This document shows positions 1 to 64,000 of a stretch of DNA of 64,000 nt, piece by piece. Positions within the stretch are counted from its first letter, which is position 1; each line of letters begins with the position of its first letter. Origin of the DNA: Phoenicibacter congonensis (GTDB lineage Bacteria > Actinomycetota > Coriobacteriia > Coriobacteriales > Eggerthellaceae); assembly GCF_900169485.1 (NCBI RefSeq), contig NZ_LT821227.1, positions 744,001 through 808,000 of the forward strand. The letters are read 5' to 3'. The translations under genes were made by a program, and so were the position numbers. Under the pieces are notes generated by a model, which was not told where the DNA came from, did not search any database, and saw only the letters and a list, made by a program, of their open reading frames with translations.

Positions 1-2
1 CT

Positions 3-659
3 AACATGGTTCTCGCGGTTGTCATTGGAATTTTGATTGGAGGGCGTCTTGGTTATTGCCTGTTTTATGGCGATGGCTACTACATTTCCCACCCAGTCGA
101 GATCCTCTTTCTCAATCAAGGTGGAATGAGTTTTCATGGTGGCCTTGTTGGTGGCTTAATCGCAGGAATTTTGATTTGCAAAAATCAGAAGATGCCAATC
201 CTCACTTTCTCTGACATGGCGTTTATTGGATGTCCTTTGGGTCTATTTTTTGGACGGTGCGCAAACTTTATTAACGGAGAGCTTTGGGGTGCTCCAACCA
301 ATCTTTCAATCGGTGTTGTTTTTGGGGGGAGTGCAGGCAACATACCAAGGCACCCAACTCAACTCTATGAAGGAGTTCTTGAAGGATTAGTTATTTTTCT
401 TGTGCTTTTTGCGCTTTCCAGAAAGAAAAAGCCATTGCATCAAGGTGCCTACACCGGCCTTTTTCTCATTATGTACGCAACGTTTAGAATTCTCATCGAG
501 TTTGTGAGACAGCCCGACGCGCAACTTGGTTATTTGTTTGGCGGCTGGCTCACAATGGGAATGGTTTTGTCGATCCCTCTCATTGTTGGAGGCGTGTGTT
601 TGCTCGTTTATGCTAAATGTGCTAAACGAGAGCAACAAGGTATACAAAATAATGTATAA
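3..659 (+). CDS. lgt: Prolipoprotein diacylglyceryl transferase Lgt (5' truncated by window edge)
   Basis: Lgt moves a diacylglyceryl group from phosphatidylglycerol to the lipobox cysteine of prolipoproteins in the membrane. The visible 217-218 residues are strongly hydrophobic and carry the family landmarks in order: GGRLGYCLFY, GGMSFHGG (the conserved His), the Lgt signature GRCANFINGELWG, RHPTQLYE, and IEFVRQPDAQLG near the C terminus. The usual signature reads GRxGNF; here Ala replaces that Gly, which is conservative. The frame is open to the window edge and about 50-60 N-terminal residues are missing compared with a usual 260-290, so the gene begins upstream. Lipoproteins that would be its substrates are encoded nearby (the amino-acid binding protein and ModA). 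Confidence 0.93.
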   Translation, partial: NMVLAVVIGILIGGRLGYCLFYGDGYYISHPVEILFLNQGGMSFHGGLVGGLIAGILICKNQKMPILTFSDMAFIGCPLGLFFGRCANFINGELWGAPTNLSIGVVFGGSAGNIPRHPTQLYEGVLEGLVIFLVLFALSRKKKPLHQGAYTGLFLIMYATFRILIEFVRQPDAQLGYLFGGWLTMGMVLSIPLIVGGVCLLVYAKCAKREQQGIQNNV

Positions 660-689
660 TAGCCACAATGTTTAGTGAAAGGGGAGTAT

Positions 690-1067
690 ATGTTAAAGTT
701 CTACAAATGCAATCACTGCGGGAATGTGGTCATTAAACTTGAAGATTCAGGTGTGCCTGTTGTTTGCTGCGGTGAGCCAATGGTCGAGCTTGTTGCAAAC
801 AAAGAAGATGCTTCAGTTGAGAAACACGTTCCAGTGGTTGAGGCAAGAGACGGCGATGTTCTCATCAAAGTCGGCGAGGTTGAGCATCCTATGACACCAG
901 AACACATGATTAAATTCATTGTTGTTGACAAAGGTTGTTCCTATTTTGTCAAGCCTCTTGACCCAGGCAAACCAGCTGAGGCAGTTTTCACAATTCCAAA
1001 TCCAGACAAAATTAAGGCAGTGTATGAATACTGCAACCTGCACGGACTTTGGGTAAAAGAATTTTAA
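690..1067 (+). CDS. dfx: Desulfoferrodoxin / superoxide reductase
   Basis: Reduces superoxide to hydrogen peroxide without making oxygen, an anaerobe's route of oxidative defence. At 125 residues it has both iron sites of class I desulfoferrodoxin: a rubredoxin-like centre with Cys7, Cys10, Cys26 and Cys27 (CNHC...VCCGEPM), and the catalytic centre II with Glu44, His46, His66, His72, Cys115 and His118 (EKHVP, HPMTPEH, CNLHG). I chose the ATG at 690 because GGGGAG sits just upstream and the family starts with the short stretch before CxxC; an in-frame GTG at 675 would only add MKGEY. It follows lgt by 30 bases and is closed by a terminator hairpin. Confidence 0.96.
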   Translation: MLKFYKCNHCGNVVIKLEDSGVPVVCCGEPMVELVANKEDASVEKHVPVVEARDGDVLIKVGEVEHPMTPEHMIKFIVVDKGCSYFVKPLDPGKPAEAVFTIPNPDKIKAVYEYCNLHGLWVKEF

Positions 1068-1104
1068 TTTCTTGTTAAGTTCACCGGTTAATTAATTTAT
1101 GTAG

Positions 1105-1142
1105 CCCCTTGAGAGATTAAACTTAAGGGGTTATATTTTTTA
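1105..1142 (+). terminator. Rho-independent terminator after desulfoferrodoxin gene
   Basis: A 9-bp stem (CCCCTTGAG at 1105-1113 with CTTAAGGGG at 1122-1130, one G-T pair) is followed by a T-rich tail. It separates the superoxide reductase gene from the aminotransferase gene. Confidence 0.8.
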
Positions 1143-1159
1143 CAGAGATAGGAGCAGAA

Positions 1160-1999
1160 ATGAAAAAAATCGGCTATTACAATGGAGAAATTGGTCCAAT
1201 TGAAGACGTAAAGGTGCCAATGCTTGATCGAGCACTCTATTTCGCCGATGGCTGCTATGACGCCTCCATGTTAAAAAATGGAGCCGTTCACAACGAAGAT
1301 GCTCATTTTGATCGCTTCTGGAATTCAGCACGTCTTTTAAAAATCGACCTTTCATTCACGCGTGAGGAACTTCACAATGAAATTCAGCGCATGGTTGATG
1401 TTTATGATGGGGACGATGGTTTTATTTACTGGCAAGTGTCTCGCGGAACTGCACTCAGAAATCACGCTTTCCCAAAAGGTGCTAAGCCTAATTTGATGAT
1501 GATGCTTGTAGAAAGCGGAACCACAAGCACAAGCAAAGAATATAAATGCATTACTGTTGAAGACAAACGTTTTAGATTCTGCAACATCAAAACTCTAAAC
1601 TTGCTTCCAAATTGCATTGCCTACCAGCAAGGTCTTGATGTTGATGCAAACGAAATCATTTTTGTTAGAGATGGTTATGTTACAGAAATGGCACATTCTA
1701 ACGTTTCTTTTCTAGTTGATGGAACTTTTGTGTATCACCCATTTGACGACAAAATTTTGCCTGGAATTTCAATGAAAAACATCATTGCTGAGTGCAAAAA
1801 GTTGGGGATTCCAACGGAGGCTCGTGCACTAAGCCAGGTAGAAGCAATGAATGCCGATGAACTCATTTGTTCTAGCTCATCAACATTTGCATGTCGCATC
1901 ACAGAAGTTGACGGCATTCCAGTTGGCGGAAAAGATCCTGAGCTCTTCAAGCGCATTCAAGATGCTGTTTATGCTGAATATGAAACTTGTGGCAAATAG
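1160..1999 (+). CDS. D-amino-acid aminotransferase-like PLP fold-type IV enzyme
   Basis: A 279-residue class IV aminotransferase, most like D-alanine aminotransferase, which makes D-glutamate/D-alanine for the cell wall. Visible landmarks: N-terminal YYNGEIGP and the DRALYFADGCYD segment, the PLP lysine in CNIKTLNLLPN (about residue 144), the fold-IV glutamate in VTEMAHSNVSFLVDG, and the phosphate-binding ILPGISMKNII. The LNLLPN context after the Lys is typical of D-amino-acid transaminases rather than branched-chain or aminodeoxychorismate lyase members, but those share the fold, so the exact substrate is inference. AGGAG precedes the ATG with normal spacing. It stands alone between a terminator and the antiporter gene. 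Confidence 0.85.
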   Translation: MKKIGYYNGEIGPIEDVKVPMLDRALYFADGCYDASMLKNGAVHNEDAHFDRFWNSARLLKIDLSFTREELHNEIQRMVDVYDGDDGFIYWQVSRGTALRNHAFPKGAKPNLMMMLVESGTTSTSKEYKCITVEDKRFRFCNIKTLNLLPNCIAYQQGLDVDANEIIFVRDGYVTEMAHSNVSFLVDGTFVYHPFDDKILPGISMKNIIAECKKLGIPTEARALSQVEAMNADELICSSSSTFACRITEVDGIPVGGKDPELFKRIQDAVYAEYETCGK

Positions 2000-2057
2000 G
2001 TGTTTTGTTATTATTAATTAAAGTAAATTCCTTTATAAAGACAGGAGGGCACTAAGT

Positions 2058-4076
2058 TTGGAGGCAATGACTCTCACATTGTTGCTTGTGCTCTCCGTTT
2101 TAATTTCAGCAGTAATAGACAGGTTCGTGAAGAACCTAACCATTCCTCTAGTTCAAATTTGTCTTGGCATTGCAATTGCAGTTTTTGCCCATAATACTGT
2201 AAAAATCGAATTTGATTCTGAGCTGTTTATGGTCTTGTTTATTGCACCTCTTCTCTACATCGAAGCAAAGCATGCAAACAAGCTTGAACTTTGGAGGGAC
2301 AGAAAAGGTGTTTTGGGTCTGGCAATCATCCTTGTTGTTTTGACCTCACTTGCAATTGGCTTTTCTCTTCACTTTTTAGTGCCGATGGTGCCAATGTTTT
2401 CTGCATTGGCGCTTGGAGCTGCTCTTGGACCAACCGATGCTGTTGCTGTCACATCTGTGTCAAGAACAACCAACATCCCGAAAAACATTTTCTCGCTGTT
2501 AAAAGGTGAGCTGCTTTTAAATGATGCTAGCGGCATTGTTATGTTTCAAGTCGCAATCGCGGCTGCTGCTGCTGGTTCAGTCAACTTTTTGCAAGTCGGC
2601 GAAGACTTTGTTGTAGAGTTTTTTGGCGGCTTGATCTTTGGCCTTCTTGTTGGATTTGCGGGGAAATATTTCCTTCGCAAAATGCGCGACTCCGGGCTCG
2701 ATTCGACAGTCTTTCATGTATTGTGTGAGATTTGCGTGCCGTTTGTTGTCTACATGACATCATCTGCTATTCACGTTAGCGGAATTATTGCTGTTGTAGC
2801 ATGTGGTCTCGTAGACCCAATACAAAACACAACAGCGTCTCCCGCAATTTCTAAAATGAACATTGTTTCTGAGAGTTTTTGGGAAGTGTTTTCTTTCGTG
2901 TTAAATGGCGTTGTGTTCGTTTTGCTTGGAACACAAATTCCACCTGCAATGTATTATGTTTGGGATGATGCAAGCATTTCTAACTGGTTTTTGTTAGGTT
3001 GCATAATTCTTGTTGCCTTCATTTTATTGTTCTCACGTTTTTTGTGGTGTCTTGTGATGATGCAATCGAGAGAGCCGGGCGACGACGAGAAGGAATTATC
3101 GGTTGTAAAACGTGCACTAATCATGACGCTTTGCGGTGCTAAGGGCACCATCACACTATCAATTTTGTTTACACTTCCTGTTGCTCTTTCAAATGGCGTT
3201 TTGATGCAGGAGCGCAGTTTGCTCATTTTTATTGGATGCGGTGTTATTGTGGTCACGCTTTTGCTTGCCACATTTGTTCTTCCGTTGATTGCCCCAAAGC
3301 CAGAAACAACAGAAAATGAAGAGGCGGAGATAACAAGCTATTATGAAAACTTGCAGCTTATTTTGCGCGAAGTAATCTATCAGCTCACTGCTTCTGAAAA
3401 TGAACTAAACAGTCGGGCGACGCGTCAAGTTGTTGAAGATTATCAAAAACGCCTTGACCATGCTAAATCCTTTACTGATGAAGAAGATGAAGGCACTCTT
3501 TGCTTGCGTCTGCGAATGATTCATTGGGAAGAAGAGAAACTGGAAATGATCCGCAGAGCTGGTGAGGCGAGCACCGATGCCATCGACACATATATGCAGT
3601 TTCTCGATAAAAATGCTCGCATTTTGTCACATGCAACACATGTGATATTGCCGTCAGAAAAAGTAGTTCGTTTTAGAGCGACATGTCGTCGCTACAAGAG
3701 GTTGGTTGCTAAATATCTCCGCAAAACATATGCCAACATGGACCTTGAGGTCCGACAGATTAAAGTAGAGTGCGAAAGATATGCCCTTGAGTGCCTGAAG
3801 ACAGAAATGGCAATAGGCGCTGTTCAGGCAGAATATGGAGCCAGAATCGTTGTAGATTACGAGCGCACAATCGCTTCGTTAACTAGACCAGCTCCAACAA
3901 TCACTACAGCAATTAAGACACAAGATGCAACAGATGATGTTCGTGCATTTGCGCTAAAAGTCGAGCTTAACAAAATTGATGAGCTTCAGGAAAGCGGTGC
4001 ACTTTCGCGCAAAAATGCTATGAAGATGCGCGACAACGTTGCTTTGATGGAACTTGAGCGCGCAGGCGCAATTTAG
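2058..4076 (+). CDS. Na+/H+ antiporter, CPA1/NhaP type, with long C-terminal cytoplasmic domain
   Basis: Membrane cation/proton exchanger for sodium and pH homeostasis. Residues 1 to about 420 contain about a dozen membrane segments with the CPA1 landmarks ALGPTDAVAVTSV and GELLLNDASGIVMF (the ND pair of the ion site), then ALIMTLCGAKGTITLS. Residues about 425-672 are charged and helical, a soluble tail much longer than in minimal NhaP proteins and likely regulatory (inference). The start is taken as TTG at 2058 because AGGAGG at 2042-2047 is well placed for it; the ATG three codons later would be too far. The stop overlaps the convergent trpS stop by 4 bases. Confidence 0.9.
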   Translation: MEAMTLTLLLVLSVLISAVIDRFVKNLTIPLVQICLGIAIAVFAHNTVKIEFDSELFMVLFIAPLLYIEAKHANKLELWRDRKGVLGLAIILVVLTSLAIGFSLHFLVPMVPMFSALALGAALGPTDAVAVTSVSRTTNIPKNIFSLLKGELLLNDASGIVMFQVAIAAAAAGSVNFLQVGEDFVVEFFGGLIFGLLVGFAGKYFLRKMRDSGLDSTVFHVLCEICVPFVVYMTSSAIHVSGIIAVVACGLVDPIQNTTASPAISKMNIVSESFWEVFSFVLNGVVFVLLGTQIPPAMYYVWDDASISNWFLLGCIILVAFILLFSRFLWCLVMMQSREPGDDEKELSVVKRALIMTLCGAKGTITLSILFTLPVALSNGVLMQERSLLIFIGCGVIVVTLLLATFVLPLIAPKPETTENEEAEITSYYENLQLILREVIYQLTASENELNSRATRQVVEDYQKRLDHAKSFTDEEDEGTLCLRLRMIHWEEEKLEMIRRAGEASTDAIDTYMQFLDKNARILSHATHVILPSEKVVRFRATCRRYKRLVAKYLRKTYANMDLEVRQIKVECERYALECLKTEMAIGAVQAEYGARIVVDYERTIASLTRPAPTITTAIKTQDATDDVRAFALKVELNKIDELQESGALSRKNAMKMRDNVALMELERAGAI

Positions 4077-5125
4077 TAAAGCATTCCCATCGCTTCGCGA
4101 ACCTGATTTAGAGTTTCGTTTGCAATCTCGTTTGCCAATTTGTTTCCCTCGTGCAAGATTTCTCTAATCATTTCATCTTTGCCTTCGAGTTCATGTCGTT
4201 TTTCGCGAATTGGTGCTAGGTAATTGTTGACCGATTCTGTTACATATTTTTTTAATGCGCCACAGCCAGCATCGCCAATCTCTTCTGCAATTTCAGTCTC
4301 TTTGCGGCCAGTGCAAAGTGCAGCAGTTGTGAGAAGAGCCGAAACCCCAGGTCGGTTTTCAGGGTCAAACGTGATGTTTCTGTCGGAGTCGGTCTTAGCT
4401 TTTTTGATTAGTTTTGCAGTTTCTTCTTCAGTGTTAGAAAGAGCAATTGAATTTCCATAACTCTTTGACATTTTTCTGCCGTCAAGACCAGGCATTTCGA
4501 CTGCGTCGGTTAAAAGTGCGACAGGCTCTGTAAAGACGTGGCCATAGCGTTCGTTGAATCTGCGAGCGATTTGGCGAGTTTGTTCGATGTGCGGCAGCTG
4601 ATCTTTTCCGACTGGAACAATGTTTGCGTGGCAGAACAAAATGTCGCAGGCTTGATGCACTGGATAGGTCAAAAGCAGCCCCGACAAAGTGTGCCCGCTT
4701 GCTTCTTGTTCAGCTTTAACTGTTGGATTTCTCAAAAGTTCAGCTTCTGAGACGAGAGAGAGGAAAGGAAGCATCAGTTGATTTTGTGCTGGCACTGCTG
4801 AATGCGTGTAAATCATGGTCTTTTCAGGATCAATTCCACAGGCGATGTAGTCAATAACCATGTTTTTTACGTTATCAGCAATGTTTTCTGTGGTGTCGCG
4901 GTCGGTGATTACTTGGTAGTCGGCAATCAAAATATTTGTGTTTACGCCTTTGTTTTGAAGATTGACGCGGTCGATAATAGTCCCAAAATAGTGACCCATG
5001 TGCAACCGTCCTGTTGGGCGATCTCCGCTCAGGATTTTGTATTTTTCAGGATGTAAGTCAATGTCGGCGCGAGTCTTGTCGCTAATTTCTTTTTGTTTTA
5101 AAAATGTGTTAGATTCTTTTCCCAT
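4073..5125 (-). CDS. trpS: Tryptophanyl-tRNA synthetase
   Basis: Charges tRNA-Trp with tryptophan. The 350-residue class I synthetase shows GDRPTGRLHMGHYFG (HIGH-type motif, residues about 34-48) and KMSKSYGNSI (KMSKS loop, about residues 218-227), with the GKDQLPHIEQTRQIARRFN segment between. The length is normal for bacterial TrpS. It is convergent with the antiporter gene, overlapping 4 bases, with no terminator between. Upstream is a divergent intergenic region shared with the amino-acid ABC importer and containing a perfect 9-bp inverted repeat. Confidence 0.96.
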   Translation of the reverse strand: MGKESNTFLKQKEISDKTRADIDLHPEKYKILSGDRPTGRLHMGHYFGTIIDRVNLQNKGVNTNILIADYQVITDRDTTENIADNVKNMVIDYIACGIDPEKTMIYTHSAVPAQNQLMLPFLSLVSEAELLRNPTVKAEQEASGHTLSGLLLTYPVHQACDILFCHANIVPVGKDQLPHIEQTRQIARRFNERYGHVFTEPVALLTDAVEMPGLDGRKMSKSYGNSIALSNTEEETAKLIKKAKTDSDRNITFDPENRPGVSALLTTAALCTGRKETEIAEEIGDAGCGALKKYVTESVNNYLAPIREKRHELEGKDEMIREILHEGNKLANEIANETLNQVREAMGMLY

Positions 5126-5218
5126 TTTTTGTTCCCTTAGATTTATATTTGAATTGAAATTATACTAACAGAGCAAGTCAAACCGCAAGTTCCCGAACTT
5201 TTTAGAAAAGATTTATTG

Positions 5219-5242
5219 CTTTAGCACTTTACTGTGCTAAAG
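5219..5242. promoter_or_regulatory. Perfect 9-bp inverted repeat between trpS and the ABC importer; candidate operator
   Basis: CTTTAGCAC and GTGCTAAAG are exact inverted copies separated by 6 bases. The element sits between the divergent trpS and binding-protein genes, 57 bases before the latter's ATG, and has no T-tract on either side, so it looks more like a repressor operator than a terminator. The cognate regulator is not visible here. Confidence 0.45.
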
Positions 5243-5298
5243 TAATTAATGTTGTTTTTTAGCGTTTGGTGACTGTATATAAATCGAGAGGAGAATAT

Positions 5299-6135
5299 AT
5301 GAACACAAAGGTAATAAAACAAGCGCTCATCGCTACAATCGGTGTGTTTGCTTGTGCTGTGCTAGCCCTAACACTTGTTGGATGCTCTTCGGGCTCATCT
5401 AGCGATTCTGGAAGCACTTCAAAAACAAAGTTAGTTGTTGGTTTTGACAATTCCTATCCTCCCTATGGATTTTTAGATGACCAAGGAAATCCAACAGGTT
5501 TTGACATCGACATGGCAAAGAAAGTTGCTGAAAAAAATGGCTGGGACATTGATCTTCAAGCTATTGACTGGGATGCAAAAGATGCTTTGTTAGAGCAGGG
5601 CACAATTAACTGCATTTGGAATGGCTTTACAATCGAAGGCCGTGAAGATAAATATAACTTCACTGAGCCATACATGATTAATGGCCAGGTCGTTGTTGTG
5701 AAGAAAGATTCTAACGTCAAGTCTCTTGCCGACCTTAAAGGCAAAACTGTTGTTACGCAAGCAGGAAGCTCAACTGTAGACGTTTTAGAGGGTGACAGAA
5801 AAGACTTGGCTGACTCATTTGGGCGTCTCGACACAGTTCCTGAGTTTAACACCGCATTTATGCAATTAGAATCGGGTGTTGTGGACGCTGTGGCTTGCGA
5901 CTTGTCAATTGCAGAATATCAACTAGCTGCAAATCCAGATAAATATGTTCAGCTCTCTGAAAAAATTTCTGAAGAGAATTATGGTGTTGGATTTAAGAAA
6001 GACGATAACGGCAAGCAAATGGCTGAAAAAGTTACAGCCACAATGCGTGAGCTTTATAAAGACGACACTGTAAAAGAACTTTGCGAGAAATATTCAAGCT
6101 ATGGCATTTCTATCGACAATTGGCTGCTTAAGTAG
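5299..6135 (+). CDS. Polar amino-acid ABC transporter, substrate-binding lipoprotein
   Basis: A 278-residue family 3 solute-binding protein. The N terminus is a lipoprotein signal peptide ending in the lipobox LVGC, followed by a Ser/Gly/Thr linker. The mature part shows VVGFDNSYPPYGF, NPTGFDIDMAKKVAEK, GFTIEGREDKYNFTEPYM and DLKGKTVVTQAGSS, the typical order for glutamine, cystine or other polar amino-acid binders. The ATG at 5299 is chosen because GAGAGGAG precedes it; the upstream in-frame GTG at 5266 lacks a signal. It is first in a three-gene importer with the permease and ATPase that follow. The exact amino acid cannot be told from sequence alone. Confidence 0.92.
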   Translation: MNTKVIKQALIATIGVFACAVLALTLVGCSSGSSSDSGSTSKTKLVVGFDNSYPPYGFLDDQGNPTGFDIDMAKKVAEKNGWDIDLQAIDWDAKDALLEQGTINCIWNGFTIEGREDKYNFTEPYMINGQVVVVKKDSNVKSLADLKGKTVVTQAGSSTVDVLEGDRKDLADSFGRLDTVPEFNTAFMQLESGVVDAVACDLSIAEYQLAANPDKYVQLSEKISEENYGVGFKKDDNGKQMAEKVTATMRELYKDDTVKELCEKYSSYGISIDNWLLK

Positions 6136-6153
6136 TAAGGATTAGTTAAGTAA

Positions 6154-6807
6154 ATGGAATTAGGAGTTATGCTGAAACTCCTCCTTGAAGGGTTTGGATT
6201 TTCAGTCTCAATTTTCTTCATAACGTTAATTGGAGCGCTGCCACTAGGAATAGTGGTGGCGCTTGCTAGGATGAGCAAGGTAAAAATAATTTCACTCATT
6301 GCTCAATTCTTTATTTCTGTTATGAGGGGCACGCCACTCATGCTGCAATTGATGGCAATCATGTTTGGTCCCTATTATTTATTTGGCATTAGCACTGTTG
6401 CTGATTGGAAACTTTATGCTTGTGCCATTGGTTTTATTCTCAATTATTCAGCCTATTTTGGTGAAATCTACAGAAGTGGCATTCAATCAATTCCCGTTGG
6501 GCAATATGAGGCGGCAAAAGTTTTGGGCTACACAAAAAGTCAGACATTCATTCAAATCATCTTGCCGCAGGTGTGTAAAAGAATTCTTCCTGCGATTGGC
6601 AATGAGATTGTTGTGCTTGTTAAAGACACATCCCTTGCCTTTGTGCTTGGCATTGGTGAGATTTTCTCAACGGCAAAAGCCCTTGCTGCTAAAGAGGTAT
6701 CGATGATTCCATATGCCCTTGCAGCGCTCATTTACTGGGGCTTCTGTCTTTTGATTTCAGCAATTCTAAACAGGCTTGAGAAGAGAATGGATTATTACCA
6801 TGCCTAA
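6154..6807 (+). CDS. Polar amino-acid ABC transporter permease (HisM/GlnP family)
   Basis: A 217-residue inner-membrane permease with about five membrane segments. It carries the conserved EAA loop that docks to the ATPase: YEAAKVLGYTKSQTFIQIILPQ (about residues 120-141), followed by the usual IVVLVKDTSLAFVLGI segment. It follows the binding-protein gene by 18 bases and its end overlaps the start of the ATPase gene by 8 bases, so the three form one operon and one importer. The family usually works as a homodimer when, as here, only one permease is present. Confidence 0.93.
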   Translation: MELGVMLKLLLEGFGFSVSIFFITLIGALPLGIVVALARMSKVKIISLIAQFFISVMRGTPLMLQLMAIMFGPYYLFGISTVADWKLYACAIGFILNYSAYFGEIYRSGIQSIPVGQYEAAKVLGYTKSQTFIQIILPQVCKRILPAIGNEIVVLVKDTSLAFVLGIGEIFSTAKALAAKEVSMIPYALAALIYWGFCLLISAILNRLEKRMDYYHA

Positions 6808-7564
6808 AGAAGTAGTGATTGTTACAAATGGCAAAAAACTCTTTGGCAACAAAGTTGTTTTGCATGACGTCGACTTTGCTGTTGATGATGATGAAGTGAT
6901 GACGATCATCGGACCTTCTGGCGTTGGTAAATCCACTCTTCTTCGCTGCATGACTATGCTTGAGAGATTTGATGGTGGAACGCTTGAATATGACGATTTG
7001 AAAGTTTGCACCGAAAAAGATGGCACTTCTGTGTATGCAAAGGAAGAAGTTCTAAACGAAGCTCGCAAACGCTGTGGTTTAGTGTTTCAAAACTTCAATT
7101 TGTTCCCACACTACACTGTGATGGACAACATTGTGCGCCCTCTAAAAACAGTTTTAGGTAAAACAGATGAAGAGGCTCGCGCAATTGCCACACAAAAGCT
7201 CTCAGACCTTGACATGGTTGATAAATGTGACATGGTTCCTTGTGATTTGAGTGGAGGACAACAGCAACGAGTTGCCATCGCGCGCGCTTTGGCAATGAAC
7301 CCTTCCGTTCTTTATTTTGACGAACCAACAAGTGCGCTAGACCCGCGCTTGTCGCGTGATGTTGCAAAACTAATCAGAGGCATTGCCAAGTCGGGAATTG
7401 GCATTGTTATTGTTACTCACGACATGAAATTTGCGAAAGATGCAAGCGACTATGTCGCAATTATGCATGATGGACGCTTTGTGGAAAAGGGCACTGTAGC
7501 GCAGATTTTTGAGAATCCACAAAACGACATCACAAAAGAGTTCCTCTCAACTGATCTTTTGTAG
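6800..7564 (+). CDS. Polar amino-acid ABC transporter ATP-binding protein
   Basis: A 254-residue ABC ATPase that powers the importer. Walker A is GPSGVGKST, the Q-loop VFQNFNLFPHYT, the signature [15 protein letters not shown], Walker B VLYFDEPTSALDP and the H-loop VTHD. The sequence between residues about 60 and 80 is slightly longer than in most GlnQ proteins. The ATG at 6800 begins inside the last codons of the permease gene, so translation is probably coupled. A hairpin follows the stop. Confidence 0.94.
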   Translation: MPKEVVIVTNGKKLFGNKVVLHDVDFAVDDDEVMTIIGPSGVGKSTLLRCMTMLERFDGGTLEYDDLKVCTEKDGTSVYAKEEVLNEARKRCGLVFQNFNLFPHYTVMDNIVRPLKTVLGKTDEEARAIATQKLSDLDMVDKCDMVPCDLSGGQQQRVAIARALAMNPSVLYFDEPTSALDPRLSRDVAKLIRGIAKSGIGIVIVTHDMKFAKDASDYVAIMHDGRFVEKGTVAQIFENPQNDITKEFLSTDLL

Positions 7565-7574
7565 TACACACGTC

Positions 7575-7616
7575 TACAACCCAAGGTGTAAGTTACCACG
7601 CCCTGGGTTGTATTCC
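7575..7616 (+). terminator. Probable terminator after amino-acid ABC operon
   Basis: A 9-bp perfect stem, TACAACCCA at 7575-7583 with TGGGTTGTA at 7604-7612, lies 10 bases after the ATPase stop. The tail is only moderately T-rich (TTCCTTTC), so termination may be partial. Confidence 0.6.
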
Positions 7617-7738
7617 TTTCAATCTTTGTTGACGCATTCATTCTTGGCAGTTACATTAAGGTTGTGCAGTTTAAAGAGTTCTCCTTTCGACTTAACAAAT
7701 TGCACAGCAGTTCGAAAGTTCAAGGTGGATGTTAAAAA

Positions 7739-9328
7739 ATGAATCAAAAAAACGACAACACGACTCAGGTAAATGAATCGACCAAAGAAAGCAAGAATCA
7801 GTCATTTACTAGTGAGCCTACCAACGAAGAATCAAAAAAACTTACCGTTTCCCTCCCTATGACAACATCCACCTCGCACGCTCAAGGCACTCACAGACTT
7901 GATGCCATCAGAAGCGTGCACAATGAGCAGAAGACAATAAAAGAAGAAAAAATGAATTCGAACTTTTCGAACGTTGAAAAGACGCCAGCGACTACAGATG
8001 AAACCTTTTCCAACCCTAAGCCTATCAATTCAGAAACCCAAATTCCAAATTCTCCGAATGATGGCGCTGGCGTCCCTCCCTTTAATCATAATTCAGGATT
8101 TGCAACTGCGAATCCTGATCCAAATAAGAAAAAGCATCTTTGCGGGGTTTTTGCAACAGCATTTGTCGGTGCGTTGCTTGCCTGCATATTAGCTTTTGGA
8201 GTTTGCAATTTTACTGGTTTTTTTAACAATACAAAAGTATCAGTTGGCGGGACAACTCTTGGTTCTACATCATCTTCTACAGTGACGGCATCCGATTCGT
8301 CAGCAACACTTGCTGAAGCTGTTTCTCAGAAGTGTTTACCAAGCGTCGTGTCAATCGATGTTTATGGAAGCAGCAGCAGTTCATCTGGTTCCTTGTTTGG
8401 ATATGGCAATAGTCAAAAGAGCGAATCAAGCGTCGAAAAGATTGCTTCTGGTTCAGGCATTGTTATTTCGAAAGATGGATATATCCTCACAAATCAGCAT
8501 GTTATTGATGGCGGTACTGGTTATAAAGTGACAGTTAATGGCAAGACACTTGACGCAACGTTGGTTGGCGCCGACTCATCTAGCGACATTGCTGTGCTCA
8601 AAGTTGATGCTGGGGAAGACCTGACGGCGATTGAACTTGGTGATTCCGACTCAATTAGAACTGGAGAGTGGGTAATGACCATTGGAAGTCCGTTTGGCCT
8701 TGAACAATCGGTTGCAACAGGAATTATTTCTGCAACTTCCAGGTCACAAATTGCCGATAATTCAAACTCCGACGTTTCCGATGTGAAGATTTATCCAAAC
8801 ATGATTCAAACCGATGCGGCAATTAATCCAGGCAATTCAGGCGGTGCGCTTGTCAATGAAAATGGACAGTTAATTGGCATTAACACTCTCATCACTTCAA
8901 GTTCGGGTAACTATTCAGGAGTTGGTTTTGCTATCCCTGTAAATTATGCGATTGGCATTGCTCGCGATTTGATTGAAGGAAAAACCCCAACATATGCACA
9001 AATCGGCGTTTCTTGCACAACCATTAATGATCAGATCGCTAAGAGATATGGCTTTAATGTAACTTCTGGTGCCTATGTATCGTCGGTAGTGAGCGGCAGT
9101 GGTGCTGACAATGCAGGAATTCAACAAGGAGACATCATTACAGAGTTTGACGGTGAAGCAGTTACAAGTTCATCTGAGTTAACCCTTGATGTTAGAAAGA
9201 AGAATCCTGGCGACAAGGTTAGCGTTAAGTTGGTGAGAGGCAATGAGGAAAAGACTGTTGAAGTTGAACTTGGAAAAACATCCTCAGACTCTTCAACTCA
9301 AAGCCAAGGAAGTTTAAAACAACGCTGA
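7739..9328 (+). CDS. HtrA/DegP-like membrane-anchored serine protease with PDZ domain
   Basis: Envelope quality-control protease. Residues 1 to about 130 are polar and probably disordered, then one membrane segment (about 137-160), a Ser/Thr-rich linker, a trypsin-like domain (about 190-400) and one PDZ domain (about 415-515). The catalytic triad is visible: His in ILTNQHVIDGG, Asp in SSDIAVLKV, Ser in INPGNSGGALVN. This cytoplasmic-tail, single-TM, one-PDZ layout is normal for Gram-positive HtrA. The ATG at 7739 has AAGGTGG upstream. A clear terminator follows the gene. Confidence 0.93.
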   Translation: MNQKNDNTTQVNESTKESKNQSFTSEPTNEESKKLTVSLPMTTSTSHAQGTHRLDAIRSVHNEQKTIKEEKMNSNFSNVEKTPATTDETFSNPKPINSETQIPNSPNDGAGVPPFNHNSGFATANPDPNKKKHLCGVFATAFVGALLACILAFGVCNFTGFFNNTKVSVGGTTLGSTSSSTVTASDSSATLAEAVSQKCLPSVVSIDVYGSSSSSSGSLFGYGNSQKSESSVEKIASGSGIVISKDGYILTNQHVIDGGTGYKVTVNGKTLDATLVGADSSSDIAVLKVDAGEDLTAIELGDSDSIRTGEWVMTIGSPFGLEQSVATGIISATSRSQIADNSNSDVSDVKIYPNMIQTDAAINPGNSGGALVNENGQLIGINTLITSSSGNYSGVGFAIPVNYAIGIARDLIEGKTPTYAQIGVSCTTINDQIAKRYGFNVTSGAYVSSVVSGSGADNAGIQQGDIITEFDGEAVTSSSELTLDVRKKNPGDKVSVKLVRGNEEKTVEVELGKTSSDSSTQSQGSLKQR

Positions 9329-9372
9329 TGATTTCCTAGATTTCTCTTGGCTTGTATTACAAAGAATTATTG

Positions 9373-9404
9373 GCTCCTGCCTGGGTTAGACAGGAGCTTT
9401 TGTT
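9373..9404 (+). terminator. Rho-independent terminator after htrA-like gene
   Basis: GCTCCTG at 9373-9379 pairs with CAGGAGC at 9391-9397, followed by TTTTGTTT. This is a clean intrinsic terminator. Confidence 0.85.
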
Positions 9405-9504
9405 TATTTTTGGCATACTTTTCGCACATGTGAGAGTTTTTTGTTTGTGAGTTTCAGCTAGATGATAGCTGAGCGGCAAAAGGCGCGAAAAAGTGTGCAT
9501 TTTA

Positions 9505-9510
9505 TATAAT
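9505..9510 (+). promoter_or_regulatory. Candidate -10 element for the MacB-like ABC gene
   Basis: A consensus TATAAT lies 36 bases before the ATG at 9547, after the htrA terminator. No good -35 hexamer is visible at 17 bp, so the call is tentative. GAAGGGA at 9534-9540 is the ribosome binding site. Confidence 0.4.
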
Positions 9511-9546
9511 TAAAAGGGACATTAGATCCACGAGAAGGGACGACTC

Positions 9547-12500
9547 ATGCTTCAAGTTAAAAACATATCTAAATCCTACGTCACAACCGGTTTTACTCAG
9601 GTCGCTCTTGATGATGTGTCAATCTCTTTTCGTGACAACGAATTTGCTGCTATTTTAGGCCCAAGCGGTTCTGGAAAAACAACTCTTTTAAACATAATTG
9701 GTGGCCTCGACAGATATGATTCGGGTGACCTAATAATCGATGGTATTTCAACCAAAGACTACAAAGCTTCTGATTGGGACACGTTTAGAAACAACCGCAT
9801 TGGTTTTGTTTTTCAATCCTACAACCTCATTGGTCACCAGACTGTTTTGAAAAATGTCGAATTAGCACTCACCTTGTCAGGTGTTGACAAAGAAGAGCGT
9901 CAGCGTCGCGCGACTGAAGTGCTTGAACGTGTTGGGCTAAAAGATCACATCTACAAAAAGCCAAATCAATTGTCGGGTGGACAAATGCAGCGTGTTGCAA
10001 TAGCGCGTGCTCTCATTAACGATCCTGAGATTCTTTTGGCCGACGAGCCAACTGGCGCTCTTGATTCTCAAACTAGCGTCGAGGTTATGGACCTTCTTCA
10101 AGAAATTGCAAATGATCGACTTGTCATTATGGTCACACACAACCCCGAGCTTGCAGAAAAATATGCAAACCGCATTGTGACTTTGCGAGATGGAAAAATC
10201 CAGGGCGACACAAATGCCTATGAGCCAACCAAGGAAGATATCGATGGCGTGGTTGGGAAAAAGGCGCGAAAAGCTTCAATGAGTTTTCTTACTGCTCTTG
10301 AGCTCAGTTTTAACAACTTGATGAGCAAAAAAGGCAGAACAATAATGACAGCTTTTGCGGGAAGCATTGGCATTATCGGCATCGCCGCCATTCTTTCACT
10401 CTCAAATGGAGTTAATCGATATATTCATGATGTTGAGGAAGACACCCTCACATCATATCCAATATCAATTTCCAAATCAGGATTTGATTTATCTTCTTTG
10501 GTTACAGTAGGAACTGATTTTGTTGGCAACGGGTCGGGAAGTGTGAGTTATTCTGATGGCGATGTTATGAACACTGTTGTGGGAGAGACTGAAGTTGTAA
10601 ACAACATGGTCTCAAAGATGAGCAACAACGACTTGACATCGCTTAAATCCTACATCGAAAGCGACGAGGGCAAGTCGGTTCGCGACAATTCTTCCTACAT
10701 CAAATATGACTATAACATTCAGCCAATAATCTATGTGAAGGGTCCTGAGGACTCCGACTACAGGCAGGCTAACCCTGACGATTCACTTTCAGCTTTGGGC
10801 ATGGGTTCTAGTTCCTACACTAATTCAACCATGAGTTCAATGATGACCACAAATGTGTTTCAGCCATTGATTGACCAATCGCTAGTCGAAGACTCCTATG
10901 ATTTGAAGGCAGGGCACTGGCCAACTAACAAAAATGAATGCGTTCTTGTTCTTTCAGAGAGTGGAAATCTTCTCGACTACACACTCTACCAACTAGGGTT
11001 TAGAGATTATCAAGAATACAAAGACATGGTTCAGTCGGTTATTGAGGAAAAAGATGCGAAGGTAGAAAAAGACGAGAACACCCACACCTATCGCGACCTC
11101 ATGAACAGCGAGATGAAAGTCGTGGTTGGCGCCGACAGATATCAGAAAGATTCTAGCTATGATGTGTGGGTCGACAAATCAGGTGACAAAGAATACATCG
11201 ACAACTTGATTAACACAAAGTCAGAGACTCTGAAGATTTCTGGTATTGTCCAGGTAAAAGAAGGTTCCAAATCGGTAGTTTTAACGCCTGGAGTCATTTA
11301 TTACACCAATGATCTCATTTTAGACACCATTGATAAAGCTAGCAAAACTCAGATTGTAAAAGAACAGCTTGCCGATAAAAATATTGATGTCTTTTCGGGA
11401 AAGGATTTCTCCGACACCGACAAAACTTCTGGATTTGACACTTCTGAATTGATTACTGTCGATGAAGGCGCAATTCAGGCGGCGTTTAAATTTGACCCAA
11501 CATCTCTAAATTTAAGCCTTCAAAGCATTAGCACTAACTTTTCTGCTAGTGACATTGGAGCCGCTCTTCCTGCAATAGACGAAAAGGAAATTCAGCAAAT
11601 TCTTGGCGGTTCGGTTGAAATTTCTGCAGTTCAAGGCGCCATTAGCACCTATTCAGTGAAGCTGTTGAACGGCTACTCGGCATGGGTCGGCTCTGGTCAT
11701 TCGGGAACTGTCGAAGATTATATCCAGACTCCTGAAGCTCAGGGCTATTATGCTGAATGCATGGGGGAGATTGCGCAGTCGATGGGTTCTTCAACACAGA
11801 AAGTGTCTGAGGCATTGTCTTCATATATGAATCAATATATGAATCAGGCGATGAATGCAGTTTCGGCCGCAATCAGCAGGAGCATGCAGTCGTCAATGTC
11901 ACAAATTCAAAACGTGTTGGCAAACAACATTGCTAATTCAATTTCGATAGATCAAGATGCGTTCGCAAATGCATTTAAATTCAACATGACCCCAGAGGAA
12001 ATGCAAGGCGCAATTTTGGCGCTAATTAGTGGAGGCACCGATTCTGCAGAGTCTAATTTGCAACAACTTGGATATGCCGACCTAAACACACCAACGTCTA
12101 TTGACATTTATGCAAAAGATTTTGACACCAAACAAGCGGTTAAAGACAACTTGGATGATTATTCAAAACAGATGAGAGACAGTGGGTATGATGACAAAGC
12201 TGTGTCCTACACCGACATTGTTGGTGTAATGATGTCAGGTGTGCGCACAATCATCAATGTTATTAGCTATTTGCTCATAGCATTCGTTTCGATTTCTCTC
12301 ATCGTGTCATCAATTATGATTGGCATTATCACCTATGTCTCGGTTCTTGAAAGAACTAAAGAGATTGGAATTTTGCGCTCAATTGGTGCAAGCCGCAAAA
12401 ACATTTCTCAAGTGTTTAACGCCGAAACTATCCTTGAAGGTTTGATAGCAGGCGTAATGGGAATTGTTGTGACAGCTCTGTTGTGCATCCCGGCTTCTGC

Positions 12501-12663
12501 TATTGTAAAAGCCCTCACGGGTGTGCCTAACATCGCGTCACTGCCTTTCTCAGCAGCGATAATCCTCATTTGCATTAGCGTGTTCTTAACTTTTATTGCA
12601 GGTCTCATTCCTGCCGCTTCAGCTTCGAGAAAAGACCCTGTAATAGCACTTCGTACCGAGTAG
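9547..12663 (+). CDS. MacB-like ABC transporter, fused ATPase and FtsX-type permease with very large extracytoplasmic domain
   Basis: A 1038-residue fusion. The ATPase (about 1-230) has Walker [10 protein letters not shown], signature [15 protein letters not shown], Walker [12 protein letters not shown] and H-loop VTHN. The permease half has one membrane segment at about 270-295 and three at about 905-1030, the MacB/FtsX layout; the last region contains the conserved [15 protein letters not shown]. Between them lie about 600 extracytoplasmic residues, far larger than in E. coli MacB (about 230). Such mechanotransmission transporters export or sense antimicrobial peptides, or drive envelope processes; which applies here is not known. 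It is a single gene with no outer-membrane or adaptor partner beside it. Confidence 0.88.
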
Positions 12664-12952
12664 GCAAGGGTGCGTGGACGCGCATGTTCGGACTAGTTTT
12701 GAGTCTGGGCTTCAAACCGAGCAGTGCACAAGAGCTCGTTACTATTGACTGTAGGGTCTAGTTTTGCGGCACGCCATGGAGAAATCAGGTTGACTAGGGA
12801 GATGATGCTTGCACTGGGCGTCTAGCAAGACAGCAGACCTACAATCTGGGCAAGTCTGGGGGAAGAAAAGAGCTTTTGCTACCTTGCTTTGAAATTTTTA
12901 AGCTAATCGGGCTTAAAGGCGCAACCTCTTCAAAACAAGCAACAGTTTCTTT
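12664..12952. other. Unexplained intergenic region between convergent genes, GC-elevated
   Basis: No open frame, tRNA or recognised RNA is visible here. The first 180 bases are about 53% GC by hand count against about 40% in the surrounding genes. It lies between two convergent 3' ends, so it is not a shared promoter. The 9-mer CTAGTTTTG occurs twice (around 12693 and 12759). A structural RNA gene or a decayed foreign fragment are both possible. Confidence 0.35.
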
Positions 12953-14110
12953 CTAGCTTATGTAGCCTTCGGCTATTTCGTTTACAGCTTTAATTGCAGC
13001 ATCGACTTCTTCAAATGTGTTGAATGAGCAGAACCCAAAACGAACAATGCCTTGTTCAACTGTGTGTAGTGCTTCGTGCATGAGAGGTGCGCAATGTGCT
13101 CCTGGGCGTGTGCAAATGTTGTAGTCACAAGCAAGAATGTCAGAGACTTCTGATGAATCGGCATTTCCAATGTTGATGGCAGAGATTCCGCATCTTCCCA
13201 GTGGATTGCCCTTGCCTCCATAGAACTTAATGTTTGGAGCATTTTTAATTCCATTTTCAAAGCGCTCAATGCACTGATCGGTGTGCTCTTTAATTTTTGC
13301 TGGCGTTTTTTCGAGAACATAATTTATTCCTGCAGCAAAACCAGCGGCCCCATGGGCGTTGCAAGTGCCTGCTTCAAGCGATTCTGGCATGTAGTCAGGA
13401 TGTGTTTTCTCATAGGAATGGACACCACTTCCGCCAACTTTAAAAGAAGGAATGTCGATGCCTTCTTTGACAGCAATCGCTCCAATCCCTTGAGGACCAT
13501 AGAGGGATTTGTGCCCTGTAACACAAACTATGTCAAGGTCGTCATTTTGCATGTCTATGTCAACAACGCCGGCAGTTTGTGCAGCATCAATTATGATTTT
13601 TGCACCGTGAGCATGAGTTATTTCTGCAAGTTTTTTGATGTCATAGATGTCACCAGTCAAATTTGATGAATGAGTTGCAACAACCCACTTTGTTTCTGGA
13701 GTAAATGCTCTCTCGAAATCTTCGATGTGCAATTGCCCTTCTTCATCAACTGGGACAATTGTGAGTTTTGCTCCTTCTTTTTCTTTTCTATAAAGAGGGC
13801 GAAGAACAGAGTTGTGCGAAGCAGCAGTTGTGATTACATGCTCGCCTGGCTTGACTAGCCCGACAATGGCGATGTTTAGCGATTCGGTGACGTTGGCTGT
13901 CAGCGCTATTTGTTCTGGATTTGGTGCGTTTAGCAATTCATTTAGTGCCGCGCGGGCTCTAAATGGTGCCATAGATGAAGCGATTGCAGCAGGGTGTCCG
14001 CCTCTGCCTGGTCCACCAAAGGTTGTGAGAGCTTCTGTGATTGCATCAACAACGCTTTGAGGTTTCTTCATTGTGGAAGCGGCATTGTCAAGATAAATCA
14101 ATTCGTCCAT
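12953..14110 (-). CDS. Class V aminotransferase / cysteine desulfurase family protein of a selenium-trafficking operon
   Basis: A 385-residue PLP enzyme of the cysteine desulfurase/selenocysteine lyase superfamily. Landmarks: YLDNAASTMKKP at the N terminus, ATHSSNLTGDIYDI, IIDAAQTAGV, the PLP lysine in VTGHKSLYGPQGIGA, and a C-terminal Cys loop (CTRPGAHCAPLMHEAL) where the persulfide or selenide donor would sit. It resembles the short cysteine-desulfurase-like subfamily found with selenium and molybdenum-hydroxylase genes. It is the last gene of the minus-strand operon that begins with yedE, which supports a role in mobilising S or Se. Free-standing desulfurase work for Fe-S or thiouridine is more likely done by the second homologue at 17346. 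Confidence 0.88.
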   Translation of the reverse strand: MDELIYLDNAASTMKKPQSVVDAITEALTTFGGPGRGGHPAAIASSMAPFRARAALNELLNAPNPEQIALTANVTESLNIAIVGLVKPGEHVITTAASHNSVLRPLYRKEKEGAKLTIVPVDEEGQLHIEDFERAFTPETKWVVATHSSNLTGDIYDIKKLAEITHAHGAKIIIDAAQTAGVVDIDMQNDDLDIVCVTGHKSLYGPQGIGAIAVKEGIDIPSFKVGGSGVHSYEKTHPDYMPESLEAGTCNAHGAAGFAAGINYVLEKTPAKIKEHTDQCIERFENGIKNAPNIKFYGGKGNPLGRCGISAINIGNADSSEVSDILACDYNICTRPGAHCAPLMHEALHTVEQGIVRFGFCSFNTFEEVDAAIKAVNEIAEGYIS

Positions 14111-14178
14111 GGTAATTGCCTCTTTGCTAAAAATGTGGCCGTGAAAAAAGACAAATAATAGAGGATCTAAAAACGAGC

Positions 14179-14415
14179 TTAAAGCTCAAGATCATAGATT
14201 TCGTCCATGTCTATTTCGTTGTCTTTAATTAGCCCGAGGATAAAATCTTTGTTTTCAACAGGCTCACGCCATGCCAGCCCGCAACCTGCCGAAATAACGC
14301 GAGGAACAGGTATCAAACGACCTTTTGCACCGTTTTTCTTTGCCACATTTTCCATGTGCATTGCACCTGTTGTCGTGTGAAAAGTCACTACTGCATAAAG
14401 CTCTTTTGTTGCCAT
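14179..14415 (-). CDS. DUF3343 protein, putative Se/S carrier-like
   Basis: A 78-residue protein of the DUF3343 family. It has the short family pattern: VTFHTTTGAMHMENVAKK, then IPVPRVISAGCGLAWRE with the single conserved Cys preceded by the PVPR...SAGC motif. Members occur next to YedF/TusA and class V aminotransferases and are thought to carry activated S or Se; this is a family association, not shown biochemically here. It sits between the TusA-like gene and the aminotransferase gene on the same strand. Confidence 0.85.
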   Translation of the reverse strand: MATKELYAVVTFHTTTGAMHMENVAKKNGAKGRLIPVPRVISAGCGLAWREPVENKDFILGLIKDNEIDMDEIYDLEL

Positions 14416-14437
14416 GTCCCTCGCCTTGAAGTTTTAA

Positions 14438-14644
14438 TTATTTGAGTGTGAGAACGAAGTCACCACCGTCTTCGGCAATTGTGACATCTTTACCACGTTT
14501 TTTTGCCATTCTCTCAACGTTGTCGCGTGGAATGGCGCTTGAAACTAGAACATGAATTTCCTCATCAGGGTGTTCTTTGATTGCAGCCAGTGTGAGCATT
14601 ACTGGCTCAGGGCATTGAAGCCCACGTGCATCAACTTCTACCAT
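14438..14644 (-). CDS. TusA/SirA-like (YedF N-terminal type) sulfur or selenium carrier
   Basis: A 68-residue TusA-fold protein. The conserved CPEPV motif (Cys11) in DARGLQCPEPVMLTLAAI is the persulfide/selenide-carrying site. It matches the N-terminal domain of YedF; the C-terminal half of YedF is absent. Next to yedE, DUF3343 and a desulfurase-like gene, it is most likely a selenium carrier, though TusA itself serves tRNA thiolation and molybdenum cofactor sulfuration too. Confidence 0.9.
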   Translation of the reverse strand: MVEVDARGLQCPEPVMLTLAAIKEHPDEEIHVLVSSAIPRDNVERMAKKRGKDVTIAEDGGDFVLTLK

Positions 14645-14723
14645 ATTGATTCCTTCCTAAAATTATTCCTAACTAATTCTAAACATCTTGATTAATTTTT
14701 CCAGTTAAACAGTTAATTTGTAT

Positions 14724-15836
14724 CTAGTTTTGCTCTTTTTGCTTCTTCAAGTTTGCAAAAGCAATGATGAATAGAACTACGATGCAGCAAATGAGGAAAA
14801 TTTGTCCAGCAGTTGTTGGGCCGCCTGCAACAGCTGCTTTTTCTGCTGTTGCTGCCGAAGCTGCAACGCCTGCAAGTCCGAAGTTGTGTGCAAAAGCTGC
14901 ACCGATGAGCATTCCGAGGAATGTCACAGCTCCGTCGCAGGAGCCTTGTCCAGCAAGAGTCATTTGACGTAGTGGGCATCCACCTGCAAGAACAGCGCCA
15001 AAGCCGACTGCATAAAGACCAAGGATGTTCCAAATGTGCTGTGCGTGTGCGATTGGCTGTCCATCAAAAGATGCTTTAAAGTGGCCAGTTGCTACGTTGT
15101 AGATGACCATAATTACAAACATTCCAAGGATTGGAAGAAGGAGGTCAAAGTCGCGCATTAAAATTGCATTTCTTGTGCCTGCTGCGAAGCAAATTCTGCT
15201 TTTTTGTGCAATAGCTCCAATAATGAGAGCAACAATTAATGCGATTGCAACAGGTGCATGTTGTGAGCCTGGTCCTTTTTGGCTAACTACAAAAATGCCA
15301 GCAAAAACGCTCAAGCAAAGACCAACAATCAAAAGGATTGGCAAAATTGCACCTGCTGTTGGTTTTGTCTCGTGCTCGCGTCCAAGCGAGAAACCTCTCT
15401 TCAAGAAAATTGTGCCAGTTGCAATTCCGAGAACAAAGCCAATGAGACCAACCCAAGCGTTAAGGTCGCCAGCTGACATTCTCAAAATCATGCGAAGTGG
15501 GCATCCCAAAAACACGAGCGCACCGATCATCATGATGAAGCCGAGCACAAAGCGAGTCATTGGTGAAGAGCCAGCAGTTGATTTATATTCCTTTGTCGCA
15601 ATTGCAATGAGGAACGAACCAACAACAACGCCAACAATTTCTGGGCGGTAATATTGAACAACTTCAGCTGTGTGAAGTTTCATTGAGCCTGCAGTGTCGC
15701 GAATAAAACATGCGGCGCAAAATGCCATGTTAGCTGGATTTCCGAAGAAAGCAAGCAAGGCAAAGCCAATTCCGCACACCAGGCCGCCGATTAAAAGGCC
15801 GCTCTTAGCATTAAAAAAATGACCTAACTTTTCCAT
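14724..15836 (-). CDS. yedE: YedE family membrane protein, putative selenium (or sulfur) transporter
   Basis: A 370-residue polytopic membrane protein with about ten membrane segments. It is built as two related halves, each with a Cys-containing signature: LGCPLRMILRMSAGDLNAW in the first half and GGCPLRQMTLAGQGSCDG in the second, plus FCAACFIRD and KSRICFAAGTRNAI. These paired Cys motifs are typical of the YeeE/YedE family, whose members import thiosulfate or are linked to selenium metabolism. It is the first gene of the selenium operon (yedE, tusA-like, DUF3343, aminotransferase), with a strong hairpin in its upstream region. Confidence 0.92.
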   Translation of the reverse strand: MEKLGHFFNAKSGLLIGGLVCGIGFALLAFFGNPANMAFCAACFIRDTAGSMKLHTAEVVQYYRPEIVGVVVGSFLIAIATKEYKSTAGSSPMTRFVLGFIMMIGALVFLGCPLRMILRMSAGDLNAWVGLIGFVLGIATGTIFLKRGFSLGREHETKPTAGAILPILLIVGLCLSVFAGIFVVSQKGPGSQHAPVAIALIVALIIGAIAQKSRICFAAGTRNAILMRDFDLLLPILGMFVIMVIYNVATGHFKASFDGQPIAHAQHIWNILGLYAVGFGAVLAGGCPLRQMTLAGQGSCDGAVTFLGMLIGAAFAHNFGLAGVAASAATAEKAAVAGGPTTAGQIFLICCIVVLFIIAFANLKKQKEQN

Positions 15837-15915
15837 TAAAAAAACCCTCCTAAAGGTGTTAATAAAGATACTTTTGCGCTTTTCTTTTAGAGAACCTACT
15901 TTGCATGTTATTTCT

Positions 15916-15956
15916 CAAAGCAAAAATAAATTTAGATTTGCAGAATTTTTGCTTTG
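15916..15956 (-). promoter_or_regulatory. 11-bp perfect hairpin upstream of the yedE operon
   Basis: CAAAGCAAAAA at 15916-15926 and TTTTTGCTTTG at 15946-15956 are perfect inverted copies with a 19-base loop, 80 bases upstream of the yedE start. No poly-T follows on the minus strand, so it is unlikely to be a terminator. It could be an operator or a 5' UTR structure controlling selenium uptake (inference). Confidence 0.4.
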
Positions 15957-16059
15957 CCAATCTTGCCAGCGCTAAAAAGATGATTGCAGGTATTTGGGCA
16001 TGCAGAACCAACCTGCTTTTGGCAGTGAAATTATTCTATCTTAGAAATAAATGGTTAGT

Positions 16060-16542
16060 CTAGAGGAATTTAGATTCAATTTTTCGAAGCGCCATGCGAA
16101 CTTTGCTTTCCTGCGATGGCTTCTCAAATTTTGAAGCAGGAAGAAGCCGATAATCAGGTATTAAAATTGAGTGCTTGTTTGCATATGCCGCTTTTGGGAT
16201 GTTTCTGTAGGTGTTATCTTTACCGATGAGATGTGCCAGCTGCATTGGTGTTACTGTGCAGCCATATCCAGTTTTGAAAAGGCCGCGCCACACTTCCTTT
16301 TCAAATTCTGTTCCTTGTAAAAGAATTGGAATGTTGAAGCGTTTTCTGTCTCCCGATAAAAACTGAAGAATTTGAGTCGAGCATTCGTTTGTGAGTTTTG
16401 TCGGTGTGAATGTGCCGCTCATTTTTTTTGCCCCAAGACTAACAGATGTGATTTGTTTGCCGTTTGAAGCAATTGTGATTTGGCCGAATTGTGAATTGTA
16501 GATGAAGAATGTTAAATCGGAAACTCGCATTTTGCCACTCAC
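16060..16542 (-). CDS. Ogt/MGMT-like protein lacking the catalytic cysteine
   Basis: A 160-residue homologue of methylated-DNA-protein cysteine methyltransferase. The family layout is clear: an N-terminal ribonuclease-like half ending in FLSGDRKRFNIPI, then GTEFEKEVWRGLFKTGYGCTVTPMQLAHLIGK, then the segment that should read NP-x-x-I-I-I-PCHRV. Here it reads NKHSILIPDYRLLP, so the acceptor Cys is Asp and the following His is Tyr. The C-terminal GY-GG-K segment is also lost. It cannot do the suicide alkyl transfer; alkyltransferase-like proteins that only bind lesions have Trp at this place, so the Asp form is unusual. It is divergent from rpe. Confidence 0.7.
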   Translation of the reverse strand: MSGKMRVSDLTFFIYNSQFGQITIASNGKQITSVSLGAKKMSGTFTPTKLTNECSTQILQFLSGDRKRFNIPILLQGTEFEKEVWRGLFKTGYGCTVTPMQLAHLIGKDNTYRNIPKAAYANKHSILIPDYRLLPASKFEKPSQESKVRMALRKIESKFL

Positions 16543-16566
16543 GAAACATTAATTTTTCCAACATTA

Positions 16567-16572
16567 TATAAT
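16567..16572 (+). promoter_or_regulatory. Candidate -10 element of the rpe-iscS-nif3 operon
   Basis: A consensus TATAAT lies 42 bases before the rpe ATG in the divergent intergenic region. No convincing -35 was seen. TTAGAGGA precedes the rpe start as ribosome binding site. Confidence 0.4.
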
Positions 16573-16613
16573 CGAAGTTGTTCAAAGAATTCCAATTTAG
16601 AGGACTGTTTTAG

Positions 16614-17333
16614 ATGTTTGAAAAAGTTAAAATTTCACCTTCGATTTTATCGGCCGACCTTTGTAATCTGGAAAAAGAAATAAAAGCAATTGAATCTGCG
16701 GGAGCAGGGCTTGTGCACATTGATGTTATGGATGGACACTTTGTTCCAAATCTCACTTTTGGGCTTCCGCTTGTTAAAAGAATTCGCGAGATTACAAGTT
16801 TGCCACTTGATGTTCATCTCATGATTTCTAATCCGCTTGATTATGTAGAAAAATATCTCGACGCAGGTGCCGACATTTTAACAGCACACATCGAGGCAGG
16901 TTCACCAGAAGAAATGAATCGCTTTGCTAGGAGGGTTCATGCTGCTGGCAAAAAAGCTGGTGTTGCTCTTCGGCCCAGCACAAAACCAGAGGCGGTAGAC
17001 GACGTTATTTCATCGTTTGACATGGTTTTGGCAATGAGTGTTGAGCCTGGTTTTTCGGGGCAAAAATTTCAATCTAGCGTAATAGATTCCATGGCTGAGA
17101 TTTGTGCCATTGCAGCAGCACATAACTGTTCACCTCTAATGCAAGCAGATGGTGGAATTGGTGTTGGTACGGCTCAAAAGGTGTGCGCAAGTGGTGCCGA
17201 TGTGCTTGTTTGTGGAAATGCATGTTTTTGCAATGATGACTATTCAAAAGCAATTTCTGCAATTAAAGTTGATGCTGAGTTGGGCAGGGCTGCTGGTCTT
17301 AAAAAACAGCAATTGTTAGCGCAATATATGTAG
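16614..17333 (+). CDS. rpe: Ribulose-phosphate 3-epimerase
   Basis: Interconverts ribulose 5-phosphate and xylulose 5-phosphate in the pentose phosphate pathway. The 239-residue TIM barrel shows SPSILSADL, VHIDVMDGHFVPNLTFG (metal-binding His and Asp), LDVHLMISNP, the MSVEPGFSGQKF loop and QADGGIGVGTA (second metal Asp). The C terminus is about 15 residues longer than usual. It is first in a run with the cysteine desulfurase gene (12-base gap) and the Nif3-like gene. Confidence 0.96.
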   Translation: MFEKVKISPSILSADLCNLEKEIKAIESAGAGLVHIDVMDGHFVPNLTFGLPLVKRIREITSLPLDVHLMISNPLDYVEKYLDAGADILTAHIEAGSPEEMNRFARRVHAAGKKAGVALRPSTKPEAVDDVISSFDMVLAMSVEPGFSGQKFQSSVIDSMAEICAIAAAHNCSPLMQADGGIGVGTAQKVCASGADVLVCGNACFCNDDYSKAISAIKVDAELGRAAGLKKQQLLAQYM

Positions 17334-17345
17334 GCGAATGGCTCA

Positions 17346-18560
17346 ATGAACAATTTGAATAACATAAACAGTGATGACAGCCAGCTGGTTTATCTTGATT
17401 ATGCGGCAACTGCGCCGATGTGCGAAGAAGCCTGTGTGGCAATGAAGCCATTTGTGAGTTCGTTTGGATGCGAAAGTTTGCCTTTTCGCGGTAACGCTAA
17501 TTCTTTATATAGCCTTGGTCGCGAAGCTAACAGCCATTTAGAAACTGCCAGGCGTGATTTGTCAAGGTGTCTGCACGCAAAGAGACCTTCAGAAATTGTT
17601 TTTACTGCAAGTTCAACCGAATCCATTTTTTTAGCTCTTTCAGGATTGTTTGCCGCTAACGGCTGCAAAACAATCATCACAACTGAAATTGAGCATCCTG
17701 CAGTCTTGCAAGCAGCTAATCATGTCGCAGGCAAGAAAAACGTGGTGCTGCTAAAAGTTAACAAGCATGGCTTTGTCTCGAATGATGGATTGGCCGCTGC
17801 TATTAAAAACGCTGAGAGCCCGCTTGTTTCTGTGCAGATGGCAAATTCAGAACTTGCAAGTGTTCAAGACATCGCACAACTTGTTAGCGTTGCTCATGGC
17901 TTGGGGTGCATTTTTCATTGCGACATGACTCAGGCCTTTGGAAAAGTTCCGGTTGATCTAGAAAAACTTGGCGTTGATTCTGCGTCGTTTTCTTCTCATA
18001 AAATCGGAGGACCTCAAGGCGTGGGGGCTCTTTATTTAAAAAAGTCAGTTGGGTTTTCAAGTCCAATGATTGGGGGGGGCCAAGAAAGCAAGCGAAGAGG
18101 TGGAACGCAAAACGTGTGTGGAGCAGTTGGCTTTGCTGCCGCTGCAAAGGCGTGTGTTGCTAATTTGGATGAAGAGGTGAGGCGTTTACAAGAATTCAAA
18201 GATTTCATCGTTGACAACCTTTCTAAAATGACAACTTCTGCTAATAGACCTGTGCGATTGGTGGTCGATGAAAAGGCAGGGTTAAACGAAAATCCAGCGT
18301 GCTCCTATCTTCCAAACATCGCAACGTTTATAGTTGGAGGTGTGGAGTCTGAAACTTTGATTTTGCGTTTAGATGACCGCCAAATTTCTGTTGCTGGCGG
18401 CTCTGCTTGTTCGACGGGCTCTGCGACAGTTTCAAAATCGCTAAAAGCCGTCGGCATTTCTGATGATGATGGAATGTGTGAGCTCAGAGTTTCATTTGGG
18501 CGCTACACAACGAAAGATGACATTACCTCATTTGTCAATTCGTTTAAAGAGGTGATTTAA
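17346..18560 (+). CDS. Cysteine desulfurase (IscS/NifS family)
   Basis: PLP enzyme of 404 residues that takes sulfur from cysteine for Fe-S clusters and tRNA thiolation. Landmarks: VYLDYAATAPM, FTASSTESIFLAL, the PLP lysine in SSHKIGGPQGVGALY, IGGGQESKRRGGTQN and the catalytic Cys loop GGSACSTGSATVSKSL. The sulfur would serve MnmA (35228) and Fe-S assembly. A run of eight G bases (18072-18079) encodes the conserved GGG of the IGGGQ motif. The ribosome binding site before the ATG at 17346 is weak, so translation may be coupled to rpe. Confidence 0.92.
   Translation: MNNLNNINSDDSQLVYLDYAATAPMCEEACVAMKPFVSSFGCESLPFRGNANSLYSLGREANSHLETARRDLSRCLHAKRPSEIVFTASSTESIFLALSGLFAANGCKTIITTEIEHPAVLQAANHVAGKKNVVLLKVNKHGFVSNDGLAAAIKNAESPLVSVQMANSELASVQDIAQLVSVAHGLGCIFHCDMTQAFGKVPVDLEKLGVDSASFSSHKIGGPQGVGALYLKKSVGFSSPMIGGGQESKRRGGTQNVCGAVGFAAAAKACVANLDEEVRRLQEFKDFIVDNLSKMTTSANRPVRLVVDEKAGLNENPACSYLPNIATFIVGGVESETLILRLDDRQISVAGGSACSTGSATVSKSLKAVGISDDDGMCELRVSFGRYTTKDDITSFVNSFKEVI
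18072..18079 (+). repeat. Homopolymeric G8 tract inside cysteine desulfurase gene
   Basis: Eight consecutive G bases encode the Gly-Gly-Gly of the family motif. In a gene of about 44% GC this is a possible slippage site; the frame is intact in this copy. Confidence 0.7.
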
Positions 18561-19466
18561 TTGGCAAATTTAATAAAAACTCAAAAAGGAACATTACAAG
18601 TTAAAGAAGACTCCAAACGCGTGATGTATGTTGGTGAGCTTGAACAAAAGCTTTTGAAAAAATATCCAGCAGCCGATGCAATCCCTGGTGACAAAACGGG
18701 TCTTTTAGTTGGAGATCCATTTGCGAGAATTGAGCGTGTGGCTGTTGCATTAGATCCAACAGTGTCAGCAATTAGGGCGGCGAAACTGGCAGGCGCAAAT
18801 GTTTTGCTCACTCATCACCCAAGCTATCGCGAAGGAGTTGTCGATTTCAAGCCTTCAAATTGTGTTGGTCAAAATTCTGGGTCGATTGTTTTTGATGCGA
18901 TTAAAGCTAACATCGCTCTCATGAATTTTCACACTGCGCTTGATGTTAGCGCCGATGCACAGCGCGTTTTGCCATCATTGTTGCACTTGGCACCGCTGAA
19001 AGGCACTCGAAAAGTAAATGGTGGAAAAGTGAAGAACAAGGTCTTGCAGCCAATACCAGGTTCAAAAGATAAAGGCTTTGGTCAAGTTTGTGAAATAAAA
19101 GAAACTTCGCTTTCGGAGTTGGGGTCAAGATGCACTGCAGTGTTTGGCAGGTCTCCACGCGTTTGGGGCGATTTGCGCAAAAAATGCAAAAGAGTTGTGA
19201 CTGCTACAGGAAGTGCCGGTTCTCTCATTAGCTTGTGCTTAAAAACTGGAGTTGACGTTTTGATTGCAGGAGAAGTTAAATATCATGACGCTTTGGCTGC
19301 AAGGGAAAGCGGGCTTTGCATCATCGATTTGGGGCATGATGTGTCAGAACTTCCGCTTGCTGCTGTGCTTGCAAATTCTTGCAAGAAGATCGGACTTGAA
19401 TCATCGCGTATTGTGATTTTGGACCAAGGACACAATTGGGAGCAAATTAGGTCAATTACCATCTAA
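18561..19466 (+). CDS. Nif3-like dinuclear metal-centre protein (DUF34)
   Basis: A 301-residue NIF3/DUF34 protein. Metal-binding landmarks are GDKTGLLVGDP, LLTHHPSYREG (two His), NFHTALDV (His and Asp) and a C-terminal DLGHDVSELPL segment. The family is conserved in nearly all organisms but its reaction is not settled, although it is often named GTP cyclohydrolase 1 type 2. The TTG at 18561 follows the desulfurase stop directly, with AGAGGTGA upstream; an ATG at 18624 would trim about 21 residues. It is followed by the zinc-ribbon gene, a pairing common in Actinobacteria. Confidence 0.9.
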   Translation: MANLIKTQKGTLQVKEDSKRVMYVGELEQKLLKKYPAADAIPGDKTGLLVGDPFARIERVAVALDPTVSAIRAAKLAGANVLLTHHPSYREGVVDFKPSNCVGQNSGSIVFDAIKANIALMNFHTALDVSADAQRVLPSLLHLAPLKGTRKVNGGKVKNKVLQPIPGSKDKGFGQVCEIKETSLSELGSRCTAVFGRSPRVWGDLRKKCKRVVTATGSAGSLISLCLKTGVDVLIAGEVKYHDALAARESGLCIIDLGHDVSELPLAAVLANSCKKIGLESSRIVILDQGHNWEQIRSITI

Positions 19467-19543
19467 TTTACTTGAACAACACGCTCGGTTAACGTATTAT
19501 TACGAATTGATTGGAAATATTTTTTAGGACAGGGGTTTTACAA

Positions 19544-20269
19544 GTGAAAGCTACAAGCAACGACATTAAAAACCTTAAAAAAATCCAAGAAGTAGATGCC
19601 CAGATAAAAAATGTTCATGCGGCAGTCAGAGATTTGCCTGAAATAAAAGAATATCGGCTTGTAGATGAAAAGCTAAAAGACATCAAATCGAAGATTAAGC
19701 AGGTCGAAGTAATGAAGCGAAACGTCGAGCGTCGTTACGAGAAAATGAATGCAGAAGACTTATCGCTTGCCGATCGCCAAAAAACCGTTCAGCGCTCAAT
19801 TGACGATGCAGCTGGTGATTATCGCAATCTTGAGGTGCACACTAAAGAGCTAGATTCAATTTCTTCCCGAAGAAATGTTCTTGCTGAAATCATGATTAAT
19901 GCAACCGTCGAACAGGAAAAAGTTGAAGAGTTACAATCAAAGTTAAAAGCGGCACAAGAAACCGTATGTGACAAAAAGAACTCTTTGGGTAAGCAAATCG
20001 ATGCAGCTAAGGCAAAGGCGCGTGAGGAGATTGTTGGCCTCACTGTCTCTCGTAAGAAGGTTTATGACAGCCTGCCTAAAGGGATTGCAGCGTTATATGA
20101 TGATGCAGCTGTCAAGGTTGGAAATGTTGTTTTAAGCGAGCTTGATGGCAATTGTTGTTCTGTTTGCAGGTCTCCAATTGAGGAAGGCAAATTACTCGAA
20201 ATCAAGAAGGCGGGCGAGGTTTCTGTTTGTCCTGCTTGCGGAAGAATTATTATCACAGACGGCGAATAG
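19544..20269 (+). CDS. C4-type zinc-ribbon, coiled-coil protein (zf-RING_7 / DUF164 family)
   Basis: A 241-residue protein: a long charged coiled coil (about residues 5-170) and a C-terminal zinc ribbon with CCSVCRSPI and VCPACGRII providing the four Cys. The Nif3-like neighbour upstream is its usual genomic partner; the molecular role is unclear, with proposals around RNA or nucleic-acid binding. The GTG at 19544 is chosen because AGGACAGGGG lies 8-9 bases upstream; a TTG at 19511 would add 11 residues without a good signal. The tRNA-Leu gene follows 39 bases after the stop. Confidence 0.85.
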   Translation: MKATSNDIKNLKKIQEVDAQIKNVHAAVRDLPEIKEYRLVDEKLKDIKSKIKQVEVMKRNVERRYEKMNAEDLSLADRQKTVQRSIDDAAGDYRNLEVHTKELDSISSRRNVLAEIMINATVEQEKVEELQSKLKAAQETVCDKKNSLGKQIDAAKAKAREEIVGLTVSRKKVYDSLPKGIAALYDDAAVKVGNVVLSELDGNCCSVCRSPIEEGKLLEIKKAGEVSVCPACGRIIITDGE

Positions 20270-20308
20270 CCAAAGCAATTCATTTATAATCAATTTTGCT
20301 CTAATTGT

Positions 20309-20396
20309 GCGGGCGTGGCGGAATTGGCAGACGCGCTAGCTTCAGGTGCTAGTGGGAGTTTCTCCCGTGAAGGTTCAAGTCCTTTCGCCCGCACCA
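20309..20396 (+). tRNA. tRNA-Leu (anticodon CAG), CCA encoded
   Basis: A complete class II tRNA. The acceptor stem GCGGGCG/CGCCCGC is perfectly paired, followed by discriminator A and encoded CCA at 20394-20396. The anticodon stem CTAGC/GCTAG holds the loop TTCAGGT, giving anticodon CAG for CUG codons. A long variable arm (GGGAG...CTCCC) and the T arm with GTTCAAGTC are visible. It marks the left side of the accessory island, a usual integration target. Confidence 0.97.
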
Positions 20397-20879
20397 ATTT
20401 CTTTTCTTCCCAACGCTATTTCTTTAATCCAATGCTTCTGAATATTTCATTAACATGGTCCGTCAGCTTGGGGGGACTCATACTCTTTTAGTAAATCTTT
20501 CCTGGTCAGTCGTTGGATTTATGCACGAATGTTTTCTCTTCTTTAGATTTTTCCTGTAGTTCGCTTGTCACCTAGAACTTAGTCGACTTTTGGAGTAAGT
20601 TCTAGGTGAGCCTGCATACAGTCAGCCTTTCGCATGGACATCGAAAAAAGGAATCGTATGAAATAGCATCGCTAATGTTAGCCAAAAACTTTTTTAAGAA
20701 AGTCTTTGTGCGCGAGGACGTGCCTCACTTTTTTTATGACGACAACAGTATCTTTCACTGCAACTTGATTGATTTTTTGCTAAGGCGAGTGGAGTTGTTC
20801 TAGCCTCTTGTTTTTTGACCTGTCTGCTAGTTTCCAATAATGCATCTCTCTAGTGAAACAGCCAGGGGAGGAGTGGACA
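20397..20879. other. Gene-poor stretch after tRNA-Leu containing one long palindrome
   Basis: No convincing gene is visible. The one short open frame at 20606-20803 has no family resemblance and no good start signal. The only structure is the 14-bp inverted repeat at 20568-20609. The stretch probably holds decayed remnants of integration events. Confidence 0.4.
20568..20609. repeat. 14-bp perfect inverted repeat with 14-base loop
   Basis: TCACCTAGAACTTA at 20568-20581 and TAAGTTCTAGGTGA at 20596-20609 are exact inverted copies. There is no T-tract afterwards. It lies 172 bases beyond the tRNA-Leu 3' end. It may be a recombinase arm site, an element end or a hairpin-forming transcript. Confidence 0.55.
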
Positions 20880-21236
20880 TTAGGCTATGATTCTGTTTTG
20901 CACGTCACCACAGGCTCGGCTTGATTCATCGACAGCTACTCGCAGCTGCTCTGCAACCATTCTCGCATTTTTGACATAACGAAACACATGCCTGTTGCCG
21001 TCATTGTTGGTGATGATTAGTCGACCGCCAGTGAGAGGGGAGTCGGAAGCACTGGTGCTTTTCATGCGGCGCAGGTCAAAATTGTTCTCACGCTTGTTGA
21101 TTATCCTGTGGCAGTAGGTTAGTGTATCCTTGCCGTCGAAACGATAGGATGTATTGGCGATTGATATTGCCAGCGCCAACACCGGCCCCGCGCCAAAATC
21201 CAGCTCCGCAGTGCCATCCCAATTAGCGCCTTCCAA
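20880..21236 (-). CDS. Hypothetical protein, possible PH-like fragment
   Basis: A 118-residue frame at roughly 50-60% GC, above the host level. No family is recognised with confidence. Residues about 45-105 (IINKRENNFDLRRMKST, then RLIITNNDGNRHVFRYVKN) alternate in a way that recalls bacterial PH-like domains. The N terminus begins abruptly at the point where composition falls, so it may be a 5'-truncated remnant of a larger gene. Confidence 0.4.
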   Translation of the reverse strand: MEGANWDGTAELDFGAGPVLALAISIANTSYRFDGKDTLTYCHRIINKRENNFDLRRMKSTSASDSPLTGGRLIITNNDGNRHVFRYVKNARMVAEQLRVAVDESSRACGDVQNRIIA

Positions 21237-21464
21237 TCCTTATAAATCACCATGGTTGCGGTCCTTACTTTTCAGAATTTTTAAAAAGTATAATTTTTAC
21301 TGCGAAGTTGATTGACTCATTAAAAGGGACTATTCAATTATTGGATTTCGTTTCTTATGTATTCTGGAGTCAGAAATCTCTTTTCAAAAGCTGAATCGCC
21401 AATGTGTTAAGGCATTACTGTGTGAGTGAGTGTGTGTTGCTAATGCTTCGTTATTTTTAAATTG

Positions 21465-21676
21465 TTAACCAAAGAAGAAATTCATCACTTTTGCAAGGTG
21501 CAGGCCAATACCACCAGCAGCGTCTATTGAGCTATTGGCTATGTAGCAAACTTTTTTGACCTTCCCTATAAAATCGACAGTGTCCTTATTTTGGTTTGCT
21601 TCTTCTAGCTCTTATACAGCAGATTCAATCTGTTCTTTAGTTATTTTTCTAACCTTCGCAGTTTTTGCTTGTGAGC
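21465..21676 (-). pseudogene. AT-rich coding relic with internal stop, abutting the integrase remnant
   Basis: On the minus strand one frame reads KTAKVRKITKEQIESAV, stop (21612-21614), then ELEEANQNKDTVDFIGKV and on to GGIGLHLAKVMNFFFG, stop at 21465. A charged, protein-like sequence continues in the same frame on both sides of a single TAA, which suggests the 3' end of a decayed gene cut off at the GC boundary near 21680. No family is recognised. Confidence 0.3.
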
Positions 21677-22008
21677 CAATCGATAATGTCTGGCAACTGG
21701 CCCACGAGATGGAGCGCGGGTGCAAGGCGTCGGGCGTGAAGCGCATCCGCATACACGACATACGCCACAGCCACGTGAGCCTGCTGATTGAAATGGGCTT
21801 CTCCGCGCTGGCCATCGCCGAGCGCATGGGCCACGAGGCGGTGGACATCACCTACCGCTATGCGCACCTGTTCCCCACGAAGCAGGACGATATGACCGCC
21901 GCGCTCGATGGGGTGGGGGATAAGCAGGATCCGCGTGAGAGTAGCGTCCGCAAGCTCATCAAGACGATGGAGTTTCGCTACACTCCTGAGAAGCATAAGT
22001 TCATATGA
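21673..22008 (+). pseudogene. Truncated tyrosine recombinase (integrase) C-terminal fragment
   Basis: About 110 residues match the C-terminal half of phage/ICE-type tyrosine recombinases: IHDIRHSHVSLLIEMGF (catalytic Arg with its His), then AERMGHEAVDITYRYAHLF with the second His and the nucleophile Tyr. The N-terminal arm, core-binding domain and first catalytic Arg are missing; upstream in the same frame is unrelated AT-rich sequence. GC rises sharply at this point. The fragment cannot be active. Its stop overlaps the next frame by ATGA, as in an intact integrase operon. Confidence 0.8.
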
Positions 22009-22352
22009 GACATGGCAGCTTGGAGCGGCATGAGCAGGCAGGATTACTCATCGCCAAGCTCTCCGATACCCAGGTCGAGGTGAAGCCCTCAGTAAGCGTG
22101 CAGAAGGCGCTGAAGGGCTCAATGGCTGAGTTGACTAAGGAAGTGCACCTGGCGGCATTCTACGGCGAGCTGAGCGAGTCCCTGCAACAGAGAAGCGAGC
22201 ACGTGATGAGGTTCTTCCTGGCGCTCGGCGAGCCTGTTGACGCGCCGACGGCAGAGCTGTTGCAAGAAGAACCGTTTCCGACGGCATCGACAACGATCGA
22301 CAACGATGTCGATGCCGACGACGCAAACATCTTTGGAATGGGGCGCGGTTAG
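22005..22352 (+). CDS. Hypothetical protein downstream of integrase remnant
   Basis: A 115-residue, GC-rich, acidic frame that starts by a 4-base ATGA overlap with the integrase stop. I recognise no family. The middle (KALKGSMAELTKEVHLAAFY) is probably helical and the C terminus is Asp/Thr-rich and likely disordered. The coupled start suggests it belongs with the recombinase on the element it came from. Its stop is 3 bases from the convergent DUF4268 stop. Confidence 0.5.
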   Translation: MRHGSLERHEQAGLLIAKLSDTQVEVKPSVSVQKALKGSMAELTKEVHLAAFYGELSESLQQRSEHVMRFFLALGEPVDAPTAELLQEEPFPTASTTIDNDVDADDANIFGMGRG

Positions 22353-22355
22353 CGC

Positions 22356-23285
22356 CTAAAGCCCAAGCTCGGCAATCAGCTTCTTCATGATGAGGGCCCA
22401 TTCGAGCTGCTCTGATATGAATTTCGGCCAGGCGGCCTCGTTGTTCTTGATCTTGCAGCCGTCTTTGTAGAAGCGAAGCCCTGACGCCTTCTTGGCGTCA
22501 AAGGGTGTGGCCATAAGGCCAAGGCGTTCTTCAAACAAATCGGTGTTGTCGATGGCCTTGTGGCCGATTTCCTTGTCGTCGGGCGCGTAGAACTCGATGC
22601 CGATTCTGCCGTGTTGCGTGTCTATAAGCAGCGCGATATGGTAGGCGGACGTACCGCAACGCAACGTGGTCCAATGGTCTTTCGAAGGCTTCTGCGGGTT
22701 GAACGCCTTCAAAAACTCAGGCGTCGCCTGGGCCACCTCACGATATTTGGTCCAGTACGATAGCTTGACGCGCTCGGTCTCGGAGAGGCCCTCGCTGAGC
22801 TTGATGGCCTTCGTCCACTCGTTAGGCTGCTCGACTACGTTGAAACGCGGAGCGGGCAAGGAGCCTCCAATGGACCACAGCTCTATCTCCACTAGGAAGA
22901 ACCCGAAATCGCTATCGGTGTGCTGGTTGAGCCACTCGATGGCCTGACGGTGCTCGTCGCGTGCGCGAGCCACCACCCACACGACAACCTCGGCGCCCTT
23001 GCCGGCGGCGTAAGTGATAACTTTGCCTAGGTGGTCGTGGTTGGTGTCCTCGAGCTGGTTCTCAATGACCACCTTGCGTCCGGTGCCGGCTTCCTGCGCA
23101 TAGATGTCGACGTTGAACGAGCCTACCGACGACTCGGTCTCTATAAGTTCGAGTTCAATGCCGACTGCAGCGCTCAATATGGCAAGATTTGGCTCTTCAG
23201 AGAGCCACTTTGTGAAGTCGAGTGCCTCGTGCGGCCACACGTCACGCAGCTCGACCTTCTTGAGCTTGTCGAGGTTGTATTTCAT
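22356..23285 (-). CDS. DUF4268 protein with PD-(D/E)XK-like nuclease motif
   Basis: A 309-residue protein resembling the DUF4268 family. Residues about 50-95 carry a nuclease-like core: GSFNVDIYAQEAGTG with the Asp, then VVIENQLEDTNHDHLGKVITYAAG with an E-x-Q in place of E-x-K, as in several restriction-like endonucleases. The C-terminal half (about 190-305) is the DUF4268 region. It is last in the defence operon, 17 bases after abiH, with AGGAGG before the ATG. A role as an accessory anti-phage nuclease is inference. GC is about 56%. Confidence 0.75.
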   Translation of the reverse strand: MKYNLDKLKKVELRDVWPHEALDFTKWLSEEPNLAILSAAVGIELELIETESSVGSFNVDIYAQEAGTGRKVVIENQLEDTNHDHLGKVITYAAGKGAEVVVWVVARARDEHRQAIEWLNQHTDSDFGFFLVEIELWSIGGSLPAPRFNVVEQPNEWTKAIKLSEGLSETERVKLSYWTKYREVAQATPEFLKAFNPQKPSKDHWTTLRCGTSAYHIALLIDTQHGRIGIEFYAPDDKEIGHKAIDNTDLFEERLGLMATPFDAKKASGLRFYKDGCKIKNNEAAWPKFISEQLEWALIMKKLIAELGL

Positions 23286-23302
23286 CGTCCTCCTATCGAT
23301 AG

Positions 23303-24565
23303 CTATAGTCTACGAACGTTGTTTTCCAAGAGGCTAACCGACAACCTGCCTTCTATAAGCAGCTTATGGATAAGGTTCTTGCCGTGGTCTTTATTGTACA
23401 GCGTGAGGCCGTAGGCCGTAAGCAGGCGAATCACCTTTTCCATCATTTCTTTTCTGGCGCAATTTTCATCCTGCATGCAGCCGCTCGGTAGCTTATGGGG
23501 CCTGAAATAAAAAACGAGGCGCGTATCCCCCTCATACAGCTTTACGGAGTCGAATATAGCTTGGAAGTATGAGTAGTCTGCTTCACTGAGGGAGTGACCG
23601 TAGAATTTGATCATCTTGGTTCCGTCAGCCATGGGAACGCCGGATGTTGGAACATGAACGAGTTTTTCAACATCCGGGAGATCGAGTGCCATGAGTCTGT
23701 AGGTTTTGGTGAATGGAAGAGCCATGGGGTTGTCCATCCTATCCGTTCCATCGATTCCGAAGACAATCTCTCCACCAAGCCTTCCGTGGATATTGACGTA
23801 CTCCGTATCATGTTCGTCGGAACGAAATTGGTTGATAGCTCTTGTGTAGTTGAAGCTGAGGATGCTTTCCTCCACGTCGTATTTATCTTTTGAAGGCCTT
23901 TGGTTAAGGATGATTTCCGACATCAATTCGCCGACCTTTTCCTTGTAACCCTTCGAGGTCTCGACTTCATCCCAAAGATATCTATCGAAGTCTGATTCCA
24001 GCTTGGCCAGGTCCTCACGTGTTATCTGAAGCAGGTTCTCTGAGTTCCAGGGCCCATGGTGCTGATAGCGTTTTTCTAAAAACAGGGCTACAGAATCTTC
24101 CACTTTGTCGGTGTCGTAGAATCCTGTTGGATTTGCCAATTTATGTAGGGTTTTTTCGAACTTCGACTTTGACCTTTTACCTTCTTTATTTTTTGGAGCA
24201 ATCCAATCGGCTATAGCCCCCTCTATATCGCACCAATTCGAATCCTTCATAGACGAGAGAACTTTATCCCAAATGGTTTCAGTGAAAACCAGGTTGCCCA
24301 GACCCTGCCCTTTGACGGGTTTTTTGAAAGCGGCAGCTCGGGCTTTAAAAAAGCTCGAGAAACCCGACGCTAGCCCGCATTCTAGGTCAAAGCCGTTACC
24401 GATAACAACGAGCTGGTGCCAGCCAGGCTTGAAAGTGAGGGGCTCATATTTTATGGGCTCGTAGTCAGAGAGTACGGGCTTGATATTGGCTAGAAAGTTA
24501 TCGGATTTGATTCCTTTAAGTGCGTTTTGCGCCGAGGCGGGAAAGTTGGGAATATCATTGCTCAA
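23303..24565 (-). CDS. AbiH-family abortive infection protein
   Basis: A 420-residue protein with AbiH landmarks: VVIGNGFDLECGLASGFSSFF near residues 51-71, LSFNYTRAINQF followed by YVNIHGRLGG in the middle, and IKFYGHSLSEADYSYFQAIF toward the C terminus. AbiH proteins stop phage growth at the cost of the infected cell in lactococci; the mechanism is not known to me. The start is TTG at 24565 with GGTGAT upstream. GC is about 45%, clearly below its operon neighbours (53-62%), so it probably joined the operon separately. Confidence 0.88.
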   Translation of the reverse strand: MSNDIPNFPASAQNALKGIKSDNFLANIKPVLSDYEPIKYEPLTFKPGWHQLVVIGNGFDLECGLASGFSSFFKARAAAFKKPVKGQGLGNLVFTETIWDKVLSSMKDSNWCDIEGAIADWIAPKNKEGKRSKSKFEKTLHKLANPTGFYDTDKVEDSVALFLEKRYQHHGPWNSENLLQITREDLAKLESDFDRYLWDEVETSKGYKEKVGELMSEIILNQRPSKDKYDVEESILSFNYTRAINQFRSDEHDTEYVNIHGRLGGEIVFGIDGTDRMDNPMALPFTKTYRLMALDLPDVEKLVHVPTSGVPMADGTKMIKFYGHSLSEADYSYFQAIFDSVKLYEGDTRLVFYFRPHKLPSGCMQDENCARKEMMEKVIRLLTAYGLTLYNKDHGKNLIHKLLIEGRLSVSLLENNVRRL

Positions 24566-24571
24566 AAGAGA

Positions 24572-25498
24572 TCACCCTTTCTGGCCTGCAGGAGTTTTCA
24601 AGGTTTGATATCTCCAATCGCGTACTGCGTGCTCGAGCGGGCCGCTTTCCCTCGATATGGCGACATCCCAATGCTCGCAGTTGAGCAGAAGGAGTCGGTT
24701 CATGTACGCGGTGCCCGAAAATTCGAGTCTCGTAAACGGCGGTAAGAGAGGTCTATCAGAAAAAACTGCAGCATACTTACTGTTCAACGGCATATACGCG
24801 AGATGGAAATCATACGAGTCGTCCTCGGGCCCGATGATGAACATGGGCATCGACGCCGTAACGAACCCTGAGCCGACGGATGCCCTAATGATGGAGAAGC
24901 TCTTCTCAAATAAAGCCTTCCGAATACGGTTAACTGGCACATTGTCATCGTTGGAGAAGAGCATGGTTGCGGCGGCGGCAAGCTCGACTACCGCTTGGGA
25001 ATCCCCGCGCCAACCCGACCAATCGAGCAATCCGAACTCATAGGGTGTCAGATGAACGTTTTTGAGCAGCTCTTCGGCAGCCTCGCGTGACCATTTTTTG
25101 TCGGTACGCATGCTGACAGGATGGCGGACGATGATGTTTGCCGCCAGCTCGCAAACGACGGCTTTTCCATCAGAATACCCTTCGCCTTCGGGCTGCCCTT
25201 CTTTCTGGCGTTCCAAAAAGCGATCGTAAAGCGGTGCAATGCGGCTTTCGAACTCGGATAGCTTAACCTCGATGAGGTTCTGCGCATAGAATCTGTCTGT
25301 CGCATCGCCTGCCGCATCAGCATGCACGACTTCATAAAGATCGCGCATGCTGCAAAGATTCTCGCAATTCGTGCGGAAGAAGGAGTCCTTCTGCCTGCTG
25401 TAGGCATGCAGCTGCCCGGAAGAATCCGCAAAATGGCGCAGGTAGAACCGCGGCACCCAGTGCTGCTTTCGCGTCATCTTTCCGGGCAGCTTCGACAT
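24572..25498 (-). CDS. DUF4238 domain protein
   Basis: A 308-residue protein with the DUF4238 hallmark at the N terminus, KQHWVPRFYLRHFAD, then NLCSMRDLYEV. Later IIVRHPVSMR and MPLNSKYAAVFSDRPLLPP match the family pattern. The function is unknown; members often occur in defence islands. It begins 1 base after the res stop, so it is translated as part of the restriction operon, and ends 6 bases before abiH. GC is about 53%. Confidence 0.85.
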   Translation of the reverse strand: MSKLPGKMTRKQHWVPRFYLRHFADSSGQLHAYSRQKDSFFRTNCENLCSMRDLYEVVHADAAGDATDRFYAQNLIEVKLSEFESRIAPLYDRFLERQKEGQPEGEGYSDGKAVVCELAANIIVRHPVSMRTDKKWSREAAEELLKNVHLTPYEFGLLDWSGWRGDSQAVVELAAAATMLFSNDDNVPVNRIRKALFEKSFSIIRASVGSGFVTASMPMFIIGPEDDSYDFHLAYMPLNSKYAAVFSDRPLLPPFTRLEFSGTAYMNRLLLLNCEHWDVAISRESGPLEHAVRDWRYQTLKTPAGQKG

Positions 25499-25499
25499 C

Positions 25500-28400
25500 C
25501 TAAGCCTTCACCGCCTCGTATTGATACGACATGCGCACGTTGTAGTGGAAGTCATCTCCAAGCTCCAGCGCCTCGAAGTGCTTCTTGGCGCAGCCGATCT
25601 TGATCTTCTCCGCGTCGCGCAGGGCAGGTTCGCCGTTCTTGCCGCCCTTGGTCTCGGTCACGAAGTACACGCGGCGCTCGCCGTCGGCCTCCTCGACATA
25701 CGCCCAGTCGGGGTTGTAGCTGCCGAGCGGCGTGTCGATCTTGAACGACGAAGGGAGCTTCGCGAACACGAGCACCTCCTCCTGCTTGTCGAGTGCCTCG
25801 GCAAAGGAGCGCTCGACCCCCGCCGAATCGTAGACAACGTAGTTGTACAGGCTCTTGCCCGTCACATCCGGCTTCCACGCGTTCTGCCCGAGGTAGGCGG
25901 TATAGTCGTCGAGCTCGAGGTCGCGCATGGTGTACCACTCGTCCTCGGGAAGGCGCACGTACTTGATGCCCTGGGCGATGAGGTCGTTCTTCACGCGGTT
26001 GATCTTGTCGCCGACCTGCGCGAGGAAGGTCGCGGGATCGATCTCGAACTCGTCGAAGCGGCTGCAGCCCTCGAGGATTGCCTTGATGGTGCCGCGGGTG
26101 AGCCCGACGGCGTCCTGAAGCTCTGCAATCGGGTCGGGAAGGTCGTATTTCACCTTTCCCGAAACGGACACCACGGAGGTACCCGTGCCCTCGGCGCTCA
26201 CGCCCGCGTCGTCGATGCCCAGAGAGGCGCGCTCGCTCGTCACCTGGGGCGGGCGCACGGCGAGCATGCCGTCGACCGCCTCGATGGCGCGTTCGATGAG
26301 CTTGTCGGAGTCTACCTCGACCTGGAAGCGCGTGCGCTGGCGGATGCGGTCCCACAGGGCCTGGAACGCAGGGTCGAGCGTGACGTCCTTCTGCAGCTCG
26401 ACAGAGACCTCCTTGGCCTTGTCGCGAATCTGTACCCTCTGGGACTTGTGAATGATGATCGCCTCGACCTGCTCCTTCGCTGGCTCGAGCTCGGCGGGAA
26501 GATCCACCTTGCCCTCCTCGGCCGCTGCCTTCAGCTCGGGAGTAACCGCGCCCTTGTCGTCGACCATGCCGGTCGCGACGAGGTGGTCGTAGACCTGCTT
26601 GGACTTCTCGTAGCCCAGGCGCTCCTCGACGCCATTAGCGCTCTTGACCGTAACCTTCGTGAAACTCTCCGGGGTGATGACGCCGAACTTGAAGTCATCC
26701 GCCTCGAGTTCCTTCTGAAGGCCGTTGGCGAAGTCGTCGTAGCTCTCGTTCGCGATGACGGTGAGCACGTTCGCCTCTGAGTCGTACAGGCGCTCGCCAT
26801 CCTGATTCACGCACAGGCGCAGACCCCTACCGATCTTCTGGCGCTTGGTGAGGTTGTCCTTGGTCTCGACGAGCGTGCAGATCTGGAACACGTTGGGGTT
26901 GTCCCAGCCCTCCTTGAGCGCGGAGTGACTGAAGACGAAAGAGACGTCCTTGTCCACATCCTTGCCGTCCGGGAAGGAGATGAGCGTCTCCTTCTTCTGC
27001 ATGATGAGCTCGAAGGCCCCAACGTCACCGGCAGTGCTGGCGGTTTCTTTGGAGTCCTTGAATTTGCCCTTATTGTCCTTGGCGAAATAACCTTGGTGCA
27101 CGGCGTGGGGGTCGCGCACCAGCGGGGCGCCGACGGCCTCGTAGCACTCAAGCCACGTGCCACGGCCGACACCCGCTGCCTTAGCGATGCGAGGAGGTGC
27201 CTTCGAGCTCAGGGCATCTGCGTACTCCTCCTCGAACATCTGGGCGTACAGGCCGCCGTGGACCTCGGGCTCGTATACGCGGTAGCGGTCCACGCGGTCG
27301 ATGAAGAAGAGCGAGAGCGCCTTCACGCCGCGCGGCCACAGTTCGAACTGGCGGGCTAGATGGTCCACGATGGTGCGACGGATCTGCGCGCGCTTGACGA
27401 CCTCCTCGTTGACGTCCCCCAGCGCATCGCCCAGCTCGAGCACCTCACCGTTCTGGAACTCTATGAACTCTTCGCCGTCGGCGGCGCCGATGTTGTTGAC
27501 GACCCAGCCGCTCTCGTAGTCGCTGTTCTCGCCGCTCTTCTGGTAGAGGTCGGCGCCGGTCTTCACCGTGACGGCCTTGCGCTTCTGCGTGCCGTCGGGC
27601 TGGCGCACGTCGATGGACACCTTGGCGGAGAACGGGTCAGCCTTTACGGACTCGAGCCTCACGTACGCGCCATTGAGGTTAGCCTCGGCCTTGATAGAGT
27701 CTACGCAGATGCCCTTCACCAGGTGGCGCTCGAAGGCGTCGACTGGCGTGAGGCGGTAGATCATGTTGTAGGCCTGCTTGTGCGTGGCCGAGTAGCGCAG
27801 CACGAACAGCGGGTTCAGGCTCCTGATGGCGGCCTTGGCCTGCTTGGTGTTGTCGACGCTCTGGGGCTCGTCGATGATGACGACGGGCTTGCAGGCGCTC
27901 ACGAGCTCGCGCGGGCTGAAGCCGCCGGCGAGCTTCTCGCTGGGACGGTGGAAGAGGTTGCCCTCCTTCGCGGTGCCGTCTTTTTCCAGTCCCTTGTTGA
28001 ACGCGTCGATGTTGATGATCATGACCTGGATGGAACTCGACGTGGCGAAGTTCCCCACCGCCCCCATGTCCTTCGAGTCGTACACGAAGTAGTCGAGTGG
28101 CGTGTGGTCGTAGAGCGTCTCGAAGTGCCTGCGCGTGGTCTGGAAGCTCTTGAGCACGCCCTCGCGGATGGCAACGCTCGGCACGACGATGACGAACTTG
28201 GTGATGCCGTAGCGGCGGTTCAGCTCGTAGATGGAGCGGATGTACACGTAGGTCTTGCCGGTGCCCGTCTCCATCTCGACGGTGAAGTCTCGCAGGCGTC
28301 CGTCGGTGAGGACGTCGGTTGCCGGGAGGCAGCCATCCTCCTGCACGGAGTGTAGATTGTCGAGGAGCTGGCCGGGCGCCACGCGGAGCTCGTTGCCGTG

Positions 28401-28598
28401 GCCAACGGTGTCGAACAGTTCCGCCTGTCCGCCAGGCAACACGCCGTCGCTGAATAGTTTGTCTTGGCCATAATCGGCATAGTTGACCATGAAGCTGCTG
28501 CTGGCGAACTGCTGCCCGCGGAACAGGTCACAGGTTGCCTCTATAGCCTCCAGCTGATGCTGTTGATTGGATGAAAATTTGAACTCGAGCGACGCCAT
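25500..28598 (-). CDS. res: Type III restriction endonuclease, Res subunit
   Basis: A 1032-residue ATP-dependent restriction subunit. The SF2 helicase domain has Walker A in EMETGTGKTYVYIRSIYEL (about residue 110), a DEPQ box in VIIDEPQSVD, motif III in RYSATHK and a C-terminal helicase lobe with KQKIGRGLRLCV. The C-terminal endonuclease has SYNPDWAYVE and, about 20 residues on, VTETKGG, that is PD and E-x-K of a PD-(D/E)XK nuclease. Res cuts only in complex with Mod after translocation between two inverted sites. It starts 1 base after the mod stop, so its expression is likely coupled to translation of mod and would fall when mod is frame-shifted off. GC is about 62%. Confidence 0.93.
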   Translation of the reverse strand: MASLEFKFSSNQQHQLEAIEATCDLFRGQQFASSSFMVNYADYGQDKLFSDGVLPGGQAELFDTVGHGNELRVAPGQLLDNLHSVQEDGCLPATDVLTDGRLRDFTVEMETGTGKTYVYIRSIYELNRRYGITKFVIVVPSVAIREGVLKSFQTTRRHFETLYDHTPLDYFVYDSKDMGAVGNFATSSSIQVMIINIDAFNKGLEKDGTAKEGNLFHRPSEKLAGGFSPRELVSACKPVVIIDEPQSVDNTKQAKAAIRSLNPLFVLRYSATHKQAYNMIYRLTPVDAFERHLVKGICVDSIKAEANLNGAYVRLESVKADPFSAKVSIDVRQPDGTQKRKAVTVKTGADLYQKSGENSDYESGWVVNNIGAADGEEFIEFQNGEVLELGDALGDVNEEVVKRAQIRRTIVDHLARQFELWPRGVKALSLFFIDRVDRYRVYEPEVHGGLYAQMFEEEYADALSSKAPPRIAKAAGVGRGTWLECYEAVGAPLVRDPHAVHQGYFAKDNKGKFKDSKETASTAGDVGAFELIMQKKETLISFPDGKDVDKDVSFVFSHSALKEGWDNPNVFQICTLVETKDNLTKRQKIGRGLRLCVNQDGERLYDSEANVLTVIANESYDDFANGLQKELEADDFKFGVITPESFTKVTVKSANGVEERLGYEKSKQVYDHLVATGMVDDKGAVTPELKAAAEEGKVDLPAELEPAKEQVEAIIIHKSQRVQIRDKAKEVSVELQKDVTLDPAFQALWDRIRQRTRFQVEVDSDKLIERAIEAVDGMLAVRPPQVTSERASLGIDDAGVSAEGTGTSVVSVSGKVKYDLPDPIAELQDAVGLTRGTIKAILEGCSRFDEFEIDPATFLAQVGDKINRVKNDLIAQGIKYVRLPEDEWYTMRDLELDDYTAYLGQNAWKPDVTGKSLYNYVVYDSAGVERSFAEALDKQEEVLVFAKLPSSFKIDTPLGSYNPDWAYVEEADGERRVYFVTETKGGKNGEPALRDAEKIKIGCAKKHFEALELGDDFHYNVRMSYQYEAVKA

Positions 28599-28599
28599 G

Positions 28600-30508
28600 C
28601 TAGACCGTCCTCAGTTCAATCTCGCAGCCCATGCGCTCGCCGGCGTGCTTGAAGATCTGCAAGGCGTTGAGTTTGAGCGTGTCGTCGAGAACGGAGTCGA
28701 GGATGAGAACGCGCCTGGGCTCCATGTCGGCAATGGCCTCGAGAGCTTCGATGGTGAGGCCTCGGGACATGCAGCAGACGAGCTCGTCGCAAGCGACAGA
28801 CCAGATGGGATAGCCGGCGGCTTCGGACTTCTCGACGGGCAGCGTGAGCTCTAGGCCCCACTTGAGCATCATCTCGAAGACGATGTCGAGCTCTGTGCGA
28901 TCGGACTTCACCACATCGAGCATGAGCTGACCGGGATCAGGGCGCTCGATGCCTGAGTCATCGAGCACGAACACGCGGAAGCCAATGTCGGGCAGCTGTT
29001 TGGGCGCCTCACCAAGCTTAAGCTGACGGTTGGATTCCTCGAGCTCGTTCTTAATCTTGTTCCCTGCACGACGGATGCGTTCTTCGCCGATGTCACAGAG
29101 AGTTAGATAACCTGCCTTGTAAGCAAATGAGTCCTCATTGAGCACCTCGGGCAGCTGGACTGCGATTAGACGTCTATTTCCGGAATCCTCGTAATTAGCC
29201 TCGAACAGCGCTTGGCCAGTCGTGCAGGAGCCAGAGAAAAAATCAAGGACAATGCAGTCTTTGTTTGTAGCTAGCTCCATAAACCTACGAATCAAACCCA
29301 CGGGTTTCGGGTTGTCGAAAACCGCAACGCCGTCAAATAGTTTCTTTACGAGCTGAGTGCCATTTGTGGTTGTCTCTACATCGTCCCACCAAGTTTTTGC
29401 GACCTTCCCGCGGTCAACCGCTTCCGTCAGAAACCTTTTTCTTTGTGGCCCACCCTCTCCAGTAGACCCAAATACGATACGCCCGTCTTTCTCTAACTCA
29501 AGGAAACGAGCATAATCATTCTTCCAGCTACGTCCTGGGTTCGGCGTATATATAACGCCGGTATTAGGATTAGTAATCTCATATTGTTGATTAGGTCGCC
29601 ATCCTCCGACCTGGAAGGGGTCTGCTTTCCAGGGGCCACGTGGGTCGTTATCTGGGTTGGAAAAGCCCTCTCCATCGTCACGGAGCCTAAAATCGGATCT
29701 ATTCCTGACAAAGTAGTCCATGTTCTTGAAATAAATGAAGTTATAGGTATGCGAAACGGAAATTAGTGCAGTATTTGTTACCGACTTGGTTGAATTCCAA
29801 ATAACATCACCGCAGAAATTTTTTTCTCCAAATATTTCGTCAAGAAGAGACTTTAAGTTAGAGCACTCGGCATCACTAATGCTGATAATAATGACGCCGT
29901 CATCGCTCAATAGCTCGCGAGCCAGCCTCAGTCTGGGATACATCATGGAGCACCAGTCGCTGTGGTAGCGACCGCTCGTATCGGCGTTGGACTGGACAGC
30001 AAGACCGGCCTGTTCTTTGTAGTTTTCAATCGTGTCGCCGAATTTGTCCTTATAAACAAAATCATGACCCGTGTTGTAGGGTGGGTCGATGTAAATCATC
30101 TTGACCTTACCGTGGTAGCCGCGCTGCAGGAGCTTCAGCACCTCAAGGTTGTCTCCCTCGATGTAGATGTTGTCCGAATCGAAGTGGCCATCCTCGCCGT
30201 CGTGGCTACGGCTCTTCTCCACGCAAGGACGAAGCGTCGCCGTGCTGACGGTCTGCGACTGGCGGATGGCATCGGCCTTGCCGGGCCACGTGAACGCGTA
30301 GCGCTCCTGACCTTTCTCGACCTCGTCGCCAAGCAGTAGGCGCAGCTTGTCGAAGTCTATGCAGTGAGAGTCGCTGCCATTAACTCTCTCTCTCTCTCTC
30401 TCCAAGGCCGCGCTCGGTCACGATCTCGGGAAACAGCCGCTTCAGCTGCTCGATGCGGTCAGTGACCAGGTCCTCGGACGCTAGGTCCATCTTCTCGATG
30501 TCAGCCAT
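28600..30508 (-). CDS. mod: Type III DNA methyltransferase, Mod subunit; phase-variable, frame broken (OFF) in this copy
   Basis: Beta-class N6-adenine methyltransferase giving target specificity to the type III system. Motif IV is IDPPYNTGHDFVYKD and motif I is VLDFFSGSCTTGQALFE, with the target-recognition region between. The N terminus from the ATG at 30508 (MADIEKMDLASEDLVTDRIE, then KRLFPEIVTERGLG) is typical of Mod, has AGGAG upstream and overlaps the DUF4391 stop by 8 bases. An (AG)9 repeat (30384-30402) follows at codon 36; in this frame TAA at 30380-30382 ends translation after 42 residues. The rest of mod (601 residues from a TTG at 30405) is in another frame. Ten or seven AG units would join them to about 636 residues, the normal Mod length. 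Internal TTG initiation may give weak expression. The recognition region is AT-rich relative to its flanks. Confidence 0.9.
30384..30402 (-). repeat. (AG)9 simple sequence repeat in the mod reading frame
   Basis: Nineteen bases of uninterrupted GA/AG dinucleotide on the minus strand (CT on the plus strand). It encodes alternating Glu-Arg and lies 35 codons after the mod ATG. Length changes by slipped-strand mispairing would switch the frame; the count seen here gives an early stop. Confidence 0.95.
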
Positions 30509-31274
30509 TACAGATCTCCTTTATCTCATCGGCGACCGCCCTCAGGCGTCGCTCCTCTTCCTTCATTTCCATCCTCAGCTTCGCGGACTCGTTGAGCGTT
30601 ATATCCTTCGACCGTCGCTGTTCCTTCATCCGCTTGACGGAGGCTCCCAGCTCATCGTAGCGCGACGTGAGGGCGATCAGTTTTTCCCGGTCTCGAGCAG
30701 GGCATGCAGGGTAGAACCCCAGGCCGCCGATCGCGCGGGACAGCGCTACGGCGCGCGCCATGTCGAGCAGGTACTCCCAGAGATCGCCCTGCGAGAGCCG
30801 CTCGAACGCCAGCACGCCTAGGAAGTCCGCGTATTCCGGGCTGTACGGGTCGAACGCGCCTGTCGCCTCGATCCGATCGACGACCGTCGCGCCCTGCTCG
30901 GCCTGGCTCTTTCGCGTAAGGGCGACCGACACGCACGCGCAGCCGCCCGCCTCGACCAGGAGCGCCGTCGGGTTCGGGAAGCACTTGTGCACGAGCTCCG
31001 CCACCTCCGCAACAGCCATGGTCCCGGCTGCCATCTCGCAGCGAAGGAAGACGACGCTCTGCACGTTGTGATCGTCGTCCTCGTACGGCGGGATGCGCGT
31101 CGTGGACTTCTGGACCGTGGCGAAATGCTCGAGGCGCGCAACCTTGTCAAGCCTCTTCTGCTCGGTCTTGGTGAGCATCGCCTGCTTGACGAGCACCGTC
31201 TTGGGGATGCGGCGGCATCCCGCGAGCGCCGCTTCGGGCAGGCGCAGGATCCCGTTCCAGTCGACGCCGCTCAT
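30501..31274 (-). CDS. DUF4391 domain protein of the type III R-M operon
   Basis: A 257-residue protein resembling DUF4391: MSGVDWNGILRLPEAALAGC and IPKTVLVKQAMLTKTEQK at the N terminus, DHNVQSVVFLRCEM, LLVEAGGCACVSVALTRKSQ, and a charged C-terminal coiled coil (about residues 205-257). Function unknown; this family is seen between SNF2-type helicases and Mod genes. The ATG at 31274 overlaps the helicase stop by ATGA, and its own stop overlaps the mod ATG by 8 bases, so the three are translationally coupled. A longer frame upstream lies inside the helicase gene and is not used. Confidence 0.8.
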   Translation of the reverse strand: MSGVDWNGILRLPEAALAGCRRIPKTVLVKQAMLTKTEQKRLDKVARLEHFATVQKSTTRIPPYEDDDHNVQSVVFLRCEMAAGTMAVAEVAELVHKCFPNPTALLVEAGGCACVSVALTRKSQAEQGATVVDRIEATGAFDPYSPEYADFLGVLAFERLSQGDLWEYLLDMARAVALSRAIGGLGFYPACPARDREKLIALTSRYDELGASVKRMKEQRRSKDITLNESAKLRMEMKEEERRLRAVADEIKEICNG

Positions 31275-34200
31275 CGCAGCACCGCGAAACATACCAGCGA
31301 GTAGTCGTTGAAGCCCATGACGGTGCCGCTGCCGACCTCGCCCAGGCTGAACAGGCTCTCGATCCCCTTGTCCTGCTGCGTCCCGGTGATGGCCGCCACG
31401 ACGTCGTCGAGCAGGTCGGTGTAGGCGTCCATCCTCGTCCCGTCGCGGGTCTCGCGGTTGAACTCGCGGCACAGCTCGGCGATGGGCTCTGGGCTCCCCG
31501 AGCAGACGGCGCGCATGATGTCGAGCGCCGGCTTGGGCTGCGTGTGCTTCGTCATGACCTCGCCGTCGGCCGACACGTACACCACGTAGTAGGGGAAGAC
31601 GGGGTTCGTGTCCCTGGGGTCGTCTCCCTCGTCGTTCTGCTTGAGGCAGAAGACCACGCCTGGCTTAACGTCGCCGCGGAGCTCGTCGGGGATGGGGGCC
31701 ACGGCGTGCAGTCCCGCCGGCGAGTTCTCCAGCGCGCCGGGATGCTCCTTGGCGTAGCGCTGGAGCTCCACGCGGAAGTCATCGAAGGCGAAGTCCGTGA
31801 TGGAGATGCCGCCCGAGATGTCCTCGAGGTCGAGCACCTCGCTCTTGAGCTGCTGGAGCTGCCGGCGGCGGTACTTGAGGTCGTTCATCTCGCCGTTGCC
31901 CTTGGCCTCCAGCACGTTCTCCTCGCCGGTGGCCGACGCGTCGAGCAGCGCCATGCGCCCCTTCACGCGGCCCTCCAGCTGGATGTACTCGTCGAGCGCG
32001 ATGTCCGGCCAGAAGTTGACCAGCTGGATCTGGGAGTTCTTCGATCCCAGGCGGTCGATGCGGCCGAAGCGCTGGATGATGCGCACGGGGTTCCAGTGGA
32101 TGTCGTAGTTCACCAGGCAGTCGCAGTCCTGCAGGTTCTGGCCCTCGGAGATGCAGTCCGTCGCGAAGACGACGTCGATCTCGCCGAGCGCCCTCTGGCT
32201 CTCCGGCAGCTCCTTTGAGACGGGAGAGAACCTCGCGAGGATGTTCTCGAAGGTGGTCCTGGGGAGCTTCAGCGAGTAGGTCCGGTTGGAGCTGCCCGCC
32301 ACCTCGGCGCACTCGATGCCGAGCTCGCGCTTAAGCCAGGGCGCCAGCTGCTCGAAGAGGTACGCCGTCGTGTCGGCGAACGCGCTGAACACCAGCACCT
32401 TGCGGTTGCCGGGGTTGTACGGGTCCCTGACCTTGCCCGCGATGAAGTCGCGCAGCTTCACGAGCTTGGCGTCGCGCTCGGGCGTCACCGCGTCGGCATA
32501 GGTTAGTAGGGCCCGGAGCACCTGTATGTCGAAGTCGAGGTCCTGGCCCAGGCGCAGGGCGTCGACGTCTCGCAGGTCGACTCGCACCTTGCCGCCGGCC
32601 TCGAACTCCTCGGCATCGTCGTCGTCGAACCCGTCCTCGAGGCCCTCGGTGCCGTAGGCGACCCCCGACGCGTCGGCGTCGAGCCTCGCGCGCAGCTCGA
32701 CGCAGCCGTCGAGGATTCGTCGCAGCGTGATGCGGAAGCTGTTCACGGAGGACTCCATGCGCTTGAGGACGTTGATTCGCATGAGGTTGGCCACCGCCGT
32801 CGTGCGGTGGACCTGGCTCTCGAAGTCCTTGCCCCACGTGTCCCCGTAGCGGTCCTCGTACTTGCGGCGCTGGTCGGCGCGCACGTAGGAGAGCACCTGG
32901 TACTGGGCGAACGTGAGCTGGGCGATCATGTCGTTGAGCTCGGCTATCGGCGGCAGCTCGCCTTCCAGGTCGATGGGCGTCTGGAACGACAGGGGCGGCC
33001 GGCGCGCCGGGAAGGTCCCGCACGCGGCGCCGTAGTACTTTGTGATGTGCTTGCGGCTGCGCGCGATGGTCAGCACGTCGAGCAGCTTGAAGTAGTCGGC
33101 GTTCACCGCGTTCACGAAGCTCTCGGTCGTGCGCTCGGAGTCGGAGAGCTTGCTCCACTCGTTGAACCTCTGCTGGGCGACGCGCGTCACGTGGGTGATC
33201 GACGGGATGCCGTCGGTATCGGCGAGGTACGCGTCGTCTCCCTCGGTGATGAGCTCGATCTGGTTTCGCAGGTCGAGCAGGCGGTTGTTCACCGGGGTGG
33301 CAGAGAGCATGAGCACCTTCGTGCGCTGGCCCGACTTGATGACGTCCTCGATGAGGCGCGTGTAGCGGTCGGTCTTGTCCGCGTCGGTGCTCTTGTTCCT
33401 GAAGTTGTGGCTCTCGTCTATGACGAGGAGGTCGAAGTGGCCCCAGCGCAGGTGCTCGAGGTCCACCTCGCCGCTCATGCCGTGGTAGCGCGAAAGGTCG
33501 GTGTGGTTGAGCACCGTGTAGCTGAAGCGGTCGTCGGCCAGCGGGTTGCGGTCGTCGTTGTCCTGGGTCCACAGGGTCCAGTTGTCACGCAGGCGCTTGG
33601 GGCACAGCACGAGGATGCGGTCGTTGCGCTCCTGGTAGTACTTCATGACGGCGAGCGCCTCGTAGGTCTTGCCCAGGCCCACCGAGTCGGCGATGATGCA
33701 GCCCTTGTACTTCTCCAGCTTGCGGATGGCGCCCACGACGGCGTCCTTCTGGAAGTCGTAGAGCTTATTCCAGACCACGGACTCCTCGAACTTGAGGCCG
33801 GGGCGGATGCCGTTGTCCTCGTCGTCCTCCATGAAGTCGCGGAACAGGTGGTAGAGCGTTAGGAAGTACACGAACTCGGGCGGATTCTCGCGGTAAAGGG
33901 TGCTCACTTGGTTTGCAACTTCATCAGTTACCTCTTGAACCATGGTTGGATTATTCCACACCTGTTCAAACATAGCTTTTAGGCCTGCAACCTCACTTGT
34001 CCCTTCATATTTGGAGACGCCTGTCACTGTGTTTGGGCGTCGTTCAAAGCCAAGTCCTTCTTGTGTGAAATCTGCAGCAGCTCCCATAAAGCCTGTGCAA
34101 TTACCGCTACCGCCTTCCACAATATATGTTCCGCCTGGAACTATTTTTCCTGAAGAGATTGCTGATTTAAAAACTCCCTTTTCTTTAATCCAGTTTGCAC

Positions 34201-34516
34201 ACTGTTTGGCAAGTGATTTTTGGTTAAGTTTATTCCGTAACGTGAGCTCAAGGCCAGTTCCTGCGATTCCTTTTTCTCTTGATTTTTGCGCAAGTTCAAA
34301 CTCACGCGGAGTTTTGTCTTTTTCCATCCTTTTGACAAAAGTTGGCTCACTGAACAAGAATCTTACACAGTCTATTTTAGAGAGTTCTTCTTTTAGCTCA
34401 CCATAGGCGAAGACCGTAAAGTAGCTGCTAATAATCGATAGTTTTGAACCCTCGTCTAGAGATTCAGCGAGCGCATCGCCGAGTCTATTTTCCCCTATGT
34501 TGTCTAGAAATTGCAT
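31271..34516 (-). CDS. SNF2-type DEAD/DEAH helicase with N-terminal PLD-like domain; compositionally chimeric
   Basis: A 1081-residue SF2 translocase. An N-terminal phospholipase D-like domain (about 20-190) includes SKLSIISSYFTVFAYGEL and FMGAAADFTQEGLGF, but the His-Lys pair of the HKD motif is absent. The helicase core has Walker A in DSVGLGKTYEALAVM, DESH in VIDESHNFRN, LSATPVNN, and lobe 2 motifs EGQNLQDCDCLVNYD and QRFGRIDRLGS. It heads the operon. The ATG at 34516 matches family N termini; a TTG at 34543 is possible. Codons upstream of about 33900 (the first 205 residues) are AT-rich like the host, whereas the rest is about 65% GC. Confidence 0.9.
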   Translation of the reverse strand: MQFLDNIGENRLGDALAESLDEGSKLSIISSYFTVFAYGELKEELSKIDCVRFLFSEPTFVKRMEKDKTPREFELAQKSREKGIAGTGLELTLRNKLNQKSLAKQCANWIKEKGVFKSAISSGKIVPGGTYIVEGGSGNCTGFMGAAADFTQEGLGFERRPNTVTGVSKYEGTSEVAGLKAMFEQVWNNPTMVQEVTDEVANQVSTLYRENPPEFVYFLTLYHLFRDFMEDDEDNGIRPGLKFEESVVWNKLYDFQKDAVVGAIRKLEKYKGCIIADSVGLGKTYEALAVMKYYQERNDRILVLCPKRLRDNWTLWTQDNDDRNPLADDRFSYTVLNHTDLSRYHGMSGEVDLEHLRWGHFDLLVIDESHNFRNKSTDADKTDRYTRLIEDVIKSGQRTKVLMLSATPVNNRLLDLRNQIELITEGDDAYLADTDGIPSITHVTRVAQQRFNEWSKLSDSERTTESFVNAVNADYFKLLDVLTIARSRKHITKYYGAACGTFPARRPPLSFQTPIDLEGELPPIAELNDMIAQLTFAQYQVLSYVRADQRRKYEDRYGDTWGKDFESQVHRTTAVANLMRINVLKRMESSVNSFRITLRRILDGCVELRARLDADASGVAYGTEGLEDGFDDDDAEEFEAGGKVRVDLRDVDALRLGQDLDFDIQVLRALLTYADAVTPERDAKLVKLRDFIAGKVRDPYNPGNRKVLVFSAFADTTAYLFEQLAPWLKRELGIECAEVAGSSNRTYSLKLPRTTFENILARFSPVSKELPESQRALGEIDVVFATDCISEGQNLQDCDCLVNYDIHWNPVRIIQRFGRIDRLGSKNSQIQLVNFWPDIALDEYIQLEGRVKGRMALLDASATGEENVLEAKGNGEMNDLKYRRRQLQQLKSEVLDLEDISGGISITDFAFDDFRVELQRYAKEHPGALENSPAGLHAVAPIPDELRGDVKPGVVFCLKQNDEGDDPRDTNPVFPYYVVYVSADGEVMTKHTQPKPALDIMRAVCSGSPEPIAELCREFNRETRDGTRMDAYTDLLDDVVAAITGTQQDKGIESLFSLGEVGSGTVMGFNDYSLVCFAVLR

Positions 34517-34561
34517 TTCTAATATTTTATCGCGCTTTAACAATAAAGCTTTTGCCGTACT

Positions 34562-34696
34562 TTATGGGACTGTCTCGGCTGCATCCACAATTCGCATTCC
34601 TTTGTGTTTAAATTCGTGCTGGCGTGCGCGTGCAAATTTCCCTTTATGGCATCTAAACCCTAAAGCGTCCTGCTTCATTTCTGGTGCAACAGTCAC
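34562..34696 (-). CDS. Candidate 44-residue small protein upstream of the helicase
   Basis: A short frame with GTG start at 34696 and AAAGGA 8 bases upstream, ending 45 bases before the helicase ATG in the same frame. It reads VTVAPEMKQDALGFR, then CHKGKFARARQHEFK and HKGMRIVDAAETVP: basic, His- and Lys-rich, protein-like. It may be a leader peptide, a small accessory protein or a relic. No family is recognised. Confidence 0.3.
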   Translation of the reverse strand: MTVAPEMKQDALGFRCHKGKFARARQHEFKHKGMRIVDAAETVP

Positions 34697-35227
34697 GCAG
34701 GCAGTCCTTTAAAAACTTTGGGCGTTCACGTTAAACACCTTCAACACGAATTGCTCATGCATTGTCAATTCTCTAGAGTTATGTTCCCTCAAATTCTCTG
34801 CGAACTAGCTTCGCGAAAAAACCCTAGTATTCTTAGTCGCGCTGCACGTCCATTTTTTGACCCAGTTTCGTTTTCTTTTGCTTCTAAATGCACGCATTGT
34901 CTTTTTTTGTTGATGTTAGACGAATAACGAGCGTTTGAATGTTTGTGTCGAGTGTTTTGATTTTGACCTTTTCCGGTGAAAATGGGTTTTGACTTAGGCC
35001 GCTTTAAGAAGAGAAATATACATGTTTATGTCGAGTGTTTTGAACTCGCTCGTTTTAATTGAAAATGGGTTTTGATTGATGCAGATTCAGATTAGCTTTT
35101 GAATGCATGCCCCCGAAATCTCGAGTCTGCCTTCTGCCTTTGATGCTTTTGAGCTGCTGTGTAGCTATCTCGATGGTTCTATTGGCTTTTATGACGTGAA
35201 GTGGATGAGTGGGGAAGAAGAAGTGCT
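34697..35227. other. Gene-free stretch upstream of the defence operon
   Basis: About 530 bases between the mnmA stop and the small frame before the helicase. A short plus-strand frame (34718-34927) has no family resemblance. The notable content is the pair of 56-base direct repeats at 34939-34994 and 35022-35077. The defence operon promoter should lie here or just downstream, but no convincing -35/-10 pair was found. Confidence 0.4.
34939..35077. repeat. Two 56-base imperfect direct repeats, 83-base period
   Basis: Copies at 34939-34994 and 35022-35077 have equal length. Two blocks are almost identical between copies: ATGTTTGTGTCGAG (one difference) running into TGTTTTGA, and GAAAATGGGTTTTGA, with a diverged middle. 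The spacer is 27 bases. There are only two copies, so this is not CRISPR. Candidates are tandem regulator sites or duplicated small-RNA genes. Confidence 0.6.
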
Positions 35228-36346
35228 TTATTTGGCGCTTGTGATAAACCCACCACCGAGGACGATGTCGCCGTCATAGCACACAACCGACTGGCCTTTG
35301 GCAGGCGCGCTAACACCGTCTGGGAAAACGAACGTTGCTTGATTATCGTCGTTCACAATGGCAGTGCATTCAATGTCTTTCATGTTGTAGCGAATTTTTG
35401 CGGTGCACGCTATTTTGTCTCCAATTTTTGGTGAGATTGAAATCCAGTTGAAGTCGGTTGCAACAACTTGCTCTTTAATCAAATCTTCTTTTTCACCGAT
35501 GGTGACTATGTTGTTTTCTTTGTCGATGTTAGTTACATAAACTGGATGACCCATCGCAAGGTTTAGTCCTTTGCGCTGCCCGATTGTAAAGCTGTGGTTT
35601 GCTGGAAATGTGCCTAGTTTTTGTCCTTGTTCATCAACGAACGTGGCTTGTTTTACTGGTCTTTCTATATTTTTTAGTTTTGTGTAGTGCGAAATGAAGT
35701 TATCTACGCTTCCATTTTCAACAAAGCATATGTCTTGCGATTCTTTCTTTTCCGCAACAATCATGTCATGGGCAGCTGCGATGTCGCGCACCTCATTTTT
35801 TGATAAATGTCCGATTGGGAACACGATGTGTGGGAGTTGTTCTTTTGTTAGCGTGTGAAGAACATATGATTGATCTTTTCTAGGGTCGTCTCCGCGTTTT
35901 AAAACTAATGCATTTGTGTTTGACAGTGAACTTTCGACTTTTTCAATTTTTGCATAGTGCCCAGTCGCGATTATGTCTGCTCCAAACCACTTGGCTTTTT
36001 TGATTAAAACGTCAAATTTCAAATGTTTATTGCAAGCAATGCATGGGTTGGGAGTTCTGCCTGCAAGGTAGGCTGCAACAAATGGGTCCACAACATGCTT
36101 TGTGAATTCCTCTTTGCAATTGAGCGTGAAGTGGGGGATTCCAATTTTGTGACAAACTTCTTTGGCATCATCAATGTCGTCGACAGAACAACACCCCGAT
36201 TCAATTGGCCTTCCCAAAAGCTCTGAATCAAAAAGCTTCATGGTGGCACCGATGCACTCGCCGCTAGCTTCGTTGCAAATGAGTGCTGACACAGCAGAGT
36301 CAACGCCTCCGCTCATGGCAACTAATATTTCTGCTTTTTTTGTCAT
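35228..36346 (-). CDS. mnmA: tRNA-specific 2-thiouridylase MnmA
   Basis: Thiolates U34 of tRNA-Lys, Glu and Gln using sulfur from a cysteine desulfurase. The 372-residue protein has the PP-loop MSGGVDSAVSA, the catalytic Cys in PNPCIACNKHLKFD, the KDQSYVLHTL segment, KKESQDICFVENG and the beta-barrel segment GQRKGLNLAMGHPVYV. The length is normal. The sulfur donor is probably the cysteine desulfurase at 17346. It resumes host-like composition to the right of the island. Confidence 0.95.
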   Translation of the reverse strand: MTKKAEILVAMSGGVDSAVSALICNEASGECIGATMKLFDSELLGRPIESGCCSVDDIDDAKEVCHKIGIPHFTLNCKEEFTKHVVDPFVAAYLAGRTPNPCIACNKHLKFDVLIKKAKWFGADIIATGHYAKIEKVESSLSNTNALVLKRGDDPRKDQSYVLHTLTKEQLPHIVFPIGHLSKNEVRDIAAAHDMIVAEKKESQDICFVENGSVDNFISHYTKLKNIERPVKQATFVDEQGQKLGTFPANHSFTIGQRKGLNLAMGHPVYVTNIDKENNIVTIGEKEDLIKEQVVATDFNWISISPKIGDKIACTAKIRYNMKDIECTAIVNDDNQATFVFPDGVSAPAKGQSVVCYDGDIVLGGGFITSAK

Positions 36347-36468
36347 GTTTCCTATTATTGCAACAATGTTCTTTGCTGTCGAATGATTCCTATTCTTTTC
36401 TGAATCATCAATTTAGAGACGCTCACGTTAAGAAACAGTTTAAAAGTCATTTAGTCATCACTTTGCTA

Positions 36469-38883
36469 TTAAAAGAATTTTTTGAAAAGTTTTGTGACCC
36501 TGTCTTCTTTGTCTAAAGCTTCATTTTTAATAGCATTTTTGTGCCATTTGTCCAAATAATTATAAAGTTTGTTATAGATTACAAAATTTACTGCACAAAT
36601 TACAACAAGCATAATTGACATGTGCGTGTCTATTTCAGCAAGGTCGAAAATTGGCTTCATGTAGGAGATTGTTATAATCAGCGCAACAATAACACCTGCG
36701 ATTAGCACTATGCGAAGCGGTGTGTAGGGATATGAAATTCTGACGATGAGCATCACTCCAAGGAAACACAGGGCAACAAGCGAACAAGTTTCAATTTCCA
36801 TCGAATCAAGGCCCAAAAAGCAGTTGCCAATGATGCTGATTGCAAAAATTCCCAATATTGCACAAAGCGCGCCCGGAATAGATTTCACGATGCAGTTTGC
36901 GAGGAAGTGGCCTCTCACAAGTTCGTGGTTTGGCTCAAGCGCCAAAATAAACGAAGGAATTCCAACGCACAAGCATGAAAACACAGTCATTTGAATTGGC
37001 GTGAATGGGTATTGCCAAGGTAAAATCAAGAAAACAATTGCCAGCACAAGGCTCATTATTGTTTTCACGAGGAACAGCGAACCCGAGCGCTGCAGGTTGT
37101 TGATTGAGCGTCTGCCTTCAGCAACAACTTCTGGCATGTGTGCAAAGTCGTTGTCTACGAGAATCAGATGTGCAATGTTTCTTGCTGCGTCGGAACCTTC
37201 CGCCATAACAACTGAGCAGTCAGCAGCTTTGAGTGCCATAACATCGTTTACACCATCACCAGTCATTGCGACCGTTTTGTGGCCTTTTTTGAGTGCTTTG
37301 ACAAACATTTCTTTTTGTTCTGGTTTCACTCGTCCAAACACTGAATATTTAAAGACAGCATCGTCGATTTGTTCTGGGGTCACAAGAGTGGTTGCGTCGA
37401 CATACTTTTCGGCATTTGCAATTCCCACTTTCTTAGCAATGCCACTCACAGTTCGTGGATCATCTCCTGAAATCACTTTTATGCCTACGCCTTGATCAGC
37501 GAAAAACGAAATTGTTTGAGCTGCGTTGTCGCGAATTTCATCGTCTATGCAAACAAAGCCGATTGGTTCGGGCTTTCCTTGGAGTTTTGGCAGGTTGTCA
37601 ACTTCTTCAAACCCGTCAACTTTAGCTACAAGCAAAACTCTTGATTCTTGCGTTAACCTGTCTAGTTGGTCTTTTATTCTGTCGTAGGCCTCTTTGTTGT
37701 TGGCTAAAACAAACTGCGCCGCTCCCATGCAATAGGAATTTTTATTTGAAAATGTTGCACCCGACCACTTGTTGTCTGACGAAAATGGAGCTATTAAAGT
37801 TGGGGTGAGCACGTTGATTTCAAATCGCTCTTTGTAATATTTCTCTATTGCAAGAGCAGTCTCATTTTTGTCAACGTCAGAGTAAACGAGTGACTTTAGA
37901 GCTTGGTTTATTTCGCCTTTGTCTTCTTCTTTTATTGCAACGACTTTTGTCACATTCATGCGGCCAGAGGTGATTGTTCCTGTTTTGTCCAAACAAAGAG
38001 TTTCAACCCTGGCAAGAGTTTCGATGCAATAGAGTTTTTGCACAAGCACTTTTTTCCTTGCAAGGCGCACAACCGACACAGCCAAAACAGTTGATGTGAG
38101 CAAAATCAAGCCTTCTGGAATCATTCCTATCAATGCCGACACGGTTGAGAGCACCGATTCGTTGTATTCGATAGAGTCAATGAAGTAGCTTTTAGAAAAA
38201 AGCAAAATTCCAACAGGAATTAAGATAATTGAGACATATTTAATAATCGCATTGAGCGACTTCATGATTTCTGAGTTTAGAGCTTGTTTCGCTTTGGCAG
38301 CATTTGTGATTTTTGCTGCGTAATTGTCGGCTCCCACGTGAATTATTCGCGCCCACACTTGTCCCGAATTAATAAAAGATCCGCTCATTAGCCTGTCGCC
38401 AATTTTTTTTGTGATGAGGTTGCTCTCACCAGTCAAAAGGCTTTCGTTGACTTGACAAGACGATTCAACAACTTCGCAGTCGGCTGGAACCTGATCGCCT
38501 CTTCCAATTTTAATGATGTCGTCTAACACCAGTTGTTCAGGGTTTATTTCGATTGTGTTGCCGTCTCTCATGACACACACTTTGTTGGCAACAACAATTG
38601 CAAGGCGGTCAGTTGTGATTTTAGATCTAATTTCTTGAACGATGCCGATGAGCACGTTGATGACAATGATGCCCATGAACAACAGGTTTTTGTATTCTCC
38701 AGTCAGGTAAACAAAAACTGCAAGAATAACGTTTACAAGGTTGAAAAGTGTGCAAATGTTCGATTTAAAAATTTCAGCATAGGAATTTGAATTTGGACTG
38801 TCGTCCACGTTCACTTGACCCTTTGCAATGCGAACTTTAACCTCTTGACTCGTTAGACCAACAATATCGCTTGTCACGAACAC
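36469..38883 (-). CDS. P-type cation-transporting ATPase (CtpE-like)
   Basis: An 804-residue membrane pump. Landmarks: N-terminal GLTSQEVKVRIAKGQVN, TGES in NESLLTGESNLI, phosphorylation site DKTGTITSG, PEGLILL in the M4 helix, and the hinge MTGDGVNDVMALKAADCSV. About ten membrane segments are visible. It resembles the actinobacterial CtpE and related Ca2+/Mg2+ pumps more than heavy-metal ATPases: there is no CPC and no N-terminal metal domain. The exact ion is not certain. It is a single gene between mnmA and tilS. Confidence 0.9.
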   Translation of the reverse strand: MFVTSDIVGLTSQEVKVRIAKGQVNVDDSPNSNSYAEIFKSNICTLFNLVNVILAVFVYLTGEYKNLLFMGIIVINVLIGIVQEIRSKITTDRLAIVVANKVCVMRDGNTIEINPEQLVLDDIIKIGRGDQVPADCEVVESSCQVNESLLTGESNLITKKIGDRLMSGSFINSGQVWARIIHVGADNYAAKITNAAKAKQALNSEIMKSLNAIIKYVSIILIPVGILLFSKSYFIDSIEYNESVLSTVSALIGMIPEGLILLTSTVLAVSVVRLARKKVLVQKLYCIETLARVETLCLDKTGTITSGRMNVTKVVAIKEEDKGEINQALKSLVYSDVDKNETALAIEKYYKERFEINVLTPTLIAPFSSDNKWSGATFSNKNSYCMGAAQFVLANNKEAYDRIKDQLDRLTQESRVLLVAKVDGFEEVDNLPKLQGKPEPIGFVCIDDEIRDNAAQTISFFADQGVGIKVISGDDPRTVSGIAKKVGIANAEKYVDATTLVTPEQIDDAVFKYSVFGRVKPEQKEMFVKALKKGHKTVAMTGDGVNDVMALKAADCSVVMAEGSDAARNIAHLILVDNDFAHMPEVVAEGRRSINNLQRSGSLFLVKTIMSLVLAIVFLILPWQYPFTPIQMTVFSCLCVGIPSFILALEPNHELVRGHFLANCIVKSIPGALCAILGIFAISIIGNCFLGLDSMEIETCSLVALCFLGVMLIVRISYPYTPLRIVLIAGVIVALIITISYMKPIFDLAEIDTHMSIMLVVICAVNFVIYNKLYNYLDKWHKNAIKNEALDKEDRVTKLFKKFF

Positions 38884-38910
38884 ACTCCTAAATCTAAATA
38901 ACCAACAGTT

Positions 38911-40008
38911 TTATATTCTCTTGGTTTTTTGTCGATAGGATGTCGCGGGTTGAATTATTACACCGTTTTTATTAGAAGAAACAATGAAATTACCCTGAAT
39001 GTTGTCGGGGCTGAGTGCGACTGATTTATCGTTTTGAAAACGCTTCATGATTGAGTCGATGCTGCGCTCTTCAATTCTTGCCTCGTCTGGCAGAAGTTTT
39101 CGAAGCAATTCATAAATTGCTCGTTTTGCAATTGGTTTTTTTGCTGCTCCAAATGCAGGTTTCAGTTTTGCGCATTTGTGCTGCACAAAAATCATGCATT
39201 CTTTGTTCAATAGGTCTTTTGCAAGTTCCTGCATCATGTCATCTTCTTCAGCAATCAAATCCATGGTGCGTTTTAAAGTAGTCAAATGGTTTGGATTTCT
39301 CAACTTTGCTTTTGGCATAATTTCGTGTCGCACAAATGATCGAAAATTCGTGATGTCTTCATTTGTGACATCCTCACGCCACATTTGATCTGTGCTGTTT
39401 TTGTATCCTATTCCTGTGGCACATGCGCTTTTCACGCATTCCTCCAACTGGCTTCTGGAGATGTCAAGAAGTGGGCGCACAATGTTGCCATTTTTGTGAT
39501 TCATTGAACGAAAACCGCCAGGTCCTGTGCCAACGATAGATCTCATGTAGAAATTTTCTGCACGGTCGTTGAGAGTGTGTGCAGTCAAAATTCGCCCGCT
39601 TGAAAATGGCTTGTTTGCGTGTTCGCATAAAGATTCAAGAGCAGTTTGCGCTAGTGAATATCTTTCACTTCTGCCAATAGCTTCGACGTTTTTCTTTGTC
39701 TCAGCAGCAATTTTTGGAACGTTTACTTCTGCTTTAAAAAGTGGAATTTCAAGTTTGTCGCAAAGGTCACAAACGAATTGCTGGTCGCTGTCGGCTTCAG
39801 CTCCTCGAATCATGTGATTAACGTGAATTGCAGCGATGTCGTGCACGTTGTTTGTGGTGAGCATTTGTTTAATTACATAGCAAAGAGCTGTTGAGTCACA
39901 ACCGCCCGACACCATTATAAGAACTGGGCTGTCGGCTGTAAACAGATTGTGTTTACAAACGGTCTCTATTGCTCTTTTTGTTGTAATCTCAAGTGGTGAA
40001 GCTTCCAT
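38911..40008 (-). CDS. tilS: tRNA(Ile)-lysidine synthase
   Basis: Converts C34 of tRNA-Ile(CAU) to lysidine so that it reads AUA. The 365-residue protein has the PP-loop LIMVSGGCDSTALCYV, then IAAIHVNHMIRGAEADSDQQ, ILTAHTLNDRAENFYMR and RPLLDISRSQLEECV. The C-terminal domain is short. It is 28 bases upstream of the P-type ATPase gene on the same strand and divergent from the ferritin gene. Confidence 0.94.
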   Translation of the reverse strand: MEASPLEITTKRAIETVCKHNLFTADSPVLIMVSGGCDSTALCYVIKQMLTTNNVHDIAAIHVNHMIRGAEADSDQQFVCDLCDKLEIPLFKAEVNVPKIAAETKKNVEAIGRSERYSLAQTALESLCEHANKPFSSGRILTAHTLNDRAENFYMRSIVGTGPGGFRSMNHKNGNIVRPLLDISRSQLEECVKSACATGIGYKNSTDQMWREDVTNEDITNFRSFVRHEIMPKAKLRNPNHLTTLKRTMDLIAEEDDMMQELAKDLLNKECMIFVQHKCAKLKPAFGAAKKPIAKRAIYELLRKLLPDEARIEERSIDSIMKRFQNDKSVALSPDNIQGNFIVSSNKNGVIIQPATSYRQKTKRI

Positions 40009-40081
40009 TTGCGCCCTAAAAAAATCGTGTATTAAAATGTTTTCACGCCAATAAATTATAAATTTAAAGGGGAGGAGAGAT

Positions 40082-40603
40082 ATGAATCAAAAAGTTTATG
40101 ACCTCATCAACACACAAATTAACAAGGAACTTTATTCTGCCTATCTATACATGCAGATTGCCGATTTTTATGCCGATGAAGGTCTCGACGGTTATGCAAA
40201 TTACTACATGATTCAAGCGGCAGAAGAACGCGACCACGCCTTGATTTTCAGAAAGTACATTCTTGAAAATGGTCAAAAGCCTGAGCTTCTAGCAATCGAT
40301 CAACCAGACAAGTCATATGAAAGTGGCGACTATATGACTCCATTAAAAGATGCGCTTGCGCATGAAGAATATGTCACCTCGTTGATTAATGCAATTTATG
40401 CAGCTGCTGAAGAAGAAAATGACTACCGTGCCAAGCAGTTCTTGAAGTGGTTTATTGATGAGCAAATGGAAGAAGAGGACAACGCTAACGACATGATTGC
40501 TAAGATGAAGGTCTTTGGCGCCGACAAAAGTGGCCTGTTTGCTTTGAATAAGGAATATGCAACTCGCGTTTACACAACACCTTCACCTTTGGCCGCTAAT
40601 TAA
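40082..40603 (+). CDS. Ferritin
   Basis: Non-haem iron storage protein of 173 residues forming a four-helix bundle. Ferroxidase ligands are visible in NKELYSAYLYMQIADFY (Glu), AAEERDHALIFRKYI (E-x-x-H) and later EEDNANDMIAKM. A very strong ribosome binding site (AAAGGGGAGGAGAG) precedes the ATG. In an anaerobe it stores iron and limits oxidative damage, alongside superoxide reductase at 690. Confidence 0.95.
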   Translation: MNQKVYDLINTQINKELYSAYLYMQIADFYADEGLDGYANYYMIQAAEERDHALIFRKYILENGQKPELLAIDQPDKSYESGDYMTPLKDALAHEEYVTSLINAIYAAAEEENDYRAKQFLKWFIDEQMEEEDNANDMIAKMKVFGADKSGLFALNKEYATRVYTTPSPLAAN

Positions 40604-40784
40604 ACTTGAGTTAATGGAAATTTTCTGGTTGGATTTTGAAATAAATGACTTTTATAGTGGTAATTTCCTGAAAATTTGCTAACATTATCACAGTTGATAG
40701 GGCTTAAAGATTATTGAGGTTAAGTCTTAGTTGTATTAAAAGAGCGGAACAAATTTGTTACGCAAGAGTAGAAGAGAGATGAAT

Positions 40785-41093
40785 ATGCCAGCTCCTACAA
40801 TGACACCTGAGCAACGTCAAGCAGCACTTGAAAAAGCAAGAGTTGTTCGCACGAAGCGCAGTGAACTCACAAAGAAAATCCAAATGGGCGTATTAAAGCC
40901 AGAGAAAGTTTTGGAAGATGTTAAAGACCCAATTATCGGACGCATGAAAGTAAAGTCATTCATCAATGCTGTTCCTGGATATGGAAAGGTGAAAGCTGAA
41001 AAACTCATGGCAGAGCTCGGCATTCAAGAGACTCGTCGTCTTCAGGGACTCGGCAGCCGTCAAATGGAAGGACTCAAAGACGCTCTCAAGTAG
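40785..41093 (+). CDS. mihF: Actinobacterial integration host factor (mIHF)
   Basis: Nucleoid-associated, DNA-bending protein of 102 residues. The family pattern is clear: MPAPTMTPEQRQAALEKA, a helical arm, then DPIIGRMKVKSFINAVPGYG and KVKAEKLMAELGI (the helix-hairpin-helix DNA-binding part), and a C-terminal RRLQGLGSRQ. This protein is restricted to Actinobacteria, so it is strong evidence for the phylum. The ATG at 40785 has AAGAGAG 6 bases upstream; the ATG at 40779 would place that signal too close. Confidence 0.95.
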   Translation: MPAPTMTPEQRQAALEKARVVRTKRSELTKKIQMGVLKPEKVLEDVKDPIIGRMKVKSFINAVPGYGKVKAEKLMAELGIQETRRLQGLGSRQMEGLKDALK

Positions 41094-41142
41094 TTTTTGA
41101 TTGAAAAAATTCTTGGAATTTAAGGTTTTCTTTTAACTATCA

Positions 41143-41167
41143 AGCCCCAGAAATGGGGCTTTTTTAT
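41143..41167 (+). terminator. Rho-independent terminator after mIHF
   Basis: AGCCCCA at 41143-41149 pairs with TGGGGCT at 41154-41160, followed by a run of T. Confidence 0.9.
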
Positions 41168-41337
41168 TTGTTTTAATGCGAATGGGTAATTAGCCCTAAA
41201 GTCGGCAATAAAGTTATGCAACAAAAAGCGCACTCTAAAAGTCATGTTTTGTGAATAAAACTCCATTTGAAAATGCAGGGTTTGCGCCGTGGTTGTTTTT
41301 AGACTTTGAGACGACCTGAGGCCTGGTTTAAGATTTG

Positions 41338-42177
41338 TTAGTCGCAGTGAGCGTCACGAAGCATTTTGATTTCATCGGCATATTCTGAAACTTTGTCATG
41401 AGGAGTTTCAAGATAGAAAGGCAAGTGCTTTAATGCTGGGTGGTTGGTTACTGCGCTTAAAGCTTCAAATCCGATGTGCCCAAGACCAATTGCCTCATGG
41501 CGATCTTTGTGTGCAGAGATGTCATTTTTAGAATCGTTTAGGTGAATTGCGTGGAGTCTGTTTAAACCAATTATTTTGTCAAATTCCTCAACAACACCAT
41601 CAAGGTCATTTTTGATGTCATATCCACCTTCCCAAACATGGCAGGTGTCAAGGCAGACCCCAATTTTCTCTTGCACTTCCACGCGCTTTATGATTGCTTG
41701 AATCTCCTGGAATGTGCGGCCGACTTCGCTGCCTTTTCCAGCCATTGTCTCCAGAAGAAGCATTGTAGATTGATCTTTTGTGAGAACTTGATTGATTGCG
41801 TCAGCGATCAAGTCAATTCCGGTTTCTGGTCCTTGCCCAACGTGAGAACCAGGATGAATGTTATACATTTGCCCAGGAGTGTTTTCCATGCGCATCATGT
41901 CGTCGGTGAGAGTGTCGATTGCAAATTTTCGAACGCTTGGTTTTGCCGCGCAGAAATTTAGAGTGTAGGGTGCGTGAGCCAGAAAAGTTTTGATTTGAGC
42001 CTCGCCATCGCAATATTCTTTAAAAGCAGCAATGTCAGCTGGATTGATGTCTTTTGCTTTTCCGCCGCGAGGATTTCTTGTGAAGAATTGAAAAGTGTTT
42101 GCGCCTAATGAGTGCGCAACCTGCGCCATGTTAAGGTAGCCTTTAGAACAAGATAGGTGGCACCCGATTGTTAACAT
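41338..42177 (-). CDS. nfo: Endonuclease IV (AP endonuclease)
   Basis: Cleaves DNA 5' of abasic sites in base excision repair. The 279-residue TIM barrel has the three-zinc ligands: IGCHLSCSKGYLNMA, FLAHAPYTLNF, NIHPGSHVG, LLLETMAGKGSEVG, VCLDTCHVWEGGYD, AIHLNDSKNDISAHKDRHEAIG and LPFYLETPH. The order and length are typical. It sits convergent to mIHF and downstream of rpmB. Confidence 0.96.
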   Translation of the reverse strand: MLTIGCHLSCSKGYLNMAQVAHSLGANTFQFFTRNPRGGKAKDINPADIAAFKEYCDGEAQIKTFLAHAPYTLNFCAAKPSVRKFAIDTLTDDMMRMENTPGQMYNIHPGSHVGQGPETGIDLIADAINQVLTKDQSTMLLLETMAGKGSEVGRTFQEIQAIIKRVEVQEKIGVCLDTCHVWEGGYDIKNDLDGVVEEFDKIIGLNRLHAIHLNDSKNDISAHKDRHEAIGLGHIGFEALSAVTNHPALKHLPFYLETPHDKVSEYADEIKMLRDAHCD

Positions 42178-42206
42178 GGCACAAGTGTAATAGTTAGTAA
42201 TCGAGC

Positions 42207-42398
42207 CTAAGCGCGCTCAACTTTACCTGCTTTGAGGCAAGATGTGCAAACTTTTGCTGAACGAACATGACCATTTTGGTCTTTGATTGTTACCTTCTGC
42301 ACATTTGGGCGGTATGAACGATTTGTTACTCTGTGTGAGTGTGATACGTTGCATCCGAAAGTAGGCTTCTTGCCGCAAATTTCGCATACCTGTGACAT
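42207..42398 (-). CDS. rpmB: 50S ribosomal protein L28 (zinc-binding form)
   Basis: A 63-residue large-subunit protein. It starts MSQVCEICGKKPTFGCNVSHS and ends with CTSCLKAGKV; the two C-x-x-C pairs mark the zinc-binding C+ form. NRSYRPNVQKV is the L28 core. The ATG at 42398 has GGAGA upstream; the longer frame begins upstream without a signal. Confidence 0.95.
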   Translation of the reverse strand: MSQVCEICGKKPTFGCNVSHSHRVTNRSYRPNVQKVTIKDQNGHVRSAKVCTSCLKAGKVERA

Positions 42399-42498
42399 AT
42401 TTATATCTCCTTGCAATTCTTGTTTTCGCAATATCGCGACTATCTATTATACACATTTTCTCCTGCCGTTGTCCGGCTTTAGCATTAAGGTGAACCTA

Positions 42499-42504
42499 TA
42501 TAAT
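42499..42504 (+). promoter_or_regulatory. Candidate -10 with flanking inverted repeat, upstream of the amide hydrolase gene
   Basis: TATAAT lies 49 bases before the ATG at 42554. It is flanked by TGAAC at 42491-42495 and GTTCA at 42512-42516, an inverted repeat that could be a regulator site. No clear -35 was seen. Confidence 0.35.
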
Positions 42505-42553
42505 TTTGTGTGTTCAATAGTTAAACATATTAGACAGTCTGCGGGGGTTATAG

Positions 42554-43660
42554 ATGATTAAAAAGGCTGCAAAAATTGTGGGAGCTACAACTGCCGGAAT
42601 TGCAGTTGGTTTTGCTGGAGCTTGTCTTGGTTTTTATGCTTCTCGTTTAAACACAATAAAATCACTCAAAAAGATAACTAAAACATGCACGCCGTTTGAT
42701 CTTTACAGAATCGATGTTCGCTACAAATATGATCTTGATCGCTTGATTGAGCGTTGTTGTTCAAATGATGAAGAAATTGTAAATGCAATGTTGCGTGAGG
42801 CATTGCCTTTTGTGCCCGTTAAAATCAACGCGCCTGAATTTGGATGCACTTGTTTTTGCGCTCAAGATGACCACCACACTTTCATGGGTCGAAACTACGA
42901 TTTCAAACTTGACACCTCTGCGTTGATGGTTCATTGTGCACCAAAAGATGGCTATGAATCCATTGCATTTGCAGCACTTGACAACCTTGATGCAAATCAA
43001 GCGACTTCATCTTTTAGAAGCAAAGTCGCATGTGTTCCTTCACCTTTGGTGTGTCTTGACGGAATTAACGAAGCAGGAGTGTCAATTGCAGTTCTCACGC
43101 TTGATAGCGAACCGACTCGTCAATACTCTGGAAAACCGGTGCTTGCGACAACTGTTCTAATTCGACTGGTGCTAGACCGTGCAAGTTCGACAGAAGAAGC
43201 CATTGATCTCATTTCAAAATATGACACATTTGCCACTAATGGGCGCGATTATCATTTCTTTATTTCAGACGCGAATGGTGACAGTCGTGTGGTCGAGTTT
43301 GACTGCGACACGCCAGACAGAAGAACGGTTGTGACTAAAAAGCGCACTGCAGCAAACTACTTTGCGGCGCACGAAGATAAAGTTGTTCCAAATCAGCGCA
43401 ACGGGAAATATGGTCATGGCATGGAGAGATATGTTGCTGTGGAAGAAGTGTTAAACAGCACTAATCAAAATGTCAATCTAGAGGATGCTTGTTGGAGTGC
43501 TCTTCGTGCGTCTTCTCAGTTGCCAAATCCAAATGACATCACGAGCAACACTCAGTGGTCGATTCTTTTTGACAACAAAAGCTTGACCGCAACAATTGCA
43601 ATTCGCCGTAATTGGACGGCCAAGTTCCGTTTTGCGATTAATGGAGTGCTTCAAGGTTAA
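42554..43660 (+). CDS. Linear amide C-N hydrolase (choloylglycine hydrolase family, Ntn)
   Basis: A 368-residue Ntn-type hydrolase related to bile-salt and penicillin V acylases and acid ceramidase-like enzymes. The N terminus has one hydrophobic segment (about 8-30). The nucleophile Cys is in FGCTCFCA (about residue 99-101), followed by FMGRNYDFKLDTSALM with the conserved Arg and Asp, CLDGINEAGVSIAVL and RDYHFFISDANGDSRVVEF. Whether bile salts or other amides are hydrolysed cannot be told here. The ATG follows GGGGG with close spacing. Confidence 0.82.
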   Translation: MIKKAAKIVGATTAGIAVGFAGACLGFYASRLNTIKSLKKITKTCTPFDLYRIDVRYKYDLDRLIERCCSNDEEIVNAMLREALPFVPVKINAPEFGCTCFCAQDDHHTFMGRNYDFKLDTSALMVHCAPKDGYESIAFAALDNLDANQATSSFRSKVACVPSPLVCLDGINEAGVSIAVLTLDSEPTRQYSGKPVLATTVLIRLVLDRASSTEEAIDLISKYDTFATNGRDYHFFISDANGDSRVVEFDCDTPDRRTVVTKKRTAANYFAAHEDKVVPNQRNGKYGHGMERYVAVEEVLNSTNQNVNLEDACWSALRASSQLPNPNDITSNTQWSILFDNKSLTATIAIRRNWTAKFRFAINGVLQG

Positions 43661-43735
43661 TTGAATTTATTCGTTTAGCGTTTAGCGGCGATTCATGCTG
43701 ATTTTAATGTGCACGCGACAAAGGAAGTTCTAAAA

Positions 43736-44659
43736 ATGACTGCAACAAAAAACATCAATCATTTAAACATTGGCTGCATTGGCGTTGGCCACATGGGTTC
43801 AGTTTTGGCACGTGTGTTTAGCGAGGGTGATGGGGATAACAAGGTTTTAATTTGCGATCATCTCGACGAAAAAGTTCAATCTTTGGCATCTTCGACTTGT
43901 TGCATTGCCTCAAATGTCAATGAAATTATTCATGATTGTGACGTCATCGTCCTTGGAATGAGGCCTCAAGACCAACCAACGGTTCTTCATGAGATTGCTC
44001 GTGTTTTGCACAAAAGAATTGAAGATAAAGAACAGCTCTTAATTGTCACTATGGCGGCTGGTGTGGCGTGCTCTCAGGTTCAAGAAAACCTTGGCTTTGA
44101 AATTCCTGTCATGCGAATAATGCCAAACACTCCAACTGACGTCGGTTTTGGCGCCATTCCATACTGCCTAAAAAGCGTCTGTGACTCTGAAGTATTCATC
44201 CAAGATGATGATGACAACGTTGAAAAGCCTGAGTGCGCACTGGCTGACAATGCTCTTAATGAGGGTGCTTTTTCTCTTGTGAAGGGGATAGTCTCTTTGC
44301 TTGAGAAGTCGGCAGTTGTTCTGGAGGTTTGCGAAGAAAACATGGATGCAGTTTGTGCATTGTCTGGCAGTGGTCCTGCGTTTGTCTATCGTTTTATCGA
44401 TGCCATGTCTAGTGCTGGAAAAGCTTTAGGACTAAAAGACTTCACTGCTTCTGAGTTAGCGTTGCAAACAGTTCTTGGGTCGGCAATGTTAGCAAAACAA
44501 TCAACACAAACGCCATCGCAGCTTGCCGATGCCGTTTGCAGCCCTGGCGGAACAACAATTGAAGGCGTGAATGTTCTTGACGCGTCTGATTTTGACGAGT
44601 GCGTGAAAAACACGCTTAAGGCCTCGTTCAAACGTTCTCAGGAGCTCTCAAAAGGCTAA
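43736..44659 (+). CDS. proC: Pyrroline-5-carboxylate reductase
   Basis: Last step of proline synthesis, NAD(P)H-dependent. The 307-residue protein has the Rossmann motif IGVGHMGSVLARVF, VVLGMRPQ, RIMPNTPTDVGFGA, GSGPAFVYRFIDAM and SPGGTTIEG (seen as CSPGGTTIEGVNVL). An acidic insertion of about 25 residues (DSEVFIQDDDDNVEKPE) between the two domains is unusual and makes it longer than most ProC (265-280). The ATG at 43736 has AAGGAAG upstream; the longer frame from 43709 has none. Confidence 0.93.
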   Translation: MTATKNINHLNIGCIGVGHMGSVLARVFSEGDGDNKVLICDHLDEKVQSLASSTCCIASNVNEIIHDCDVIVLGMRPQDQPTVLHEIARVLHKRIEDKEQLLIVTMAAGVACSQVQENLGFEIPVMRIMPNTPTDVGFGAIPYCLKSVCDSEVFIQDDDDNVEKPECALADNALNEGAFSLVKGIVSLLEKSAVVLEVCEENMDAVCALSGSGPAFVYRFIDAMSSAGKALGLKDFTASELALQTVLGSAMLAKQSTQTPSQLADAVCSPGGTTIEGVNVLDASDFDECVKNTLKASFKRSQELSKG

Positions 44660-44786
44660 TTGAAGCCCTCCTGTCCTTTTGTTAATTCATAAAAATCTCA
44701 CTTCATTTGGCGCATTTTAACAATATACTGCTTAGGCGTGTCAAATTCACGTTTTATTTAAAAATATTTAACTAAAAGGATTTTTA

Positions 44787-46532
44787 ATGGAGTACATAAA
44801 AGACCAACTGACACTTCGCGGAACAATGATTGGGAGCATTGGTTGCATTATTATTACTGCCGCTTCAGTCTACACTGCTCTCAAGCTTGGAGCTTTGCCT
44901 TGGCCAATTGTGTTTGCTGCCATCATTTCACTGTTCTTCTTAAAAGCAATGGGGAAGGGAAAGGTTAGCCTGAATGAGGCTAATGTAACTCACACAATAA
45001 TGTCGGCGGGTGCTATGGTTGCTGGAGGTCTTGCGTTTACAATACCTGCAGCATGGATGCTTGGTTATGCGAGTGAAGTTAGCATTTTTGAAATGCTGGT
45101 GATTGCTCTTACAGGCGTTATTCTCGGTCTTGTCTGCACCGCGCTTCTTCGCCGTCACTTCATTGAAGAGGCTAATCTTGAATATCCAATAGGAGAAGCT
45201 GCTGCACAAACTTTGATTGCAGGCAACTCTGGTGGAAAAACGGGCGTGAAGCTTTTTGGTGCGATGGGTTTTGCTGGAATTTACACTGCCCTTCGCGATC
45301 TTGTTGGAGTCATTCCTTCAATGTTTTTGTCAAACATCACAATTCCTGGTGTTTCGTTTGGAATTTACAATTCGCCAATGCTTCTGGCTGTCGGTTTTCT
45401 TGTTGGGACTGGAGCTGTTGTTGTTTGGTTTGTTGGAGCGTTGGTTGCAAACTTTGGAATTATTGTTGGAGGAAGCGCTGCTGGCCTTTGGGATGTTACA
45501 ACTGCCCAAGGCATCGTTTCAAGTTTAGGCATGGGCATAATGATGGGTGCAGGATTCGGCGTTATTTTTAAAGACATTATCCCGAAAGCAATAAAGATGA
45601 TTAAATCTTCTAGTTCTGGGGAAGAGACTAACAGTAAACAGTTGAAAGCTGGCGAGAAAAACACTAATAACAAGAAGTCAAGTTTCTGCAAGCTAACTGC
45701 AGGAATGTTTGGAATTGCAGTAGCAGCAGTTGCGCTTCTTGTTTGTTTTGTTTTGGGACTTGGAATCATTCCAACTTTGATTGTTGTTGTTCTGGCATTT
45801 GTTTCCACAGCGATGAGCGCTCAAAGTGTTGGTCAAACAGGAATTGATCCAATGGAGATTTTCGGGTTGATAGTCCTTTTGGCAGTTGCCGCTGCTTCTG
45901 ATATTGTGCAAGTTAAACTTTTCTATGTTGCCGCAATCGTGGCTGTTGCTTGCGGCTTGGCAGGAGATGTCATGAACGATTTTCACGCTGGCTATCGACT
46001 TGGAACAAGCCCACAAGCTCAGTGGATTGGACAAGCAATCGGTTCTGTTCTTGGCGCATTTGTTTCTGTTGCTGTGATGGTTTTGCTTCTTGGAGCCTAT
46101 GGCCCCGATGCTTTTGGACCACAAAGCCTCTTTGTTTCAGCTCAGGCTTCTGTGGTTGCAACGTTTGTTTCAGGCATTCCTAGCATTTCATCTCTCGTCG
46201 CTGGGCTTGTCCTTGGCGTCGTTCTTTATTTTGTCAAGTTTCCATCAATGATGTTAGGCCTTGGAATTTATCTTCCTTTTTACATGTCTTTTTCCGCTTT
46301 TTTGGGGGCGGTTGCGAAGTTATTTTATGACTTTGCTTGCAAATCGGTTGAGAGAAAACGTCATGATAAAAGTGCAGAAAAATCGTGTGAGAACGACAGT
46401 GCTAGCAAGGCTGTTGTTTCTAAAGAGCAGGAAGAAACCGGTCTTGTTGTTGCAAGTGGGCTTTTAGGGGGAGAGTCAATCGTCGGCGTTATAGCAGCAC
46501 TAATTGTTGTTATTCTTGGAGCGGTCGCTTGA
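44787..46532 (+). CDS. OPT family oligopeptide (or metal-chelate) transporter
   Basis: A 581-residue protein with about 14-15 membrane segments of the OPT family. Landmarks: LTLRGTMIGSIGCIIITAAS at the N terminus, NLEYPIGEAAAQTLIAG, IPGVSFGIYNSPMLLAVG, and DVMNDFHAGYRLGTSPQAQW. Bacterial members import small peptides or peptide-like metal chelates; the substrate is unknown. A charged cytoplasmic loop (about 515-555) precedes the last membrane segment. The 3' end overlaps the convergent Mbeg1-like gene by 33 bases. Confidence 0.9.
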   Translation: MEYIKDQLTLRGTMIGSIGCIIITAASVYTALKLGALPWPIVFAAIISLFFLKAMGKGKVSLNEANVTHTIMSAGAMVAGGLAFTIPAAWMLGYASEVSIFEMLVIALTGVILGLVCTALLRRHFIEEANLEYPIGEAAAQTLIAGNSGGKTGVKLFGAMGFAGIYTALRDLVGVIPSMFLSNITIPGVSFGIYNSPMLLAVGFLVGTGAVVVWFVGALVANFGIIVGGSAAGLWDVTTAQGIVSSLGMGIMMGAGFGVIFKDIIPKAIKMIKSSSSGEETNSKQLKAGEKNTNNKKSSFCKLTAGMFGIAVAAVALLVCFVLGLGIIPTLIVVVLAFVSTAMSAQSVGQTGIDPMEIFGLIVLLAVAAASDIVQVKLFYVAAIVAVACGLAGDVMNDFHAGYRLGTSPQAQWIGQAIGSVLGAFVSVAVMVLLLGAYGPDAFGPQSLFVSAQASVVATFVSGIPSISSLVAGLVLGVVLYFVKFPSMMLGLGIYLPFYMSFSAFLGAVAKLFYDFACKSVERKRHDKSAEKSCENDSASKAVVSKEQEETGLVVASGLLGGESIVGVIAALIVVILGAVA

Positions 46533-47717
46533 GTTACCGTTTGTGATTTTTGTCAGTGGTGATGCCTCTGCCAATCGTGAAAGCGATTCATCTTTGATTA
46601 TGCTGGCAAAGTCGCCAATCACTTTAAAGATGAATTTTCTTGTTTGTTTGTCGATTAGCATCCCATTTTTTACAATGGTTGCAACGTTTGCAGGCATGTT
46701 TTGTTGAAACTCGCTGAATTTTGAGTGTCCTGATGAAATGAGGACGGCATAGAGCGCATCGATAAATTTTTCTCGCTCTTCGTCAGTTTCTGCATTTATC
46801 CATTCAGCAACTGCAGCGTCAAAAAATTGTGCAGACGGATTAATTTCTTCTTGTTTGACAAAATTGTGTTTTTCTACAATCCACGAGAAAGGATTGTGTT
46901 GAAACACGCTGTGAGAAGTCGATTTTACGACTGTGTAGTGATCATCTTTTTGAAGAATCATTCCAATGATTGACGATTCTGGCACAGTCTTAAAATATTT
47001 CTCATTAAACGATTTGCTGTCTTTGCGTGGTGATGGACTTGTCAGAAACGATGGACCGTCATGGTTAAAAATCAAAGCAATTCGTTCAAACAGCGCTTCT
47101 TCGCAGCAAAGGGCTGCAAAAGTTGCGAGGTTTCCTCCTTTTGAGTGACCACCAACAATAATTGGATAGTCGTTTAAAAGCGCTATGCCCGATAAATAAA
47201 AAAGAGCGTTTCGCTGGGAAGGAATGATCGACTTGTAGCTCAAGTTAAAATCTTCTTTCCATCCGCTAAAAGTGCCATCGGTGCCGCGGTAGGCTACGTA
47301 ATTAAAGCTGTGTTTGCCGACGTGGGTGAAATTGATTGCAGCGAATTGTTTTTCGATTGCGTCGGCCACTTCGTTTTTGTAGCACGTGCAAGAAATGTCA
47401 CGGTATCTTCGACTTGCAGTTAGAGCTAGCACAAAGTCCTTTGATTCTAGGCTGAAATAGAGCCAGGAATTGCTGATTAGTTCATCAATGTTTGCAAGAC
47501 AAAGAATGTCATGCAACAACACTGTGTCATTTCCCAATGGAACAAGATCAAGAGAATGCGTAGTTTCTTTTCCGTGGTTTTCAACTGTCAGAGAGACTTT
47601 TGCGCATTCGAAATTGAAATAGCAAACCGATGACAACACTAAAGAGTCAACCTCATTGAACGGGAATTCATCAAAAGTTCGCTGTTCGTTTTGAAGATAT
47701 GTGACAATGCTTCCCAC
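46500..47717 (-). CDS. Mbeg1-like (DUF2974) alpha/beta-hydrolase
   Basis: A 405-residue protein of the Mbeg1/DUF2974 family. Landmarks: N-terminal MGSIVTYLQNEQRTFDEFPF and DSLVLSSVCYFNF, FNYVAYRGTDGTFSGWKEDF, and the nucleophile elbow VGGHSKGGNLATFAA, then IFNHDGPSFL. These are lipase-like hydrolases of unknown substrate. Transcribed toward the OPT gene; the two genes overlap by 33 bases at their 3' ends. The upstream 195 bases to the amidohydrolase gene are a divergent promoter region. Confidence 0.9.
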   Translation of the reverse strand: MGSIVTYLQNEQRTFDEFPFNEVDSLVLSSVCYFNFECAKVSLTVENHGKETTHSLDLVPLGNDTVLLHDILCLANIDELISNSWLYFSLESKDFVLALTASRRYRDISCTCYKNEVADAIEKQFAAINFTHVGKHSFNYVAYRGTDGTFSGWKEDFNLSYKSIIPSQRNALFYLSGIALLNDYPIIVGGHSKGGNLATFAALCCEEALFERIALIFNHDGPSFLTSPSPRKDSKSFNEKYFKTVPESSIIGMILQKDDHYTVVKSTSHSVFQHNPFSWIVEKHNFVKQEEINPSAQFFDAAVAEWINAETDEEREKFIDALYAVLISSGHSKFSEFQQNMPANVATIVKNGMLIDKQTRKFIFKVIGDFASIIKDESLSRLAEASPLTKITNGNSSDRSKNNNN

Positions 47718-47912
47718 ACCTAAATTTTATATCGAAACATTTGCGCTAGATGACATCTTGCAAATCAGTTTGCTTCTTGCGCTTGATTTTTTTTCTAGAA
47801 CTCTTTACTCATCAGGAAATGACACGCATTTAAGGCTTTAATTAGAGATTTTTGCGCATCAAGATGTGCCTATTGATAGAATTTCATAAATTGATGTCTA
47901 GGAGGGTTTTAA

Positions 47913-49250
47913 ATGGCAACAGGTTTTATTAATGCAACAATTCTTGACGGAACAAAAGATATGACTCCGCAACAAAACATGTTCGTTTCAGTTAATGATG
48001 ATGGAACAATCGAGAGCGTTTCACCTATGAGTTCGTTTAGTGCTTCCGATTGTTCAAAGACGACCGATCTTGAAGGCAAATATCTAATGCCTGGTCTCAT
48101 TAACATGCATGTTCATTTGTGTGGCGATGGCCGTCCTCGCTCTTCTGATAATGCCGAAAAAACAGTGAGGTTAGCCTTAAGTAACCCAATCGGCAGAAGT
48201 GTTCTAAAAAGCATTTTGAAAAAATCACTTCAAAATCAGCTTGCAAGTGGAGTGACCACCGTAAGAAGCGTTGGAGACCCCGGGTTTTCAGATATCGCAG
48301 TCAGAGACCAAATCAACTCTGGCAAATTCGAAGGGCCTCGTTTGATTGCCTCAGGCTGTGGAATCACTGTTCCAAATGGTCATGCTCGTTTGTTTGCAAA
48401 GGCTGCAACGAGCGAAGAAGAAGCTCGCGCTCTTGTTAGAGAGCATTATGAAAAAGGTGCCGATCAAATCAAGCTTTTTATCACTGGTGGCGTTTTTGAC
48501 GCGGAAGTTGAGGGTGAGCCAGGTGTGTTGCGAATGTCTCAAGAAATTGCCTCTGCGATTTGTGACGAGGCGCGAAAGCTTGGTTTAAAGACTTCTGCCC
48601 ACATTGAAAGTGCAGAAGGAGTTGAAGTTGGACTAAAGGCTGGTGTTGACACCATCGAACATGGTGCTCCTCTCACGGAAGAGTTGATTGATCTTTTCAA
48701 GAAAAATGGCGCTGGCGTTAAATCTTCACTCACTTGCACGATTTCCCCAGCACTTCCTTTTACAGATTTTCCTCCCGAGCTAACTCATTCAACCCACATA
48801 CAACAAGTCAATGGGCGAGTGGTTTATGAAGGCGTTGTTACTGCGGCAAGACAATCGCTCAAAGAAGACATTCCTGTCGGATTGGGGACCGACTCAGCTT
48901 GTCCGTTTGTTACGCACTATGACATGTGGCGCGAAGTAGTTTATTTTCAGCGTCACACAGGTGTGAGCAATGCTTTTGCTCTTCACACAGCCACTCTTAA
49001 AAATGCTGAGCTGTTAAGCGTTGCCGACAAAACAGGTTCTATTGAGGTGGGGAAGAGTGCCGATTTCCTCATCATTGACAAGAACCCATTGGACGACCTA
49101 ATGGCTCTTCACGATGCAAACATGGTCGTTTTGAAGGGTAAAGTTGTAAAAGATGCGAAGGTAAAGCATCTCCCTGAACTCGACAGAGAGCTTGACAAGT
49201 TATTTGATTCGCTCGATAAAGACCCATTTGTTTCTGAGTGGGGAAACTAG
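47913..49250 (+). CDS. Amidohydrolase family protein (imidazolonepropionase/prolidase-like)
   Basis: A 445-residue metal-dependent hydrolase. Metal-site landmarks in order: MPGLINMHVHLCGDG (H-x-H), GADQIKLFITGGV (the carboxylated Lys), TSAHIESAEGVEVGLKAG, DTIEHGAPL, and GLGTDSACPFV (Asp). It resembles Xaa-Pro dipeptidase-like or imidazolone hydrolase-like amidohydrolases. No histidine-degradation genes lie beside it, so a dipeptidase role is at least as likely. AGGAGGGT precedes the ATG. Confidence 0.85.
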   Translation: MATGFINATILDGTKDMTPQQNMFVSVNDDGTIESVSPMSSFSASDCSKTTDLEGKYLMPGLINMHVHLCGDGRPRSSDNAEKTVRLALSNPIGRSVLKSILKKSLQNQLASGVTTVRSVGDPGFSDIAVRDQINSGKFEGPRLIASGCGITVPNGHARLFAKAATSEEEARALVREHYEKGADQIKLFITGGVFDAEVEGEPGVLRMSQEIASAICDEARKLGLKTSAHIESAEGVEVGLKAGVDTIEHGAPLTEELIDLFKKNGAGVKSSLTCTISPALPFTDFPPELTHSTHIQQVNGRVVYEGVVTAARQSLKEDIPVGLGTDSACPFVTHYDMWREVVYFQRHTGVSNAFALHTATLKNAELLSVADKTGSIEVGKSADFLIIDKNPLDDLMALHDANMVVLKGKVVKDAKVKHLPELDRELDKLFDSLDKDPFVSEWGN

Positions 49251-49419
49251 CAAATATAATTGCATCAATCTTATGCAACTTAAATTGTTGGTTTTTAGTA
49301 ATAGTGGTTTGTTAGGCATCTCTTTGTCGAAATAGTTTGATAAGTCCCATAAATGGAACTGGATAGTTTTGGTTATAACGATGATGGTTTATAAAGAGCT
49401 ACGTTAAAAGGAGTCGGTT

Positions 49420-50934
49420 GTGAACGAAATTAAATGTCCTAAATGCGGAACTGTTTTTCAAGTTGACGAGCAGGGTTTTGCAGAGATTTTAAGCCAGGTT
49501 CGCACCGAAGAGTTTCAACGGGAAGTGAAAGACAGAGAAGCTTTGCTTCTTAATCAAAAGAACAAAGAAGTGGAGCTTGCAAGAACTGAAGCAGAGAAAA
49601 AATCACAGGAGATTCAAGGTCACTATGTGGCTAAAGTAGCAGAACTTGAAGCCAAGTTAGAGGCTGCTAACAATGAGGCAAAAAAATTTAAAGAACTTGA
49701 GTTGAGAGAAGTTAAATTGAAGCATGATAAGGAATTGAGTGAAGCTACTGCCAAAAAAGATGCTGACATTGCCGAGCTTAAAGCCAAACTTGAAGCTGCT
49801 GAGAATGAAACGAAAAAGTTTAAAGAACTAGAACTCAGTGAATTAAAAGCAAAATATGAAAAGGAACTGAGTGAAACGACTGCCAAACGTGACGCCGAGA
49901 TTGCGGAGCTAAAAGCAAAGCTTAGTGCGAGTGAGGCTTCACACAAAGAGCATACTGAACTGCAAAAGCAACAGTTTGCATCAGAAAAAACTTTAGCTGT
50001 AACGCAGGCTAAAATTGAGGCTGAGCGTGAACGTGATGATCTGCGACGCGATGTTTTGGTTCTAAAAGAACAGGCAGAAAAAGACAAATCACTTCTTCGT
50101 GAAGAAATGACGAAAGCACTCAACCAAAAAGATGAGTTGATTAAATATAAAGATGAAGAAATTGCTCGTGTTAAAGACATGAAGGCTCGTCTCTCTACAA
50201 AAATGGTGGGCGAGACTCTAGAAAAGCATTGTGAATGTGAGTTTAATAAAATTCGCACTACAGCTTTCCCAAATGCCTACTTTGAGAAGGATAACGAAGT
50301 TGTTGATGGCTCAAAGGGCGATTTTGTGTTCCGCGAAAATGATCCTCAAACTGGTGAGGAAATCTTGTCAATTATGTTCGAGATGAAAAATGAGAATGAT
50401 GACACTGAAAAGAAGCACAAAAATGAAGATTTCTTCAAAAAACTTGATAGCGACAGGCGCAAAAAGAATTGCGAATTTGCCGTTCTGTGCACAATGCTTG
50501 AACCTGACAGCGAGCTCTATAATGGAGGAATCGTCGATGTTGGCTATAAATATGAAAAGATGTATGTCATTCGTCCTCAATTTTTCATTCCACTAATCTC
50601 CATTTTGCGAAACGCTGCACTAGCGTCTTTGAAATATAAAACTCAACTTGCGGAAATCAGAAGTCAAAACATCGACATCACAAATTTTGAAAACACGATG
50701 GAGGATTTTAAGTCTGGGTTTGCGAGGAATTATGGTTTGGCAAGCAGAAAATTCCAGACTGCTATAGAAGAAATTGATAAAACAATCAAACACCTTCAAA
50801 ACACCAAAGATGCGTTGCTTGGAAGCGAGAGGAATTTGAGACTAGCTAATGACAAGGCTCAAGATCTGACTATAAAAAAGTTAACTCGCAATAATCCAAC
50901 AATGAAGGCAAAGTTCGAGGAATTGAACAATTAA
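49420..50934 (+). CDS. DUF2130 coiled-coil protein
   Basis: A 504-residue protein: an N-terminal CPKCG pair (Cys6, Cys9), a long coiled coil (about 20-275), then the DUF2130 domain (about 280-480) with [29 protein letters not shown] and [14 protein letters not shown]. The DUF2130 core resembles a nuclease-like fold; the function is unknown. Residues 74-116 and 118-160 are a near-exact 44-residue repeat. The start is GTG with AAAGGAG upstream. Confidence 0.88.
49639..49902 (+). repeat. Tandem 132-base in-frame repeat in DUF2130 gene
   Basis: Two adjacent 132-base units encode 44-residue coiled-coil units beginning [10 protein letters not shown] and [10 protein letters not shown] and ending KKDADI and KRDAEI. 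The unit is not a clean multiple of seven, which may add a stutter in the coiled coil. Confidence 0.7.
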
Positions 50935-50965
50935 AGTTCGCGCTTGCTGTTTAAGTCGAGGAATG

Positions 50966-51004
50966 TGATTGTTCTTATGCATGTTTTTTAAAAACATACA
51001 ATCA
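50966..51004 (+). promoter_or_regulatory. Bulged hairpin immediately before the TauE/SafE gene
   Basis: An outer stem TGATTGT (50966-50972)/ACAATCA (50998-51004) encloses an inner palindrome ATGTTTTT (50981-50988)/AAAAACAT (50990-50997), with an 8-base bulge. It ends 4 bases before the GTG start and would occlude initiation if formed in RNA, or act as an operator. Confidence 0.4.
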
Positions 51005-51008
51005 TAAA

Positions 51009-51824
51009 GTGGTGATTGATGCTTCGGAAATATTAATTTTTCTCGTAACTCTTTTTGCAACTCTGCTCGGTCCAATTTGTGGGATTGGCGGAGGTGTAAT
51101 CATCAATCCTGTGATTGAATCGTTTCAAATTATGCCCGTTGCAGCTTCTTCTTTTCTGTCAAGTGCCGCTGTGATGATTATGGCTTTGGTGACAATTTTT
51201 CAGAAAACCATAAAGCATAATCTCTCAATTGATTCTTTTCAAGTTTTACCGCTTGCTGTTGGCTCTGCAGTTGGAGGAGTTGTGGGTAAGATTGTGTTCA
51301 ACGAGCTATCGCAGAGCTTTTTTCCTAATCCTGAACTCACAGGTGCAGTTCAAGGAGCTTTGCTTGTTATTCTTTGTTTTGCCGCTATCATCTTTGTGAT
51401 TTTTAAATCCAAAATTGAAACTCTTCATGTTGATTCAACCTGTCTTGTACTTTTAATAGGTTTTATAGCAGGAATGCTGTGGTCGTTTCTTGGAATTGGC
51501 GGTGGTCCTTTTAACGTTGCGCTCCTTTTATTCTTTTTCTCGCTCAACTCAAAAGAGGCTGCTCAGGCTTCGCTTTTTATAATTTCATTTTCTCAAGCCG
51601 CCAACATCATCTATTCTGTTTGCCTTGGAGGTGTTCCACAAATCGACTTGTCGATTCTATTTGGAATGTGTGCAAGTGCTGTTGCAGGCTCTTTTATTGG
51701 ATCCTGGGCCTCAAAACGCATGAATTTAGTGGCAGTAGACAAAGTTTATGTCGCTGCATTGGGTCTTGTTCTAATTGTTTGTATTTTTAACTTCGTAAAT
51801 TTCATTCAACTAGCATCCATATAG
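51009..51824 (+). CDS. TauE/SafE family membrane transporter
   Basis: A 271-residue protein with about eight membrane segments and the two family repeats: GPICGIGGGVIINPVIE and LWSFLGIGGGPFNVALLL. Family members export sulfite, sulfoacetate or other organo-anions; the substrate is unknown here. The start is a GTG (51009 or 51012) with a weak ribosome binding site and a hairpin just upstream. Downstream is a GNAT gene on the same strand. Confidence 0.88.
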   Translation: MVIDASEILIFLVTLFATLLGPICGIGGGVIINPVIESFQIMPVAASSFLSSAAVMIMALVTIFQKTIKHNLSIDSFQVLPLAVGSAVGGVVGKIVFNELSQSFFPNPELTGAVQGALLVILCFAAIIFVIFKSKIETLHVDSTCLVLLIGFIAGMLWSFLGIGGGPFNVALLLFFFSLNSKEAAQASLFIISFSQAANIIYSVCLGGVPQIDLSILFGMCASAVAGSFIGSWASKRMNLVAVDKVYVAALGLVLIVCIFNFVNFIQLASI

Positions 51825-51930
51825 TTTTCTTTTTAAAAATTGCGAATTTCCAATTGATGTCAATTGTTTTCAATTACTTGAATAAACTTAACTAGTGCAA
51901 AATTAAATATTTGAAGGAAAGGGGTGATTC

Positions 51931-52524
51931 ATGAACAAAGCGACTATCCGAGTTGCGACTCGTGAAGATTCTAATGCAATTTTGGAAGTGTATGCACCCT
52001 ACATTCCAACGCCAATAACTTTTGAAGAAGTGTTGCCAACTCAAGAGGAATTTCAGACGCGAATTGATAATGTGCAAAAGATGTATCCTTTTCTTGTGGC
52101 TGAAATTGATGGTGAAGTCGTTGGCTATGCCTATGCTTCGCAATTTAGAGTTCGAGAGGCCTACAGATGGAACGCAGAACTCTCAGTTTATTTGAGCCCT
52201 GTGGCACAAGGCCAGGGTCTTGGCAAAAAGCTCTACTCAACAATCATTGAACTTGCAAAATTGCAAGGAATCAAAGTGGTTTTTGGGATTGTAACTTCCC
52301 CAAATGGTGTTAGCAAGCGTCTTCATGATTCTCTTGGATTTCAACTCATGGCCCGTCAAAAAAATGCAGGTTTCACTTGCGGTGAGTGGCATGACATTTC
52401 TTGGTATGCGAAATATCTAACTGATGTTTTTGAAGACATTCCCGTTTCTCCAAAACCGTTCCCTGAAGTTTTAAATAACAGAGAATCAGAAGTTCAAGAA
52501 ATACTTGCTAAAGTTAACAACTAG
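51931..52524 (+). CDS. GNAT N-acetyltransferase (phosphinothricin acetyltransferase-like)
   Basis: A 197-residue acetyltransferase. N-terminal IRVATREDSNAILEVYAPYI and TFEEVLPT, then YRWNAELSVYLSPVAQGQGLGKKL with the acetyl-CoA-binding Q-x-x-G-x-G, and GFQLMARQKNAGF. This order is typical of PAT-type GNATs acting on amino acids or methionine sulfoximine-like compounds. AAGGAAAGGGG precedes the ATG. Confidence 0.9.
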   Translation: MNKATIRVATREDSNAILEVYAPYIPTPITFEEVLPTQEEFQTRIDNVQKMYPFLVAEIDGEVVGYAYASQFRVREAYRWNAELSVYLSPVAQGQGLGKKLYSTIIELAKLQGIKVVFGIVTSPNGVSKRLHDSLGFQLMARQKNAGFTCGEWHDISWYAKYLTDVFEDIPVSPKPFPEVLNNRESEVQEILAKVNN

Positions 52525-52634
52525 CATTATTAAACAAATTGTTTTCTATTTAATTAATTGTTAATGTTTGAGCAAAACGTCTGCTCTTCAGTCGTATACT
52601 CATTTTTTGTAATTTAGCAAAGGGAGGGGAAATT

Positions 52635-53486
52635 ATGTTTATGCAGCCAAGCACTGTAGTTTGGATTGCAGGCGCCAATGGTCGTTTGGGCGGCGCGATT
52701 GAAAGCGCGCTCGACAAAAAGAAATATCTCGTAATTCCAACCGACAAAGAAGTGGACATCACTAATCTTGATGTGGTTAATGATTATGTGAGTGGTTGCA
52801 GGCCTGACTACATTATTAATTGTGCAGCTATGGCAAAAAAAGAGGATGCCGATAAAAATCCCGATGAAGCCTACAGGGTTAATGCTCTCGGTGCACGAAA
52901 CTTAGCTATTGCAGCAGCTGGCTCTGGTGCCACGCTTGTGCATCTTTCCACCGACGACGTTTTCCCTGGAGTTCTTCCTCACAAGGTAAATGAGTTTGAC
53001 AAAACTATTCCGCCTCACGTCTATGGAAAGTCAAAAGAGGCTGGGGAGCAGCTTGTTCGCGACCTTTGTCCTCATCACATTATTGTCAGATCTTCATGGG
53101 TCTACACTTTTAATGACGATGACTTGATTGGTCAATACACAAAAAGCATTCTTGCAGGCGAAAATGTCTACATTGCAACCAATCAATATGCTTGTCCAAC
53201 ATCAGCAAAAACACTTGCTGATTTCATCATCGCAGCGATAGAGTCTGGTGAATTTGGTATATTCCACGCTGTTTGCACAGGAATATGTAGCAGATATGAG
53301 TTTGCAAAAACTGCACTTGAATTAATGGGTGTCCCCACAAATGCACTTTTGGGCAAGCAAGATCCTGGAGAGGGTTACCGCATTGAGCTCGACAATTTGA
53401 TGATGCGACTGACAGGTGTTTTTGAAATGCCTGCTTGGCAAGATGATCTAAAACAGCGCTTGGCCGAAGAGGGCAGGCTTCACTAG
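52635..53486 (+). CDS. RmlD-like sugar-nucleotide reductase (SDR superfamily)
   Basis: A 283-residue extended SDR. It has the NAD(P) motif IAGANGRLGGAIE, DITNLDVVNDYV, PDYIINCAAMAKKEDAD, STDDVFPG and the catalytic YGKSKEAGE (Y-x-x-x-K), like dTDP-4-dehydrorhamnose reductase. No rml neighbours are present, so another nucleotide-sugar or methionine-related role is possible. It ends 10 bases before the symporter gene. Confidence 0.87.
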   Translation: MFMQPSTVVWIAGANGRLGGAIESALDKKKYLVIPTDKEVDITNLDVVNDYVSGCRPDYIINCAAMAKKEDADKNPDEAYRVNALGARNLAIAAAGSGATLVHLSTDDVFPGVLPHKVNEFDKTIPPHVYGKSKEAGEQLVRDLCPHHIIVRSSWVYTFNDDDLIGQYTKSILAGENVYIATNQYACPTSAKTLADFIIAAIESGEFGIFHAVCTGICSRYEFAKTALELMGVPTNALLGKQDPGEGYRIELDNLMMRLTGVFEMPAWQDDLKQRLAEEGRLH

Positions 53487-53496
53487 AGGGGAAATC

Positions 53497-54849
53497 ATGA
53501 CAAAAATTGAAGAGAAAGGGCAGGGAACACCTGCTCATAAAAATCATCTTGGCCTGACATCGATAATTCTCATTGCTCTTGGCCTTGGAATCATTTGCGG
53601 TGTTGTTTTTCACTACTGCATTCCGCAGAGTGGAATCAGAGATGATGTGTTTGTTAATGGAATTTTCTATGTCATCGGTCAAGGCTTTATTCGTTTGATG
53701 CAAATGCTTGTTGTCCCACTTGTTTTTTGCTCCATCGTTTGTGGTGCTGCCTCAATCGGAGACACAAAAACGCTTGGCTCAATCGGCGTTAAAACGTTGC
53801 TGTTTTATTTGTGTACGACAGCAGTTGCTGTGTCAGTTGCTTTGACAATAGGAAACCTAATAAATCCAGGACTTGGGGTTGACATGTCCTCCATCCTTGT
53901 GAGTGACACTTCAAGTCTTGATAAGGCGCAAAGCAGCAACACTAGCATTGCTGATACACTTTTGGCAATTATTCCAAAAAACCCAGTGCAAGCTCTTGCA
54001 AATGGTGACATGCTTGCCGTAATATTCTTTGCACTTTTTGTTGGTATCATAATTTCTTTAATGGGCCGCAAAGTCGAGATGGTTCATCGGTTCTTTGAGC
54101 AGTTTAATGACATCATGATGAAGATGACATCTATTGTTATGTTTGCTGCTCCGGTTGGAGTTTTTTGTCTGCTTGCACGAACCTTTGCAAATGTGGGTTT
54201 TGAAGCTTTTCTCCCAATGTTGAAATATATGTTAGGTGTTCTTCTTGCTTTGGCTGTGCAGTGTCTCGTTGTCTACATGCTCATGCTCTGGCTGCTTGCG
54301 CGTGTAAACCCAATCACTTTCTTAAAAAAGTTTTTCCCTGTCATGGCTTTTGCTTTTTCTACAGCAACATCTAATGCAACAATTCCGCTTAACATGGAAA
54401 CACTTGAGAAGAAAATGGGCGTTGACAGGCGCATTTCATCATTTACGATTCCTTTGGGTGCCACCATCAACATGGATGGTACGTCAATAATGCAGGGTGT
54501 GGCTGTTGTGTTTACGGCGCAACTTTTTGGTGTGCCAATGGGACCCGTTGAATATGCAACCGTTATTGCAACTGCAACACTTGCTTCAATCGGCACTGCT
54601 GGTGTTCCATCTGTCGGTCTAATTACTCTCTCGATGGTGTTTAATTCGGTTGGTCTGCCGCTTGAAGGCATTGCTTTGATTATGGGAATTGACCGCATTC
54701 TTGACATGACAAGAACTGCAGTTAACATCACAGGTGATGCAGTTTGCACGACCGTGGTAGCAAAACAAGCTGGCCGTGTTAATCTTGATGTCTTTAACGA
54801 TCCACTTGCTGGCAAAGACATGGATGTTGCGGCGTTGGAACAAAACTAG
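53497..54849 (+). CDS. Dicarboxylate/amino acid:cation symporter (DAACS family)
   Basis: A 450-residue GltP/DctA-type transporter with about eight helices and two re-entrant loops. Landmarks: FIRLMQMLVVPLVFCSIVCG, FSTATSNATIPLNMET (serine/threonine-rich loop), TIPLGATINMDGTS (NMDGT) and GIDRILDMTRTAVNITGDA. Imports glutamate, aspartate or C4-dicarboxylates with Na+ or H+. It is closely followed by a terminator-like hairpin. Confidence 0.93.
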   Translation: MTKIEEKGQGTPAHKNHLGLTSIILIALGLGIICGVVFHYCIPQSGIRDDVFVNGIFYVIGQGFIRLMQMLVVPLVFCSIVCGAASIGDTKTLGSIGVKTLLFYLCTTAVAVSVALTIGNLINPGLGVDMSSILVSDTSSLDKAQSSNTSIADTLLAIIPKNPVQALANGDMLAVIFFALFVGIIISLMGRKVEMVHRFFEQFNDIMMKMTSIVMFAAPVGVFCLLARTFANVGFEAFLPMLKYMLGVLLALAVQCLVVYMLMLWLLARVNPITFLKKFFPVMAFAFSTATSNATIPLNMETLEKKMGVDRRISSFTIPLGATINMDGTSIMQGVAVVFTAQLFGVPMGPVEYATVIATATLASIGTAGVPSVGLITLSMVFNSVGLPLEGIALIMGIDRILDMTRTAVNITGDAVCTTVVAKQAGRVNLDVFNDPLAGKDMDVAALEQN

Positions 54850-54885
54850 CCATAGTTCAAATCACTTGAATACAAGATTTAGATG

Positions 54886-54922
54886 CTCACCGTCTGGTTT
54901 TCCCGACGGTGAGATTGCTTTT
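54886..54922 (+). terminator. Probable terminator after the symporter gene
   Basis: CTCACCGTC at 54886-54894 pairs perfectly with GACGGTGAG at 54905-54913, with a weak T-rich tail (ATTGCTTTT). Confidence 0.65.
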
Positions 54923-54993
54923 GGCGGAGTTTTTTTAGCTTCTTGTGTTTGTGATTCGATAAACTCTAAAGAAAGAATTTGAAGGAGGCGCGC

Positions 54994-55968
54994 ATGGCTA
55001 AGATTGCGATTGTGGACAGTGATTTTTCTGATTCTTTAATCGAAGAGCAAATGGCTCGCGACAATAACATCGAAATTGAAATATGTCATGATCGGGATTT
55101 CCAAAGCATTATAAAAAATGCCAAAGAGGCCGATGGCATTGTCACTTCCTATGGCGATTTTCGTGCAGAAGTGTTTGAAGCTCTCAAGCCCAAGCTTAAG
55201 GTTGTCAGCAGGACTGGCATAGGACATGACAACATCGACCTTGAAGCAGCAACAAATTGTGAATGTGCAGTTTGCATTGTCCCAGGCTATGGAACAGAAG
55301 TTGTGAGTGATCATGCTATCGCGCTCGCTTTGGGCGTTTTGCGTCGCATTAACAGCATAGATTCCGATATGCGACAAGGGATTTGGAACTATGCTGCCAG
55401 ACGACCTCTAGGACAAGTGCATGGAAGAACATTCGGTGTAGTCGGAATGGGTGAGATAGGACGTGCTTGCGCAAGGAAGGCATCTGGTCTTGGTTTTAAC
55501 GTGGTTTGTTGGTCGCGCTCTCTCGTGCCTGGAAGAAGAACGCCTGAAGGTTATGCCATTTTGGAGCTAGAGGATCTCCTTCGAACAGCTGATGTCGTGA
55601 GCATCCATTGCGCACTAAATCCTGAGACACGTCATCTCATTGATGCAAGGCGCCTAGCGCTAATGAAGCCGACGTCTGTGATAGTAAACACTTCTCGCGG
55701 TGCTGTCATCGACACTGTTGGGTTAGCTGAGGCGCTAAATTGCGGCAGCCTTTGGGGTGCAGGACTCGACGTTTTTGAGGCTGAACCAATTGATTTTCAT
55801 CACCCAATAATGAATGCAAAAAACACAGTGCTTTCTTCTCACGATGCCTATTGGTCAGAAGAGTCAGGCAAAGAACTTCGTGAGCGTTCAATGCAGGCAG
55901 CTATTGATGTTTTGTTAGGCAGAAAACCAGTTGACTGTCTCAATCCTGAAGTGTTGTGCGCAAGTTAA
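54994..55968 (+). CDS. D-isomer-specific 2-hydroxyacid dehydrogenase
   Basis: A 324-residue NAD-dependent dehydrogenase. The nucleotide motif is GVVGMGEIGRACARKASGLG; the catalytic Arg lies in VNTSRGAVIDTVGL, the Glu in LDVFEAEPID, and the general-acid His in SSHDAYWSEES. N-terminal SRTGIGHDNIDLEAA is also typical. It resembles the CtBP/phosphoglycerate-dehydrogenase-like subgroup; the substrate is unknown. AAGGAGGC precedes the ATG at 54994. Confidence 0.9.
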   Translation: MAKIAIVDSDFSDSLIEEQMARDNNIEIEICHDRDFQSIIKNAKEADGIVTSYGDFRAEVFEALKPKLKVVSRTGIGHDNIDLEAATNCECAVCIVPGYGTEVVSDHAIALALGVLRRINSIDSDMRQGIWNYAARRPLGQVHGRTFGVVGMGEIGRACARKASGLGFNVVCWSRSLVPGRRTPEGYAILELEDLLRTADVVSIHCALNPETRHLIDARRLALMKPTSVIVNTSRGAVIDTVGLAEALNCGSLWGAGLDVFEAEPIDFHHPIMNAKNTVLSSHDAYWSEESGKELRERSMQAAIDVLLGRKPVDCLNPEVLCAS

Positions 55969-56267
55969 ACTCAAACATTTTTGTTTAGCACGACAAATCT
56001 GGCATCTGAGGTGTAGATTCGACTGCAATGAAAGTTTTGATTTATTGCTTGAACTTGAGGGCGCAGGCACGACAGGCATAGATTCAAATGCGGTTCGATG
56101 TTGGTCTTTTACAAGCATCAGAGACTCTAGATGTTATTTCAAATTTTGTGCCTAAGCCATTTTATATTTGTCTTTTGCAAGAATAATAGACGTGTCTCAC
56201 GCGTGTTGTTCTCATCTTAAGTTTTATAATTTCGCTTATGGTTAATTGTGATTCAAGGGGGGGATAA
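55969..56267. other. Intergenic region upstream of moeA
   Basis: No gene recognised; a weak plus-strand frame runs to 56155 without family resemblance. A candidate -10 TATAAT is at 56225-56230, the small palindrome CGTG-TCT-CACG at 56191-56201, and a G7 run at 56257-56263 acts as the moeA ribosome binding site. Confidence 0.4.
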
Positions 56268-57536
56268 ATGGATCAGCTAAATCTTTCGCCAGAAGAGGCT
56301 TTATCTCAAATTCTCGACAATGTGAATAAATGTGAAATCGAGAGAGTTGATTTGCTTGAAGGCCTTGGTAGAGTTCTTGCAGAAGACATCACAAGTGAAA
56401 TTGATGTGATTCCTTTTAACAACGCTGCGATGGATGGATTTGCTGTTCGTCGTGATGATCTTGCAAATGCCTCTGAGAACACCCCTGTTGTTTGCAAGGT
56501 GATTGACGAGGTTCCAGCTGGCGGTCATTTCGACGGCGAGATTCATGCAGGCGAAGTTGTCCGCATTATGACAGGAGCTGAAGTTCCTGATTCTGCAGAT
56601 GCGGTTGTTAAATATGAAATTGTTGACTACCTTGACAAAGATGGCATGCCAGGCACTAGCGTTGCTTTTCGTGCATTTCCAAAAGAGTTTGACAACATCC
56701 GCAGAAAAGGTGAAGAGGTCAAGGCTGGAGAAGTTGTTGTTGCAGCAGGAGAGGTTCTTGGAGCAGGTGGACTTGGATTTATTGCAAATTGTGGCGTTGA
56801 TAAAGTCATGGTCTATAAAAAACCACGTGTGGCAATTATTTCTATTGGCTCCGAACTCACGCCAGCTGGCTCTGAACTAAAACCAGGGTGCATTTATGAA
56901 AGCAATTCTTTTGCACTTTCTGCTACAGCACTTGAAGCAGGTGCAATCCCAACTCAAATTGGCATTGTTAAAGATGATTTTGATTCGCTTTGCGAAGCTG
57001 TAAAAGATGCAGCTTCTAAATTCGATTTTGTTGTTACTTCAGGCGGCGCTTCAAATGGCGATTTCGACTTCATCAAAGCTGCGATTGAGAAAATGGGCGA
57101 CTTAAAGTTCTCTCTTGTTAACATGCGACCTGGCAAGTGCCAAACTTTTGGATTGGTTGACGGCACGCCTGTGATGGGACTTCCGGGAAATCCTGCAGCT
57201 GCCTATTGCGGTTTTCAAATTCTAATTCGCCCAGCATTGCTTGCGATGCAAGGGCACACTTGTCTAACGCGCCCAACATTTAAAGCTGTTCTTGTTGGAG
57301 ACAGAAAAAAGCGTAACACTCGCAGAATGTATCTTCGAGGTTTTGCAGAAATTACGCCTGATGGGCAGCACATATTCACGCCTGCAAAAAATCAAAGTTC
57401 TGGAATTTATGGCCCCATCCAACAGTCAAACTGTTTGGCAATTTTGCCTGAAGGCAAAGTTGAAGGTGGAAAAGTTCTTGATGGCACAGTAGTTGACTGC
57501 ATTCCGTTTGGGGTAAATGAAGGAGCAGTCATTTAG
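56268..57536 (+). CDS. moeA: Molybdopterin molybdenumtransferase MoeA
   Basis: Inserts molybdate into adenylylated molybdopterin in the last step of basic cofactor synthesis. The 422-residue protein has FNNAAMDGFAVRRDDL, IMTGAEVPDSADAVVKYE, ISIGSELTPAGSEL, VTSGGASNGDFDFI and MGLPGNPAAAYCGFQ. Domain order and length are normal. mogA/moaB follows after 35 bases; the other moa and mod genes converge on this pair from the right. Confidence 0.96.
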   Translation: MDQLNLSPEEALSQILDNVNKCEIERVDLLEGLGRVLAEDITSEIDVIPFNNAAMDGFAVRRDDLANASENTPVVCKVIDEVPAGGHFDGEIHAGEVVRIMTGAEVPDSADAVVKYEIVDYLDKDGMPGTSVAFRAFPKEFDNIRRKGEEVKAGEVVVAAGEVLGAGGLGFIANCGVDKVMVYKKPRVAIISIGSELTPAGSELKPGCIYESNSFALSATALEAGAIPTQIGIVKDDFDSLCEAVKDAASKFDFVVTSGGASNGDFDFIKAAIEKMGDLKFSLVNMRPGKCQTFGLVDGTPVMGLPGNPAAAYCGFQILIRPALLAMQGHTCLTRPTFKAVLVGDRKKRNTRRMYLRGFAEITPDGQHIFTPAKNQSSGIYGPIQQSNCLAILPEGKVEGGKVLDGTVVDCIPFGVNEGAVI

Positions 57537-57571
57537 CCACTAGAGTTTTTTGTTTAGAAAGTGAGATCTAC

Positions 57572-58039
57572 ATGAAATTTGCAATTATCACATGTTCTGA
57601 CACCAGGAGTGAGGCAGAAGACACTGCAGGTCAGGCGTTGATTTCGCTCATTAATCAAAGTGACTGGGAAGTGGCTTCCTATAGGCTTGTTAAAGACGAT
57701 TTTGACTCTATTGCAGCTTCAATTGTGGAGGCTGTTGACACGATTGAAGCTGACATTGTGCTCACATGTGGGGGGACAGGTCTTTCTCCTCGAGACGTGA
57801 CACCTGAGGCGACTGCGAGCGTTTGTGAAAGAAATGTTCCTGGAATTGCGGAAGCAATGCGTGCCTACAGTTTAAAAATCACTCCAAATGCTATGCTTTC
57901 GCGTGCGGTTGCGATGCAACGCGGGAAAACTGTTGTAATCAATTTTCCAGGGAGCAAGAAAGCTGCCATTGAAAATTGGGAATGTGTTGAGCCTGCTCTA
58001 GCTCACGCTGTTAAGATGGCAAACGGTGGCGGGCACTAA
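57572..58039 (+). CDS. Molybdopterin adenylyltransferase (MogA/MoaB family)
   Basis: Activates molybdopterin by adenylylation before MoeA acts. The 155-residue protein has ITCSDTRSEAEDTAGQAL, LTCGGTGLSPRDVTPEAT and VVINFPGSKKAAIENW, the family's Mg/AMP and substrate motifs. MogA and MoaB cannot be split with confidence here. It is in one run with moeA and convergent with moaC. Confidence 0.93.
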   Translation: MKFAIITCSDTRSEAEDTAGQALISLINQSDWEVASYRLVKDDFDSIAASIVEAVDTIEADIVLTCGGTGLSPRDVTPEATASVCERNVPGIAEAMRAYSLKITPNAMLSRAVAMQRGKTVVINFPGSKKAAIENWECVEPALAHAVKMANGGGH

Positions 58040-58066
58040 TTTGGCATTTGGACATAAGAACATAAT

Positions 58067-58570
58067 TTAAATCAATTTTTCAAAGTCCCAAGTGCCACTT
58101 TTTCCTCCTTCTTTGTGAAGGACTTGGATGTTGTCTATGACCATGCCTCGATCAATCGCTTTGCACATGTCATAGATTGTCACGAGTGCAATCGATGTTG
58201 CTGTGATGGCTTCCATTTCAACACCTGTTTTCCCATTTAGGCTACAAGTTGATTCAACATAAATTCCATATTGTTGCTCTTCTTCGTCTTCAATGATTTT
58301 TGGCGTACATTTAACTTCCACCTTAGTGAGTTCAAGAGGGTGGCAAAGCGGAATGAGATCACTCGTTTTCTTTGCCGCCATAATACCTGCAATTCTTGCG
58401 GCTGCTAAAACTTCCCCTTTTTTGGCAGTTCCAGAAACAATCGTTTCATATGTCTCTTTATGCATCAAAATGAAGCCGCCAGCGCTGGCAACTCTTTTTG
58501 TGATAGCTTTATCAGAGACGTCCACCATTCTCGCGTCTCCATCTTCGTTTATGTGAGTTAATTTACTCAT
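58067..58570 (-). CDS. moaC: Cyclic pyranopterin monophosphate synthase MoaC
   Basis: With MoaA converts GTP to cyclic pyranopterin monophosphate. The 167-residue protein has [43 protein letters not shown] and [20 protein letters not shown] with KAIDRGM. The ATG at 58570 starts 1 base after the moaA stop with AGGTGG upstream; a GTG at 58579 would overlap it. Confidence 0.96.
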
Positions 58571-58571
58571 T

Positions 58572-59576
58572 TTATCCACCTATTTGACTCATTTTTCGCT
58601 TGGTTCCAACTTTGTGGTCGTGACAGGCTGGTTTGTGTAATAAAGCATCGGCAAAAACGTTTCGCACTTCATCCTCATCACCAGCGCGCAAAGGGGTCTT
58701 GATGTCATATTCCACATCGCTAAAAAGACAAGGCTTAATTCTTCCATCTGCTGTTAGGCGAAGTCTGTTGCACGTGTTGCAAAAATGATTTGAAATAGCC
58801 GATATTGTGCCAACTGTGCCTTGTGCGCCATCGAACTTAAAGTAATTTGCAGGACCCCATCCATCAGGTTGATTGTCGTTTTCTACTGGATAAAGTTTTA
58901 TGTGGTCTTGTTCTTCTGCCTGCGAGTTAATGATGTCGATTACTTCTTTTGCAGGAATAACTTCGTCTTCACCCCACTCACAACCTGTGTAGTTTTCTGC
59001 ATCTCCTACTGGCATGTACTCAATGAAGCGAATGTGAAGCGGCTTAGAAATTGTTAATTTAGCAAATTCAAGAAGGTCTTGGTGCAAATCTTTTACGACC
59101 ACAACATTAATTTTTACAGGTGAAAGATCGTGCTCAAGGGCTGCATGAATGCCATTAATAGCATCTTCAAGGTTTCCTCTTCTTGTGATTTTTTTGTATT
59201 GCTCAGCATCAAGCGTGTCAAGAGAGATGTTTACACGGTCAAGGCCCGCATCTTTTAGCTCTTGAGCGAATTTTGGAAGAAGTGTCCCGTTTGTGGTTAG
59301 TGCAACATGCTCTACACAACCAATGCTTTTAATGTTTTTAATTAATTCAACAACGCCTTTTCTAACAAGAGGCTCTCCGCCAGTTAGTCTGATGTTTTTG
59401 ATGCCGAAGGACGTGGCTATTGAAACAATTCTCTCGATTTCTTCAATTCGTAATATGTCGGTGTGACAGAGTGGCACAACCCCTTCCTCGGGCATGCAAT
59501 AAATGCACCTTAAATTGCATCGGTCAGTGAGCGAAATGCGCAAATAATCTATGTTCCTACCAAGGAGATCTTTCAC
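58572..59576 (-). CDS. moaA: GTP 3',8-cyclase MoaA (radical SAM)
   Basis: Radical-SAM enzyme of the first molybdopterin step. The 334-residue protein has the N-terminal cluster [36 protein letters not shown], the C-terminal cluster [18 protein letters not shown] and ends in the functional Gly-Gly. The GTG start overlaps the modC stop as TAGTG, so it is coupled to the transporter operon. Confidence 0.97.
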
Positions 59577-60691
59577 TATTTACAGACCATGTAGATGTTG
59601 TCTTTTGGAATCTTGACCCACAACTTTTCGTTTACGTTCGGAATGTCTTTTTCCTCAGTTTTAAGTTTATCAATTCTCCAATAAAGACACTTCGAGAGGT
59701 CGTCAGAACTGTTTAAGCAACTATTGTCGATGTTTGTTTGATTCTTGCAAAAGTTGAGCAGGACCGATCTGTCAAATCTTGAGTCGGTAGTGTGCGCTAC
59801 TGTCGCCAAATAGCAGTTTTCGCCAGGGCCCTGTGCCATTTCAATCCTAAAAGCACGCACACCAAAATGAGTAATTTGGTCTGGCACTTCACACTGTGTG
59901 ACAACATCGATATCCCATTCAGGAAGATGCACGCAGTGGTCATTTAGCTTAATGGCAGTCGTTGCGTTTTTGCATCCTGAAAGCTTTAGCCCTGCAAGCG
60001 ATTTTGGTTCGTTAACAAGTTCGTCTTTTGTGCAAATCTCAGAGATTTTTCCGTTGTCTACAACTGCAATTTTGTCAGTTAGACGCAGTGCTTCGTCAAT
60101 GTCGTGGCTAACATAAAGAATGCTTCCTTCAAACTCCGAAAAAACAACAGACAAGTGTTGCTCGAGTGCTCCTTTTAAATGAGCGTCAAGCGCAGAAAAT
60201 GGTTCGTCTAGCATTAATATGCCGGGTTTTGCAGCAAGCATTCTCGCAATCGCGACACGCTGTTGCTGTCCTCCAGAAAGTTGAGTGGGATATCTGTCTT
60301 CCATACCTGTCAGGCTAAACCTTTTAGCCTGCTTTTTGACTTCGGCTTCTACTTTTTCTTTTGGTGTGTTTTTGTCAATTCCTGCTGCAATGTTTTGCTT
60401 CACCGTGAGGTTTGGAAATAACATATAGTTTTGAAACAGCAGAGCAGTTTTTCTTTCCTGTGGTGTCAAATTGACGGTTGGCTTCTTGCCTGCTTCACGT
60501 TCGAAGAAAACTCGATCGTTTACTATGATTTTGCCTTCATCTGGCGTCTCAATCCCTGCAATGCATTTGAGCGTAACGCTTTTTCCACATCCAGAAGCTC
60601 CGAGAAGGCCCAGTGTTTCGTTTTCGACTTCGAAGTTCATGTCGAGAGTGAAGCCTTTAAAATTCTTTTTTATGTCAACTAAAATGCTCAT
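59576..60691 (-). CDS. modC: Molybdate ABC transporter ATP-binding protein ModC
   Basis: ATPase of the molybdate importer, 371 residues. Walker A LGASGCGKSVTLKCI, signature LSGGQQQRVAIARML, Walker B ILMLDEPFSALD, H-loop SHD. Residues about 235-371 form a C-terminal regulatory or molybdate-binding-like region in the usual place but with little recognisable sequence. It lies 158 bases after modB and overlaps the moaA start by 1 base, linking uptake with cofactor synthesis. Confidence 0.92.
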   Translation of the reverse strand: MSILVDIKKNFKGFTLDMNFEVENETLGLLGASGCGKSVTLKCIAGIETPDEGKIIVNDRVFFEREAGKKPTVNLTPQERKTALLFQNYMLFPNLTVKQNIAAGIDKNTPKEKVEAEVKKQAKRFSLTGMEDRYPTQLSGGQQQRVAIARMLAAKPGILMLDEPFSALDAHLKGALEQHLSVVFSEFEGSILYVSHDIDEALRLTDKIAVVDNGKISEICTKDELVNEPKSLAGLKLSGCKNATTAIKLNDHCVHLPEWDIDVVTQCEVPDQITHFGVRAFRIEMAQGPGENCYLATVAHTTDSRFDRSVLLNFCKNQTNIDNSCLNSSDDLSKCLYWRIDKLKTEEKDIPNVNEKLWVKIPKDNIYMVCK

Positions 60692-60849
60692 TGTCTAATT
60701 TTTAAGTCGGTGCCTATAATTAATTTACATTTACTAACTTTCAAGAAACTCGTCTGTCTCCCTCTTTTTCGCACCAAGCTTTCACGCTAATTTGCATTTA
60801 AAAGAATTATTCTGCAAATTTTAATGAGGTTTGGAGATCCTTAAATAGT

Positions 60850-62235
60850 TTAATCTTTAGTTCTTCTGTACTTTACCGTTCTGTTGCTCCAAATGTTGAT
60901 GAATAAAATTACTAGGAAGCTCACAGCTATGACGATTGCTGTCCAGAACCATGCAGTTTCGTTGTTCCCATTCATCCATTCGAAGTAAATTGCAATTGGA
61001 ATTGTTCTTGTGATTCCAACATAATTTCCAGCAAGAAAGAGAGTTGCGCCAAATTCACCGAGCGCTCTTGCAAAAGCAAGCACAGTGCCGGCGGCGATTG
61101 AACTCCAAGAAAGAGGCATCATTAGCTTTCTAAAAATCTTTGCGTTTGACCAACCAAGTGTTTTTGCAGAATTCAAAAGGTTTGCATCTAAGTTTTCAAA
61201 CGCACCGAGTGCACTTCGATACATCAGTGGGAATGACACAACCACGGCAGCAATGACAGTTGCTGGCCAGCTGAATATCAACGGAAACCCAATGTTTATA
61301 AAAAAGCGTCCAAATCCTGTATTGCTTCCGCATAAGAATAACAAAATGAAGCCGCAGACTGTCGGTGGAAGAACCATGGGAATTGTGAAGAAGCTATCAA
61401 GAATGCTTCTCGTTTTCCCTGACAGACTCAGTGCGAAATAGGCTGCAAAAAGGCCTAAGATGAAAACAACGACGATGGCCACACCTGTTGTTTTAATGGT
61501 GACATAAAGCGGGCTCCAGTCGAGGTTTGCGAAAAAGTCGTGAGCGTTGTCAATCCAGGTTTTTTCTTTCCCAATGGTTATGTCGTCATAGGTTCCAAGG
61601 CTAGCACTGTCAAGAAAGACTGGTTTTGTGTAATTTGCACTTTCGCCGTCGGTGACGTCTTCTCCGTTTGAACCAATCACAAATGCATAAACATCGTCGC
61701 CAATTTTTTGGTCGAAGAGATATTCAACACCATCTAACTCAACTTTAGTGTCACTTGTGTAGATGATGTTGCCTATCTTTTCAAGGTTATTGCCACCTGT
61801 GTTGTTTTTTGCATCGAGCTCGTTTAGGCATGCTTGCAGGATTCCTTGAGTTTCATTGTCATTGATGTTAATGCTGAGAGAGTCAGCCTCGCTTTTTGGT
61901 ATGTAGACGATTGCTCTGTCTTCGGTGGCAATAATTTGTATTAATTTATTGGTCTGTTGGCCAATCAAATAGGAATAGCCGTAGTATTTCCCATTTATCT
62001 CTCGGTTTGAGCCTTTTTGCGCTCTGTTGAAATTTGAGAGAGAAAAGGGCGCATCGATTACGCGAGCGCCCTTATTGTCTTCTGACATTTGGATTTGAGA
62101 GTTTGAGCTTTGGCTTGTGTCTTCATTTGCATATGCTGAGTTTGTGTTACCTAAAGCTATTAAAAAAATTAGAAGTGCAAACACGCTCAGCGCAATAACA
62201 GGATCAATTAAAGTTTTGGCGGTAATTCTTTTCAT
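60850..62235 (-). CDS. modB: Molybdate ABC transporter permease ModB with N-terminal extracytoplasmic domain
   Basis: A 461-residue protein, about twice the usual 225. Residues about 240-455 are a normal ModB permease: five or six membrane segments with MVLPPTVCGFILLFL and the EAA loop LGWSNAKIFRKLMMPLSW, then FARALGEFGATLFLAGN. The first 235 residues start with a signal-anchor (about 12-31), then a polar, Asn/Ser-rich domain outside the membrane with no family I recognise. It may hold substrate or regulate the permease. modA lies immediately upstream. Confidence 0.88.
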   Translation of the reverse strand: MKRITAKTLIDPVIALSVFALLIFLIALGNTNSAYANEDTSQSSNSQIQMSEDNKGARVIDAPFSLSNFNRAQKGSNREINGKYYGYSYLIGQQTNKLIQIIATEDRAIVYIPKSEADSLSININDNETQGILQACLNELDAKNNTGGNNLEKIGNIIYTSDTKVELDGVEYLFDQKIGDDVYAFVIGSNGEDVTDGESANYTKPVFLDSASLGTYDDITIGKEKTWIDNAHDFFANLDWSPLYVTIKTTGVAIVVVFILGLFAAYFALSLSGKTRSILDSFFTIPMVLPPTVCGFILLFLCGSNTGFGRFFINIGFPLIFSWPATVIAAVVVSFPLMYRSALGAFENLDANLLNSAKTLGWSNAKIFRKLMMPLSWSSIAAGTVLAFARALGEFGATLFLAGNYVGITRTIPIAIYFEWMNGNNETAWFWTAIVIAVSFLVILFINIWSNRTVKYRRTKD

Positions 62236-62274
62236 TTTTTGAGTTTAGGTTTCGTTATTGCGATTAATTTAAAC

Positions 62275-63162
62275 TTAAGCGAGCTCGAAACCCCATTTTT
62301 GCCAGATTTCTTGTGCTTTTTTGTTTGTCATGCACCAGTCATAGAACTCTTGAGTAGCCTCTTTATTTTTGCAATCTTTTGTGATTGCTGCTGGGTAAAC
62401 GATAGATTTGTGAGTGTTGCTAGGAACCGTGCCCACAATCTTTACGCCGCCGAAGCGATATACATCAGAAGTGTATACAAATGAAACATCGACATCGCCT
62501 GATTCAGCATGTTTGCAAACGTTTCCAACTGAAGTGTCAGTTACAACTTTGATTGAGTCTGTGTATGAACCGCCTTTGCCAGAAATGTCTTTGCCTGTTT
62601 TTCCTGCGTCATCGGAACTTGGTGCGTAGACTCCCACAGTTGAAAGCGATTGAGCTGCATAGTTTCCAGCAGGAACTGAGTCGTCACCAACGCAGATTGA
62701 ATATTTTCCAGCTGCAATGTCGTCAAGTGTGACTTCGTTGATGTCAGAGCTTTCTTTTGTGACCATCACGAGATCGTTTTTGAACATGTCTTTGCGAGTT
62801 GTGTTGTCGATTAATTCTTTCTTGTCTGCATCATCCATTTTGCCTTTGGAAGCAGAAATGAACAGGTCAGCATAAGAACCTGCACCGAGCATTTCTACAA
62901 GTTCTCCAGATGCTTTGTATTGTGTGTCAGCAAATTCAATGTTTGAGTGACCATCTTCGATGTATGCTTTTTGTGCTTCGCCCATCGCTTTTGAAAGCGA
63001 ATTTGCTGCAAAAATCTGAAGCGTAGTTTTTTCGGTTATGGTTTCTTCTTTTTTGCTGTCGCTCGAAGAGCCGCATCCCGCGAGTGCAAATGCCATGCAA
63101 AGACACACAGCAACTGCAATCAATGCTACTAACTTCGATTTTGCCTTTGTAGCGTTGTTCAT
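62275..63162 (-). CDS. modA: Molybdate-binding lipoprotein ModA
   Basis: A 295-residue periplasmic-type binding lipoprotein. The signal peptide ends in the lipobox LAGC. Mature motifs: LQIFAANSLSKAMGEAQKAY, FADTQYKASGELVEML and GSYADLFISASKGKMDDA match ModA oxyanion binders. The ATG at 63162 has GGGGAGG upstream; the frame from 63210 has no signal. It is first in the mod-moa operon, divergent from the MOSC gene. Confidence 0.93.
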   Translation of the reverse strand: MNNATKAKSKLVALIAVAVCLCMAFALAGCGSSSDSKKEETITEKTTLQIFAANSLSKAMGEAQKAYIEDGHSNIEFADTQYKASGELVEMLGAGSYADLFISASKGKMDDADKKELIDNTTRKDMFKNDLVMVTKESSDINEVTLDDIAAGKYSICVGDDSVPAGNYAAQSLSTVGVYAPSSDDAGKTGKDISGKGGSYTDSIKVVTDTSVGNVCKHAESGDVDVSFVYTSDVYRFGGVKIVGTVPSNTHKSIVYPAAITKDCKNKEATQEFYDWCMTNKKAQEIWQKWGFELA

Positions 63163-63199
63163 AATTCCTCCCCTTAATAGATTTAAGTCATAATTGCTT

Positions 63200-63261
63200 A
63201 TTATACTCAAACGAACATAATGTATTTTACATCAATTTGCCTATACTATCTATGATGTTCG
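63200..63261. promoter_or_regulatory. modA/MOSC divergent promoter region with palindromes
   Basis: On the minus strand TATAAT (63200-63205) is a good -10 for modA. ATGTA-TTT-TACAT (63220-63232) is a small palindrome over its -35 area, and CGAACAT (63212-63218) is inverted as ATGTTCG (63255-63261). These are candidate sites for a molybdate-responsive regulator; no regulator gene is visible. Confidence 0.4.
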
Positions 63262-63296
63262 AAACAAGAAATCTTATGTAAAAGTGAGGGTTGGCA

Positions 63297-63845
63297 GTGG
63301 ATTCTGATTCCTTAGTAAAGAGCGACGCTAAAATTATTTCAATCAACATTTCAAAGAAAAAAGGAACGAAGAAAAAACCGGTTGGAGATGAACCTGTTGA
63401 GTTACTTTTAGACTTTGGTATACAAAACGATGCTCATGCTGGAGATTGGCACAGGCAAGTCTCTTTTTTGGCTGATGAGTCAATTCAAAAAGTTCGTGAT
63501 GCTGGACTAAATGTCGGTTGTGGTGATTTTGCTGAAAACTTCACTACAGTTGGCGTTGATTTAAAAAACATTCCTCTTGGAACAATGCTTTTGCTTGGTG
63601 ATGAAGTGGAAGTTGAGATTAGCCAAATTGGAAAAGTGTGCCACACAAAGTGTGCAATTTATCATTTGATGGGAGATTGCATTTTCCCGCACGAAGGAAT
63701 TTTTGCTGTTGTTAGAAAACCGGGCAAAGTTAAAGCAGGCGATTCTATAAAGATGATAAAGCTTGGTGATGGCACTTGCGATGCAACGCCACCTGAGGCT
63801 CTGCGCGAACTAGAAGAAGCTCGGAATGCCTACAACAAGAAATAG
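63297..63845 (+). CDS. MOSC domain protein
   Basis: A 182-residue stand-alone MOSC protein, related to molybdenum cofactor sulfurase C-terminal domains. Landmarks: IQNDAHAGDWHRQVSFLADES, CGDFAENFTTVGVDL, and VCHTKCAIYHLMGDCIFPHEG with the Cys pair thought to carry sulfur. Next to mod/moa genes it probably handles or sulfurates the cofactor. The GTG at 63297 has GAGGG 6 bases upstream; a TTG at 63291 would add two residues. Confidence 0.88.
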   Translation: MDSDSLVKSDAKIISINISKKKGTKKKPVGDEPVELLLDFGIQNDAHAGDWHRQVSFLADESIQKVRDAGLNVGCGDFAENFTTVGVDLKNIPLGTMLLLGDEVEVEISQIGKVCHTKCAIYHLMGDCIFPHEGIFAVVRKPGKVKAGDSIKMIKLGDGTCDATPPEALRELEEARNAYNKK

Positions 63846-64000
63846 TTTCTTTTGGCATTGGCCAAAAAGTTGATTGTAAGTGTCATAGCTACATAACGAT
63901 GGATTTTTACTTGTCTTAATATAAAATTAGTTGAACTGGTGGTGGTTTTTAGTTAGCACTCGCGTGTCTCTTTTTTGAGAAGCTAGAGCAAGGAGTAAAA
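63846..64000. other. Upstream region of a gene beginning just past the window
   Basis: No gene ends here. The last bases contain AAGGAG followed by TAAAA at the window edge, so a start codon is expected immediately outside. TATAAA around 63921 could be its -10. Confidence 0.4.

Follow-up and report, generated by a model that had tools for sequence, protein, structure and literature searches.

What becomes of a suicide DNA-repair enzyme once its acceptor site is gone? This question is raised by an Ogt-like gene at 16060..16542 on the minus strand of the window, the 64,000-nucleotide stretch of Phoenicibacter congonensis DNA analysed here (C1:744001-808000 of a 1.448 Mb single-contig genome, the genus being placed in Eggerthellaceae by NCBI). 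A first-pass annotation had described a homologue of recognisable fold with Asp at the acceptor site, had doubted that it was an active enzyme, and had proposed that the protein senses lesions, that it has been repurposed for DNA binding, or that the gene is decaying.

The gene, its domains and its lost active site

The gene was delimited from its open reading frame, its Pfam matches and its alignment with the orthologue of a sister species. The frame is open and encodes 160 residues when counted from a GTG at 16542; an ATG at 16530 (Met5), which would give 156 residues, is more probably the true start, because translation of the sister orthologue begins at the corresponding position of the alignment. 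Both Pfam domains of Ogt/MGMT proteins exceed their gathering cut-offs, namely the N-terminal ribonuclease-like domain PF02870 (residues 14-73, 16324..16503, minus strand; 26.8 bits against a cut-off of 21) and the C-terminal DNA-binding/alkyl-acceptor domain PF01035 (residues 79-138, 16129..16308, minus strand; 33.5 bits against 27), the latter covering profile positions 1-60 of 81. A phmmer search of the PDB matched the protein to M. tuberculosis OGT with an E value of about 1e-8.

The AlphaFold model, obtained from an alignment of 16 sequences, shows a mean pLDDT of 87 and a pTM of 0.82. Its top Foldseek match is again M. tuberculosis OGT (PDB 4bhb; TM about 0.8), followed by other AGTs, and the alkyltransferase-like proteins (ATLs) S. 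pombe Atl1 and Vibrio ATL match it over the C-domain only. The alignment consisted mostly of canonical Ogt rows from viral contigs, which biases the prediction towards the Ogt fold, and the model is taken to support compatibility with this fold rather than to prove it. The two Pfam domains and the two-domain model agree with the fold recognised at first pass.

Likeness to Ogt/MGMT proteins such as M. tuberculosis OGT comprises the two-domain fold, the arginine finger of the helix-turn-helix, the P-x-x-R box and the C-terminal Glu. What sets it apart is the absence of the acceptor Cys, of the base-flipping Tyr and of the GY-GG loop, with an additional His to Tyr replacement in the window protein. 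On the minus strand, Asp130-Tyr131 (16150..16155) takes the place of the Cys-His of PCHR, the acceptor codon being GAT (16153..16155) and the following one TAT (16150..16152), and the box reads PDYR, exactly as reported at first pass. Alignment to Ada places the Tyr of SYQQLA at Pro99 (16246..16248, minus strand), which replaces the base-flipping Tyr (human Tyr114; for its role, PMC10779285), and the Arg of RAVA at Arg113 (16204..16206, minus strand), the retained arginine finger of the helix-turn-helix (human Arg128). The RAVG motif reads RNIP. The GYxGG loop, also reported as missing at first pass, is indeed absent, residues 134-160 (16063..16143, minus strand) carrying instead the tail PASKFEKPxQxSKVRxALR, which is conserved in the sister Phoenicibacter species and keeps Glu156. 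The loss of the base-flipping Tyr, the change from RAVG to RNIP and the kept arginine finger had not been listed before. Of the features of an active Ogt, the window protein has the domains and the arginine finger and lacks the acceptor Cys and the base-flipping Tyr. The early doubt about an active enzyme was well founded.

The rpe locus across Eggerthellaceae

A search of 138 Eggerthellaceae genomes gave matches in 125, and the gene of the rpe locus could be read in 121. In the window, rpe is the divergent neighbour (16614..17333, plus strand), an adjacency conserved across the family: rpe lies within the fetched stretch at 110 of the first 112 usable loci, mostly less than 1 kb away. The acceptor position is Cys in 45 of the 121 genomes and another residue in 76 (T 19, D 17, A 16, S 10, V 7, I 3, L 2, G 1 and E 1), Trp never occurring in the Cys-less group. 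Homologues with a lost Cys are widespread, Asp itself, for which the first-pass annotation had advised looking in the form of PDYR-type homologues in other Coriobacteriia, being found in 17. Since the position varies freely within the clade, Asp does not appear as the special state it had been taken for, and its role as a specific new catalyst was ruled out on these grounds.

In an order-wide search of 397 genomes the score drops sharply outside Eggerthellaceae. The best-scoring gene beyond the family (G390) carries PCHR, with rpe missing from the stretch fetched for it, and PCHR was likewise present in the other outside hits that were read. Scanning viral contigs with the Cys-less profile returned no related proteins. 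The recognisable flanking genes, as far as crude gene calls indicate, are the housekeeping genes rpe, nifS, der and plsY, and a functional linkage to rpe or nifS was accordingly set aside, the arrangement being read as inherited gene order.

When the second Ogt copies serve as outgroup of the tree, the rpe-locus proteins that carry Cys branch at the base, and a single clade (SH-aLRT 97) joins 70 Cys-less rows and three Cys rows; two more Ser forms lie elsewhere, the fewest changes being five. Grouping the 70 Cys-less rows alone as one clade was not rejected (p-AU 0.38). One main Cys loss is possible, and so are several losses, or a loss followed by regain; because three clade members (L040, L042 and L107) keep Cys, the loss may have been multiple or reversible. 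This was a quick tree that raised a long-branch warning, the Phoenicibacter branch measuring 2.27, and the place of the window pair inside the clade is unsure. The three members just named (L040 and L042 from genus g24, L107 from genus g17) combine an acceptor Cys with absence of the base-flipping Tyr and of the GY-GG loop, and are either relics of an intermediate or proteins that regained the Cys.

The base-flipping Tyr is absent in all 73 clade rows (Ala 40, Thr 13, Cys 8, Ser 7, others), and all 39 rows of the Cys grade have Tyr or Phe at this position. The Tyr of GYxGG is found in 33 of the 39 Cys-grade rows; in the clade it does not figure among the frequent residues. Position 120 of the recognition helix shifts from Asn (35/39, Cys grade) to Arg or Lys (52/73, clade), and the entropy of the acceptor column amounts to 2.72 bits in the clade, where the median is 1.74, against 0.29 in the Cys grade. 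The clade keeps Pro129, Arg132 and Glu156 in 73/73 rows, His131 in 72/73 and the arginine finger in 71/73. Such a residue pattern is the signature that would be expected when alkyl transfer is given up and the fold and the DNA-contacting helix are kept.

At position 122, eight residues before the lost acceptor, 14 clade members show a Cys at the Asn hinge (CP for NP), among them L034, L035, L038, L045, L058, L070, L113, L130, L140 and L143. Considering this Cys, together with the retention in nearly all clade members of the His and Glu that partner the catalytic Cys, a protein that still accepts alkyl groups through Asp/Glu or through a relocated Cys might be envisaged. However, many members have Ala, Val, Ile, Leu or Gly at the acceptor site, and the window protein has Tyr for His, has lost the base-flipping Tyr and the GY-GG loop, and carries its two cysteines, Cys54 and Cys95, away from the acceptor site, so that we regard such an activity as highly improbable.

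Sister orthologue, selection and canonical partners

The MAG of a sister species of the same genus (L033, 84% complete) contains an orthologue 73% identical to the window protein, with PEHR as its box. Both species share the gene order nifS, rpe, Ogt-like gene, yedE, sirA-like, DUF3343-like and csd-like, the gene names being assigned from sequence resemblance. Because this PEHR orthologue exists, and Cys-less versions occupy the same locus elsewhere, PDYR reflects more than chance or a lone sequencing error. The error hiding PCHR that the first-pass annotation had named as its possible undoing is ruled out, the MAG being independent and Cys-less forms occurring at this locus across Eggerthellaceae (76/121 genomes).

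As for the surroundings, the yedE-like transporter, sirA-like, DUF3343-like and csd-like genes stand in a row at 12953-15836 of the window (minus strand), and the row is conserved in the sister species. An AT-rich stretch, GATTATATAAT, lies between the Ogt-like gene and rpe in both species (window 16543-16613; L033 1615-1696). A promoter and terminator scan performed at chance level, the intergenic GATTATATAAT region giving no significant promoter match.

For the Phoenicibacter pair, dN/dS is 0.17-0.18 (NG86) or 0.11-0.12 (ML), with dS of about 1.2-1.5; the purifying selection on the frame that had been suggested as a check is present. The comparison genes yedE and csd give 0.04-0.07 (ML), other informative Cys-less pairs 0.02-0.14 (ML) and Cys pairs 0.05-0.08, the near-identical pair L066/L068 being uninformative (dS about 0.001-0.009). 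In neutral simulations, identity did not exceed 66% even at a distance of 0.3, where 97% of runs contained a stop codon; at the synonymous distance of the pair, identity fell to 13%, with a stop in nearly every run, against the 73% and no stop observed. The Ogt-like gene thus evolves somewhat faster than its neighbours, yet it is no pseudogene, this candidate being ruled out by dN/dS and the neutral simulations.

The window's own genome encodes a second Ogt with PCHR and SYGEIA (L001; G000:C1:1014009-1014260), 174 residues long and of two-domain size. Both proteins belong to the same family, L001 alone of the two having PCHR, and L001 falls in a clade separate from the rpe-locus group. Another PCHR protein, either a two-domain Ogt or a short MGMT-like protein, occurs in 71 of the 72 Cys-less genomes of the tree set, the exception being the incomplete sister MAG (84%). 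By Pfam match counts, no other copy is found in 2/76 Cys-less as against 9/45 Cys genomes (Fisher p 0.002, a test that treats genomes as independent and so overstates the evidence). This co-occurrence is consistent with the site having been lost in genomes that have another protein for the repair reaction.

A gene freed by the second Ogt could also be heading for loss. The redundant PCHR protein, the length of the Phoenicibacter branch (2.27), the several near-invariant residues lost and the few Eggerthellaceae genomes in which no rpe-type copy was seen would all suit such a decay. Against it stand the dN/dS of 0.11-0.18 at dS 1.2-1.5, the 73% identity without a stop where neutrality predicts 13%, and the persistence of the gene in dozens of genera that no longer have the site. 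Because dN/dS is low in the informative Cys-less pairs, and with the frame intact in two species, the first-pass option of a decaying gene is rejected, and we give decay little chance.

A probable DNA-binding derivative of Ogt and its relation to ATLs

What has been shown above is the homology and the fold, the missing catalytic residues, and the conservation, synteny and selection; on these grounds we consider it reasonably probable that the window protein is a retained, non-catalytic DNA-binding derivative of Ogt. Its history would begin with an ancient Ogt gene, passed on vertically at the Eggerthellaceae rpe locus, of which Phoenicibacter holds one copy; one large clade would then have given up the alkyl-acceptor Cys, the Tyr that flips bases and, in most cases, the GY-GG loop, a separate PCHR protein keeping the repair function. 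What is left still has the AGT fold with both domains, as well as the helix-turn-helix and its arginine finger, and is under purifying selection. The helix-turn-helix would lie in the minor groove with the Arg finger inserted, probably where DNA is damaged or distorted, and the bound sites might be protected or flagged with no alkyl group transferred, and perhaps handed over to another repair pathway. Of the first-pass options, that of a repurposed DNA-binding protein fits best; that of a lesion sensor may still hold, although weakened by loss of the base-flipping Tyr.

Three aspects count against this reading: (i) the DNA contacts of the Phoenicibacter pair may differ from those of the rest of the clade, because some otherwise near-invariant positions are changed in the pair (IPYG to TGYG, RAVG to RNIP/RNVS, and NP to NK), (ii) Cys persists in L040, L042 and L107, and (iii) the neighbours rpe, nifS, der and plsY give no functional lead.

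Non-catalytic relatives of Ogt already described include the ATLs, which lack the N-terminal domain, keep the Tyr of the helix-turn-helix and the Arg finger, and in most cases carry Trp in the acceptor position (2023 review, PMC10779285). As in S. pombe Atl1, E. coli YbaZ/ATL and T. thermophilus TTHA1564, the acceptor Cys is absent from the Cys-less group and the helix-turn-helix with its Arg finger is kept. Unlike them, the group has the N-domain, has lost the Tyr, and shows T, D, A, S, V, I, L, G or E instead of Trp. The window protein follows suit: its acceptor Cys is absent (Asp, not Trp, replacing it), its N-domain is present, and it lacks the conserved Tyr/Arg combination. A functional ATL, which would flip O6-alkylguanine into its pocket, hold it and recruit UvrA for nucleotide excision repair, seems an unlikely description. 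Absence of the acceptor Cys and of GY-GG, with the helix-turn-helix and Arg finger kept, speaks for it, as do the C-domain fold match to S. pombe Atl1 and Vibrio ATL and the small residues at the acceptor site, which would allow binding, a human AGT Cys-to-Ser variant having been crystallised as a stable complex with O6-methylguanine DNA (PMC10779285). Against it, all 73 rows lack the Tyr and none has Trp at the site, and the N-domain is retained. The Cys-less group may thus act partly like an ATL, yet by feature comparison it is not a member, because the N-terminal domain is present and the Tyr is lost.

Extending the DNA-binding derivative to the whole rpe-locus Cys-less clade is more tentative. 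The clade might amount to a functional class of its own: DNA binders without catalytic activity that have both domains and the arginine finger, lack the Tyr and possess a basic recognition helix, and that work beside canonical Ogt and recognise a different DNA feature with no ATL-style base flipping. In the open-access literature searched, no report of the Cys-less rpe-locus group was found, and within that literature the group appears undescribed.

In dozens of genomes, then, a suicide DNA-repair enzyme has lost its acceptor site and is still kept by selection, so that common gut bacteria offer a direct way to test what the AGT fold does apart from catalysis. Annotation is also concerned: all ten Cys-less relatives tested exceed the cut-off of NCBIfam TIGR00589, the window protein falling below it, and such relatives would be named methylated-DNA--[protein]-cysteine S-methyltransferase although incapable of this reaction through the known mechanism. 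Finally, in genome G041, a frame at 212-1084 of L199 (minus strand) scores as a short MGMT-like protein with PYHR, and adjoins and partly overlaps a canonical Ogt frame.
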